43,922 nucleotides of DNA from an uncultured SAR86 cluster bacterium (GTDB lineage: Bacteria > Pseudomonadota > Gammaproteobacteria > Magnimaribacterales > Magnimaribacteraceae), in NCBI GenBank assembly GCA_902537425.1, contig CACBBD010000010.1, positions 1 through 43,922 on the forward strand, given 5' to 3'. Positions 1-43,922 of the stretch are shown in pieces. The stretch's first letter is position 1. The number at the start of each line of letters is the position of its first letter. The notes under the pieces were generated by a model. The model worked only from the letters and a program-made list of their open reading frames with translations. It ran no database searches and was not told the origin of the DNA. The position numbers and the translations under genes were made by a program.

Positions 1-119
1 GACTTTAAATCTGTTGGGCTAAACGCCATTTTATTTAGTTCATAAGGTAGCTCTAATTCTTCAAGAAGCCAAAGAATCCTTCCAGCTCTTGAATTTGGTG
101 CAAAATGTAACTTCAACAT
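1..119 (-). CDS. Glutathione S-transferase family protein (partial, N-terminus only)
   Basis: Only the first 39 codons lie in the window; the rest runs off the left edge. The visible residues (start MLKLHFAPNSRAGRILWLLE) match the thioredoxin-like N-terminal domain of GSTs: a short beta strand, a Ser/Arg-containing turn where the glutathione thiol normally binds, then a helix ending in a conserved EELELPYE-like stretch. The ATG start is supported by an AAGGAGAG ribosome binding site just upstream. It is the last visible gene of a long minus-strand run and follows the ACT-domain gene by about 55 bases. The substrate cannot be inferred. Confidence 0.75.
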   Translation of the reverse strand, partial: MLKLHFAPNSRAGRILWLLEELELPYELNKMAFSPTDLK

Positions 120-174
120 AAATCTCTCCTTTTAATAAGCCTCATTATAAGGGTAAACATAGTCATAAGAAATC

Positions 175-576
175 TTAGGAATCCTCTAGTGAGGATATAA
201 CTTTTAATGCTTCTGCAGCCAAATTATTTTGAACAAAAATATGGTCATGAAAATATCCAGAGAAAATATTTGAAGATATTCTGTGCTTAGTTAACTCTCT
301 TGTAATGGTTGAAATGAGTCCATGACTTTCCAGGCTTGAGTGAACTCCCAAGGATATACACTTGAAAATACCATCATATTGTAAAGAATGCGCATCCGCG
401 TCCTTTTGATTAATCACTAAAGTAATGCCTTCATCTTCCAAAAAAGTTGCTTTTGGCTTAAGTGAGTTAAATAAATCCTCAAGAGGTTCGCTTGAAGTAA
501 TGAAAACAAAAGTCTCATCAAGCAAGCGAGGATTAATATTACGCAATATCTCTTTTAAATTAGTCTTACCTGGCAT
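175..576 (-). CDS. ACT-domain protein, COG3602-like
   Basis: A 133-residue protein that looks like two consecutive ACT-like halves, roughly residues 1-65 and 66-130, with no catalytic domain attached. The layout (an N-terminal LRNINPRLLDETFVFIT segment, a middle GIFKCISLGVHSSLESHGL segment, a C-terminal YFHDHIFV segment) resembles the small free-standing ACT proteins of COG3602, which are thought to bind amino acids or similar small ligands. The function is unknown. It follows the DUF4396 gene by two bases, so the two are very likely cotranscribed with the photolyase gene. Confidence 0.7.
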   Translation of the reverse strand: MPGKTNLKEILRNINPRLLDETFVFITSSEPLEDLFNSLKPKATFLEDEGITLVINQKDADAHSLQYDGIFKCISLGVHSSLESHGLISTITRELTKHRISSNIFSGYFHDHIFVQNNLAAEALKVISSLEDS

Positions 577-578
577 TC

Positions 579-1034
579 TTAGTGACAGGCAATATTATAT
601 TTTTTTAGTCTGTAGTAGTTATAAGGTAAGGGAGTTATAAAACCCGCTAATAGCATAAAAGGTATGATCCACCAGACTAGAACTCCTCCAGCGAATACTA
701 CATCAACAGTATTCATGGCTATCTCCATTGACAACATAGAAATGAGAGACATTCCAGTAGCTGTACTGAATGCTTCTTTTAATCTCATCTGTCTGGAAAG
801 AATTATAGTTTCTAGGATGATGGAAGTAATCAAACCATTAATAATTGCCAAGGTCATTATTCCCAACATTGGAAATGGAATTTCATTTATTTGGAAAAAA
901 AGAATAGTCCCAAAATCTCCAATAGAGCACCCTAATAGGCACCAGAGAGTATTGATAGATGAACGCTTCCATGTATGCCTGCAAGTCCAAGAAATAGAAT
1001 TATCTTGTTGATTCTGAATATTTAATTCACTCAT
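579..1034 (-). CDS. DUF4396 membrane protein
   Basis: A 151-residue integral membrane protein. Residues 29-40 (TLWCLLGCSIGD) are the signature of the DUF4396 family, and hydrophobic segments at about 31-48, 55-80, 93-108 and 112-135 suggest four membrane passes. Two conserved cysteines sit in the first segment. No biochemical role is known to me. The start codon overlaps the end of the photolyase gene by eight bases (ATGAGTGA), so translation is probably coupled. Family membership is seen; any link to light or DNA repair is only inferred from the neighbour. Confidence 0.72.
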   Translation of the reverse strand: MSELNIQNQQDNSISWTCRHTWKRSSINTLWCLLGCSIGDFGTILFFQINEIPFPMLGIMTLAIINGLITSIILETIILSRQMRLKEAFSTATGMSLISMLSMEIAMNTVDVVFAGGVLVWWIIPFMLLAGFITPLPYNYYRLKKYNIACH

Positions 1035-2466
1035 TTACTTCTTTTTTAGTTGTAGCAAAAGCTTCCAGGGCAAGTTCTCTAGAGATCTTCAAGTCTACGA
1101 TAGGCTCTGGATAATCTACTCCTAATTCTATACCAGCAGATTCTAAGATTTCCTTAGGAGCTTCCCAAGGACTAAAAAGGTACTTATTTGGTAAATTCTT
1201 CAACTCAGGCACATATTTTTTTGTGTATTCTCCGTTTGGATCAAACTTCAATCCCTGTGTAATAGGATTAAAGATTCTAAAGTATGGAGCAGCATCAGCA
1301 CCAGATCCTGCCACCCATTGCCACCCCGCGCTATTACTAGCTAAATCAGCATCCACAAGACAATCCCAAAACCATTTTTCACCTTCAAGCCAGTGTATTA
1401 GAAGATTTTTAACTAAAAAAGAACCGACAATCATTCTCAGTCTATTGTGCATATAGCCTGTCTGCCATAGCTCTCTCATACCTGCATCAACAATGGGGTA
1501 TCCAGTTTTTCCTGACTGCCAAAGTTTTAAAAGATCTTTATTTTCTTTCCAAGGAAATGAATCGAATTTCTTTTGAAAATTAACACTAGGAAAATCAGGA
1601 AAATGATAAAGAAGGTAATATGAGAACTCTCTCCAGCCTAACTCGCTATGAAAATGAGCAAGGCTCTTATCTATCCCTGAAATAGTTTCTTTTGTTTTAG
1701 CTCGATACCAAACTTCATTAGGCGATATTTCACCAAAATGTAAATGTGGAGATAATCTTGATACAAATTTTTGTGAAGGGAAGTTTCTACCTTCTTTGTA
1801 GTTCAATAAACCATGTTCAAGAAATTCTTCTAAATTCTGTTCTGCACCCTCTTCTCCTGGATTCCATTCCTCCTCGAAACCTGCATACCAGTTAGACTTT
1901 GGCAGTAAATCCAAACTTTCCAAGTTATCTGAAACATTATCCTTCTTAGAAAGATTCTCAAGGCTAGGTTCACTTATAGGGAGTCTTGGCTCACAAGCAT
2001 TTAGGCATCCTTTTTTATAATAAGGGGTAAAAACTCTATATGGAGTCCCATCGTCTTTAGAAATATTCCAGGGTTCCCATAACAAAGAACCACAAAAACT
2101 TTCTACAATTATATTATTTGTCTCTAGTTCGTTTTTTATTTTCTTATCTCTATCGATCCTCCAGGGCTCATAACATCTATTCCAAAAGACATTAGAAACA
2201 GAATAATCCTCAATAAGTTTGGGCAATATTTCGCATGGGTCTCCTTTAAATAATCTTAAACTTCCACCTAAACTTTCATTTAGCTTATTTAAAGAGTTAT
2301 ATAACCACCATCTACTAGCGGAACCCATTTTGAATTCTCCAGAATTCGTATCATCCAAAATATAGATGGGAATAAACGATTCGAACTTGCTGGCTGCATC
2401 AAGCGAAGGATTATCTTTAATTCTTAAATCTTGTCTAAACCAATGTACTGCAATTTTTTCTGACAT
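1027..2466 (-). CDS. phrB: Deoxyribodipyrimidine photolyase (class I CPD photolyase)
   Basis: A 479-residue flavoprotein that uses blue light to split cyclobutane pyrimidine dimers in DNA. The N-terminal Rossmann-like antenna domain opens with VHWFRQDLRIKDNPSL (residues 7-22). The helical FAD domain carries the class I signatures RLSPHLHFGEIS, GYPIVDAGMRELWQTGYMHN and GWQWVAGSGADA; the last includes the tryptophan nearest to FAD in the electron-transfer chain. The length equals the usual 450-500 residues. The SDR gene upstream stops one base before this ATG (TAAATG), so it is part of an operon. A cryptochrome is possible, but the intact motifs favour photolyase. Confidence 0.93.
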   Translation of the reverse strand: MSEKIAVHWFRQDLRIKDNPSLDAASKFESFIPIYILDDTNSGEFKMGSASRWWLYNSLNKLNESLGGSLRLFKGDPCEILPKLIEDYSVSNVFWNRCYEPWRIDRDKKIKNELETNNIIVESFCGSLLWEPWNISKDDGTPYRVFTPYYKKGCLNACEPRLPISEPSLENLSKKDNVSDNLESLDLLPKSNWYAGFEEEWNPGEEGAEQNLEEFLEHGLLNYKEGRNFPSQKFVSRLSPHLHFGEISPNEVWYRAKTKETISGIDKSLAHFHSELGWREFSYYLLYHFPDFPSVNFQKKFDSFPWKENKDLLKLWQSGKTGYPIVDAGMRELWQTGYMHNRLRMIVGSFLVKNLLIHWLEGEKWFWDCLVDADLASNSAGWQWVAGSGADAAPYFRIFNPITQGLKFDPNGEYTKKYVPELKNLPNKYLFSPWEAPKEILESAGIELGVDYPEPIVDLKISRELALEAFATTKKEVNE

Positions 2467-3234
2467 TTATGCTGTGAAACCTCCATCAATTGTGTGCACA
2501 GAACCGGTGATAAACTCACTCTCATCACTAGAAAGAAATAACATCAACTTAGCTATCTCATCGGCTTCAGCATATCGACCTAAAGGTATCTGTTCTGCCA
2601 AAGAATCTTTATTAGTTTCTTCTCCAGTAATCTCGGAGAAACCGTCTTCTAAAACTCTCATCATTTGTGTCTCTACAGGAGAAGGATTTACCGAATTAAC
2701 CCTTATGTTCATCTCAGCACATTCTTTAGCAGCTGATTTAGTTAAACCTACAACGGCATGTTTGCTCATAACGTATGGGGATAACAGAGATGCTCCTGTA
2801 ACGCCTGCTACACTTGAAGTTATAACCACACTTCCTCCCCCTCTTTCATTTAAAGCTGGGATAACTGCCTTTAGGCCCAGAAAAGGGCCTTTTGCATTCA
2901 CTGCCATCACACTATCAAATACCTCTTCATCATATTCAACTATTGACTGAATTTCTCCAGCCACACCTGCATTAGCTATGAAAATATCTACACCTCCATA
3001 TCTTTCAAGTGCCAAATCTACTGCTTTTTGATTGTCTGAAAGTAGTGACACATCTCCTTTAAAATAACTTACCTTGTTAGAATTAATCTCTTTAATTGCA
3101 TTAACAAGATCGTCTTCACTTAAATCAACCATCAAAACACTCGCACCTTCTTTAAGAAAAAGTTCTGTAGTAGCTCTTCCTATGCCCCCAGTTGCACCAG
3201 TGACTATAGCTACTTTGTCTTCTAATCTATTCAT
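2467..3234 (-). CDS. SDR family oxidoreductase
   Basis: A 255-residue classical short-chain dehydrogenase. It shows the cofactor-binding TGATGGIG motif at residues 12-19, the NAG motif at 88-90, and the catalytic set Ser140/141, Tyr154 and Lys158 (YVMSK). An Asp at position 37, at the end of the second beta strand, favours NAD(H) over NADP(H). The C-terminal SEFITGSVHTIDGGF is typical of FabG-like and alcohol-oxidising members. The substrate is unknown. It lies directly against phrB and about 30 bases after the TauE/SafE gene, inside the same minus-strand run. Confidence 0.88.
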   Translation of the reverse strand: MNRLEDKVAIVTGATGGIGRATTELFLKEGASVLMVDLSEDDLVNAIKEINSNKVSYFKGDVSLLSDNQKAVDLALERYGGVDIFIANAGVAGEIQSIVEYDEEVFDSVMAVNAKGPFLGLKAVIPALNERGGGSVVITSSVAGVTGASLLSPYVMSKHAVVGLTKSAAKECAEMNIRVNSVNPSPVETQMMRVLEDGFSEITGEETNKDSLAEQIPLGRYAEADEIAKLMLFLSSDESEFITGSVHTIDGGFTA

Positions 3235-3266
3235 AAAACTACTTAATTGATTTTTTCAGTGCATGT

Positions 3267-4016
3267 TTATTGTGAAAGTAAAAAAATACCTCTACCAATA
3301 AAAACCGCTCCTACAGAAAGGACAATTCGTTGAGTCCATCTGAAAAATATTTCATCATCTATTATATCTAAAACCTTCTTACCAAGAGTAGTTCCTACTA
3401 CAGATAAAAATATTGCTAAGAGCAAGAATATAGGCTCAGGCCAATTTTTTAGACTATAAGTCAACAGTCCTCCAAAAAAAATAATTTTGGAAATATGTCC
3501 AATAGTTTGTGCTACTGCCTTAGTAGCAACGACTTGATGTCTCGTCATATCTACTCTTTGAAAAAAAACATCTAACAACGGACCGCCAACACCAGCTACT
3601 AAGTTTGTTAGAACCACTACGCAACCTGCTAAAACTCCCGTACCTGCTTTTGTTATATCCAGAGCAAGTTCTTTTGGGACTATCCATGCAATGTAAGGCA
3701 ATAGTCCTAATGCAAATATAATTAAGATTTGACTAGGTTCGAAAGCTATAAAAAATAGAAAGATTAAAGCTATAGTACTGCCTATTAGCAGCATTGAAAT
3801 AATTTTCCAATTGATATCTGTTCTATTGAGCCATGCTCTATATCCATTTGATGTTGCTTGAATTAGACCATGAAGCACCATCGCAGGTCCTACGGAAAGG
3901 AAACTAATCAATATTCCCATGAGAATAAGGCCACCGAGCATGCCAAAAATAGAGGATAAAAAAGCTGTTGCGAAGGTTGCAAATAATATAAAAATGAAAA
4001 TTAAATCTAATTCCAT
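3267..4016 (-). CDS. TauE/SafE family sulfite exporter-like permease
   Basis: A 249-residue, very hydrophobic protein with about seven to eight membrane spans arranged as two similar halves, each beginning with a glycine-rich helix (FGMLGGLILMG near 25-35; LVAGVGGPLLDVFF near 138-151). This is the TauE/SafE layout; known members move sulfite, sulfoacetate or other small organic anions across the inner membrane. The stop of the upstream GST gene abuts this start (TAAATG). In this operon it could export a sulfur-containing product, but that is inference from family and context. Confidence 0.82.
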   Translation of the reverse strand: MELDLIFIFILFATFATAFLSSIFGMLGGLILMGILISFLSVGPAMVLHGLIQATSNGYRAWLNRTDINWKIISMLLIGSTIALIFLFFIAFEPSQILIIFALGLLPYIAWIVPKELALDITKAGTGVLAGCVVVLTNLVAGVGGPLLDVFFQRVDMTRHQVVATKAVAQTIGHISKIIFFGGLLTYSLKNWPEPIFLLLAIFLSVVGTTLGKKVLDIIDDEIFFRWTQRIVLSVGAVFIGRGIFLLSQ

Positions 4017-4871
4017 TTATTGATCTAAAAGAAAATCTTCAATTGATCTACCTTTCAAACGCAAGATCAAGGAATGAACATATAATACAAACTGCATTAT
4101 CAAAGGCCTTCTTACTTCTTTTCTAAAGAGATTATTTGCATATAGTCTTTCATACCAACCAAACACATTAGGGTGTAATCTTTGAAGTGGATAATTTGCA
4201 TGTTGTATTCTCGTTGCGTAAATAAACCAGGCAATATCGACTAAAGATAGTTCCGGACCTAAAATATATTGACTATCCTTTAATTGATCGTTGAGATCGT
4301 CCAAAGCAGTTCTAAAACGAATCAAAGACTTGCTTGCATCTTCGTCCGTTATCCCATACTTTTCGTACTGCTCCCAAAAATTTCTATTTACATCATCCAT
4401 GGAATCTAATTCTCCATTTAAAGTAGCTTTATTTTTTGCTTTAGGCTGAACAGACTTTCCTTTGTTTAAAAATCGTGGAACCAAAAACTTAAAGGTAATA
4501 TTTCTTATATCAACATGCAGATTATCTTCAAATTTCAATATTTCTTTAACCTTCTCTTCCATGTTCTCTGGAATTAAAGGGGATTCTTTGAAGCATCCCT
4601 CGAGATGCTCAAGAATATCATTGCTCTCTATATGAACCTCTCCATCATGTATTAGAACTGGCACTAGAGATCTTGGGTTAATGCCCTGAAACCATTCAGA
4701 GAAGTTCTCGCCAGTAGAAAGATTTATTTGATGTGATGTAAATGGTATTTTTTTTAAATTTAGATAAATTCTAGTTTTCATCGAACAAGCTGAAAACTGG
4801 TAATTTAAAAGGTGAACACCCTTCCAGTCCAAGATTTCCTTTGTTTTGATATCAGAACTCAATAATTTCAT
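4017..4871 (-). CDS. Glutathione S-transferase family protein
   Basis: A 284-residue GST-fold protein. The thioredoxin-like domain covers about residues 22-100, with a CSMK active-site segment at 29-32 (Cys or Ser as thiol contact) and the VPVLI-plus-ESNDILEHLE glutathione-binding stretch near 70-90. The all-helical domain follows, with the conserved LSLVDIAW segment. It is longer than a typical 200-230-residue GST because of an inserted charged helix near 130-170. Its ATG overlaps the stop of the PhoD-like gene (ATGA), implying translational coupling. The substrate is unknown; conjugation or deglutathionylation are both possible. Confidence 0.82.
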   Translation of the reverse strand: MKLLSSDIKTKEILDWKGVHLLNYQFSACSMKTRIYLNLKKIPFTSHQINLSTGENFSEWFQGINPRSLVPVLIHDGEVHIESNDILEHLEGCFKESPLIPENMEEKVKEILKFEDNLHVDIRNITFKFLVPRFLNKGKSVQPKAKNKATLNGELDSMDDVNRNFWEQYEKYGITDEDASKSLIRFRTALDDLNDQLKDSQYILGPELSLVDIAWFIYATRIQHANYPLQRLHPNVFGWYERLYANNLFRKEVRRPLIMQFVLYVHSLILRLKGRSIEDFLLDQ

Positions 4872-6463
4872 ATGTAAATCTTTTCACTAGAAATCATCTC
4901 TCCAGTTTCCAAATTTTCTGGATTGTGACCACCACAAGAATTGATCTCAGCAACTGCTTTTTCATTTTCTATAGTAAAGAAAGTAAAACCATTTTCTTCT
5001 TTAGTTCTATACAAAGATTCACAGATAAGTTGATTAGGATTGTCAGCTGTAATACCGCGGGCAAAAGAGGGCCAAGTTCCTGTTGAGCTACTTATGGGCC
5101 CAACCAAAAAGGTTTTAACCTCTCTATTTAATGTCATTGTATCTGATTGAAGGATTGAGGTGGCGCCCAATGCATGTATATCTCCTGAGAAGATAAACCT
5201 TGAACCAGCTCTTTCTGAAATACTTTGAAGTAAACGCTGATGTTGTAAAAACCATCCCTTTTGCCAAAGGTATTTATTTGCATCGATTGTTAGAGATCCT
5301 TTTCTACCTGATAGTAATTCATTTATTACTGTGCCAGATGTCCCTTCTTCGGCGACAACATCGGGATACCACTCCCTCCATTTTCCTGCAGTATATCCTA
5401 GTGGATGTGATGGGATAAAAGCTAGATGCTTTGCTTTTGAGTCGGTTATTCGGGATATAAGCCATTTTTCATCTTCACTAGAAATTAAAACTGCTTTTTC
5501 TTCGCCAAGAGTCATATTTCCTGCGCAATCTGCTATAAGTCCCTCAAAAGCATTTCCATACCTTATTCGGCCAGTCCTTCTTCCAGGCTTATTATCTGGA
5601 GTATCGATAAAAGGAGGATAAAAAAGATCAGCCATTTTTTGAAAAGCACCTTTACTGAATGCATCAGCCGGAAAGGTTACCAAATCTTCTTCTGCATCAT
5701 CATTCTCAAAATAGTCATGATCATCAGGAATAAAGAAAATTGGAGTACTTTTAAATTTAGTACCATAAAGAGCTGCTATTTGTTCATTACCGATTTTTTT
5801 TAAGATTGTTTCATTATTTTCACTGTCTGCGCTTTCAGATCTATTAAAAACACCGTACCTAAATTTTAAATACCCTCCCACAAAAAACTTTATCAACTTA
5901 CTATTTCGTCCAACTGGAGGAAAATTTTCCCCTCTAAGATCGAAATAGATATGATCTCCTATCGAGATGGCGAAATCAGGATTTTTGGATAGGCCTTCTT
6001 CAAAAATCTTTTGTCTAAACTTAAAAGACTTAAAAAACTCTTTACCAGAAGCTTTAAAACCATCTCCTCCACCAGCACATGTAAAGGCCATCATAGAGAT
6101 ATTTTTGACTTCGGATTCAGGATCAGGAAAAGTCTTCAACTGCCAAGGCTCAAAAATTGATTCTTTCTCAGAAAATAACTCAAGTTCATAAGATGTATCT
6201 GAAAGAAGTTCATCTGAAATAAATTGCCAATGTTTGCCTTCACGATCAATAGGTCTTCCAGTAACAAGAATTTTATTATTAAGGATAAGATCAAGATTTT
6301 CGACACCTTTTGATAATGATAATGAAACAGCAAGTTTTTCATGACTTGCTGAAGATAAAATATGCTTTACTTTAGTAAAACTTGAATTGCGAAAGATGTA
6401 ACCACTTGCTAGAAGCGTAGCAAGCACTCCGGAAATCTTCAGAAAAGTTCTTCTTGAATACAC
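4868..6463 (-). CDS. PhoD-like alkaline phosphatase family protein, Tat-exported
   Basis: A 531-residue metallophosphatase. The N-terminus carries a twin-arginine signal (SRRTFLK, residues 3-9) followed by a hydrophobic stretch, so it is exported folded. Metal-binding motifs of the PhoD family are visible: GDHIYFD at 169-175, DDHD at 247-250, and GDIH near 425. It would hydrolyse phosphate mono- or diesters in the periplasm. The start is GTG; no ATG fits and the Tat motif begins three codons in. It lies five bases after the aminotransferase gene and overlaps the next GST. Whether it is for phosphate scavenging or a dedicated pathway step is unclear. Confidence 0.85.
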   Translation of the reverse strand: MYSRRTFLKISGVLATLLASGYIFRNSSFTKVKHILSSASHEKLAVSLSLSKGVENLDLILNNKILVTGRPIDREGKHWQFISDELLSDTSYELELFSEKESIFEPWQLKTFPDPESEVKNISMMAFTCAGGGDGFKASGKEFFKSFKFRQKIFEEGLSKNPDFAISIGDHIYFDLRGENFPPVGRNSKLIKFFVGGYLKFRYGVFNRSESADSENNETILKKIGNEQIAALYGTKFKSTPIFFIPDDHDYFENDDAEEDLVTFPADAFSKGAFQKMADLFYPPFIDTPDNKPGRRTGRIRYGNAFEGLIADCAGNMTLGEEKAVLISSEDEKWLISRITDSKAKHLAFIPSHPLGYTAGKWREWYPDVVAEEGTSGTVINELLSGRKGSLTIDANKYLWQKGWFLQHQRLLQSISERAGSRFIFSGDIHALGATSILQSDTMTLNREVKTFLVGPISSSTGTWPSFARGITADNPNQLICESLYRTKEENGFTFFTIENEKAVAEINSCGGHNPENLETGEMISSEKIYI

Positions 6464-6468
6464 TCTCT

Positions 6469-7689
6469 TTATAAGCTTTGAAAGGCCTGTTTTGCAGTAT
6501 TCTCTATAAAATCAATGTCTTCATTGCGATGAGCTAGAGAAATAAAATGATTATGGTATCCAAGCATGTAGACACCTCTCCTCACACATTCGTCAATCCA
6601 TCTGAAATGGGTTTCAAAGTCTACATCCTCCAATCGATAATAAGGCATAGAAGGTATTCCTGAGGCAATTAAGTTAAAACCTTCTTTCTCAGCAACTTTA
6701 ACAAGTCTTCTATTAAGATTCTCACCATACTCAATCAGTTTATTTGGAGCATTTTCCCTCTGCAATTGATCAAGAGTTGCGAGTGCAGCAGCCATGGGAG
6801 GTGCACTAAAAAACTGAGTACCAGTAAAGTAAACTTTTTCAGCAGAATGCTTCAGCTTTTTTTTACCGACCAATGATGCTAGAGGGTGGCCATTAGCAAT
6901 AGCCTTGCCAAAACAAATCATATCCGGTGAAAAATCAAAAGCTACATTAGAGCCGCCTAGATTTATTCTAAATCCAGCCCTCACATCATCGACAATAGTC
7001 AAAACTCCATATTGTTCGCATAAAGATGTAATTTTCTTCCAGTAGCCCTCTTCAGGTAGAGAGTTATCTCGTGAGACGGGATGGTCGTATGGCGAGGAGA
7101 TAAAACAAGCAATATCATCTCCATTCAAGCTGAGCAATTCTTCTAAGCCTTCAATGTCATTCCATTTAATCTTCAACACATGTTCATTATCAGAGTCAAT
7201 AATACCTGGCCTACTTTTATCTTGCATCCAAGGGGCAACGCCGTGATAACCGTCATCAATTTTTACTATCTTCCTCTTTGACGTGTATTCACGAGCTATC
7301 ATTACAGCTAAGCTTGTTGCATCTCCTCCATTCTTTCCAAATAAGGCCCAATCTGCAATATCTACCATTTCAACTAACTTAGTTGCAAGGTCAACCATAA
7401 TTGGTGATGCTAAACTAACAGTATTTCCTTTTTCAGAAGAGGTCTTGAATGCTTCTTCTACTTCGGGATGGTTATAGCCTAAAATTGATGGACCATATCC
7501 ACACATTAAATCTATGTATCGGTTATCATCAAGATCCCAAAAATATGCCCCTTCGGATCTAGAAAAAAATTTAGGTCCAGTATCTCTTACCGCATACTTA
7601 TAATGTCCAAATATGCCTCCAGGAATAACTTCCTTAGCCTTTTCGAAGTATTCATTTGATTTCGTTACTTCGTATGTAGTATTTTTCAT
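6469..7689 (-). CDS. Class III aminotransferase, glutamate-1-semialdehyde aminomutase-like
   Basis: A 406-residue PLP enzyme of fold type I. The PLP lysine is Lys262 in CFGKAIANGHPL, the aspartate that holds the pyridine nitrogen lies in VDDVRAGF (233-240), and GKNGGDATSLA (118-128) contacts the phosphate. It resembles HemL but lacks the strict GTFSGNP signature (here GTQFFSAPP) and sits among oxygenase, GST and phosphatase genes, so I do not call it hemL. The gene starts seven bases after the CmcJ-like gene. A second, longer paralogue lies at 18909-20279. The likely job is transamination or isomerisation of a pathway-specific substrate. Confidence 0.85.
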   Translation of the reverse strand: MKNTTYEVTKSNEYFEKAKEVIPGGIFGHYKYAVRDTGPKFFSRSEGAYFWDLDDNRYIDLMCGYGPSILGYNHPEVEEAFKTSSEKGNTVSLASPIMVDLATKLVEMVDIADWALFGKNGGDATSLAVMIAREYTSKRKIVKIDDGYHGVAPWMQDKSRPGIIDSDNEHVLKIKWNDIEGLEELLSLNGDDIACFISSPYDHPVSRDNSLPEEGYWKKITSLCEQYGVLTIVDDVRAGFRINLGGSNVAFDFSPDMICFGKAIANGHPLASLVGKKKLKHSAEKVYFTGTQFFSAPPMAAALATLDQLQRENAPNKLIEYGENLNRRLVKVAEKEGFNLIASGIPSMPYYRLEDVDFETHFRWIDECVRRGVYMLGYHNHFISLAHRNEDIDFIENTAKQAFQSL

Positions 7690-7696
7690 TTGAAAG

Positions 7697-8503
7697 CTAA
7701 TCGAAGAAACAAACTGCTCTGACTTCTATGCTTTCTCTTGGTGAAGCGCCCTCGGGAGTATCTGGATGATCGAATGCACTGTGCAATGTTGGAATAAAAG
7801 GTTTTTCCTCAGAATCATAAGTTTTAAACATAAGGACTTCATCTCTATTCATTTCTGGATAGAAATACCACTTATGTAAATCACTGTGAGAAGACTGACA
7901 AATTTCAACCGTCAAGGCATTTGGTTGATCAGGAAGATAATTAAATAAGTCTGTTGGTATCAATTCTTTATCAGAAACTGATCTTTTATCGCAAACAGCA
8001 AATGGCGTATCTACGCCGTCCTCATCGAATCTCCTCCAAAGATTGTAAACAACAATCCTTTTAGGATTTATTCCTGTCTCTTTTAAAAATGGATCTAGTG
8101 TTGCGCCAAAACTAGTTGTGAAGTCATTATGGACTAATCTGTGCCCTCCTTTTCTCTCACCAGTTTCAGCTTGAGCTTCATTTCTTGTTATGTGAGAAAA
8201 GATTTGTACTTTACCTGCACCTACTTTTTCTTTAACGTGGGAAGCCATTTCTTCGTAATAAACACTCACAACTTCTTCATCATTGTAAAAATCCTGAACA
8301 GAAGATACGTGGTTAATTAATTCAAACCCCCCCATTGTAATGTCAAAGTCAAATTCTCTGGCATTGTGCACTGTCTTCTTAAATGACTTTAAGAACTCAG
8401 GGATAGTATTTTTGTCTTCAGATTCATTATCTAGGCCATAAGCAGGCTTAGCTTCATTTTCTTTAAGTGGTTTTCTATAATTAAATTCAGCTTCAATATT
8501 CAT
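7697..8503 (-). CDS. CmcJ/NvfI family oxidoreductase
   Basis: A 268-residue protein with the features of the CmcJ/NvfI/GA4-desaturase family, non-heme iron and 2-oxoglutarate-type oxygenases often found in secondary-metabolite clusters: an N-terminal LNYR-like strand, a central HNDFTTSFG segment that could provide His and Asp metal ligands, a VYNLWRRF segment, and a C-terminal HKWYFYPEMNRDEVLMFKTYD stretch (given here as its key part) with a second candidate metal His. It is cotranscribed with the aminotransferase downstream. The reaction is probably hydroxylation or desaturation; the substrate is unknown. Confidence 0.75.
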   Translation of the reverse strand: MNIEAEFNYRKPLKENEAKPAYGLDNESEDKNTIPEFLKSFKKTVHNAREFDFDITMGGFELINHVSSVQDFYNDEEVVSVYYEEMASHVKEKVGAGKVQIFSHITRNEAQAETGERKGGHRLVHNDFTTSFGATLDPFLKETGINPKRIVVYNLWRRFDEDGVDTPFAVCDKRSVSDKELIPTDLFNYLPDQPNALTVEICQSSHSDLHKWYFYPEMNRDEVLMFKTYDSEEKPFIPTLHSAFDHPDTPEGASPRESIEVRAVCFFD

Positions 8504-8544
8504 ATTTCAAAAAAATTAATTTAACCAATATATTACAACATTTT

Positions 8545-9306
8545 TTACAGCATATCGGTTATCTTTTCTTCAATTACCTTAAAAGCTTTCTTATTTGCAT
8601 TAATTATTACCTCTATAGGTGGAGCCTCCTTACTTATATCACCCAACTCAAATAAGGCGACATGGATATCATCATGATAATCTACATTTTGCATCTCCTT
8701 TAACCACTTTCGAATATTAGGATATGGCTCAAAATTATAGACATTTGTGAACATACTTTGCAGTTGGCCTATCTCAACATATGCAGAGATATCAGCAATT
8801 GTCATAGTGTCTCCAATTAAAAATCTTGAGTCTCTCAACCAGCCTATTTCAATTGCCTCAAAAGCTTTTTCTATATTAGATTTAGATGCGGCTAAAAAAT
8901 CTTCTGAAAAGCTCAGGTCTTTTCTGACTTTTGGTGCAACAAGACCTATTGAAGCTTCTCTTATATTTCTGTGATGTAGATGTAAGTAAGAATCTACTTT
9001 TGCTCTTTTTTCTGGATTAACTGGATATAAATCGTCCCAATTATATTTATTACACAAGTAACACATAATGGCATGCGATTCTGATATGGCAAATCCTGTA
9101 TCTAGATCCTCTAAACTCGGAATGGTTCCAGTGGGAAACTTTTTTAAGAAGTCAGGATGACGACTTCCACCCTCCGATGAAGAGCCTGGGTTTGTTAACT
9201 TCAATTTGAAAGGAAATTTCTTTATTAACATCAACCACATTACAGCGCGCACTGGTTGTGAAAAAGGGACACCATAAATTAGTATATTTTTAGAAGTTTT
9301 ATCCAT
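8545..9306 (-). CDS. Glutathione S-transferase family protein (theta-like)
   Basis: A GST of 253 residues. The N-terminal domain (about 5-90) has YGVPFSQPVRAVMW, with Ser as the likely glutathione-thiol contact, then TIPSLEDLD and ESHAIMCYL, the usual cis-Pro and glutathione-carboxylate segments; the helical domain includes FLIGDTMTIADISAYVE. I chose the internal ATG at 9306 rather than one nine codons upstream because AAAGGGAG stands five bases before it. It follows the phosphoribosyltransferase gene by about 40 bases. This layout resembles dehalogenase or theta-class GSTs, but the substrate is not predictable. Confidence 0.83.
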   Translation of the reverse strand: MDKTSKNILIYGVPFSQPVRAVMWLMLIKKFPFKLKLTNPGSSSEGGSRHPDFLKKFPTGTIPSLEDLDTGFAISESHAIMCYLCNKYNWDDLYPVNPEKRAKVDSYLHLHHRNIREASIGLVAPKVRKDLSFSEDFLAASKSNIEKAFEAIEIGWLRDSRFLIGDTMTIADISAYVEIGQLQSMFTNVYNFEPYPNIRKWLKEMQNVDYHDDIHVALFELGDISKEAPPIEVIINANKKAFKVIEEKITDML

Positions 9307-9348
9307 TTTTTCTCCCTTTGAACATATTAGCATCCAGGAAGAAAAAAT

Positions 9349-9912
9349 TTAAAGTTTTGGGATGATTTTATCCAATAAATCTTTTAATTCGGGTTTATTT
9401 TCCTTTATCTCTTTAGTAGACAAGCCTTCGAGCTCGTGCGGAAAAACTAACCATTTTTCTGTTTCATGAATGAAGTAGTCGGGATCTCTGTCGGTTATAT
9501 TTTGCGTTGGTTTAAAATAGGGAGTAGCAACCCTTATTTCAGGGGTATTTTTTTTACAAGCTTTTTCGAGGTCGATAATAATTTGACTTATCGATTTACC
9601 CGTATCATAAACGTCATCAACTATAAGCAAGGAATCTTCCGATTCAAGATTCTCTATTAAATAACTCAATCCATAAACTTGAACATTGTCTTTTCGTTTG
9701 CCCATACTAGAATAGTAAGACGTTCGGATTGAAATATGGTCTGAAGGAACATTTAAAATATCCAACAACTCTTGAACCGCGATTCCTACCGGAGCACCAC
9801 CTCTCCAAACACCTACTATGTAGTTAGGACGATAGCCACTCTCGAAAACTTTCCAAGCAAGTTTAAAGGAGTCTTCTAGAAGCTCATCGGCTCCGATGTA
9901 AAGCTTTTCCAT
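9349..9912 (-). CDS. Purine-type phosphoribosyltransferase
   Basis: A 187-residue type I phosphoribosyltransferase. The PRPP-binding signature LLIVDDVYDTGKS spans residues 95-107; YIVGVWRGGAPVG (31-43) forms the PPi loop. A C-terminal WLVFPHEL segment is typical of the hypoxanthine/xanthine-guanine branch and likely stacks on the purine. It would turn a free purine base and PRPP into the nucleoside monophosphate in the cytoplasm. It is separated from the TonB receptor gene only by a hairpin, and a purine permease lies just beyond that receptor, which fits base salvage. The precise base (guanine, xanthine, hypoxanthine) is not certain. Confidence 0.83.
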   Translation of the reverse strand: MEKLYIGADELLEDSFKLAWKVFESGYRPNYIVGVWRGGAPVGIAVQELLDILNVPSDHISIRTSYYSSMGKRKDNVQVYGLSYLIENLESEDSLLIVDDVYDTGKSISQIIIDLEKACKKNTPEIRVATPYFKPTQNITDRDPDYFIHETEKWLVFPHELEGLSTKEIKENKPELKDLLDKIIPKL

Positions 9913-9936
9913 GATAAATAGTAAATGGGAAGTAAG

Positions 9937-9968
9937 ATAAGAGCCTCCTAAATTCAGAAGGCTCTTAT
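9937..9968 (-). terminator. Hairpin after the TonB-dependent receptor gene
   Basis: A 10-bp inverted repeat, ATAAGAGCCT at 9937-9946 and AGGCTCTTAT at 9959-9968, with a 12-base loop, lies between the receptor stop codon and the phosphoribosyltransferase start. Read on the minus strand, the stem is followed by ATCTTACTT rather than a clean T run, so termination may be partial and could let some transcription continue into the phosphoribosyltransferase gene. Confidence 0.6.
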
Positions 9969-9974
9969 TTCTAA

Positions 9975-12314
9975 TTAAAAGCTATAACTGACTCTACCCA
10001 TGTATTGACGGGGTGGTATGTACTCAATACCTGTTCCGGCAACACCAAAAACATCAGTCATACTGGAATTCATTCCATCTTTGTCTCCAGCATTCAGAAC
10101 CATGAAGTCTATACCCCATTGATCCCCAATTAGATCTAAGCTAGCGGTAAAGTTAACTATAGAGTAAGAGTCTACCTGATCAATAAAAGGATTATTGAAG
10201 ACTCTCTGTTGGAAATCACCACGGTAAATAAATTCAGCAGTAGTTGTTAATAAGCCGTATTGAGTTTCAGTATTATATTCAATACCAAAGTTTGCGGTAA
10301 GCTCAGGACTTTTTGCTAACTCATTTCCTCTTATATCTTCTCTCAAAGAATAACGTATTGGCTCTTCCCCGAAGAAGTACAATTCTGCATTGAGATTATC
10401 TAGAGCTTCGTAAGATGATGTAACTTCAGTATCGAGATAAGCAACTCTTAGATCAAAAGATAGATTTTCAGATACTAATCCGATGAGCTCTAACTCAAGT
10501 CCTTGCATTTCTGATTCGGGAATATTAGCAACCCCTCCTCTGTAAATATCAGGATCTGTTGACTGAAACTGTAGATTCTCATAGTCATAAGTAAAAGCAG
10601 ATATATTTGCTCTCATACGACCTTCAAGAAAATCAGATTTTAACCCTACTTCATAAGCATCTATCATTTCACTTTCGAAGAAAGGAAAAATAAGCTGCGG
10701 TGCAGGAGCCGCACCAAAACCCTCATTTTCTGGAGGATATCCGAAAGTCAAATTACTACCCCCTGGCTTGAATCCTTTCGTATATGAAAGGTAAATCATA
10801 GTGCTGTCAGAAAGATCTAGCTCATAAGCGAGTCTACCTGTAGTTTCATCTAACTCGTCCTGAATCAGGTACTGTTGCAATCCAAAAAAGTTAGTTACGT
10901 CACTCTCAAATTCGTCTTCGGTATATCTTAAACCGAACACTAATCTATTACTCTCATCAATATTTAAAGTTGCCTGCCCATAGAGAGATTGAGATTCTCT
11001 CGTTGGATATGCTTCTGAAACAAATCCTAGTTCAGCATCATAAGCAGCAAAGCAAATACCTTCAAAAGGGTTTGTTGCACAGATTGGTGCATGGGTATAA
11101 GGAGTAAATTGCCCATCCATAAGTGCAGCTTGCTTATTATTATTAACGTCTTTAACTTCATAGATATTATTTTCTATCTCATGATCAAAATAGAAGGCTC
11201 CTAATATCCAATCTGTATTTCCGAAAAGTGGTTCATTCGATATAAGATTTATCTCAAAAGTTGTTGTCTCAACTAAAGAAGTTTCTGGTCTAAATTCTGA
11301 TCTGTTGTATGGAAAGCCTTTCATGGGACCGTCTTGGTGTACATCCCCATAATTGTGCCTATCGTTATCTCTAACGACATAGATATCATCTTCTTGCATA
11401 CTAGCCAGAATTTTCAAATTTGCGAACCCTAAATCAGATGTAAGGATCCCAGCAAAGACCTCAGAAGTAAGTTCGTAGTCAGAAATGGAGTCCTGTCTGA
11501 GTTGTCTGGGGTCTGGAGTAGGATCATCGAGCCCTTTCATAGCTGCACCATTGTTGTCGGCTTCAAAATATTGAGCAAATACTCTTAGACTAGTTGAATC
11601 ACTGATATCAAAAAGCCAATCAGATCTTAAACTTGAATGAGTAGCATCATCTAAATCCTGACCGGTCACTAAATTTTCTGAAAAACCATCATGATCTGTT
11701 GAAACCCATGAAAATCTTGTAGCTACACTATCTGATAGCGGTATGTTTACAGCTCCTCTGGCCTTAGTAAGATCATAATCGCCCAGAGTTAGATCGACCT
11801 TACCAGAGAGTTCATCAAAGGTTGGTGCCGTGCTAATAACATTTACGGTACCTCCTGTTGAGTTCTGCCCAAATAGAGTTCCTTGTGGACCCCTTAGAAC
11901 TTCAATCCTTTCTAGATCAATAAAATCTGTTCTTAATGAAAACTTAGAAGCAATGAAAATGCCATCCATATGCAAAGCGACCGAAGGTGCAGCAATTGCA
12001 TTTTGGTTAGTTTCATCACCCACTCCACGAATAGAGATAATAGTTTTATAACCCTCATTCTTTGCTACTGTAACACCCGGAGCTATTGCACTGAGTCCTA
12101 CGAAATCAACTAAGTTTTTTCTTTCTATTTCTTCGCTACTTAAAGCAGTAACCGCTTTCGAAACATCTTGTAAGCTTTCGGCTCTCTTTTCAGCAGTAAC
12201 AATAACTTCATCAATAACTAACTCGTTACCGAATAGATTAGACGTGGTGAAGATTATTGGAAGCGCAAGCGAAGTTGAGAGGAAAGACCTAAAGAGAAGT
12301 TTTAATATTGTCAT
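9975..12314 (-). CDS. TonB-dependent outer-membrane receptor
   Basis: A 779-residue outer-membrane transporter. A signal peptide covers about residues 1-29, followed by a TonB box-like IDEVIVTAEKR segment. The plug domain contains IEVLRGPQGTLFGQNSTGG, the standard plug signature, and the remaining residues form the beta barrel with alternating aromatic strands, ending in the expected terminal Phe (GRVSYSF). It uses proton-motive energy through TonB-ExbBD to import a ligand into the periplasm. The sequence resembles the broad receptor class common in oligotrophic marine gammaproteobacteria. The divergent purine permease and downstream phosphoribosyltransferase suggest a purine or nucleoside ligand; this is inference. 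Confidence 0.92.
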   Translation of the reverse strand: MTILKLLFRSFLSTSLALPIIFTTSNLFGNELVIDEVIVTAEKRAESLQDVSKAVTALSSEEIERKNLVDFVGLSAIAPGVTVAKNEGYKTIISIRGVGDETNQNAIAAPSVALHMDGIFIASKFSLRTDFIDLERIEVLRGPQGTLFGQNSTGGTVNVISTAPTFDELSGKVDLTLGDYDLTKARGAVNIPLSDSVATRFSWVSTDHDGFSENLVTGQDLDDATHSSLRSDWLFDISDSTSLRVFAQYFEADNNGAAMKGLDDPTPDPRQLRQDSISDYELTSEVFAGILTSDLGFANLKILASMQEDDIYVVRDNDRHNYGDVHQDGPMKGFPYNRSEFRPETSLVETTTFEINLISNEPLFGNTDWILGAFYFDHEIENNIYEVKDVNNNKQAALMDGQFTPYTHAPICATNPFEGICFAAYDAELGFVSEAYPTRESQSLYGQATLNIDESNRLVFGLRYTEDEFESDVTNFFGLQQYLIQDELDETTGRLAYELDLSDSTMIYLSYTKGFKPGGSNLTFGYPPENEGFGAAPAPQLIFPFFESEMIDAYEVGLKSDFLEGRMRANISAFTYDYENLQFQSTDPDIYRGGVANIPESEMQGLELELIGLVSENLSFDLRVAYLDTEVTSSYEALDNLNAELYFFGEEPIRYSLREDIRGNELAKSPELTANFGIEYNTETQYGLLTTTAEFIYRGDFQQRVFNNPFIDQVDSYSIVNFTASLDLIGDQWGIDFMVLNAGDKDGMNSSMTDVFGVAGTGIEYIPPRQYMGRVSYSF

Positions 12315-12523
12315 TTAAAATCCTTGTCTTGCAACCAAAAATATATCATACCTTTGATCGTTTCACTTGCAAGGATTGATGACAAGAATCTAAAAAAAAA
12401 TTCTTATTGAACCCTAGAAGACACTTTTTCACACTTTTATTTACTTTTTTTATGACATTTTTACAACAACCAAGGAAAAATTCTTTAAAGTACATAAAAA
12501 TAAGTCTTAATATTCATAAATTA
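12315..12523. promoter_or_regulatory. Divergent intergenic region between receptor and purine permease
   Basis: About 210 AT-rich bases separate the two divergent starts and must hold both promoters. Two arms of an imperfect inverted repeat (CTTGCAA near 12329 and TTGCAAG near 12369, each with a neighbouring ATCCTTG or GGAT extension) bracket about 35 bases close to the receptor start and could be an operator. I looked for a purine-riboswitch core and did not see one. Confidence 0.35.
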
Positions 12524-13813
12524 ATGCTAGAGAAATATTTTTCAATTGATTTACATAAAACCACCTTTCAAAAGGAGGTACTTGCTGGAATTACGACTTT
12601 TATAACCATGGCCTATATCATCTTTGTTAATCCACAAATGATGGCTCAATCTGGCATGGATCATGGAGCAATTTTCGTGGGAACTTGCTTGGCTGCTGCC
12701 ATAGCATGTTTTGTTATGGGTCTGTTTGCAAACTGGCCTGTTGGACTTGCTCCTGGTATGGGACTGAATGCTTTTTTTACTTATACAGTTGTTGGCGAGA
12801 TGGGATACTCTTGGGAAGTTGCCTTAGGATCAGTTTTTATTGCGGGTGTTCTATTTTTTATCATGAGCATTACGCCCTTACGCAAATGGATGCTAGATAG
12901 CATACCTATGAATCTGAGAATTGCTATGGGTGCAGGTGTAGGCTTATTCATAGGTTTTATAGGACTCAAAAATGGAGGGATCATTGCAGCTAATGGTGCT
13001 ACATTTTTAAGTTTAGGTGACTTCACAAATCCACCTACATTACTGGCTGGTCTTGGATTTTTATTGATATCAATCCTTTCTATTAGAAAAACACCTGGGG
13101 CAATAATAATTGGAATACTGGCTGTAACTTTAATGAGTATCCTTTTGGGCCTTGTAAAATTTGAGGGAGTGTTTGCTTTACCTCCTGACATTTCTCCAGT
13201 TTTCCTTAAGTTAGATATTATTGGTGCCTTAGATATAACAATGTTAAGCATTATCATGTCTTTTCTTTTTGTTAATCTTTTTGATACAGCAGGAACACTT
13301 TTCGGAGTAGCATCTAGAGCAGGTCTCATATCTGATTCAGGAAAAATAAAAAATTTGGATAAAGCACTTAAGGCAGATAGTAGTTCAAGTATTTTTGGAT
13401 CTTTTCTAGGTTGTGCACCGGTAACAAGTTATGTTGAAAGTTCTGCAGGTATAGAGGCAGGAGGGAGAACTGGAATAACAGCAATTGTGGTAGGACTTCT
13501 TTTTCTTCTAGCCACTTTCTTATCTCCTCTTGCTGCAGCTGTACCAGCATATGCCACTGCAGGTGCATTAATTTATGTTGCAATATTAATGCTAAGTGGA
13601 ATGGAAAAACTTAATTGGAAGGATCAATCACAATTACTGCCTGCCTTAGTGATGATTGTGATGATTCCTCTTACTTTCTCTATAGCAAATGGAATAGCTC
13701 TAGGATTCTTAGCTTATGTAGCAATTCAAACCTTTATTGGTCAAATAAAACAAATATCATCAGGAGCATGGTTCCTTACATTGATATTTGTTGCTAAATT
13801 TATCTTTCTCTAG
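12524..13813 (+). CDS. NCS2 family purine permease (AzgA-like)
   Basis: A 429-residue inner-membrane transporter with about 13 hydrophobic helices. Family-specific segments are ITTFITMAYIIFVNP near the start, PVGLAPGMGLNAFFTY, FVNLFDTAGTLFG and SYVESSAGIEAGGRTG, which match the AzgA/PbuG branch of NCS2 (adenine, guanine, hypoxanthine uptake with protons). The open frame extends 39 codons upstream to a TTG, but the upstream part is lysine-rich and unlike the family, so I start at the ATG at 12524. It is divergent from the TonB receptor and ends two bases before the convergent yghU gene. Confidence 0.9.
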   Translation: MLEKYFSIDLHKTTFQKEVLAGITTFITMAYIIFVNPQMMAQSGMDHGAIFVGTCLAAAIACFVMGLFANWPVGLAPGMGLNAFFTYTVVGEMGYSWEVALGSVFIAGVLFFIMSITPLRKWMLDSIPMNLRIAMGAGVGLFIGFIGLKNGGIIAANGATFLSLGDFTNPPTLLAGLGFLLISILSIRKTPGAIIIGILAVTLMSILLGLVKFEGVFALPPDISPVFLKLDIIGALDITMLSIIMSFLFVNLFDTAGTLFGVASRAGLISDSGKIKNLDKALKADSSSSIFGSFLGCAPVTSYVESSAGIEAGGRTGITAIVVGLLFLLATFLSPLAAAVPAYATAGALIYVAILMLSGMEKLNWKDQSQLLPALVMIVMIPLTFSIANGIALGFLAYVAIQTFIGQIKQISSGAWFLTLIFVAKFIFL

Positions 13814-13815
13814 AA

Positions 13816-14661
13816 CTAAAGCTTTATATCGCTTGCATCATGTCGCTCTAAGATTGATTTATCATCCGGTCCATTCGGTTTTTTATTAACCAAAGAACCT
13901 CTTTTGTAAGCAGGCCTTTCAATAATTTGCTTTGCCCATCGTCCTACATGTTTATAAGATTCTACTTCCAAGAATTCTGAAGCATTGTAAGCATTATTCA
14001 GAACTAATGTGCCATACCAAGAATGTACAGCTATATCTGAAATATTATATTCCCTTCCACATAGATATTCTCTGGATTCTAAATTTCTATCTAAAACATC
14101 TAATTGTCTTTTTACTTCCATTGCAAATCTATTTATAGGATATTCATACTTCTCCGGTGCATATGCATAAAAATGGCCAAAACCACCTCCTAGATAAGGG
14201 GCACTTCCCATTTGCCAAAAGAGCCAAGACATGCACTCAGCTCTATCTGAAGGATCTGTAGGTATAAATTCTCCAAATTTCTCTGCCAAATACAGCAATA
14301 TTGCTCCCGATTCAAAGACACGAGTGGAAGGATCTGTGCTTGTATCTAATAATGCAGGTATTTTCGAATTTGGATTAATTTCAACAAAACCGCTTCCAAA
14401 TTGAGAACCATCACCAATGTTAATTAAGAATGCGTCGTATTCAGCTCCTTCATGACCCAGGGCTAACAATTCTTCTAGTAGAATTGTCACTTTAATTCCA
14501 TTTGGAGTGCCTAATGAATAAAGTTGTAAAGGATGCTTACCAACAGGAAGTTCCTTTTCATGAGTTGCACCTGAAATGGGCCTATTAATATTTGCAAACC
14601 GTCCTCCGCTTTCTTTGTCCCATGTCCAAACTTTGGGAGGTACATATTCAGAATCACTCAT
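13816..14661 (-). CDS. yghU: YghU-type glutathione transferase / disulfide-bond oxidoreductase
   Basis: A 281-residue GST whose sequence follows Escherichia coli YghU closely from end to end: VWTWDKESGGRFANINRP near the start, LPVGKHPLQLYSLGTPNG at about 40-57 with the Thr-Pro-Asn active site, VEINPNSKIPAL, ESGAILLYLAEKFG, and the C-terminal ERHDASD. YghU binds two glutathiones and reduces disulfides and organic peroxides. A GGAG ribosome binding site precedes the ATG. The gene is convergent with the purine permease and monocistronic in appearance. Confidence 0.92.
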   Translation of the reverse strand: MSDSEYVPPKVWTWDKESGGRFANINRPISGATHEKELPVGKHPLQLYSLGTPNGIKVTILLEELLALGHEGAEYDAFLINIGDGSQFGSGFVEINPNSKIPALLDTSTDPSTRVFESGAILLYLAEKFGEFIPTDPSDRAECMSWLFWQMGSAPYLGGGFGHFYAYAPEKYEYPINRFAMEVKRQLDVLDRNLESREYLCGREYNISDIAVHSWYGTLVLNNAYNASEFLEVESYKHVGRWAKQIIERPAYKRGSLVNKKPNGPDDKSILERHDASDIKL

Positions 14662-14755
14662 AAAATCTCCTTTATAATCTATTTAGCATTGATATTTTAC
14701 TTACCTAATGAATTAAGTATAAATTAAAGTTTAAGCTAATAATAAAAATACAGGT

Positions 14756-15202
14756 ATGAGGAAAGAAATAATTAAAAATTTTTTAAATTCATGGAAACAA
14801 GGCGTTATTGAGATTGGCAAAACATATCAAGAAGATGGTGATTTTCAAAAACTTGCAGAAATCTTTATTGAAAAACACTATGCGTTTTCTGAGGAAGATG
14901 TTTTGTTTAAGCCTACCTATACTTCAGAAAAAGTTTTCAGAAATACTAAAGCTGATGCTATATCTTATTTTGTAAAGGGTGATATTTCCGAAGATAAGGG
15001 GTTTGCACTAAAACCTTGGGAGACCATTGAGGTCGATGAACTCAACTTTCTTCTGGAGGATAGCTTTTTAGCATCAATGGGAACACTTTTGTTTAAACCT
15101 GCAAATGAAGATGAAGTAACTAAGGTCGCTTTTACATTTATTTTTACTGAGATTAATAATTCTATAAAAATTAAAGTTCATCACTCTTCTCCGGTCTTTT
15201 AG
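14756..15202 (+). CDS. NTF2/SnoaL-like small protein with HHSS motif (COG4337-like; candidate iota-carbonic anhydrase relative)
   Basis: A 148-residue cytoplasmic protein with no signal peptide. The order of conserved blocks, EIGKTY (19-24), VLFKPT (49-54), FRNT (61-64), SYFVKGD (70-76), EDKGFALKPW (79-88) and the C-terminal VHHSSPV (141-147), matches a bacterial family often labelled phosphoribosyl-AMP cyclohydrolase in databases although it lacks that enzyme's fold. Its NTF2/CaMKII-association-like layout and the HHSS motif are shared with iota-class carbonic anhydrases. I infer a possible CO2/bicarbonate role. It stands alone, flanked by yghU and a crotonase on the other strand. Confidence 0.6.
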   Translation: MRKEIIKNFLNSWKQGVIEIGKTYQEDGDFQKLAEIFIEKHYAFSEEDVLFKPTYTSEKVFRNTKADAISYFVKGDISEDKGFALKPWETIEVDELNFLLEDSFLASMGTLLFKPANEDEVTKVAFTFIFTEINNSIKIKVHHSSPVF

Positions 15203-15246
15203 ACTCACATAGATAAAAAATATAGTTAATATGTTGTTTTCCAAGT

Positions 15247-16029
15247 TTACTTATTAAATTGAGGTTTTCTCTTTTCTAGAAAAGCCATCATTCCTTCCTG
15301 CGAGTCCTTCGTATTATTATTTTCATGTACTGCTTTTCTTTCAGCAATTAAAAGCTCATCTAAATTTTTTTCTGAACTGTTAACCAAAACTTTCATCATG
15401 CTTGCTACAGCTACCGCCGGCTGAGAAGCAAGTTCATGGCCCAAAGCAATGGCTGCATCTTTCAATTTATCGATTGGATAAATTTCATGAACAAGACCAA
15501 TCTCCAAAGCTCTTTTACCAGATATCTTCTTAGATCTTAGTATCATATCCATAGCATGGTTCTCACCTACACATTTAGCTAAACGAGCACTCCCTCCCCA
15601 TGCAGGAACTGCTCCAAGATCTAGTTCAGGCAATCCTATTTGCGCATCATCATCAGCTGCAAGGCGAAAATGACAGCCTAAAGGAACTTCTAGTCCTCCG
15701 CCAAGACAGTAGCCAAACAAAGTTACTATCCAAGGTTTATGCATTCTCTCAATTGCGTCTATGACTTTTAGCCTTTGATCAAAAAGAGCATCGGAACTGC
15801 CCTTTTTTTTAATACCTTCTTGGAACTGCTTAAGATTCATTCCAACTGAAAAATTATCTAATCCAGCTGCTGTTAAAACCACTGCTCTAATGGCATTATC
15901 TTTTGAAATCTTATCAACAGTTTCTTCCAACGCGTCCATAAAGTCTAGGGACATGCGGTTATAAGGTGCATCATTAATGGTCAATATCGCTACTGCACCA
16001 TCGATTTGAAACAAAAGGTTTTTGTCCAT
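15247..16029 (-). CDS. Enoyl-CoA hydratase/isomerase family protein
   Basis: A 260-residue crotonase-fold enzyme. The oxyanion-hole and catalytic region reads GYCLGGGLEVPLGCHFRLA followed by IGLPELDLGAVPAWGG, so both acid-base glutamates of true hydratases (GGGLE and GLPE) are present. It probably adds water across the double bond of an enoyl-CoA thioester in the cytoplasm; the chain length is unknown. A strong AGGAGG ribosome binding site precedes the ATG. It is the last gene of a minus-strand run with a small membrane protein, DoxX and a second crotonase. Confidence 0.87.
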   Translation of the reverse strand: MDKNLLFQIDGAVAILTINDAPYNRMSLDFMDALEETVDKISKDNAIRAVVLTAAGLDNFSVGMNLKQFQEGIKKKGSSDALFDQRLKVIDAIERMHKPWIVTLFGYCLGGGLEVPLGCHFRLAADDDAQIGLPELDLGAVPAWGGSARLAKCVGENHAMDMILRSKKISGKRALEIGLVHEIYPIDKLKDAAIALGHELASQPAVAVASMMKVLVNSSEKNLDELLIAERKAVHENNNTKDSQEGMMAFLEKRKPQFNK

Positions 16030-16054
16030 CCTATCCTCCTAATTGAAAATTTTC

Positions 16055-16342
16055 CTAAAATTTTTCATTATCTTGATCACCTTCATTAGTTATATCCCCA
16101 GTACTTCTATTTTTAAAGTATCCTCTTAAGGCTATATAGGTCTGAATCAAATTAGCTATTACAAAGGCAAATAGATCAACAAATAAAAATATTACAGCAC
16201 CTGAAAATCTACTTAAGGCAGTAACCAAGTAGCCTTTCAATCTTGTTTCATGATTAACCGAACTTACCTGATATAAGGCCAAAATGCTTATAACCAATAT
16301 TAGCCACTGACCGTATTGAAGCGCAAAAAAATAATCTATCAT
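16055..16342 (-). CDS. Small membrane protein, unrecognised
   Basis: A 95-residue protein I do not recognise. Hydrophobic segments at about 8-25, 40-58 and 60-73 suggest two or three membrane helices; the last 20 residues are polar and acidic. It sits between a DoxX gene and an enoyl-CoA hydratase gene with gaps of about 20 bases on either side and reads in the same direction, so it is probably cotranscribed. Its codon use looks like its neighbours, which supports it being real. Confidence 0.6.
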   Translation of the reverse strand: MIDYFFALQYGQWLILVISILALYQVSSVNHETRLKGYLVTALSRFSGAVIFLFVDLFAFVIANLIQTYIALRGYFKNRSTGDITNEGDQDNEKF

Positions 16343-16360
16343 GGTGATAACCTCGTACGT

Positions 16361-16786
16361 TTAAATGAAATTTTTAGATGGATTGAAAGCCGGCCTTGTT
16401 AAGGAGTAGGCCCAGAAGAAGAAGATAAATTGCAAGGCGAGACGAAAGTAAAGTGCATAAATTGAAATTTCAGGAAAGGCCTCTGGCGTCATAGCCATAT
16501 AAATATTTGCAGGGTAAACAGCAATTAAAAGGGCCAATAGGCCCCAACCTGATATTTTTCTAAAGCGGGATAGTAATAGACCAAGACCTCCCAAAATTTC
16601 AAAAAAACCGCTTATATATACCGCCTCAAGAAGCAAAGGCAACATAGGAGGCATGATAGCCAGATAGAAATCTGGATTAATAAAATGATCAATTCCAACA
16701 GTAATAAAAAAGGACGAAAAAGCCAATATAGCTAGTTTCCTCCATAAAGTCTTAGGAAAATTCAATAACTTTAATAAGTATGACAA
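16361..16786 (-). CDS. DoxX family membrane protein
   Basis: A 141-residue protein with four predicted helices. The pattern GIDHFINPDFYLAIMPP near residues 29-45, SGFFEILGGLGLLL and YPANIYMA is characteristic of DoxX-like membrane proteins, whose members associate with quinone-linked or redox-stress functions. No ATG is available near the N-terminus; TTG at 16786, nine bases after the crotonase stop, is the best start. The exact role is unknown. Confidence 0.75.
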   Translation of the reverse strand: MSYLLKLLNFPKTLWRKLAILAFSSFFITVGIDHFINPDFYLAIMPPMLPLLLEAVYISGFFEILGGLGLLLSRFRKISGWGLLALLIAVYPANIYMAMTPEAFPEISIYALYFRLALQFIFFFWAYSLTRPAFNPSKNFI

Positions 16787-16795
16787 AAGATAAAG

Positions 16796-17596
16796 TTATT
16801 TTTTAAAGTTTGGTTTACGCTTCTCTAAAAAAGCTCTTATCCCTTCTTTAGCGTCATCTTTCATTAAATTATCTACCATGACTTTTGAAGTAAAGTCATA
16901 AGCTTCAGCTAAGTCATAATCAGATTGAGTATAAAAAGTATTTTTACCCGTTGATACAGCCACTGAAGATTTATTGGCAATTTTGGATGCTATATCCATA
17001 GTTTCTTTTTCTAACTCATTGATTTCATAAAAATTATTTATTAATCCTATTTCTTTTGCTTTTATTGAGTCAATAAAATCTCCGGTGAGTAACATTTCCA
17101 TAGCATGCTTATTTTTAACTGCTCTGGTAAGAGCTACCATGGGAGTAGAACAAAAAAGTCCCAAGTTGACTCCCGGTGTAGCGAATTTAGCTGAGCTCGA
17201 AGCATAAGCAAGATCACAAGTAGCAACCAACTGACAGCCCGCTGCGGTAGCTATTCCAGATATTTGTGCAATGACAGGTTTTGGACAATTAACTACAAGC
17301 TTCATCAAAGAAGAGCATTGGTCAAATAATTCTTTGAAGTAAGGTTCACCATCTTCACTTTGCTCTCTTGCATCAGTAATTTGCTTTAAATTATGTCCTG
17401 AACTAAATATGCTCCCCTCAGAAGTTAAAATGATGACTTTGACTGAGTCATCAACTGAAGCCCTTTTTATTGCCTTTATTAATTTACTCATCATTTCTTC
17501 TGATAAAGCATTGCCACTTTTTTGATCATCCATAACAAGGCGAAGAATACCCTCTCTGGGGATATCACTAACGAGTATATTCATTTCATTTTTCAT
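16796..17596 (-). CDS. ECHDC3-like enoyl-CoA hydratase-family protein lacking both catalytic glutamates
   Basis: A 266-residue crotonase-fold protein. The core GIATAAGCQLVATCDLAYAS and FATPGVNLGLFCSTP match the ECHDC3 group (enoyl-CoA hydratase domain-containing protein 3) almost word for word. The two positions that carry the acid-base glutamates in rat enoyl-CoA hydratase are Gln (GCQ) and Gly (TPG) here, so ordinary hydration is unlikely. The oxyanion-hole region near SSGHNLKQI is intact, so it can still bind an acyl-CoA. It precedes the DoxX gene and follows the CoA-binding gene by about 20 bases. Confidence 0.85.
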   Translation of the reverse strand: MKNEMNILVSDIPREGILRLVMDDQKSGNALSEEMMSKLIKAIKRASVDDSVKVIILTSEGSIFSSGHNLKQITDAREQSEDGEPYFKELFDQCSSLMKLVVNCPKPVIAQISGIATAAGCQLVATCDLAYASSSAKFATPGVNLGLFCSTPMVALTRAVKNKHAMEMLLTGDFIDSIKAKEIGLINNFYEINELEKETMDIASKIANKSSVAVSTGKNTFYTQSDYDLAEAYDFTSKVMVDNLMKDDAKEGIRAFLEKRKPNFKK

Positions 17597-17618
17597 TTTT
17601 TAGACCTTAAATAAGTTT

Positions 17619-18035
17619 CTATTTTTTTAATTCGATTTTAGGACATCGATTCATGACAACTTTCAGGCCCTCATTTTTTGCAATTTTGAAAGCTTCTTTA
17701 TCAATTATACCCAATTGAGTCCAAAGAACTTTTGAGCCAATATTGATTGCCTCCCTGGTAATGCCAAGAACTTCTTCAGACTTTCTAAAGACTTCTACCA
17801 TGTCTATGGGTAAGCCTATGGACTGAAGATCTCCATAACAATATTGACCTAAAATACTTTTCCCTTTTTCGTTAGGATTTACAGGATGTACCTCATAGTT
17901 TTTTTCCAATAAGAATTTCATAACCTTGTAACTATCTTTCTCTGGATTAGAACTTGCTCCAACAAGAGCGATAGTCTTAACCTCTTCTAGAATTTCTTTA
18001 GTATAAAGATCAGAGTGAACAAACTGTTCTTCCAT
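17619..18035 (-). CDS. CoA-binding domain protein (YccU-like)
   Basis: A 138-residue single-domain Rossmann protein. IALVGASSNPEKDSYKVMKF near residues 22-41 is the nucleotide/CoA-binding loop of the CoA_binding family, followed by YEVHPVNPNEKG and IDMVEVFR. It matches YccU-type stand-alone CoA-binding proteins in length and motif order. The function is not established; binding CoA or a related cofactor is likely. It lies nine bases after the GST-like gene and just before the ECHDC3-like gene, consistent with an acyl-CoA theme. Confidence 0.83.
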   Translation of the reverse strand: MEEQFVHSDLYTKEILEEVKTIALVGASSNPEKDSYKVMKFLLEKNYEVHPVNPNEKGKSILGQYCYGDLQSIGLPIDMVEVFRKSEEVLGITREAINIGSKVLWTQLGIIDKEAFKIAKNEGLKVVMNRCPKIELKK

Positions 18036-18044
18036 ATTTAAAAC

Positions 18045-18860
18045 CTATAAAGGGTCACCTCCAAGGATGGCAGGAGTCTCGCAATAAGTCTTAAGAATAT
18101 TTCTTTGATGATCGCGCATTAGAGGTGAAATTATATTAGCAAAATCTGGTATTTTAGAGATTGCTTCAAAGCCAGCCAACATACCCTGATTTTGTTTTGT
18201 TTTGGGCATGATATCCTCAGTTGCCGGTATCATGCACATACTCATAGTTGCCCAATAAATGTCTACTGCTGAGAGTTCATCTCCTATCAAAAACTTTGAA
18301 TTAAGTTTTTCTTGGGATTTTAATTTTGCATCAATAACTTTTAGGGCATTTATAATTTTGGAAGGAGCTGATGAGCTGGCAACTTCGCTGTAGCCATATT
18401 TTCTCCCTAAAGGACCATCATTCAAGATCCTCATATTCCAAACCAATCCATCCTCCGCAAGAATAATAGCACATAGTCCATACATTTCTGCTCTGAGTTC
18501 AAAACTTTCTGGGATAATCGAAGGACTTTCTTCTGCTCCAATTCGCTCAGCAAGAGCGAGTTGCTCTATCCAGACATTTCTTGGCCTTTCTTCCTCATGA
18601 AGCATAGTTGGTAAACTTGTCTGTTTAGTTAAGTTGTATAGATTTGCTTGTCTGTCCTCTCCAGTTTCTTTATCTATTCCCATTAAAGGATGTAAAACAC
18701 GTGTTATTGGAATCTGTTTTACAAAACAAATATTCTTGAGCGCTTCAGCATAAAGAGCCTGGACGCCAGGAACAAAAGTTATCCTTGTTCCAGTATTCAT
18801 TTCTGCTGCTGCTTCAAGTGTTATAAAAGTTGGATTTTGTGAGTCTTTTTTGTTGTTCAT
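18045..18860 (-). CDS. GST-like protein with unusual N-terminal domain
   Basis: A 271-residue protein. The C-terminal half resembles a GST helical domain (FLIGDELSAVDIYWATMSM near 195-213), and the N-terminal half has a thioredoxin-like outline (RITFVPGVQALYAEALKNI, then QTSLPTMLHEEE), but the active-site Ser/Cys/Tyr position is not clear. It may be a GST relative with altered glutathione binding. The aminotransferase gene lies about 50 bases upstream on the same strand, which mirrors the GST plus aminotransferase neighbourhood near 4-8 kb. Confidence 0.65.
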   Translation of the reverse strand: MNNKKDSQNPTFITLEAAAEMNTGTRITFVPGVQALYAEALKNICFVKQIPITRVLHPLMGIDKETGEDRQANLYNLTKQTSLPTMLHEEERPRNVWIEQLALAERIGAEESPSIIPESFELRAEMYGLCAIILAEDGLVWNMRILNDGPLGRKYGYSEVASSSAPSKIINALKVIDAKLKSQEKLNSKFLIGDELSAVDIYWATMSMCMIPATEDIMPKTKQNQGMLAGFEAISKIPDFANIISPLMRDHQRNILKTYCETPAILGGDPL

Positions 18861-18908
18861 TAATATTTATGTTTACGAAATCAGTCTTTTTTCTAAATCA
18901 ATTATTTC

Positions 18909-20279
18909 TTACATATATCCGTCTGACCTTAGATCTTCAAAAGTATTTTTAAATGCGGAAATAACTTGATCAACTATTTCTGGAGTATGGGCATAGGACA
19001 GAAATGCTAAATGGATCCCAGGAACAATCACATTATGACCTAAAAGATGAAGATAAAATTCATTTTCTAAATGATAGTGACGTCTTTCTATATCTCTGGA
19101 TGATTTAATATCGTTATCACCAAAAATTAAATGCATCATAGATCCAGCATTCATCAACTTTGCAGGTATCTTGGATATTGAACAAAATTCATTAATTTCT
19201 TTAGCAAGCCGATCACCTTGTTCATGTAAATAAGGATATATATGTTCTTTATTTTCTTTTAAATACTCCAAAGCACCAATACCTCCAGCCATAGTAAGAG
19301 GATTGCCACTAAATGTACCACCAGCAAATATTGCCGGAGTATCTTCAGCTCCAGAAAAACTATTCATAATTTTTTTAGGTCCTGCAACTACACCGATCGG
19401 CATTCCTCCGCCTACAGCCTTGCCATATGTAATCACATCGGGTTCTATCTTGTAATATTCCTGACATCCTCCATACTCTATTCGGAAACCAGTTATGACT
19501 TCGTCAAACATTAAAAGAACTTCACACTCGGTACAGACATCTCTTAAACCCTCTAAAAATTCTTTACTATCAAGCCTAGGATTAGAGCTCTGAACAGGTT
19601 CAATAACAACCATGGCCAAATCATTTTTATACTTTCGGATTAACTCATAGGCATTTTTATCTCGATATGGAAGCATCATCATTAGATTTTGGGAAACTTC
19701 ATTTGGAATGCCTGATCCAAGGGTAAGGCTTGTGGGTGTTGATCTTTCACTCTTTGAGTCAGCTCTTAACAAGGCATAATCATGTATCCCATGATAAGAA
19801 CCATCAAATAAAGCAACTACCTTCTTACCAGTTACAGCTCTAGCTGCACGAAAAGCAAACATAGTCGCTTCACTACCAGAATTACAAAACATCACTTCAT
19901 CCACAGAAGGTGAAGATTCTTTTATTAATTCAGCTAAGTGGGCCTGTCCACTTCCAGGAATCCCATAATGCCAACCTTTTTTGATTTGAGAAGAAAGCGC
20001 GTCTTCAATTGGTTTAGGCTTATTACCAAGAACATTTGGACCAAATCCACCTGTTAAGTCTATATATTTATTTCCATCAAGATCAGTTAAATAGGGTCCT
20101 TCGGCTGAATCTATATAAATTGGATGAGGTAAATCGACAGTCTGAACAACCTCTTGAGCTAAAGCTGCTTGTCCTCTTTTTGAAAGGGCTTCGCACTTTG
20201 CGGTTCTATTTATTAATTTAGTTCTTACTGCATCAGATTTTGTTCCCAGTTTTAAGACCTCTTGATTTGGTGATTTCAT
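18909..20279 (-). CDS. Class III aminotransferase, glutamate-1-semialdehyde aminomutase-like
   Basis: A 456-residue fold-type-I PLP enzyme. Key features are NSGSEATMFAFRAAR (133-147) for phosphate binding, FDEVITGFR (258-266) with the pyridine-nitrogen aspartate, the PLP lysine Lys287 in YGKAVGGGMPIG, and GGTFSGNPLTMAGG, the HemL-like signature. The length exceeds HemL (about 425) by a 30-residue N-terminal helix and a C-terminal extension. It is a paralogue of the 406-residue enzyme at 6469-7689. Context argues for a catabolic or specialised aminotransferase rather than the haem pathway, but this is not certain. Confidence 0.85.
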   Translation of the reverse strand: MKSPNQEVLKLGTKSDAVRTKLINRTAKCEALSKRGQAALAQEVVQTVDLPHPIYIDSAEGPYLTDLDGNKYIDLTGGFGPNVLGNKPKPIEDALSSQIKKGWHYGIPGSGQAHLAELIKESSPSVDEVMFCNSGSEATMFAFRAARAVTGKKVVALFDGSYHGIHDYALLRADSKSERSTPTSLTLGSGIPNEVSQNLMMMLPYRDKNAYELIRKYKNDLAMVVIEPVQSSNPRLDSKEFLEGLRDVCTECEVLLMFDEVITGFRIEYGGCQEYYKIEPDVITYGKAVGGGMPIGVVAGPKKIMNSFSGAEDTPAIFAGGTFSGNPLTMAGGIGALEYLKENKEHIYPYLHEQGDRLAKEINEFCSISKIPAKLMNAGSMMHLIFGDNDIKSSRDIERRHYHLENEFYLHLLGHNVIVPGIHLAFLSYAHTPEIVDQVISAFKNTFEDLRSDGYM

Positions 20280-20380
20280 TTTTACCTCTAAGTATTTTCT
20301 GGTTTAACTTTACCTTAATTTAAAATGCCAAGTCATCAATTTAATTTTATCTTCATATAAAGAACATTATGAAGCAGAAA

Positions 20381-21241
20381 TTATTTGAAATTTGATATGA
20401 CTTTAGCCGAACTTTTTTCACAATTTGGACCCATTAAATGTACTCCGTCTATGCAAGGAAGAGAAATAATCTTTTCAATTAAATCTATACAAATATTTTC
20501 ACCTGTCTCTTCAGGATTATCGCTACATTCTAATTTATTAAGAATCTCGTCAGAAATATTTATCCCACAGAGATTCTTCCTCATCCAATCTGCCTGTTTT
20601 GCAGATTTTAACGGTCCCATTCCTATCAATACCTTGCAATCATTGAAAATGCCTTGATCATTTAATTTTTCTGAATATTGCATTATGACATCAAAATCAA
20701 AGCAGTATTGAGTTTGAATAAAGCTTGCTCCTTGTTTCAACTTAATAGTCAGTGAATTCATTGCTTCTGGATTTGATAACTGCACATATAAATCGTCTGC
20801 AGCACCTGAATATAACGGTAAAGGGCTTTTGATTTGTGTACCATCAGTTAAAAATCCTCCAGATATTGTCTTACAGAGCTGGATTAAGCCGTTACTGTCT
20901 AGTTCATTAACAGATATTGGTCCATCATCATCTGGCTGGTCTCCACTAAGACAAAGAACTTTATCAATCTGAACTGATAAAGCACCCAAAAGTTCTGACT
21001 CTATAGCTACTCTATTTCGGTCTCTGCCTGTTAATTGCAAAATAACATCCAAGCCACTCCTCTTAATTTCTGATGCTACCAATAAACTATTTAAGCGAGT
21101 TCTATAATTTGGAGAATCGGTTACATTAACTGCATCCGCAAGACCCAACAGAACTTCAATTTTTTTTGCATTTCCAGAAAGATCTGTACTTACATCAGGT
21201 GTTGTTTCTGCAGTGAATAAAAAGTCCTTTTTTTCTAACAT
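20381..21241 (-). CDS. Methylenetetrahydrofolate reductase family protein
   Basis: A 286-residue TIM-barrel protein of the MTHFR family. The catalytic Glu lies in TAETTPD (Glu12), DAVNVTDSP (36-44) and LQLTGRDRNRVAIESELLGA (about 68-87) form the FAD/folate pocket, and VLCLSGDQPDDDGP follows. It is closer to the non-MetF branch with its RDRNR block than to E. coli MetF. It would interconvert methylene- and methyl-tetrahydrofolate or a related C1 carrier. It lies about 100 bases upstream of the aminotransferase gene on the same strand. Confidence 0.82.
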   Translation of the reverse strand: MLEKKDFLFTAETTPDVSTDLSGNAKKIEVLLGLADAVNVTDSPNYRTRLNSLLVASEIKRSGLDVILQLTGRDRNRVAIESELLGALSVQIDKVLCLSGDQPDDDGPISVNELDSNGLIQLCKTISGGFLTDGTQIKSPLPLYSGAADDLYVQLSNPEAMNSLTIKLKQGASFIQTQYCFDFDVIMQYSEKLNDQGIFNDCKVLIGMGPLKSAKQADWMRKNLCGINISDEILNKLECSDNPEETGENICIDLIEKIISLPCIDGVHLMGPNCEKSSAKVISNFK

Positions 21242-21368
21242 TGCCTCACCAATATCTTTTCTTTGTCTTAGAGCGAAAGGTTAGACACTTTAGCATCAAA
21301 CTCACCAGATGAAGTAACTACTTTTATACTTATCTAGTATAGTAACTTCTGATTTGTACATAAAAAAA

Positions 21369-22274
21369 ATGAATGAGTTCCTAACTACGAAACTTAAAAG
21401 CTTGAATATGGCTTTATCAGGTTTTCTTTTATCTTTTGAGATATTTTGGAAAATTAAAAATCTCAAACCGATTAAAAATTTCAGAAAGACAAATATAAGG
21501 TTAGATGCATTTGAAAACAGCATACTTGAATCGCTAAATAAAGATGGAGTAGCGGTCACAAATATTGAAAATTTTAGCCCTGCGCTATTAGACGATTTAG
21601 TGCGCTGGAAAAACGAAATCCAACATAACAGACGAAGTTCATTGATAAAAGATTTTCTTATCTATTTTATTGGAGGATCTTATAAGTCTGAGAAACAGCA
21701 GTTTGAAGAATTGAATCCTTTGATATCATTCTCTATTGACAAAAGCTTACTTAATATCATCAATTCTTATTTGGGGATGTGGGTCAATTTAATTTATTTA
21801 GAAATGAATGAGACTAAGATAATAGATAAGAGTGAACCTTTAAAAAAATCTCAGAAATTTCATAGAGATCCTGGTATCAATAGCTGTATAAAAGTATTTA
21901 TTTACCTAAATGATGTTGAAGAAGGTGGTGGACCTTTCACATACGTAAAAGGATCGCATAGGTACGGAAAGTATTGGAAATTTTGTAAACAAAGATTCTT
22001 TGGAGCAGGTGGATCTTACCCTGATCTAGATCAATTGAGTGAAAAAGTTAATAAAAATGATATATGGGAAATTTATGGTAGTGCTGGTTCTGTAATTATT
22101 GCTGACACAACCGGGATACATAGCGGAGGAAACTCATTTAAAAAAATTCGACAGATGACCACAAGTCTATATTATCCTCCAGGAGATCCATTGAAATCCA
22201 AGATTACATGCAATTTTGATATCGAAAGCTTAGAACTTAATGAGTGTCAGCATTTCGCCTTATGTAGAAAATAA
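21369..22274 (+). CDS. Phytanoyl-CoA dioxygenase (PhyH) family protein
   Basis: A 301-residue Fe(II)/2-oxoglutarate oxygenase. The metal triad is visible: HRD (His165, Asp167), then the distal His251 in DTTGIHSGGN, with Arg261 a candidate 2-oxoglutarate contact. YLNDVEEGGGPFTYVKGSH between them is the usual PhyH core. I start at the ATG at 21369 rather than an upstream TTG. The first 40 residues include a hydrophobic stretch, possibly a membrane-proximal helix. It is transcribed alone and converges on a methyltransferase gene. The substrate is unknown; hydroxylation of a lipid or small molecule is likely. Confidence 0.82.
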   Translation: MNEFLTTKLKSLNMALSGFLLSFEIFWKIKNLKPIKNFRKTNIRLDAFENSILESLNKDGVAVTNIENFSPALLDDLVRWKNEIQHNRRSSLIKDFLIYFIGGSYKSEKQQFEELNPLISFSIDKSLLNIINSYLGMWVNLIYLEMNETKIIDKSEPLKKSQKFHRDPGINSCIKVFIYLNDVEEGGGPFTYVKGSHRYGKYWKFCKQRFFGAGGSYPDLDQLSEKVNKNDIWEIYGSAGSVIIADTTGIHSGGNSFKKIRQMTTSLYYPPGDPLKSKITCNFDIESLELNECQHFALCRK

Positions 22275-22317
22275 CTCTTAATTTTCAGATTTTTTTCTTG
22301 AAAAAATTTGTTTTTAT

Positions 22318-22983
22318 TTAATCAGGAGAAGAGAAGACATTTTGGAAAACTAAGGTCTTGGCATTTGCGCTATCGACTTCTGAGTGAATGCTTGGGATGT
22401 TAGTTATATTCTTAAAACCAAAAGTTCCTAAAATATTAATCCAGTCCCTATGTATATAACCTTCAGTGCTTAATCCTTTTATGATCTCAAAATCATCAAT
22501 TAAAATTTTATCTGTCAAACTGGATAATTTTTTTATCAACTCAATTATTTTTATTTCACTCAAGCAATACAAGACTCTATCGAACACAACTAAATCAAAT
22601 CTTTGTAAATCATTATTTTTAAGAAAAATTCTCAGATTACTTTCATTGAGCTCATGATAGAAACTGTAATTTGTTGTTGATTTTTCAATATGTTTGAACT
22701 TTCTATTGCAGGCCTCTAAAGCTTTTTTGTTTATATCAACACCATATAAAATTAAATTAGGATACCTCAGTTTCAAATTGTAAAGAAGAGATCCAGATGC
22801 ACAACCAAAATCAAGAACACTTGAGATATTTTTTTTAGATATATAATCGAAATAAAATTGTGGTGTTCTTTTTTGTTCGTACCCTCTTACCCAAGAGGGT
22901 TGTAAAAAATGTCTTATTCTCCAAAAAAAGGAGCTTGAAATAACCTTTCTTTTAGAGATTCTAATTAAATTACCTACTTGCAT
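22318..22983 (-). CDS. Class I SAM-dependent methyltransferase
   Basis: A 221-residue Rossmann methyltransferase. Motif I, VLDFGCASGS (56-65), binds S-adenosylmethionine; ILYGVDINKKALEAC supplies the acidic residue for the ribose. RFDLVVFDRVLYCL is motif IV-like. The basic N-terminal 40 residues precede the SAM domain. The substrate is unknown. It converges with the PhyH gene, and a small possible ORF ends with its TAA overlapping this ATG. Confidence 0.8.
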   Translation of the reverse strand: MQVGNLIRISKRKVISSSFFWRIRHFLQPSWVRGYEQKRTPQFYFDYISKKNISSVLDFGCASGSLLYNLKLRYPNLILYGVDINKKALEACNRKFKHIEKSTTNYSFYHELNESNLRIFLKNNDLQRFDLVVFDRVLYCLSEIKIIELIKKLSSLTDKILIDDFEIIKGLSTEGYIHRDWINILGTFGFKNITNIPSIHSEVDSANAKTLVFQNVFSSPD

Positions 22984-23087
22984 TAAAATATGTACTGGTA
23001 GGCGAAAATATAAAAAAAGGCTTGAGAAATAGCTTTCACAGCCCTTTGATCATCAATTTCATATCTAAATTTTATTTTATTTTTCAT
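22983..23087 (-). CDS. Possible 34-residue small ORF upstream of the methyltransferase
   Basis: An ATG-started frame of 34 codons whose stop overlaps the methyltransferase start as TAATG. The first half is charged (many Lys, Arg, Asp, Glu) and the second half is hydrophobic and aromatic-rich. No good ribosome binding site is visible. It could be a coupled leader peptide, a tiny protein, or chance. The rest of the 171-base gap up to the next gene shows nothing else I recognise. Confidence 0.25.
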   Translation of the reverse strand: MKNKIKFRYEIDDQRAVKAISQAFFYIFAYQYIF

Positions 23088-23154
23088 AGCAATTAACCAT
23101 AAAACTTGAATGATTTAAATGTCGAATCTCCAAAAAATCATATGTCTAGACAAG

Positions 23155-23646
23155 CTATTGAACTATAAATTGACCAAGAATGTATTTTCCTTGTTTCTGG
23201 ATGCCTGCTTCACCAATAGGTCTTCTCACCGCACTTGGCACATTTCCCACATAAAGTTGATAGGAACCAGGCTTTATTGGTACAAAACTAACATGGGCAG
23301 AACCTATCTCATCACACTCAATAGCATTAAAACTTAAACCTTGTAAATGTATCTCAATATCTCCGACTGTCACAAGCCTTAAATGAGAATTTCTAAGTAA
23401 GTCAGGCATTTCAATTCTCCAACCTGTCAGGTCATCTTTAACATCTGGACAATTAATATTTAAGCGATAATACTGACCTGTATTAAGAGAAATTTTTGAA
23501 GGTGTAAGACTAGGAAAGCCCTCTTTAGTAGTGCTTATAGTCAAATCCACTCCCAAGGGTGGGTACTGAGCTAGATTTCCCAAAGACTCGGTATAAACGA
23601 AACTTTGTGAAATAATTAAAATAAAGAAAATTAAGAATTTACGCAC
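23155..23646 (-). CDS. Exported protein, unrecognised (beta-rich)
   Basis: A 163-residue protein with a clear signal peptide at residues 1-19 (MRKFLIFFILIISQSFVYTE). The mature part has a beta-sandwich rhythm, with SLNTGQYYRLNINCP near 52-66 and VSFVPIKPGSYQLYVG near 122-137, the latter like the last strands of cupredoxin-fold proteins, but no C-H-M copper set is evident. GTG is the start. It lies 47 bases after guaC on the same strand. I do not recognise the family. Confidence 0.6.
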   Translation of the reverse strand: MRKFLIFFILIISQSFVYTESLGNLAQYPPLGVDLTISTTKEGFPSLTPSKISLNTGQYYRLNINCPDVKDDLTGWRIEMPDLLRNSHLRLVTVGDIEIHLQGLSFNAIECDEIGSAHVSFVPIKPGSYQLYVGNVPSAVRRPIGEAGIQKQGKYILGQFIVQ

Positions 23647-23693
23647 TTGTAGTGTTTCAATACTAGATGTTTAATTTCACCATCAAAGGTAGT

Positions 23694-24686
23694 TTACTCC
23701 ATTCCGAATATTGTATTATGAGTATTATTGACACGCACAAATGTTGTACATTTAGAGAGAGTTTTTAGTCTTGTTGCTCCAACATAAGTGCAAGCAGATC
23801 TTATTCCACTAAGAATATCTTTAATTGTATCATCTGCCTTTCCGCGATATTCCACTTCCACCGTCTTACCTTCCACTCCTCTATAAGAATTATGATTACC
23901 ATGTCTGCTCATAGCAGATTCAGATGCCATGCCATAAAATTTCATAACTCCATTTTCAACTTCTCCATCACATTCATCATGCCCCGCAAGCATACCCCCA
24001 AGCATTACAAAATCAGCTCCTGCAGCAAAAGCTTTAACAATATCTCCAGAATTTACACAACCGCCGTCAGCTATGATATGTGCGTCAAGTCCGTGAGCAG
24101 CATCTGCACACTCTATTACGGCACTTAATTGAGGATAGCCAATACCAGTTTTAATTCTGGTCGTGCAAACAGATCCCGGTCCTATGCCTACCTTTACAAT
24201 ATCTGCACCGGCTAAAATTAGCTCTTGAGTCATATCCGCAGTTACAACATTACCCGCAGCAATTGTTGCATGTGGACATTTGTCCCTGAGTTTCTTCACA
24301 GCATCGACAAACTTTATTGTGTATCCATTAGCAACATCCAAACCAATAAATCCTGAGGAAGTCTTAGCCAAGTTGTTAATATCATCAATCCCTCCAAACC
24401 AACATATGTTGGCTTTGCCCTTTTTGAATTTACCTTGATCTTTCTTAAGATGATGTTTAGCAGGACAAGTTATTAACTTATATTTGGATAAAACTTTGTG
24501 CATAGCTGGTGTACCAACTGTGTCCATATTAGACGACATGATAGGTATCCCAGTCCACTTCTTCTTACTCCATAAAAAATTATGAGTACGTTCCAAATTA
24601 ACCTCACCCCTAGAGCTCATGGTTGATCTTTTAGGGCGAATTAAAACATCAGAGTAATCTAGCTTTATTTCCTCATTTACTAACAA
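23694..24686 (-). CDS. guaC: GMP reductase
   Basis: A 330-residue TIM-barrel enzyme that reduces GMP to IMP with NADPH. It follows E. coli GuaC (DVLIRPKRST at 13-22, MSSNMDTVGTP at 50-60) and carries the thioimidate Cys174 in GPGSVCTTRIKTG, with MSRHG and SYRGVEGK near the C-terminus as in GMP reductases. There are no CBS domains, unlike IMP dehydrogenase. The start is TTG at 24686, placed by homology; a GAGA stands upstream. It is not near guaB/guaA, which lie 14 kb away. It allows guanine from salvage to be recycled. Confidence 0.88.
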   Translation of the reverse strand: MLVNEEIKLDYSDVLIRPKRSTMSSRGEVNLERTHNFLWSKKKWTGIPIMSSNMDTVGTPAMHKVLSKYKLITCPAKHHLKKDQGKFKKGKANICWFGGIDDINNLAKTSSGFIGLDVANGYTIKFVDAVKKLRDKCPHATIAAGNVVTADMTQELILAGADIVKVGIGPGSVCTTRIKTGIGYPQLSAVIECADAAHGLDAHIIADGGCVNSGDIVKAFAAGADFVMLGGMLAGHDECDGEVENGVMKFYGMASESAMSRHGNHNSYRGVEGKTVEVEYRGKADDTIKDILSGIRSACTYVGATRLKTLSKCTTFVRVNNTHNTIFGME

Positions 24687-24759
24687 TATTTTCTCTCAAT
24701 TTTTCTATGACTTTATATCAATAAGATACTAATTTGAAAAGTCCTAAGTTTGAACATCT

Positions 24760-25662
24760 TTAGGACTCAGCCACAATAAAATGTTCAAGCTTGAAAATTT
24801 GACTTTCATGGAGCTTTCTCCCTACCGGAGAAAAGTAAAGAGAGTTGAGGTCTTCTAAAGTCACATTTTCTATTACAGAATAACCATTTTCAAAAAGTAA
24901 ACCTTCCAACTCTTCTTCTGTATAGAAAGATATCCAAGGCTCGCCAACTTTAGCTGATAAGCTTTTAATCAAGTTAGCTTTTTTTATAGGATTCGGATAA
25001 CCCTCACCGAAACAAGCTGCAGGATCTTTTTCCAAAAGCTCATCAACATAAGACATAAAGAAAATAGATCTAGAATCTTTAGTAATCATGGCTAGTTCTT
25101 TAATTGTTGAACTTACTGCATCTTTAGAAATATATTGTGAAACACCTTCGAGTGTGAAAATAGTCGATTTAGTTTGATCAAATCCCGCAGCCAGAAGTTG
25201 TTCGCTTAAAGATTGATAGGAGAAATCTACATTTACATAAGTTATATTCTCAAGATTTGGTAAATCCTTAGGCAACTTAGAAAGTTTTATATCTGAAACT
25301 TCAGGCTGATCTACTTCAAAGATTTTCAATGAAGCTGGTAGATTTAGTCTAATAGCTCGGGAGTCATATCCTGCCCCGAGGATTACATACTGCTCTATAC
25401 CGTCTTTTGTACTTTTCTCTATTAGATCATCAATAAAACGTGTGCGTGATATTAGATGTTCATGAAAACCAGGGGCAAGTTTACTGCTCAACCAAACATT
25501 TAACCTGTGTCCCATCAGCTTAATTACACCGGAACCTATAACAAACTTATCAGCATAGGGATCATTTATTACACGCTTTTCAGGACCTGCTATGGTTTCA
25601 ATTAAGCGTTGTTTTGCCACCCCTTGAGCTGTACCATCTTTCACAAAAATTGAGTAACTCAC
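24760..25662 (-). CDS. LCMT-type (TIGR00027-like) SAM-dependent methyltransferase
   Basis: A 300-residue methyltransferase of the PPM1/leucine-carboxyl-methyltransferase superfamily. AKQRLIETIAGPEKRVINDP (residues 16-35), YVILGAGYDSRAIRL (92-106, SAM motif I) and FEVDQPEV (115-122) are hallmarks of the bacterial branch. The substrate is unknown. The start is GTG. It is 30 bases after the tyrosine-phosphatase gene and probably shares a transcript with it and the FAD oxidoreductase. Confidence 0.83.
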   Translation of the reverse strand: MSYSIFVKDGTAQGVAKQRLIETIAGPEKRVINDPYADKFVIGSGVIKLMGHRLNVWLSSKLAPGFHEHLISRTRFIDDLIEKSTKDGIEQYVILGAGYDSRAIRLNLPASLKIFEVDQPEVSDIKLSKLPKDLPNLENITYVNVDFSYQSLSEQLLAAGFDQTKSTIFTLEGVSQYISKDAVSSTIKELAMITKDSRSIFFMSYVDELLEKDPAACFGEGYPNPIKKANLIKSLSAKVGEPWISFYTEEELEGLLFENGYSVIENVTLEDLNSLYFSPVGRKLHESQIFKLEHFIVAES

Positions 25663-25691
25663 TTCTTATTATGTCTCCTTGTAGAAATAAC

Positions 25692-26450
25692 TTAAATTGT
25701 TTCAAGAAAATTCTGACGGATTTTATCCATCTGGTTTTTAGTGATTCCTATTTTTTTAAGATACTCCACAACGCTTCCCCACTTGGACTCCACACCATCT
25801 AAAAAATCTTTCATAGCATCGTGAGGTACTCCTGCTATATTGATCATTTTTTTTCTATCATATCCATCGGGGTAACCAACAGTCCTCTCAATAAAGTCTG
25901 CCTGTCTTTCAGTATCAAGATTAGTTAATAAATAATCTTCTTCTATTACATCTCGACTTACACCAAGAATAGAAAGTAAGAAAGCAGTTGAGACACCGGT
26001 TCTATCTTTACCAGCTGTGCAATGTAAAACAACAGGCAAGTTAGACTCATTGGCTAATATTCCAAATAACCTAAGCCAAGAAGTAGGTCCAAATTCTAAG
26101 TAGCCTAAGTATCTCTTTCCTGAGATGCCTGTATCACCAACTAGTCTACTTAATTGATCACTCCCCCCCTCAGGAATAACCGCTATGTTAATGTATTTAG
26201 CCCCCATGGCTTCCAAAGGACCTTTTCCTTGATCCGCAACCTCGTCAGGTTTACGCAGATCTATTTGTGTGGAAATCTTTAATTCAGATAGCTTTAATAA
26301 ATCTCTATCTGTCATCCTATCTTGTCTTCCAGTACGAAAGTAAAGCCCTTTTTTTACCTGTTGCCCGTCTTGATTTAAGTAACCGCCTATATCTCTGAAG
26401 TTAAAACAACCTTCAAAGGGATAATGTCTTTCTGTGTAGTCGTTAATCAT
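25692..26450 (-). CDS. Tyrosine-protein phosphatase family protein
   Basis: A 252-residue cytoplasmic phosphatase of the Y_phosphatase3 type. The catalytic loop VLHCTAGKDRTG lies at about residues 141-152 with nucleophile Cys144 and Arg150; FNFRDIGGY near 17-25 is the other family marker. These enzymes act on phosphotyrosine, phosphoinositides or small phosphorylated compounds. I start at the ATG at 26450; a TTG lies two codons earlier. It sits between the FAD oxidoreductase and methyltransferase genes in the same direction. Confidence 0.85.
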   Translation of the reverse strand: MINDYTERHYPFEGCFNFRDIGGYLNQDGQQVKKGLYFRTGRQDRMTDRDLLKLSELKISTQIDLRKPDEVADQGKGPLEAMGAKYINIAVIPEGGSDQLSRLVGDTGISGKRYLGYLEFGPTSWLRLFGILANESNLPVVLHCTAGKDRTGVSTAFLLSILGVSRDVIEEDYLLTNLDTERQADFIERTVGYPDGYDRKKMINIAGVPHDAMKDFLDGVESKWGSVVEYLKKIGITKNQMDKIRQNFLETI

Positions 26451-26478
26451 TTTCAAAGTTTTTTTAATGGATTCTAAA

Positions 26479-27840
26479 TTAGTGAATTCGTGCCCCTTGT
26501 TTAAGTAATGTTTGCTGAACTTTTTTTATATCAACCGCTGAAACATCAGAATTAGTCTGAATTGAGACTGCTGCTGCAACTCCTGCACCTTGGCCATTAA
26601 CTGCACAGCACATCATATTACGCACTGCAGCATGAGAGCGTCTGTCTCCTCCAACAGATCTACCCGTAACGAGTAAATTTTCGACACCCTTTGGTAGCAT
26701 AGAACGATATGGCAGTTGGAAGTATCGGCCAGTGGTAGGTAAGACAAGAACACCATAACCATCAATAAATTCTGGAAAAATTCCTATAGTATCTTCAAAT
26801 TTAGCTTCGTTGTGTACATCATCAGCAGTCATGTTGTATGCAGCATCAATTTTTCTTGTATCCCTAATGCCTAGAGTCATACCGAAATTTCTCAATTTAG
26901 CTTCCTCACAACCAGGGTTATATTTTTTCAGTGCTTCTATGGCAAACATTGCTTGCTTGCGACCCTCCATCTCTCCTTTTGTAAGGTCATCCGGATTAGT
27001 TGCATCAAGACCTGCTAAATGGATTATATTCAAATAACTTAGGTCACCCTGCTCGCTTATGGCACCCCACGTTCCAGTAATGGTAGTTAGATTTTTAGGT
27101 ATTAGTCCAGATTCGATTGCTTGTTCAAATGGTTTTTTTAAATATGGAGAAAATAATTCATCCTCTTTACCGGATGTCTTCATTCCCCAACCTGGGCCAA
27201 ACCAATCACTATAAGTATGCGGATCTGACTTTACATCTTCAATAAAACGAGTTTTATCAACACCATTCATTGAAAACATGACTGATACGGCCATCATTTT
27301 TTCGACTGGTGTTTTGTGAACAATGGCTCCGGCCCTGTGGGCAATATCTGCATCGCCAGTTGCATCTATGACTCGTTTTGCCAAGATTGCTTCTCGGCCA
27401 GCTTTACTCTCAACAATAACACCTTTAATGACTGCATTCTCAACTATTGTTGCCACCATTGTTCTATGTAACATGGGTGTAATACCTGCTTCCTCAACTA
27501 GAACATCCGCAACGAATTTGAATGCTTCGCCATCTATTGCATGACTATTCGATTGGGGCTCTGGATTGGAAGCACCCATAGATTTAGCACGTTCTTCAAA
27601 CTCAATTCCAATACCTTCACTATCTACGGTTTTATCATGACGGTACCAAGCAAAGCCTTCAACACCAACTTGGGTGAGATTACCACCAAAGCAACCATAA
27701 CGTTCAAGCAAGGTAGTTTCTGCTCCTGCTCTTGCCGAAGCGATAGCAGCTGCTAAACCTCCTGGACCGCTACCAACAACCAATACTTCCGTTCGATGAA
27801 TAATTGGCGTTTCTCTTGCTAATTCATTAATAGTTTCCAT
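26479..27840 (-). CDS. FAD-dependent oxidoreductase (FAD_oxidored family)
   Basis: A 453-residue flavoprotein. The dinucleotide motif GSGPGG (23-28) is followed by ASARAGAETTLLERYGCFGG, diagnostic of the FAD_oxidored group. ATGDADIAHRAGA near residue 170 is the second FAD segment and the C-terminal LLVTGRSVGGDRRSHAAVR is the third. No iron-sulfur cysteine cluster or signal peptide is visible, so it is cytosolic. The substrate is unknown; members oxidise sugars, steroid-like or heterodisulfide substrates. It heads a three-gene run with the phosphatase and methyltransferase. Confidence 0.84.
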   Translation of the reverse strand: METINELARETPIIHRTEVLVVGSGPGGLAAAIASARAGAETTLLERYGCFGGNLTQVGVEGFAWYRHDKTVDSEGIGIEFEERAKSMGASNPEPQSNSHAIDGEAFKFVADVLVEEAGITPMLHRTMVATIVENAVIKGVIVESKAGREAILAKRVIDATGDADIAHRAGAIVHKTPVEKMMAVSVMFSMNGVDKTRFIEDVKSDPHTYSDWFGPGWGMKTSGKEDELFSPYLKKPFEQAIESGLIPKNLTTITGTWGAISEQGDLSYLNIIHLAGLDATNPDDLTKGEMEGRKQAMFAIEALKKYNPGCEEAKLRNFGMTLGIRDTRKIDAAYNMTADDVHNEAKFEDTIGIFPEFIDGYGVLVLPTTGRYFQLPYRSMLPKGVENLLVTGRSVGGDRRSHAAVRNMMCCAVNGQGAGVAAAVSIQTNSDVSAVDIKKVQQTLLKQGARIH

Positions 27841-27898
27841 TAATGCCCCTTTTAACCTTAAAGTATATCCTCGTTACTCTCCCTCTTCATCTTTAATA

Positions 27899-28909
27899 TC
27901 AAGTTTCAATTTTGCAGGTTTTACCGCTTAACATATCAATGAATAAATCCCACTCTCTTTCGTCTAAATCTCGACCTGTCCACCAAATTGCATGTTCTGT
28001 TGTCTTTCGTTGATCATCAATCACTAGTCCCCACATTGGTTCAATTTGATTTGGTAGCATAGAGTAGCGAACATCTGTTACAAGATTTTTTTCTTCATCA
28101 AAGCCTATATAATCCTGAGAAAACCATCTAAACCTCTCAATATCTGAAGCTTGCTGACTTTCCCTATCAAGACCAGGTAGATGTTCCTGGTAATCAAAAA
28201 TCTTGATACTCTCACCCAAACACACAGTAGAGGTTTGAACCGTTCTAATTGCATCAACATAAAAAGTCTTTTCGTGTTCATAAATAGATTTCCACAAAAT
28301 TAAATTTCCAAAAGAGGGCTTGAGTGTAAGGCGCTCAGGAATATGCCCTCTTGACTCTGCGAGATCATTCGCCGTCGAAAACGCTCTTTCATATTGAATA
28401 AAGCCCAAGGAGAGATAAAAAATAATCCATCCAATTGAAAAAAAGCTATAAGTTTTTCTTTTGGTTTTTATCGCTGCACCAATAAGAATTAAAACAGGAA
28501 TCGTAAAGATAGGATCAACTATCGATATATTATTCCAAGTCACTCTCTCATTTGAGAAAGGCCAAAAAAGTAAAGTTCCATAGGAAGTGCATGCATCAAG
28601 CAATCCGTGGGTCGCATAACCCAAGAAACTTGCAATATAGATAGTCTTAAAATCCATGGATTTTTTAAATAAAGGGAAAATAATTGCTGCAACAATTAAA
28701 GATCCAAAGGGGATAAAAAAAAGTGAGTGAGAGAACTGCCTATGGTATTCAAGAAACAAAATTGGGTCAGTTGATGATTGAATCAAGACATCTAAATCAG
28801 GAGCTAATCCTGCAAGAAAGCCAATAACGCTAATCTTTAGTATATTTTTCTTATCCGCAGATGACTGTGAGAAAGCGGCACCTACTGTTCCTTGAGTTAG
28901 TGGATCCAT
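27899..28909 (-). CDS. YdjM/YbcI-type membrane-bound metal-dependent hydrolase (DUF457)
   Basis: A 336-residue inner-membrane protein. MDPLTQGTVGAA at the start, LAPDLD (residues 35-40) and EYHRQFSHSLFFIPFG (54-69) are the conserved metal-site segments of the DUF457 family, followed by HGLLDACTSYGT near 100. Four to five hydrophobic helices fill residues 20-170, and the C-terminal 160 residues form a soluble domain. The biochemical activity is not well defined; related E. coli YdjM is LexA-regulated. It stands just downstream of the CxxC-protein gene on the same strand. Confidence 0.83.
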   Translation of the reverse strand: MDPLTQGTVGAAFSQSSADKKNILKISVIGFLAGLAPDLDVLIQSSTDPILFLEYHRQFSHSLFFIPFGSLIVAAIIFPLFKKSMDFKTIYIASFLGYATHGLLDACTSYGTLLFWPFSNERVTWNNISIVDPIFTIPVLILIGAAIKTKRKTYSFFSIGWIIFYLSLGFIQYERAFSTANDLAESRGHIPERLTLKPSFGNLILWKSIYEHEKTFYVDAIRTVQTSTVCLGESIKIFDYQEHLPGLDRESQQASDIERFRWFSQDYIGFDEEKNLVTDVRYSMLPNQIEPMWGLVIDDQRKTTEHAIWWTGRDLDEREWDLFIDMLSGKTCKIET

Positions 28910-28973
28910 TTTTTAGCTAGAGATAGATTTTATTTTAATAAATATGTATGCGAAGTTATAAAGCCTTTTAGAG

Positions 28974-29357
28974 TTATACTACTTTCTCAAATAGCATTTC
29001 ACGTAATTCTTTCACACCTTCAGTTTTTGTAAAACAACTAAAAGAAATACTATTGATGATTTCTGTAAGATCATCCTCTGTCTCACCAATGACACAAGGA
29101 AATGCATAATTTTTTTCTAAAAATCTTCCTGGTATTTCATTTCGATGTAAGACTTCTACTTTGTATTCTTTTTTTAGTTCTTTTATAAATTCTAACCATT
29201 CAGACCTCACAAAGATTTTGCTATGAGAAATATCGCATAGTTCACATTTAGTATTTTTTTTTAAAAGATTCTTATTGATCCAATATTTGATTTCATTCAA
29301 TAATCCACCATCAGCATTGTAGATGAAATAAATTGTCTTAAATTTTTTTATTGTCAT
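28974..29357 (-). CDS. Small CxxC protein of an uncharacterised family
   Basis: A 127-residue protein. The start FIYNADGGLLNEIKYWINK (residues 11-29), the KCELCDISHSK segment with a CxxC pair (37-47), SEWLEFIKEL and VEVLHRNEIPG resemble a widespread uncharacterised bacterial family I have seen labelled hypothetical. The CxxC followed by a His could bind metal or act in redox chemistry. No membrane segment or signal is visible. It precedes the DUF457 gene by about 65 bases. Confidence 0.62.
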   Translation of the reverse strand: MTIKKFKTIYFIYNADGGLLNEIKYWINKNLLKKNTKCELCDISHSKIFVRSEWLEFIKELKKEYKVEVLHRNEIPGRFLEKNYAFPCVIGETEDDLTEIINSISFSCFTKTEGVKELREMLFEKVV

Positions 29358-29457
29358 AAGGTTATTGATATTAAAGTATCTAACAAAAGTTTGTCTTTAG
29401 TTTCGACCATTTTTTTATGTATAGTGTTTTGATCTTTAAACTTTTTAGGGAAATGTT

Positions 29458-30180
29458 GTGATAAAACTAGAAAAAAAAGAGTCTATTTATTTTTTAACAA
29501 TGGATGCCGGGGAGAATCGTTGGAATACGACATTCGTGAGAGAAATTGCTAAAGCTCTAGATACAATTGAAGATGATGAAGGTCCAGGAGCATTAATTAC
29601 ATCTGCTACTGATTCAAAGTTTTTTTCAAATGGACTAGATCTAGATTGGATGCAAGCTCCCGAAGACTATCCAGATGGAGGTGATAGAGAAGTGTTCGGT
29701 GAAGAATTCATGTATTTAATGGGAAGGTTTATCACATTACCAATTCCCACTATATGTGCGCTTAATGGACATACATTCGGTGCTGGTTTTATGTTTGCCC
29801 TTTCTCATGACTTCAGGATTATGAGAGAGGATAGAGGATTTTTATGCGCCAATGAAATGCAACTAGGTCTACCAATTCCAAGGCCAGAGCTTGCATTGTT
29901 TAAGCATAAAATTCCTGCAAATGCTTTCTTTGAAACTGTTCAATTATCTAAACGATGGACTGGTACTGATGCTCTTGAAGCTGGAATTGTTCAAGAGGTA
30001 AGCTCATTTGAAGAGCTTTCTAATGTAGCCTTGATAAAAGCAAAAGAATTATCTCCCCTTGCGAATAATAGAAAAAACTTTGGCCATCAAAAGGAAATGT
30101 TATATGGTGAGAATGCAGCCATTAATTTGTCCCATGGTCCTGCTTTTATGCTAAAAAATTCAAAAGATTTTGAAGCATAA
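29458..30180 (+). CDS. Delta3,Delta2-enoyl-CoA isomerase-like crotonase
   Basis: A 240-residue crotonase-fold protein. The core reads HTFGAGFMFALSHDFRIMRED followed by CANEMQLGLPIP, which resembles plant and peroxisomal enoyl-CoA isomerases (AAGF-LALSHDY, then SEVDIGL). The first hydratase glutamate is replaced by Met while the second (NE) is kept, which fits isomerisation, not hydration. It would shift double bonds in unsaturated acyl-CoAs so that beta-oxidation can proceed. The start is GTG with GGGA upstream. It ends at a strong hairpin. Confidence 0.82.
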   Translation: MIKLEKKESIYFLTMDAGENRWNTTFVREIAKALDTIEDDEGPGALITSATDSKFFSNGLDLDWMQAPEDYPDGGDREVFGEEFMYLMGRFITLPIPTICALNGHTFGAGFMFALSHDFRIMREDRGFLCANEMQLGLPIPRPELALFKHKIPANAFFETVQLSKRWTGTDALEAGIVQEVSSFEELSNVALIKAKELSPLANNRKNFGHQKEMLYGENAAINLSHGPAFMLKNSKDFEA

Positions 30181-30212
30181 GCACAAAAGCGGCCTTGCCG
30201 CTTTTGTGCTTA
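30178..30212. terminator. Bidirectional terminator hairpin between convergent genes
   Basis: A perfect 15-bp stem with a 5-base CCTTG loop. The left arm starts inside the stop codon of the isomerase gene (core GCACAAAAGCGG at 30181-30192) and the right arm is its exact complement (CCGCTTTTGTGC at 30198-30209 plus TTA). It lies between two genes that end facing each other at 30180 and 30221, so it likely terminates both. Confidence 0.85.
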
Positions 30213-30220
30213 CGAAGCAT

Positions 30221-30643
30221 TTACTCTACTTTAAATACTTCTGCTACCGCTTCACCTGCAATTAAATCAATAGTTCCACTTAGAAAATTTATTCCATCAG
30301 TTACACTATCGACTGACTTAATGTTTATTTTAGTGCCATCCATAGTCCAAACACCCATTAAATCACCTCTCGATAGAACACCATCTGGGCTAATTCCTCT
30401 CCCATAACCGATCCATGTTCCTGAATTTGGAATATTCGGATTAGATGTCAAAGTATATGAAAGATAGACTTTTCCGTATTGACCAATATCTGTATCTGGA
30501 CTAGATAAATTTATTGTACTTTCTAATTTACCAACAGTAATTGAATCAATATTCCATTTTCCAGTGAAGCTATCACCTGTAACTTCAAATGAATGCGCAG
30601 AAACTGCAAACATTAGAGTTAAAGCAAAAATATATTTCTTCAT
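30221..30643 (-). CDS. Exported protein, unrecognised
   Basis: A 140-residue protein with a signal peptide (MKKYIFALTLMFAVSAHS, residues 1-18). The mature part is glycine- and beta-strand-rich (GKWNIDSITVGKLESTINL, GTWIGYGRGI), with short repeats of G-x-W, suggesting a small periplasmic or surface beta protein. No cysteines, no lipobox. A ribosome binding site (GGAG) precedes the ATG. It seems monocistronic. I do not recognise the family. Confidence 0.62.
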   Translation of the reverse strand: MKKYIFALTLMFAVSAHSFEVTGDSFTGKWNIDSITVGKLESTINLSSPDTDIGQYGKVYLSYTLTSNPNIPNSGTWIGYGRGISPDGVLSRGDLMGVWTMDGTKINIKSVDSVTDGINFLSGTIDLIAGEAVAEVFKVE

Positions 30644-30767
30644 TTTTTCTCCTTTATATTATGAATGAAATTTATTGTAACTTTTTTTTTGCCACTCACT
30701 AAATATGGCTTAATGAATAAACTTAAATTTAAAATTAACATACAATGATTGGAAAAATGGAGAGAGT

Positions 30768-31169
30768 ATGAATCAAGCAGCACTTTTAACACCAGTATTT
30801 ATATTAATACTATGGACCTTTGCTATCACCGCAATTATGGCCTACGGTCGAGTAAAATTTACAAAAGATCCACAGGATGCAGCTCACACAAAAGATTTAA
30901 AAGGATTGATGCCTGCTTGGGTTGAGAGAACTTCAGATAACTATAATCATCTTTTTGAACAACCCGTGGCTTTTTATGTTGTTACTTTATCGATTGCACT
31001 AATCAATAACATTGAACCTTTGATGGTTCAATTAGCATGGGCATTCGTTGCAGTAAGAATAGTACATTCACTTGTTCAGCTAACTATAAATATTGTCTTA
31101 CTAAGATTTGTTATTTTTGCAATTGGTTGGTTAATTATTGCCTATATGGCATTTTCTCAACTCCTGTAA
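30768..31169 (+). CDS. MAPEG family membrane protein
   Basis: A 133-residue protein with four membrane helices. ERTSDNYNHLFEQPVAFYVV (residues 52-71) is the family signature, with the conserved N-x-x-E-x-P-x-F pattern, and AWAFVAVRIVHSLVQLT follows. MAPEG members are membrane-associated glutathione or eicosanoid enzymes; bacterial members often have glutathione transferase or peroxidase activity. A GGAGAG ribosome binding site precedes the ATG. The IspZ-like gene follows after 15 bases. Confidence 0.85.
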   Translation: MNQAALLTPVFILILWTFAITAIMAYGRVKFTKDPQDAAHTKDLKGLMPAWVERTSDNYNHLFEQPVAFYVVTLSIALINNIEPLMVQLAWAFVAVRIVHSLVQLTINIVLLRFVIFAIGWLIIAYMAFSQLL

Positions 31170-31184
31170 TTTGTTCCACTCTAG

Positions 31185-32087
31185 ATGCAAATTTGGAGTT
31201 ATCTTAGACCTTTTAACTTTCGTGGATATGAATGTCTAGTCAAGGTGACTTTAACATTCAGCAAAGTCACTTCAAGCTTATATGTAAATGAAAGACTCAT
31301 AGATGAACAGTCAATGAGTTATATGGAAGGAACTACTACTTTCACTCATTCTCTAGAAGCATTAGATAAATCAGAAGCTCACGTTGAGTCTGGCTATTTT
31401 AATTCGTGGAATACTGGTATCGCTGTAATTGAAGATGGGCAGGTAGTATATGAAAGTCACCCTGGTGAGGATGTTCGCTATGGCGAAAAATTAGTTAAGA
31501 AAATTTACGGGGAAAATTCAGATATAAACCAAAAGGATAAATGGAGAGAAAATAAGTATTCTGTTTATGCAGATCTAGGGTTAGGAGCTTTATTTTTTAT
31601 AGTTGGGAAAATCACAGGGGATTTAGTTTTTGCAACAATGGTGGGTGTAGTTGCAGGTTTAAGCCTTATTCTTTTGCAACGGTTTGTTAAGGTTGACCTT
31701 TTGGGCGGCTTCGCAGTTTTTGGCACAATCATGTTACTCATATCAGGTATTTTCTCTCTGATTTTACAAGATGAATACTGGGTACAAATGAAAGGAACCT
31801 TGCTTGGGCTAATGATAGCATTGGTGTTTTTTCTTGATGGGGTGTTCAGGCAAGGAACTTACTTCGGAGCTAGGTTCGAGCGTTATATACCAGGAGGAGC
31901 GCTCCATCAAAATAGGCTTGCCATAGGAATGAGTTTCACAGGTGTTTTTGGTGCTTTGAGTAACTATTTCGTAGCAGAAAATTTCTCGGAGGACTTTTGG
32001 CTGACCTACACCACCTTTCTAGATTTTCCTATATTCATCGTATTATTTTTATTGGTTCTCAGATGGTCGCGTAAGAAAAGTAAGTAA
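31185..32087 (+). CDS. IspZ/YciB-like membrane protein with extra N-terminal domain
   Basis: A 300-residue protein in two parts. Residues 1-110 are soluble and beta-rich, with a SSLYVNERLIDE segment and a GQVVYESH strand. Residues 125-295 form six hydrophobic helices with the order seen in the intracellular septation protein family (YADLGLGALFFIVG, then LQDEYWVQMKGTLLGL, then SNYFVAENFSEDFW). E. coli YciB has only the membrane part (about 180 residues). YciB affects envelope integrity and division; whether that applies here is unknown. The N-terminal domain resembles the separate 108-residue protein at 32893-33219. Confidence 0.65.
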   Translation: MQIWSYLRPFNFRGYECLVKVTLTFSKVTSSLYVNERLIDEQSMSYMEGTTTFTHSLEALDKSEAHVESGYFNSWNTGIAVIEDGQVVYESHPGEDVRYGEKLVKKIYGENSDINQKDKWRENKYSVYADLGLGALFFIVGKITGDLVFATMVGVVAGLSLILLQRFVKVDLLGGFAVFGTIMLLISGIFSLILQDEYWVQMKGTLLGLMIALVFFLDGVFRQGTYFGARFERYIPGGALHQNRLAIGMSFTGVFGALSNYFVAENFSEDFWLTYTTFLDFPIFIVLFLLVLRWSRKKSK

Positions 32088-32158
32088 TTTTAAGATTCCT
32101 AGTTACTCTTATTAAAAATATACACTTCACGAGCCTTTAAACTCTAGATCTCGTTTTT

Positions 32159-32806
32159 TTAGTTAAGAAGTTTACCCATCCTAAATTCTATTGGCACTCC
32201 AAATTCAGCTGGTTTTGGAGCCTTCGTTTCAGCAAGTACTTCTAAACCAAGGGAACGATAAAATCCCACGGCGGGGTTATCGGATAGAACATCAAGTTGA
32301 AATTCTTGATAGCCAAGCTCTTTAGCTTCCTCAAATAAGTACTCCATCATCAAATAACCTACTCGTTGACCCCTTGCCTCTGGCTTAACTGCAATGGCAT
32401 GCACATAGAAGGTATTAGAGTAGATTACGGGATTTAACCAACTAGCTAATTTTGATCTCTCTGCAACTCCGACTATTTCTTCGGCAGTTACTTCTTCAGC
32501 TTTTAACATTTCTTCCCATAAAGGTCCTAGTGCTGCGACACGTTCTTTGAATTCAGTCCCATTAAAGGCAATTGCAACTCCAAGTAATTTACCTTCTCTA
32601 ATGCTCAATATTGCCGAATCAGCACTAAAAAGTGTACCGGGGGTTCGCCATGAACGTTGCACCGAAGCATCAAACAGGGAACGACGTTTCATATGGTATT
32701 CGTAAGACACCGGTCCAGTTGACCAGGCTAATTCTGGGATTTCATCAGCATGCAATTCTATGAGTTCGCCCTCTGCTTTGATGATATCAATATTCTCTTT
32801 ATTCAT
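32159..32806 (-). CDS. GNAT family N-acetyltransferase
   Basis: A 215-residue protein with the GNAT acetyl-CoA site: FYVHAIAVKPEARGQRVGYLM near residues 131-151, where RGQRVG binds the pyrophosphate, and LDVLSDNPAVGFYRSLGLEV near 172-191. The first 100 residues are less conserved and may determine the substrate, which is unknown. The start lies 8 bases beyond a guaA-like repeat (32815-32829). It ends convergent with the IspZ-like gene and is the farthest clear cargo gene from guaA in the proposed islet chain. Confidence 0.83.
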   Translation of the reverse strand: MNKENIDIIKAEGELIELHADEIPELAWSTGPVSYEYHMKRRSLFDASVQRSWRTPGTLFSADSAILSIREGKLLGVAIAFNGTEFKERVAALGPLWEEMLKAEEVTAEEIVGVAERSKLASWLNPVIYSNTFYVHAIAVKPEARGQRVGYLMMEYLFEEAKELGYQEFQLDVLSDNPAVGFYRSLGLEVLAETKAPKPAEFGVPIEFRMGKLLN

Positions 32807-32814
32807 AATTCATT

Positions 32815-32829
32815 TTATTTCCACTCAAT
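32815..32829 (-). repeat. guaA 3'-end-like repeat, copy D
   Basis: Minus-strand ATTGAGTGGAAATAA matches the last 15 bases of guaA at 13 positions and would encode IEWK-stop. It stands just upstream of the GNAT acetyltransferase start. I read it as a diverged attachment-site copy; taken alone the match is moderate. Confidence 0.5.
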
Positions 32830-32892
32830 AGAACTATACTCTAGAACCCTTATTTCTAAAGCATTTAAAAAAAAATTAATATGTAGTTTGTA

Positions 32893-33219
32893 TCATTTTT
32901 TTGAAAAAAATGTTTTTGCAATTCTATCAATTAAATTTAATTTATCTTGAAGAACCACAACACCGTTCACCATTATTGATAATTTGACTGAAAAAAAACC
33001 TGCTAAAAAAACTTCAATAGACTTTATATCATTTGAAACTTCAGTTTTAGAAAGCATTGCTTTGTTAGGATTTACCAAAATATCTGTATTCTGATCTAAG
33101 TGTTCATTATCTAAATATAAATCTGCGGAACCCATCCCTTCCCAATTCCACCAATTAGATACTTTGATTGTTTTTCCATTAAAATCAACCGACCATTCTT
33201 TATAATTAGATTTTTCCAT
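32893..33219 (-). CDS. Small soluble protein, unrecognised
   Basis: A 108-residue protein, mostly beta strands by pattern: WSVDFNGKTIKVSNWW (9-24), SADLYLDNEHLDQ (31-43), SIEVFLAGFFSVKLSIMVNG (65-84). The strand order resembles the N-terminal domain of the IspZ-like protein at 31185-32087, especially LYLDNEHLDQ against LYVNERLIDE and VNGVVVLQD against EDGQVVYES. No signal or membrane segment is certain. It ends the GDPD/sulfatase side of the islet region; 121 bases with no evident signal separate it from the GDPD-like gene. Confidence 0.55.
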   Translation of the reverse strand: MEKSNYKEWSVDFNGKTIKVSNWWNWEGMGSADLYLDNEHLDQNTDILVNPNKAMLSKTEVSNDIKSIEVFLAGFFSVKLSIMVNGVVVLQDKLNLIDRIAKTFFSKK

Positions 33220-33340
33220 CTAAATAATTTTGATAGAGTTTTGTATTGCACTAGCTACGAATATCTTTAAGTCATTGAAAATTAAATATGGATCCCCGAG
33301 AACTAACATATGTTGGGAATTCACGACCATAGGTATTTCA

Positions 33341-34264
33341 TTATAAATTTGGAAGTTTCATTACTGACTTAGTACTAAAATTATCATTTCCCTGTTTTGA
33401 ATCTGAATGTTCAAGAAATGAGTCCTTAAACTCTTCAAAAGGAGAGTATATACCCTTTACTTTACTACCAATAGATACCTCAAGTTGATCTAGATTTTTA
33501 ATTGGGAATAGGAAAAATGATATGTCTGTTTCTCCTGCGCCCATAATGAAATCAACACTCTGATATGGAATGGCCATTGCTTTTAGTTGAAATTCTTCTA
33601 ATTTACTCAAAATAAGGGTCAGCGGGGCATTTGTTCTATAGGAAGTAAAAATTGGACCAAGGTTATATCCAAGTCCCAACAAGGTATTTATATTTATTAG
33701 ATTGTAAGACTGAGGAATGAGTTTATCCTTTACCTTATCAAAACCATTTATATTCTTTAAAGAACTATAGAAATATGCAAATAACTCCTCATTGTGAACA
33801 TCAAGCTTAAGATCTATAACTACGTAAATTTTTTTTTCTAAAATCTTTGAAAAAACCCACTCTATCGAACAGGCATCAAAAGAAAATTTTTTTTCCGTTA
33901 AACAACTTAATTTTCCTTCTTTGTCTATATAAAAGTCAATTTCAATAAATTTAAGACCTGATTCAATAGAATTTTGAATTGTAGTCTTAGTATTTTGACC
34001 AGTTTCAAGGTAGTCTCCGCCTCTGTGCGCGATAAAAATAGGACCTTCATTAATAAGCCAATCATAATTAAAAATAGGGTTACTTTCTTTTGTAACATTA
34101 ATGGAAGGCTCTTTCTCTATTAAGTTACGGGATAAAAGACCATCAAGATATAACCAATCAAAGTAGATGACACTATTTCTCAGGTCTTGATTCAGTATTA
34201 AAAGAAAGAAGAACAAAGAAGAGCTCAATAAAATGAAAAAGTATTTTTTAAAATCGCTTTTCAT
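33341..34264 (-). CDS. Membrane-anchored GDPD-like (PLC-like TIM-barrel) protein, divergent active site
   Basis: A 307-residue protein with one N-terminal membrane helix (about 9-25), so the rest probably faces the periplasm. IAHRGGDYL near 76-84 and FIEIDF near 105-110 are the first catalytic His/Arg and the metal-binding Glu/Asp of glycerophosphodiester phosphodiesterases, and VVIDLKLD near 149-156 is the later Lys/Asp strand. The second catalytic His (HD motif after the DG turn) is absent; LSCLTEKKF stands there. Its ATG overlaps the sulfatase stop (ATGA), so the two are coupled. Hydrolysis of a glycerophosphoryl group is possible but not assured. Confidence 0.65.
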   Translation of the reverse strand: MKSDFKKYFFILLSSSLFFFLLILNQDLRNSVIYFDWLYLDGLLSRNLIEKEPSINVTKESNPIFNYDWLINEGPIFIAHRGGDYLETGQNTKTTIQNSIESGLKFIEIDFYIDKEGKLSCLTEKKFSFDACSIEWVFSKILEKKIYVVIDLKLDVHNEELFAYFYSSLKNINGFDKVKDKLIPQSYNLININTLLGLGYNLGPIFTSYRTNAPLTLILSKLEEFQLKAMAIPYQSVDFIMGAGETDISFFLFPIKNLDQLEVSIGSKVKGIYSPFEEFKDSFLEHSDSKQGNDNFSTKSVMKLPNL

Positions 34265-35661
34265 AGTTTTGATTTTAAAGTAATTACTTGTACTTGATTA
34301 TCGCGATAAATATTTTTGCTTTTCAATAAAAAGCTTTTGGGCACATGATCTCCTACGATATACACGTTCGTGTTTGTGATATTAGATTCTTCTAAAATGC
34401 TGAATACGCTCTTTAGAAACTTTTTATTAGAAATCAGATTTCCGCAAATAGCTCTATTAGTTTTCGTTTGATTAAAACACTCTAAATAGTCCTTCTCTGA
34501 ATGTATTTTTGTAGGTAGATGACCCTCTATACTTAAATAGTAAAGGAAGAAAGGACTTCTTTGTTCAGATACATTATTGAATACATGCTTGAAAAAAATA
34601 TCATCACATAATGATTTATATGCACCAGAACATTTAGGTAAGGAATCTTTATTTATTCCAGTCATAAAGAAAGTATTTGAAAAACCGATTTTCCTCCACC
34701 ATTCTCGTCTATTAAAGTATCCATTTAAATATGGGTGTGCGGCATAAACTTCATATCCCTTTGATTTTAGAATACTGGGAACACAATTTAATCCAACTAT
34801 ATCTGAAGAGTAATCATTAAATTTAACTCCACAAAGTTCTCTAAACTCAGCGGTTACAGTAGAACCGGTTGCGGCGTCAAGATTTTTGAATTTAATATCA
34901 TAGTTATCATTTAGATTGTCATTCTTAAGATCATTTATCAAAAAAGAATGTACCTTTTCATCTAAACTAAAACCGAGTGATTCAACTATTATTAATATAA
35001 TATTGCTTCTATTATCATCTTCGTACTCATTTTTTAAAAGAATATCATCATAAAAAATGTTTTCCGCCTTTTCATATTTATTTAATGTCTGTAAGACCTT
35101 CATTGAAGAGAGTTCTTGATAATCTATGTAAAAAGAATAAAGAAGAGAGTTGCTAAAGTTCTTCAAAGAAGTTGAAGTAATATTATTTTTCGCGAGCATT
35201 TCTTCGAAGCCTTGATACTTAATTAAATATCTATCCACAGATAAAGTCATTAAAGACAAGGCCAAGCAAACAAAGGATAAAAATTTTAATTTTTGTTCTG
35301 CTACATCACGAATGAGTATGTAAAATGATGCAGACAAACATATTAAAAAAAACTGAAAAATTAGGTAGTAATTGAAGTAAGCATGTGACCTAAAAAACCT
35401 TAAGTTCGTCAAGATGTCAAAAAAATTATGGAAATACAAAAGCCCTACATGGTTAATCAAATCTAAGTTTAAAAAAATAAAAAGGGAAATTGCTCCCATG
35501 ATAGGTCCTATCCAATAAGCAATAGGTATGATTAAAAAAATTTCATAAATAAAATACGATCTAGGGATATTTAAATAGCTCTGAGAGATTACACTTAGGA
35601 TAGTAAAAGAAAATACGATTAAAAGCACAAGAACCAAGTTATATCTTTTTAAATGCTTCAT
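34261..35661 (-). CDS. LtaS/sulfatase-type membrane phosphotransferase or hydrolase
   Basis: A 466-residue protein. Residues 1-150 contain about five membrane helices; the rest is an alkaline-phosphatase-superfamily domain likely in the periplasm. ILIIVESLG (222-230) supplies the metal-binding Glu, AATGSTVTAEFRELCG (263-278) the likely Thr nucleophile, and YIVGDHVP near residue 440 the Asp-His metal pair. The layout matches phosphoglycerol and phosphoethanolamine transferases of the LtaS/OpgB/EptA type. A coupled GDPD-like gene follows. Together they may decorate an envelope glycan or lipid with glycerophosphate; that is inference. Confidence 0.72.
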   Translation of the reverse strand: MKHLKRYNLVLVLLIVFSFTILSVISQSYLNIPRSYFIYEIFLIIPIAYWIGPIMGAISLFIFLNLDLINHVGLLYFHNFFDILTNLRFFRSHAYFNYYLIFQFFLICLSASFYILIRDVAEQKLKFLSFVCLALSLMTLSVDRYLIKYQGFEEMLAKNNITSTSLKNFSNSLLYSFYIDYQELSSMKVLQTLNKYEKAENIFYDDILLKNEYEDDNRSNIILIIVESLGFSLDEKVHSFLINDLKNDNLNDNYDIKFKNLDAATGSTVTAEFRELCGVKFNDYSSDIVGLNCVPSILKSKGYEVYAAHPYLNGYFNRREWWRKIGFSNTFFMTGINKDSLPKCSGAYKSLCDDIFFKHVFNNVSEQRSPFFLYYLSIEGHLPTKIHSEKDYLECFNQTKTNRAICGNLISNKKFLKSVFSILEESNITNTNVYIVGDHVPKSFLLKSKNIYRDNQVQVITLKSKL

Positions 35662-35668
35662 TTAAAAA

Positions 35669-35903
35669 TTATATCAGACGGATTACCTCGGTAGGGGGAG
35701 ATGAATAACTGGAACATATCGAAATATTTTTATATAGCTTCGGTCTTACAGAGAAGGAAAATTTCACTGATCCAGAAAAATCAAAAGAGATGAGGGTTAA
35801 TTCACCAAATTTATTCCCATTCCATAGTTACGTTATCTAAAACCTCTATAAAATCAATGGTTTTAAGGGTATTGAAATAGACTTTGTAACTTCTTTGTAA
35901 CTG
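35669..35903 (-). pseudogene. Possible frame-broken small gene between sulfatase and flavodoxin-like genes
   Basis: In a 248-base gap two overlapping minus-strand frames abut: one from 35903 to a stop at 35811 (includes TLKTIDFIEVLDNVTMEW) and one, in another frame, from about 35827 to a stop at 35669 (includes GNKFGELTLISFDFSG). Each is free of internal stops and has an alternating hydrophobic pattern; a one-base shift near 35815 would join them into about 78 residues. Neither has a convincing start. It is either a decayed gene or chance coding potential. Confidence 0.35.
35811..35825 (-). repeat. Weak guaA 3'-end-like sequence, copy E (doubtful)
   Basis: Minus-strand ATGGAATGGGAATAA agrees with the guaA terminal 15-mer at 12 positions and would encode MEWE-stop. 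It coincides with the suspected frame break at 35.8 kb, so the likeness may instead come from that coding sequence. I include it only as a weak candidate. Confidence 0.25.
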
Positions 35904-35909
35904 TTATTC

Positions 35910-36497
35910 TCAATTACCTTTAAGTCCTAGTTGAAGAACTTTCTCAATCCATCGATCTCGAGTCTTTGGTTTAGAGCCTTTTACCGGAGAAAATTCAGTT
36001 ACCTTAACAGGCTTTACTCCACAGAATCCGAGCGTCGCTTTCTTCAACTGATTGACGCTAGGGGCATTATAAATCCAACGGTAATAGAAAGTTGGGGTAT
36101 CCATAGTAGCTATAATGCGCGCTGATTTTCCTTCAAGATACCCATCCCATCCCATACCGCCAAGCTTCGATTCGTTGTAATCAAAAACAATGGAAGGGAG
36201 AAAAGTTCTATCAATAAACCCTTTTACAAGCGCTGGTAAACCGCCCCACCAAACAGGGTGAAACCAAACCATGTGCTCACATGCTTTAATTTCATCAATA
36301 GCCATCAGCAGATCAGGTTCTAGATCAATGCGCTTCTCATAACCAAACTTAAGATTAGGATTAAATTCCATATCTCTTATGATTATAGTTCTAATGTCGT
36401 ATCCACTTTGAAGTGCGCCTCGCTTGTAAGCATTTACCAGAGAACTGGTAAGTCTGTTGCTATCAGGATGTGCGTCAATTAATAGAATTTTTTTCAT
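35910..36497 (-). CDS. NAD(P)H dehydrogenase (quinone), flavodoxin-fold
   Basis: A 195-residue FMN/FAD oxidoreductase of the MdaB/KefF/NQO1 type. ILLIDAHPDSNRLTSSL (residues 4-20) is the flavin-phosphate loop, and MVWFHPVWWGGLPALVKGFIDR (given in part: HPVWWGGLPA, near 80-90) is the family signature for two-electron quinone reduction. It is probably cytoplasmic and protects against quinone or electrophile stress. The start codon abuts repeat copy C (TAAATG), whose GGGA may serve as ribosome binding site. It lies in the proposed islet chain. Confidence 0.85.
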   Translation of the reverse strand: MKKILLIDAHPDSNRLTSSLVNAYKRGALQSGYDIRTIIIRDMEFNPNLKFGYEKRIDLEPDLLMAIDEIKACEHMVWFHPVWWGGLPALVKGFIDRTFLPSIVFDYNESKLGGMGWDGYLEGKSARIIATMDTPTFYYRWIYNAPSVNQLKKATLGFCGVKPVKVTEFSPVKGSKPKTRDRWIEKVLQLGLKGN

Positions 36498-36512
36498 TTA
36501 TTCCCACTCAAT
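36498..36512 (-). repeat. guaA 3'-end-like repeat, copy C
   Basis: Minus-strand ATTGAGTGGGAATAA matches the guaA terminal 15-mer at 14 of 15 positions and fills the exact space between the stop of the 114-residue gene and the ATG of the quinone reductase gene. It reads IEWE-stop in the frame that corresponds to GuaA. Confidence 0.75.
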
Positions 36513-36857
36513 TTAATCTAATCCTTCAAGATTTCTCATATATTTTAGTTCCTGAGGATCTAAATTTAATTTTTTAACTACTGGATGATTTTCGTCAATC
36601 AATCTCCAAAAAGGAATTTCTTTCCCATGTTCTTCAATTGCTTTCCTGAGAAAGATTCCTGTTGAGACTGGACAAGAATTATCCGCGCCTATTTCTTTTG
36701 CCAAATCTAATCTCATTTCTTTTGAAGTCTTTTGTGCACCTTCAGGAATTTTCTTAATGTATTCAGCTATCTTTTCTGGGGAAGAAATAAGCATTTTCTG
36801 CCCAGCTTTTAAGTCTGAAAAGTTTTTTTCAAGAATTTTTACTATATTTCTAGACAT
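36513..36857 (-). CDS. Alkyltransferase-like (MGMT/ATL-fold) small protein, no active-site cysteine
   Basis: A 114-residue protein. The order IAEYIKKIPEG (31-41), MRLDLAKEIGA (48-58), SCPVSTGIFLRKAIEE (60-75), IPFWRLIDENHP (80-91) and MRNLEGL (106-112) parallels the DNA-binding domain of O6-alkylguanine transferases and ATL proteins. The IPCHRV active-site block is IPFWRLID here, so no methyl-accepting cysteine exists; ATL proteins also lack it and act as damage sensors. I am moderately sure of the fold and unsure of the function. It starts just after repeat copy B. Confidence 0.5.
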   Translation of the reverse strand: MSRNIVKILEKNFSDLKAGQKMLISSPEKIAEYIKKIPEGAQKTSKEMRLDLAKEIGADNSCPVSTGIFLRKAIEEHGKEIPFWRLIDENHPVVKKLNLDPQELKYMRNLEGLD

Positions 36858-36865
36858 TTTCTACC

Positions 36866-36880
36866 TTACTCCCACTCAAT
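36866..36880 (-). repeat. guaA 3'-end repeat, copy B
   Basis: Minus-strand ATTGAGTGGGAGTAA is identical to the last 15 bases of guaA. With the preceding GCAACT it would encode ATIEWE-stop, the same residues as the GuaA C-terminus but with different codons, which suggests a copy from another guaA allele rather than a simple local duplication. It lies nine bases before the ATG of the 114-residue gene. Confidence 0.85.
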
Positions 36881-36971
36881 AGTTGCACAAAACACCACCT
36901 CTGAAACCCCTACTATGACTGTGTTTCCGACCCAGCGCAACAGTACCCTGAATAATGTTTTGTTTTGACAT
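36876..36971 (-). CDS. Possible 31-residue basic small ORF
   Basis: An ATG-started frame of 31 codons in the 260-base gap between the 114-residue and 214-residue genes. The peptide begins MSKQNIIQG and ends RGGVLCNY, is rich in Arg, His and Gly, and its stop codon lies within repeat copy B. Upstream there is a GAGG, but 15 bases away. It may be chance; the surrounding gap, with more G+C than the flanks, holds no other signal I can name. Confidence 0.25.
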   Translation of the reverse strand: MSKQNIIQGTVALGRKHSHSRGFRGGVLCNY

Positions 36972-37117
36972 AACTTCTACTACCTCAACCGGCTCCTGTG
37001 CCTGGCACTTGATTAGTCACGCGAAAGCGCTACTCTGTTTAAAAAATTGAAAAATTAGTATTTCCTGGCTACCGGATACGCTTTTGTTAAATGCGCGGGT
37101 TAAATTCCCAGTATGGA

Positions 37118-37762
37118 TCAATTGGCTGTGATATCTGGTGTTCTCAAAATCTCTTGTTCGTCCACATTCTTTTTCTCAAAGTTATGACTGGGTGTCATGT
37201 TTATAGCTTCATCTGCTTCAGCCATATCAGTCTTCAGCTGTTGAAAAGAATAATGACCATTATGATTTCTAACGGACCTAAAGGTGAAAACGAATATGCC
37301 CCAAAGGTTGAGTACTAAGCATGCGAAAATAACTTCAGGCCTAATCAAGTCACTAAAGAGCGTGTACATGACAAACTGAATCGTTATCTCGGGTATAAAG
37401 GGCAGAATTTTGATCAAAAACCGCGGAGATGCAGGCAAGTAGCAGAGGCTGGTGCCTACAATTATCGCCAAGCTCAGAAAGATAAACTCGAGCTCAAATC
37501 TCGTGACCTTACCTTCAAGTGCACCGTTGAGACCAACGAAAGCCAGCATCAAACAGAAAGCGGCATGTGTCTTGTGGTGTTTAAGATCCCGGTACGAGAT
37601 AAAAGTGTTCAGTCGCTCATTTACAAAAGCCCAGCGAGGAGTCTTCCGATGAAAATCATCGAAGATCTCGAATAGAGCAACCCCCCCATAAAAGATGGCT
37701 TCAAACCACAAAATTATATGGAGTGTTGTTGTTACCGGGAAAAATTCTGTCACTGTCAACAC
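37118..37762 (-). CDS. Membrane protein of different base composition, unrecognised
   Basis: A 214-residue protein with hydrophobic segments at about 12-32, 64-82, 88-108, 115-135 and 140-160, and a polar 50-residue C-terminal tail (likely cytoplasmic, with many Asp and Glu). I do not recognise the family. Its coding sequence is visibly richer in G+C and uses CTC, CGC and GGC codons more than the neighbours, which suggests recent acquisition. It lies between guaA and repeat copy B, so it is the cargo closest to guaA. The region upstream holds a promoter-like repeat cluster. Confidence 0.65.
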   Translation of the reverse strand: MLTVTEFFPVTTTLHIILWFEAIFYGGVALFEIFDDFHRKTPRWAFVNERLNTFISYRDLKHHKTHAAFCLMLAFVGLNGALEGKVTRFELEFIFLSLAIIVGTSLCYLPASPRFLIKILPFIPEITIQFVMYTLFSDLIRPEVIFACLVLNLWGIFVFTFRSVRNHNGHYSFQQLKTDMAEADEAINMTPSHNFEKKNVDEQEILRTPDITAN

Positions 37763-37785
37763 AGGTAATACCTCATAAGGCTAGA

Positions 37786-37838
37786 AATCGAAGGTTTGTT
37801 TAGGAACCTCAAAACTTAATAATTGCAAACCTTCGATT
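37786..37838 (-). promoter_or_regulatory. 13-bp perfect inverted repeat upstream of the 214-residue gene
   Basis: AATCGAAGGTTTG at 37786-37798 and CAAACCTTCGATT at 37826-37838 are exact complements around a 27-base spacer, starting 24 bases before the ATG at 37762. It could form a hairpin in the leader RNA or be an operator. It is too far from a T run to be an obvious terminator. Confidence 0.55.
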
Positions 37839-37911
37839 AAGACAACCCACCATTAAAAACCCCTAGGCGGGAAATTGATCATCAAAACCTTTATGTTTTG
37901 CAGTAAGTGAC

Positions 37912-37998
37912 CAAACTTTGCACTAAAGTTTGTATCTACAGAACAAAGATACTATAAGAATAAGGGTATTGTCAAAAGTTTGTATTAAGTTTGTATCT
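37912..37998 (-). promoter_or_regulatory. Promoter with repeated AAGTTTGTATCT sites
   Basis: The 12-mer AAGTTTGTATCT occurs at 37926-37937 and 37987-37998, with a 10-base copy at 37976-37985. Inside this array, on the minus strand, TTGACA (37975-37970) is followed by possible -10 boxes TAGTAT (15-base spacing) or TATCTT (18). Two dyads overlap: CAAACTTT/AAAGTTTG (37912-37932) and GTATCT/AGATAC (37932-37952). The array looks like a regulated promoter for the 214-residue gene, giving a leader of about 180 bases; integrase arm sites are an alternative. Confidence 0.5.
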
Positions 37999-38036
37999 GA
38001 AGAATCCTTATTTTATAGGGGTTTCAGACGATATTT

Positions 38037-38051
38037 TTACTCCCACTCAAT
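38037..38051 (-). repeat. guaA 3'-end core, copy A (within guaA)
   Basis: The final 15 bases of guaA, ATTGAGTGGGAGTAA, encode IEWE-stop. The guaA 3' end is an established integration hotspot for genomic islands, and copies B, C and D downstream repeat it, so this is the likely attachment core. Confidence 0.75.
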
Positions 38052-39596
38052 TGTAGCTGGTGGTTTACTAGAAATATCATAAGTTACCCGTGATACTTCA
38101 GGAATTTCATTGATAATTCTATTAGAAACTTTTTCTAAGAAAGTATGAGGGAGTTTAGCTGACTTAGCTGTCATAAAATCTATAGTTTCAACTGCTCTTA
38201 GGGCAATGACATATTTATACCGCCTAGAATCCCCTACTACTCCAACGGATTTAACCGGTAAAAATACTGCAAAAGCTTGGCTTACCTTTTCATAATAGCC
38301 GTCTTTAACCAACTCACTAATAAAAATGTCATCGGCTAACTGAAGGATTTTTATATAAGGTCTTTTAATTTCACCAAGAATTCGGACACCTAAACCTGGA
38401 CCTGGAAAAGGGTGTCTAAATAATATCTCTTTTGGTAAACCAAGCTCTAAACCAATCTTTCTGACTTCATCTTTAAATAGATCCTTTAAGGGCTCTATCA
38501 CAGGGAGATTAAGATAACTCGGCAGACCTCCTACATTGTGATGAGATTTTATTACATGCGCTGACCCATTCTTTGTGCCAGCTGATTCAATAACATCAGG
38601 ATAAATTGTTCCCTGTGCTAACCATTGAATTTTTGTATTTCTTTTTGCCTCTTTAAGAAAGACATCTATAAAAGTTTTTCCAATAACTTTGCGTTTCTGC
38701 TCCGGATCTTTTTTTCCTTTCAAATCTCTGAGGAATTGATTGCCGGCATTTGCTCTTTTTACTTTGATTCCAAATTTACCTTTGAAAGTTTCCATGACTT
38801 GGTCGCCTTCATTGAGCCGAAGGAGTCCATTGTCTACAAAGATACAGGTTAACTGATTGCCTATTGCTTTTGAGAGTAATGCTGCAACAACAGCAGAATC
38901 CACGCCTCCTGATAAACCCAATAATACTTCTTGATCACCTACCTGCTCTCTTATTTCACTTACCGCTCGATCAATTATATTTTTAGAATTCCACAAACCT
39001 TTGCACCCTGATATATCTCTAACAAAGTTTTTCAATATCTTTTTGCCTTGAGGTGTATGCGTTACTTCAGGATGAAACTGAAGACCGAATATCTTTTTTG
39101 TTGGATGATGAAAGGCTGCTATGGGACTATTGTTGGTTGTTGCGCAAACCTTAAAATCTTTAGGAAGTTTGGAAACATGGTCTCCATGACTCATCCAAAC
39201 ACTCATTTTCTTTTTATTGATACCTTTAAAAAGTCCTGAACCTTGGCTCTTGAGAAATAAATCCGCATGACCAAATTCTCTTTTATTGGCTAATTCAACT
39301 TTTCCTTTCAGTTGCTTAGCTATAGATTGCATTCCATAACAGATCCCAAGAAGCGGAATACCGAGCTCAAAAACTTTATCATGTACCTTAGGGGAGCCTT
39401 TTTGTTTTACTGTTTCCGGTCCACCAGAGAGAATAATGCCATTGGCATTGAAATCTTTAATAGCTTTGAAAGAGGCTCGGTGACTATATATTTCGCAATA
39501 GACTCCAAGTTCTCTTACTCTTCTGGCAATGAGTTGTGTGTATTGTGAACCAAAATCAATTATTAAAATTTTATCGGCAAGAATGTTCTGTGCCAT
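38037..39596 (-). CDS. guaA: GMP synthase (glutamine-hydrolysing)
   Basis: A 519-residue enzyme that aminates XMP to GMP. The N-terminal amidotransferase domain has the nucleophile Cys86 in GICYGMQ and the His/Glu pair in [10 protein letters not shown] near 172-181. The ATP-pyrophosphatase loop [10 protein letters not shown] is near 225, and the C-terminal dimerisation domain ends in the conserved KPPATIEWE. The length and motifs are canonical. It starts four bases after guaB, forming the usual guaBA operon. Its 3' end appears to serve as an insertion site (see repeats A-D). Confidence 0.97.
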
Positions 39597-39600
39597 AAAA

Positions 39601-41070
39601 TTAGCTCATTCTATAGTTAGGTGCCTCTTTAGTTACACTAACATCATGAACATGGCTTTCATTTACTCCGGCAGAAGTAACCTGAACAAATTTTGGTTTG
39701 GTTCGCATTGACTCAATATCATGTGAACCTGTATAACCCATACTTTGTCTAAGCCCACCGATCATTTGGTGAATAACAGCTTCTAGCCAACCTTTATATG
39801 GAACTCTGCCTTCTATACCTTCAGGTACTAATTTTTCAGTAGCTCCAGCGCTGTCTTGAAAATAACGATCAGAAGAACCTTGATCACCTGACATAGCACC
39901 TATAGAGCCCATGCCTCTGTATGATTTATAACTTCTACCTTGATATAACTCTAATTCTCCAGGAGCTTCTTCAGTTCCAGCAAGTACACTTCCTAACATA
40001 ACAGTGTGACCTCCAGCTGCTATGGCTTTAGCTATATCTCCTGAAAATCTTATTCCACCATCTGCGATGATAGGAATATCTTTTTTAAGCAAAGCACTAG
40101 TTACTTCTGCAACTGCAGAAACTTGAGGTACTCCTACTCCGGTTACGATTCTTGTTGTGCAAATGGAACCTGGCCCAATACCAACTTTTACGGCATCAGC
40201 ACCGGCCTCCACTAGAGCAAGGGCACCCTCACCCGTTGCTATATTGCCTCCAATAATTTGTGTATCTTTAAAGGCTGATTTAACAGCTTTGATTTGTTGC
40301 AAAACACCTTCGGATTGGCCATGAGCGCTATCAAGAACCAAAACATCAACTCCAGCTGCAATTAGCGCTTCACATCTATCTAATGTATCAGCTTTAGTAC
40401 CAATTGCCGCACCTGCAAGTAATCTTCCCTCCTCATCACGTGTAGCGTTGGGAAAATCTAGAGATTTATTGATATCTTTCAAGGTCACTAATCCAGTCAA
40501 AGCAAAAGAATCATCAACAAGTAGAATTTTTTCTATTCTGTTGACTTGTAGCAGAGTCTTAATCACATCAGGACTTTCTCCTTCTCGCGCAGTTATCAAT
40601 TTTTCTTTAGGAGTCATAATTTCTGATACTTGAACTGAATGTTGCTCTTGAAACCTAAAGTCCCTGCTGGTTACAATTCCAACCAAATTTCCATCATCAA
40701 CTACTGGCATGCCAGAAATATTTAATTCGTTGGTCAACTGAATCAATTCACCTACTCTATTATCTGACCTTATAGTGATTGGATCTCTCACAATTCCACT
40801 TTCATATTTTTTAACCTTTCTTACTTCTGCAGCTTGATCTTGAATTGAAAGATTCTTATGAATAATTCCTATACCACCCAATTCGCTCAGCGCTATTCCC
40901 ATACGAGATTCAGTAACTGTATCCATGGCAGCAGAAAGTAATGGAATATTTAAATTGATTTTTTGGGTAAGACGCGTTTTTAAATCTACATCCTTTGGAA
41001 GGATGTCTGAGTGATCAGGCAACAATAGAACATCATCGAATGTGAGTGCTTTGTTTACGATGCGCAACAT
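39601..41070 (-). CDS. guaB: IMP dehydrogenase
   Basis: A 489-residue enzyme that oxidises IMP to XMP with NAD, the first committed step to [13 protein letters not shown] near residues 9-18, two CBS domains at about 90-200 ([18 protein letters not shown] and [15 protein letters not shown]), the catalytic Cys in [13 protein letters not shown] near 300, and [10 protein letters not shown] are all present. I start at the ATG at 41070 ([11 protein letters not shown]), as in E. coli, rather than seven codons upstream. It is divergent from an MFS transporter gene. Confidence 0.96.
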
Positions 41071-41166
41071 TTTTAAATTATACAGAAACATTTTAAATTT
41101 TCATCTCATAACTTAGATTGTTCTTATTTGACTATCAGTTAAAATACAAAAAATTCAAAAAATTGT

Positions 41167-42411
41167 ATGAACACTTTCTTAGGATGGCGTATGGTGGCTA
41201 TTGCTATAGCTATTGACTTTTTTGCTGTCGGTTTTGCATTTCAGACCTATCCAGTTATCCAATTATACTTAGAAGAAGAACTCAATCTATCAAGATTTGT
41301 AACAACTCTTACCATTCCTATATTCATGATTTGTTCGGCTGTTTTCTTTCCAATAGTTGGAAGACTACTAGACAAATACTCTGTGAAAAAGATTATTGTG
41401 TGGGGAGGTTTCATCTATTCCATAAGTTTGATGTCTCTTTACTTTACAATTAATTACTTTACATTCATTCTCATCTACGGACTACCAATTGCTTTGGGGG
41501 CCACCTTAATGGGTAATTTAGCAACATCAAAGTTAGTTTCATCATGGTTCGAGAAGCAAGCAGGAAGAGCTCTAGGATTTGCCGCAGTAGGTGTTTCGTT
41601 TGCAGGTTTTATATTTCCTAATCTAACTCAATACTTCTTAATGGATTTTTTAATGCTTGAATGGAGAGAGGTCTATCTTGTTTTTGGATTATTTCTTTCA
41701 GTGATCATTACACCTTTAATGTTCTTACTGATCGTTGATAGACCGGAAGATATTGGACAAAAAGTTGATGGTGGATTAGAGATAAACAAATCAGAATATA
41801 TTGAAATTTCAGGTATCGATTGGCAGATTAAAGATTTATTGAAGAACAGAAATTTTTGGATCCTTACAGCTGTTTTTTCCCTTCAGTTTTCATCAATGAT
41901 GGCTGTTCTTGCTCATTTAACATTTTATGCAGCAGAGAGAGGTTGGGCAGATCAAGCTGCATTTATATTTGGTATGTATGCCATTCCCGCTATGGCTAGT
42001 AAAGTTATATTTGGTTGGTTAGTTGAAAATAAACTTGATCCTAGAATGGCTGTAACTATTTCCCTAGCTTTGCAAGCCATAGGGCTTGTATTAATAACTA
42101 TTACACAATCTTCTTCTCAACTTGCCTTAGTCATAGCTTTGTTTGGATTTGGAGGTGGAGCTGGCCTACCAATGAGTAATATACTTTTCAAAAATACATT
42201 CACTACAAAAAGCTTTGGGACTTCAAGAGGACTATCACAGCCTTTTATTTTTTTGTTCCAAGCAATTGGAACACCGGGTGTTGCCCTTCTATTTCAGTAC
42301 TATGGGAATTATGACAATGCTTTTCTAATGCTTACTATGATGGTTGTATTGGCCATATTGATTATATGGTTCATGAAAAAACCTCAAGAAGATTTAGTCA
42401 GTAGTTCTTGA
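41167..42411 (+). CDS. MFS transporter
   Basis: A 414-residue transporter with 12 predicted helices in two six-helix halves and a longer central loop near 195-225. GRLLDKYSVKKII (residues 64-76) is the loop 2-3 motif A of the superfamily, and the helix 5 region carries GVSFAGFIFPNL. It resembles the OFA/monocarboxylate-type MFS branch, so an organic anion substrate is possible; this is uncertain. It is divergent from guaB, and its 3' end overlaps the convergent hydrolase gene by 28 bases. Confidence 0.85.
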   Translation: MNTFLGWRMVAIAIAIDFFAVGFAFQTYPVIQLYLEEELNLSRFVTTLTIPIFMICSAVFFPIVGRLLDKYSVKKIIVWGGFIYSISLMSLYFTINYFTFILIYGLPIALGATLMGNLATSKLVSSWFEKQAGRALGFAAVGVSFAGFIFPNLTQYFLMDFLMLEWREVYLVFGLFLSVIITPLMFLLIVDRPEDIGQKVDGGLEINKSEYIEISGIDWQIKDLLKNRNFWILTAVFSLQFSSMMAVLAHLTFYAAERGWADQAAFIFGMYAIPAMASKVIFGWLVENKLDPRMAVTISLALQAIGLVLITITQSSSQLALVIALFGFGGGAGLPMSNILFKNTFTTKSFGTSRGLSQPFIFLFQAIGTPGVALLFQYYGNYDNAFLMLTMMVVLAILIIWFMKKPQEDLVSSS

Positions 42412-43268
42412 ATCAGTCGATCAAGGTTCTCAATAAAAGGTAAAGGTTGATCTAACATTAAATGATGTTGTGCATCCTTTAGCCCAAAAATAGGTGAATC
42501 TTTTGGAAGAAGATCTTTCATCGTTTTCAACTCACCCTCTTTAAATTCAATAGTATGTTCTCCATAATAAAAGCCAACTGGACAGCTAAGTTCAGATAGT
42601 ATCTTTGAGTGATCTGAACCTATAATCAAGCCATCATAAGTAGATGGATCGAATGTCCACGCCCAGCCCTTTTCAGTCTCTCTGATTGAATGATCTGCAA
42701 TGTAGTCAACTAAATATTGATTTATGCATTGCTGAGGAGGCATTAATCTGAATCTTTTAATGAGCTCTTCTCTTTCTTTTACAATTCTAGGAGGTCTCGC
42801 AGGTGCTCTATCTTCATACCATTCATGATGCTCCTCTGGTTTATTAACCACAAAATCAACTAGTAGAAGACCTGACATATCTTCACTATGTTTTGAAGCA
42901 GTTATTAAGGAGACCATACCACCAAAACTATGACCTACCACTAATGGATTCTCCATCCCAGTATCCTCGACTACTCCCCAAACATCATCAACAAAAGTAT
43001 CTCTCGTATAAAAAGATCTCCAATCACTACCACCCATACCTGAAAAACTCATGACAACAAAATGATATTTTTCAGAGAGCATAGATCCAATGAATTTAAA
43101 CCAATGTGCGTGAGCATTGGTGCCGTGGAGCATAATTACACTTTGGTTTTCTGGATTTCCCCATTCCATGTATTCAATGCGAGCACCATTTACTTCAACG
43201 AACTTGCTTGTATGTTCTTTGTCTAGTGCTTGGTTAAACCAATCGGGGTTAGTTGTAATAAGTTCCAT
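42384..43268 (-). CDS. Alpha/beta hydrolase
   Basis: A 294-residue serine hydrolase. The oxyanion-hole segment MLHGTNAHAHWF (46-57), the nucleophile elbow VGHSFGGM (111-118, Ser114) and the late DAQHHLMLDQP near 270-280 with the catalytic His are all in the right order; the acid is probably an Asp or Glu near 240. It resembles epoxide-hydrolase and haloalkane-dehalogenase-like members. The substrate is unknown. The last 28 bases overlap the end of the MFS gene on the other strand. Confidence 0.84.
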   Translation of the reverse strand: MELITTNPDWFNQALDKEHTSKFVEVNGARIEYMEWGNPENQSVIMLHGTNAHAHWFKFIGSMLSEKYHFVVMSFSGMGGSDWRSFYTRDTFVDDVWGVVEDTGMENPLVVGHSFGGMVSLITASKHSEDMSGLLLVDFVVNKPEEHHEWYEDRAPARPPRIVKEREELIKRFRLMPPQQCINQYLVDYIADHSIRETEKGWAWTFDPSTYDGLIIGSDHSKILSELSCPVGFYYGEHTIEFKEGELKTMKDLLPKDSPIFGLKDAQHHLMLDQPLPFIENLDRLIQELLTKSS

Positions 43269-43329
43269 CTTGTAATTTTAAAAAACCAAAAATATTAGAT
43301 GATTCAGGGGATTAGTTGAACCTTTTATT

Positions 43330-43668
43330 TCAGGTATTTAGGTTATCGGTCTTTGCAGCAGCAATAAAATCATTCTTATGGAGTCCGCCAATCTTATGTG
43401 TCCACCATGTAACTTCGACCTTGCCCCATTCCAAAAGAATTGCTGGATGATGATCTTCCTCTTCGGCTAAGGCAGCAACTTTCTGAGTAAATTTTAAAGA
43501 CTGTTCATAGTCATTAAATTTAAAAACTCTATTGAGCATTAATACTGAATCTTTTGTTATAGGTTGCCAGTCAGGTATCTCTTTTAAAAGAGCTGGCAGC
43601 TCATCATCAGTAACCCTAGGAGCATCTGCTCTGCAGGCAACACATTTTTGTTTGAGTAAGTCTTCCAT
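43330..43668 (-). CDS. phhB: 4a-hydroxytetrahydrobiopterin dehydratase
   Basis: A 112-residue pterin-4a-carbinolamine dehydratase. The active-site cluster EEEDHHPAI (69-77; His73, His74) and VTWWTHKIGGL (86-96; His91) is complete. It regenerates the pterin cofactor of aromatic amino acid hydroxylases or acts in molybdopterin-like chemistry. The N-terminal CVACRADAPRVT is typical of bacterial members. It begins two bases after the fumarase stop codon, so the two are probably cotranscribed. Confidence 0.92.
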   Translation of the reverse strand: MEDLLKQKCVACRADAPRVTDDELPALLKEIPDWQPITKDSVLMLNRVFKFNDYEQSLKFTQKVAALAEEEDHHPAILLEWGKVEVTWWTHKIGGLHKNDFIAAAKTDNLNT

Positions 43669-43670
43669 AG

Positions 43671-43922
43671 CTATTTACTAATTCCTCCTTTGGTTAATTT
43701 TGAGGGATTTAATAACTTCCTAAGCTGGTCTTCTGTTAAATCTGTTTCTTCATGTGCTACCTCAATTATTGGCCTACCAAGCTTGTAAGCTTTCTTAGCT
43801 ATTTCTGCAGCTTTTTCATAACCAATAATTGGGTTAAGAGCAGTAACAAGGATAGGATTTCTTGATAAAGAAGCTTCAAGGTTTTTCTTGTTTACTTTAA
43901 AAGTTTTGATTGCTTTATTCGA
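43671..43922 (-). CDS. fumC: Class II fumarate hydratase (partial, C-terminus)
   Basis: The last 83 codons of a fumarase/aspartase-superfamily gene that runs off the right edge. The frame reads SRNPILVTALNPIIGYEKAA followed by EIAKKAYKLGRPIIEVA and LLNPSKLTKGGI, which is the C-terminal helical domain of class II fumarase; the ILVTALNP segment favours fumarase over aspartase. Full-length members have about 460 residues and interconvert fumarate and malate in the TCA cycle. The catalytic region is outside the window, so the call rests on the tail alone. Confidence 0.82.
   Translation of the reverse strand, partial: SNKAIKTFKVNKKNLEASLSRNPILVTALNPIIGYEKAAEIAKKAYKLGRPIIEVAHEETDLTEDQLRKLLNPSKLTKGGISK

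Follow-up and report, generated by a model that had tools for sequence, protein, structure and literature searches.

Cassette-like gene units, very probably integrase-dependent, in tandem behind the guaA gene of a SAR86 bacterium

The window studied here (the whole stretch of 43,922 nucleotides that was analysed) is from a SAR86 contig, and belongs to a genome of 1.34 Mb in 33 contigs that is 74% complete. The terminal 15 bases of guaA, hereafter the core, are repeated downstream of the gene at 36866, 36498, 35811 and 32815, each time in the guaA orientation (minus strand), and the locus is made up of the following parts:

38037..39596, minus strand: guaA, 519 aa; its terminal 15 bases (38037-38051) are the core and presumed attB
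37886..38036, minus strand: 5' arm (P'-like) of unit 1, grouped in a 17-member start class to which the integrase-bearing G036 element also belongs
37925-37935, 37975-37985 and 37986-37996, minus strand: direct repeats in the 5' arm of unit 1 (repeat analysis)
37118..37762, minus strand: cargo of unit 1, a 214-aa ORF with no family match (Pfam, NCBIfam)
36881..36945, minus strand: 3' arm of unit 1, in a class of 13 ends that carry other genes and have unrelated bodies
36866..36880, minus strand: core B, exact (core scan)
36513..36857, minus strand: cargo of unit 2, a 114-aa ORF, bounded by cores in G013 too; in G047 it follows a degenerate core
36498..36512, minus strand: core C, 1 mismatch (core scan)
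35910..36497, minus strand: cargo of unit 3, a flavodoxin-fold quinone/FMN reductase, 195 aa, whose ATG abuts the core stop
35826..35909, minus strand: 3' arm of unit 3, with direct repeats of 10 bases each (35882-35891, 35893-35902)
35811..35825, minus strand: core E, degenerate, 3 mismatches (core scan and shared unit ends)
34261..35661, minus strand: sulfatase-domain protein, 466 aa (Pfam)
33341..34264, minus strand: 307-aa ORF without Pfam match
32893..33219, minus strand: 108-aa ORF, which with its arm is a free-standing unit in G011
32830..32892, minus strand: 3' arm before core D, common to unit 1 of G011 (cluster E7)
32815..32829, minus strand: core D, 2 mismatches (core scan)
32159..32806, minus strand: GNAT acetyltransferase, 215 aa, behind a core here and in G006, G010 and G012
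30768..32087, plus strand: IspA-like and MAPEG genes, the first neighbours common to several relatives

That the guaA end recurs beyond chance had been claimed in an earlier note on this DNA and was confirmed, with five minus-strand sites that have no mismatch at 38037 (the guaA end) and 36866, one at 36498, two at 32815 and three at 35811. The window holds six core matches at up to three mismatches versus 1.69 expected, a number reached by none of 100 shuffles, and 20 permuted cores gave only zero or one match each over the 138 regions surveyed below; a chance origin of the repeats is ruled out by these controls. At up to two mismatches the genome sequence has seven matches, of which four lie in this cluster and the three outside it have two mismatches each. 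The copy at 35811 had been considered doubtful, but it is genuine, as the stretch that ends in it (approximately 35811-35905) matches, at 90-94% identity, unit ends in G041, G179 and G022 that belong to different genes. Some gene labels fared less well. The 114-residue gene, called alkyltransferase-like, is not recognisable as such (no match in Pfam at E 0.001 or in NCBIfam at E 0.01), and the 307-residue gene, called GDPD, has no Pfam match at E 0.001. The sulfatase, GDPD and 108-residue genes had been taken as one unit, but the segment is composite: over the final 404 bases (33219-32816) it matches a G011 unit at 92% identity, and there the counterpart (the 108-residue gene and its arm) stands free as a core-bounded unit of 405 bases, and the 108-residue gene lies directly behind a core in G140 and G106. 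Unit 2 of the window has no 3' arm, its 114-aa gene extending into core C. The GNAT gene is accessory too, and a homologue of it lies within a 3.55-kb stretch that is 99.1% identical between G013 and G050, members of different families. In eight regions from the same genus, the start of the MAPEG gene lies 1.2-6.9 kb from guaA.

The survey comprised 138 SAR86 guaA-downstream regions (968 kb). The first 92 were chosen blind to downstream copies, and 45 of them had extra cores by a strict rule and 48 by a looser one; 46 were added later, including nine chosen for visible core sites, all of which had extra cores, as did 17 of the other 37. G171, which lacks a guaA end, and three redundant loci were left out, and three of the 138 regions are contigs without an assigned genome, one of which (L022) has a guaA only 65% identical. 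Altogether 106 extra copies were found in 71 regions, with up to four extra cores in an array, and none in the remaining 67; excluding the nine regions picked for their copies, 62 of 129 had them. No copy of the core was found on the reverse strand of the 138 regions, nor did the reversed pattern match, and outside SAR86 extra copies were present in two of 63 regions. Mean core mismatches by copy rank from one to four were 0.23, 0.25, 0.44 and 0.0; since these values give no clear picture of decay away from guaA, they do not demonstrate polar growth, and a polarity in which the newest unit adjoins guaA gained no clear support.

The units delimited by these cores are mostly small (median 1.2 kb, smallest 118 b), although 27 of 106 exceed 1.6 kb, and 67 of 106 contain exactly one ORF of at least 80 aa. 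Cargo is nearly unit-specific, with 70 families among 97 ORFs, and empty units consisting only of arms occur (G012, 341 b; G169, 296 b). In 66 of the 74 ORF-bearing units of up to 1.6 kb the longest ORF runs in the guaA direction, and in 24 of these 66 it starts -1 to +9 bases from the core stop codon. The idea of the earlier note that such genes are read through from guaA, with the core as ribosome binding site, stands as a suggestion from ORF direction and start spacing.

Units are exchanged between genomes. In four cross-family pairs, identity is 97.7-99.7% between the units and 65-74% between the adjoining guaA ends. A unit coding for 157 aa begins at the same base behind the core in 11 genomes of four families, nine times directly after guaA and twice inside arrays; its copy in G033, also cross-family, carries an insertion that lowers overall identity to only 80%, and a twelfth, partial copy comes from a genome in which guaA had no good match. 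Of 114 cross-family alignments, 61 lack an end that coincides with a core in both genomes, by a narrow rule. Gene order downstream of guaA is not kept among relatives, presence and absence change at the core, and the seven-gene set of the window was present in no other region compared. Genus g15 has a second site, at which approximately 45 bases resemble the guaA end, and its contents differ in each of four genomes.

Where sites were alike after the core, the right core end agreed in 151 of 206 pairs and the six bases left of the core in 35; where they were alike before the core, the left side agreed in 141 of 195 pairs and the right in 52, and agreement in random pairs was 22% and 11%. This pattern places the crossover inside the core. 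When unit starts and ends were grouped by single linkage, 92 of 106 ends fell into clusters, and unrelated genes share arms: of 104 unit ends, 80 are similar to that of a unit whose body is unrelated (for 59, identity over 50 bases is at least 85%), and 24 are similar to no such end. A direct repeat is present in 67 of 106 unit ends compared to 45 of 493 control windows, and the arms with direct repeats resemble integrase attachment sites. A palindrome in the arms was striking by eye, but it is not claimed, as inverted repeats are hardly enriched (28 of 106 vs. 172 of 977).

The statement that no integrase is in view holds. The unit genes of the window had no integrase or conjugation family match (Pfam, NCBIfam and recombinase searches), the units contain no recombinase, and the genome, 74% complete, has only two tyrosine recombinases, both Xer-like and on other contigs (C2 and C11). 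In the survey, the models used found no integrase in 135 of 138 regions. A tyrosine-type guaA-integrase family was detected in three of 203 genomes (G036, G004 and G019), each time directly after guaA, in addition to one weak match away from guaA. Within the G036 element, and likewise within that of G019, a repeat of one arm recurs in the other, and the 5' arms of the G036 and G004 elements cluster with those of integrase-free units. The G036 integrase had no relative among viral contigs. An extended core occurred in nine viral stretches, three with the full guaA end of another bacterium, one with a partial guaA end and five in other contexts; none was shown to be SAR86, and a viral origin was rejected. 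The repeat-arm pattern matched seven viral stretches.

The claim that cassette-like units insert at the guaA 3' end without an integrase of their own is supported by the core copies, the exchange and the presence and absence at the core. Very probably, the stretch from 38051 to 32815 consists of integrase-dependent gene cassettes lined up in tandem at the 3' end of guaA, and these would be non-autonomous and moved in trans. A unit is made up of a gene (several in a few units, none in a few others) and, behind it, an attachment arm some 70-105 bases long, with direct repeats and then the core; some units have an additional 5' arm behind the core. A guaA-targeting tyrosine integrase would arrive on a visiting autonomous element and join an excised circle to guaA by recombination between their two cores; guaA would keep its coding end because the incoming core restores ...TIEW, one Glu codon and the stop. 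Integrase-free units, which have arm classes in common with integrase-bearing elements, would be mobilised in trans by such a helper, carried between cells by a vector and expressed from the guaA operon.

The main alternative is that full guaA islands with integrases inserted serially and were deleted to dead remnants between cores. Integrase-bearing elements do exist at the guaA site, some cores are degenerate, over a quarter of the units are long (the 27 above 1.6 kb), and unit 1 of the window joins a 5' arm of the G036 class to a 3' arm of another class, as in a deletion hybrid. However, small integrase-free units are near-identical across families and keep their ends although their neighbours differ, which is unexpected of dead remnants; empty arm-only units also speak against this explanation, and we consider it improbable. 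Homologous recombination at guaA, with the core repeats as by-products, would be permitted by the shared guaA flank, and some high-identity alignments reach up to 33 bases into guaA. Yet guaA beside shared units is only 65-81% identical, the arms that precede the core are conserved even where the genes are unrelated, the exchange points lie within the 15-base core and the second site of g15 has different contents in each genome, making this route very unlikely. Finally, a ribosome-binding or regulatory motif arisen repeatedly before genes can practically be dismissed: several genes start 0-9 bases from a core, but the region matches are all in the guaA direction, unit sharing and arms are left unexplained, and exact copies in the window genome occur only at guaA and downstream of it, so the 15-mer is not a genome-wide motif before unrelated genes. 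A conserved 15-mer in front of a phosphatase-like gene, seen in five genomes of the same genus, has no arms and seems unrelated.

Beyond the cassette array itself, we tentatively suggest, as a reading that falls somewhat short of an even chance, that SAR86 has a distributed integron-like system: shared, mostly single-gene cassettes load behind guaA and are probably guaBA-expressed, passing elements supply the integrase in trans, and a second, translocated guaA end gives one genus a further place for loading. The array would show how an uncultured marine lineage, streamlined and very abundant, still trades single genes between families while retaining neither an integrase nor a conjugation system, with the end of an essential gene as the port of trade. 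The precise unit boundaries could enable automated finding of SAR86 mobile genes, and the core, the arms and the few candidate integrases make a small, testable attachment-site system.

A literature search covering titles and abstract openings, with few subscription papers in scope, gave no description of guaA cassettes in SAR86, but close precedents exist. Integron cassettes consist of one gene and a recombination site of about 60-100 bases, in tandem and in one orientation, behind one entry gene end. In contrast, the SAR86 array has the guaA end as core, direct-repeat arms and a housekeeping gene as entry site, and no integron integrase was identified; an IntI-type integrase beside attI is absent from the window genome (74% complete), where only the Xer-like pair was found. 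Tycheposons target tRNA genes and PICMIs target fis, each with their own recombinase, whereas the window units target guaA and carry none. CIMEs are att-bounded and without integrase or transfer genes, as are the window units, but the known ones are described as larger ICE derivatives, whereas SAR86 units range down to the 118 b given above with diverse cargo families; unit 1 has its 5' arm in common with the integrase-bearing G036 element, but no intermediate of a deletion from an ICE or IME was seen. CIMEs and the accretion of ICE remnants are mentioned in a report on Dehalococcoides (PMC3146451). The ssrA islands described there are likewise in tandem behind one gene and bounded by a 20-base copy of the gene end, and 15 have no integration module and are possibly cis-mobilizable; they differ in the CcrB-type serine recombinase, the RNA gene target, the island-sized units and the integration modules in 16, and as described they include no single-gene cassettes with shared arms. 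In 'Ca. Methylopumilus', also streamlined and pelagic, the 20 bases that end tRNA-Lys are repeated in an additive flexible genomic island, whose variable islands span 330 b-42 kb and 1-63 genes (PMC10872708). In the window, too, variable units are separated by copies of the 3' end of a gene, but the target differs, and attachment arms, family-wide identical units or an assigned integrase are not part of that island as described. A further close likeness is to GIsul2, a 15-kb island carrying its integrase, which is guaA-specific and moves the integrase-less CR2-sul2 unit between att cores, with excision and integration demonstrated (PMC9376610). The guaA 3' end as target, a tyrosine-type island integrase and an att-bounded integrase-less unit are common to both, and the window units are bounded by the guaA 3' end but have no integrase of their own. 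Compared to GIsul2 as described, SAR86 is distinguished by the general absence of an integrase from the surveyed regions (by the models used), and by mostly single-gene units, arrays with up to four extra cores and several arm classes.

The earlier note had proposed gene islets between copies of the guaA 3' end, and the end of guaA with four extra copies (36866, 36498, 35811 and 32815) was indeed found where it had placed them, every one in the orientation of guaA. The genome to which the window belongs, as contig C10, spans 1.34 Mb (74% complete); its guaA is 93-97% identical to that of SAR86 single-cell and metagenome records. In the order, guaA was detected in 201 of 203 genomes. Three matches in family f4 have one in-frame TGA each (G182:C10, G185:C15, G200:C3), and genome G173 has two matches (C3 and C18), one full length and the other reaching residue 511 near a contig end. 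A strict rule for the core, the last 15 bases of guaA (a stop codon preceded by a 12-mer with no more than one mismatch), was applied to 138 guaA-downstream regions of at most 8 kb each and gave 106 extra cores in 71 regions (one in 47, two in 15, three in 7 and four in 2), about half of the SAR86 guaA regions having none. When nine regions picked for known copies were excluded, 62 of 129 had extra cores. Under the same rule the 138 regions gave no core on the reverse strand and no reversed pattern, and among 20 permuted cores 17 gave no match and three gave one. Extra cores were found at 2/63 guaA loci of other gammaproteobacteria, one copy each. A 19-base extended core is present in 72/203 genomes of the order.

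The DNA between cores, here called a unit, is exchanged between genomes. Two genomes of one genus (G009 and G010) have a common 571-base first unit and diverge directly past the second core. By contrast, the pair G006 and G010, also of one genus, is alike downstream of that core and not in the first unit. The start of a 157-aa unit is at the identical position behind the core in 11 genomes from four families, directly after guaA in nine and inside arrays in two; a further copy, the twelfth, is partial, and its genome gave no good guaA match. Whole units are 99.7% (G010/G106), 99.7% (G010/G093), 98.4% (G179/G041) and 97.7% (G091/G035) identical, versus 66.5, 70.5, 73.7 and 65.1% for the respective guaA ends; the counter-example is G010/G033 (80.0% versus 69.4%), where unit identity is low because of an insertion in one copy. 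G013 and G050, which belong to different families, share at 99.1% identity a 3.55-kb stretch with the GNAT gene; the stretch lies behind the third core in G013 and behind guaA in G050. In 53/114 cross-family alignments (at least 88% identity, at least 100 bases), one or both ends coincide with a core in both genomes. Relatives of window unit 2 (114-aa ORF) were found only in G013 and G047 (93-95%), both in guaA arrays, other matches being short and due to chance.

Where units are alike after the core, the last Glu base and the stop codon agree in 151/206 pairs and the six bases before them in just 35/206; where they are alike before the core, the left part agrees in 141/195 and the right part in 52/195 (random pairs 22% and 11%). 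These opposite patterns therefore place the exchange point within ATTGAGTGGGA. With each insertion the last base and stop codon of guaA would be replaced, leaving the protein end, ...IEWE, unchanged. The arrays showed no clear polarity.

Eight clusters take in 92/106 unit ends, or arms. Because whole-unit sharing accounts for part of this clustering, ends were compared with the bodies tested apart, and 80/104 were similar to an end belonging to a unit whose body is unrelated, in 59 cases at 85% identity or more across at least 50 bases. Direct repeats (at least 7 bases, spacing 9-14) occur in 67/106 unit ends versus 45/493 control windows and are putative integrase arm-type sites. In the window, the arm of unit 3 (quinone/FMN reductase) has a 10-base repeat with spacing 11 and the 5' arm of unit 1 (214-aa ORF) an 11-base repeat in three copies, while unit 2 is without an arm. 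Two gene-less units consist of arms (341 bases in G012, 296 in G169), and three further small units measure 118-176 bases. Counting ORFs of 80 aa or more, 67/106 units have a single one, 6 have none and 33 have more than one. In the 79 units of up to 1.6 kb the longest ORF runs in the guaA direction in 66, 24 of which begin -1 to +9 bases from the core stop, and in the opposite direction in 8; five have no ORF of 60 aa. Outside the window, the 97 main ORFs make up 70 families, of which 55 are singletons. From a hand-picked part of these, 16 of 30 proteins matched Pfam at E 0.001, some under the curated cut-off (amine oxidase, GST, dienelactone hydrolase, HAD, flavodoxin fold, ferric reductase, alpha/beta hydrolase, acyltransferase, HNH, X-Pro peptidase and others).

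A short ORF with a guaA-like end (e.g. ...IIYDSSSKPMVTIEWE) stands behind a dehydrogenase-like gene in four genus-g15 genomes:

About base 1950 of L238-L241 (stretches of genomes G073, G074, G090 and G092), minus strand: translocated 3' end resembling that of guaA, some 45 bases long

The DNA behind it differs in each genome, and it looks like a second loading site. One such site carries a 1.23-kb unit that is found behind guaA or a core in other genomes of family f3 too and is apparently absent from the second site in G073. In five same-genus genomes ATTGAGTGGGAATAA is kept just ahead of a phosphatase-like gene (base 1501 of L091, L094, L098, L103 and L105), without arms, and seems unrelated. 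Among IMG/VR contigs, a viral contig of another host (L226, about base 6827) has a partial guaA 3' end, as if adjoining a guaA-integrated element, and two contigs from one sample (L221, L223) have the core outside a guaA context, with nearly the same preceding and different following bases.

Two tyrosine recombinases, of 313 and 301 aa, were found in the window genome, both on other contigs than the window and taken by size and look for XerD and XerC. Phage_integrase matches occurred in 21/22 genomes, mainly as Xer-like pairs, with five further matches above the cut-off (G146, G013, G181, G006, G036) and three below. The G036 integrase family is present in G036, G004 and G019, directly 3' of guaA in all three, with a weak match in G126; over the 138 regions, integrase models found only these three and a marginal ORF in L022 (E 1.3e-4). 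Both arms share an 11-base repeat in the G036 element and a 7-base repeat in that of G019. The G036 5' arm clusters with 16 others, including window unit 1, and that of G004 with eight; the G019 arms match no other arm in the set. A serine-resolvase-like ORF (210 aa) follows the integrase gene in the G036 element (L136), with a similar pair in that of G019. The units are best read as non-autonomous integrase-site cassettes, which integrases carried by visiting elements and acting in trans would load at guaA.

The single step is already known: in recA-deficient E. coli the GIsul2 integrase is reported to move, at guaA, a unit that has no integrase (PMC9376610). Tandem islands, some of their units lacking an integrase, are known at Dehalococcoides ssrA (PMC3146451), and in Methylopumilus small units lie between ends of tRNA-Lys (PMC10872708). 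As far as our literature searches go, single-gene units with interchangeable arms, shared across families in SAR86 and with a protein gene as target, are new.
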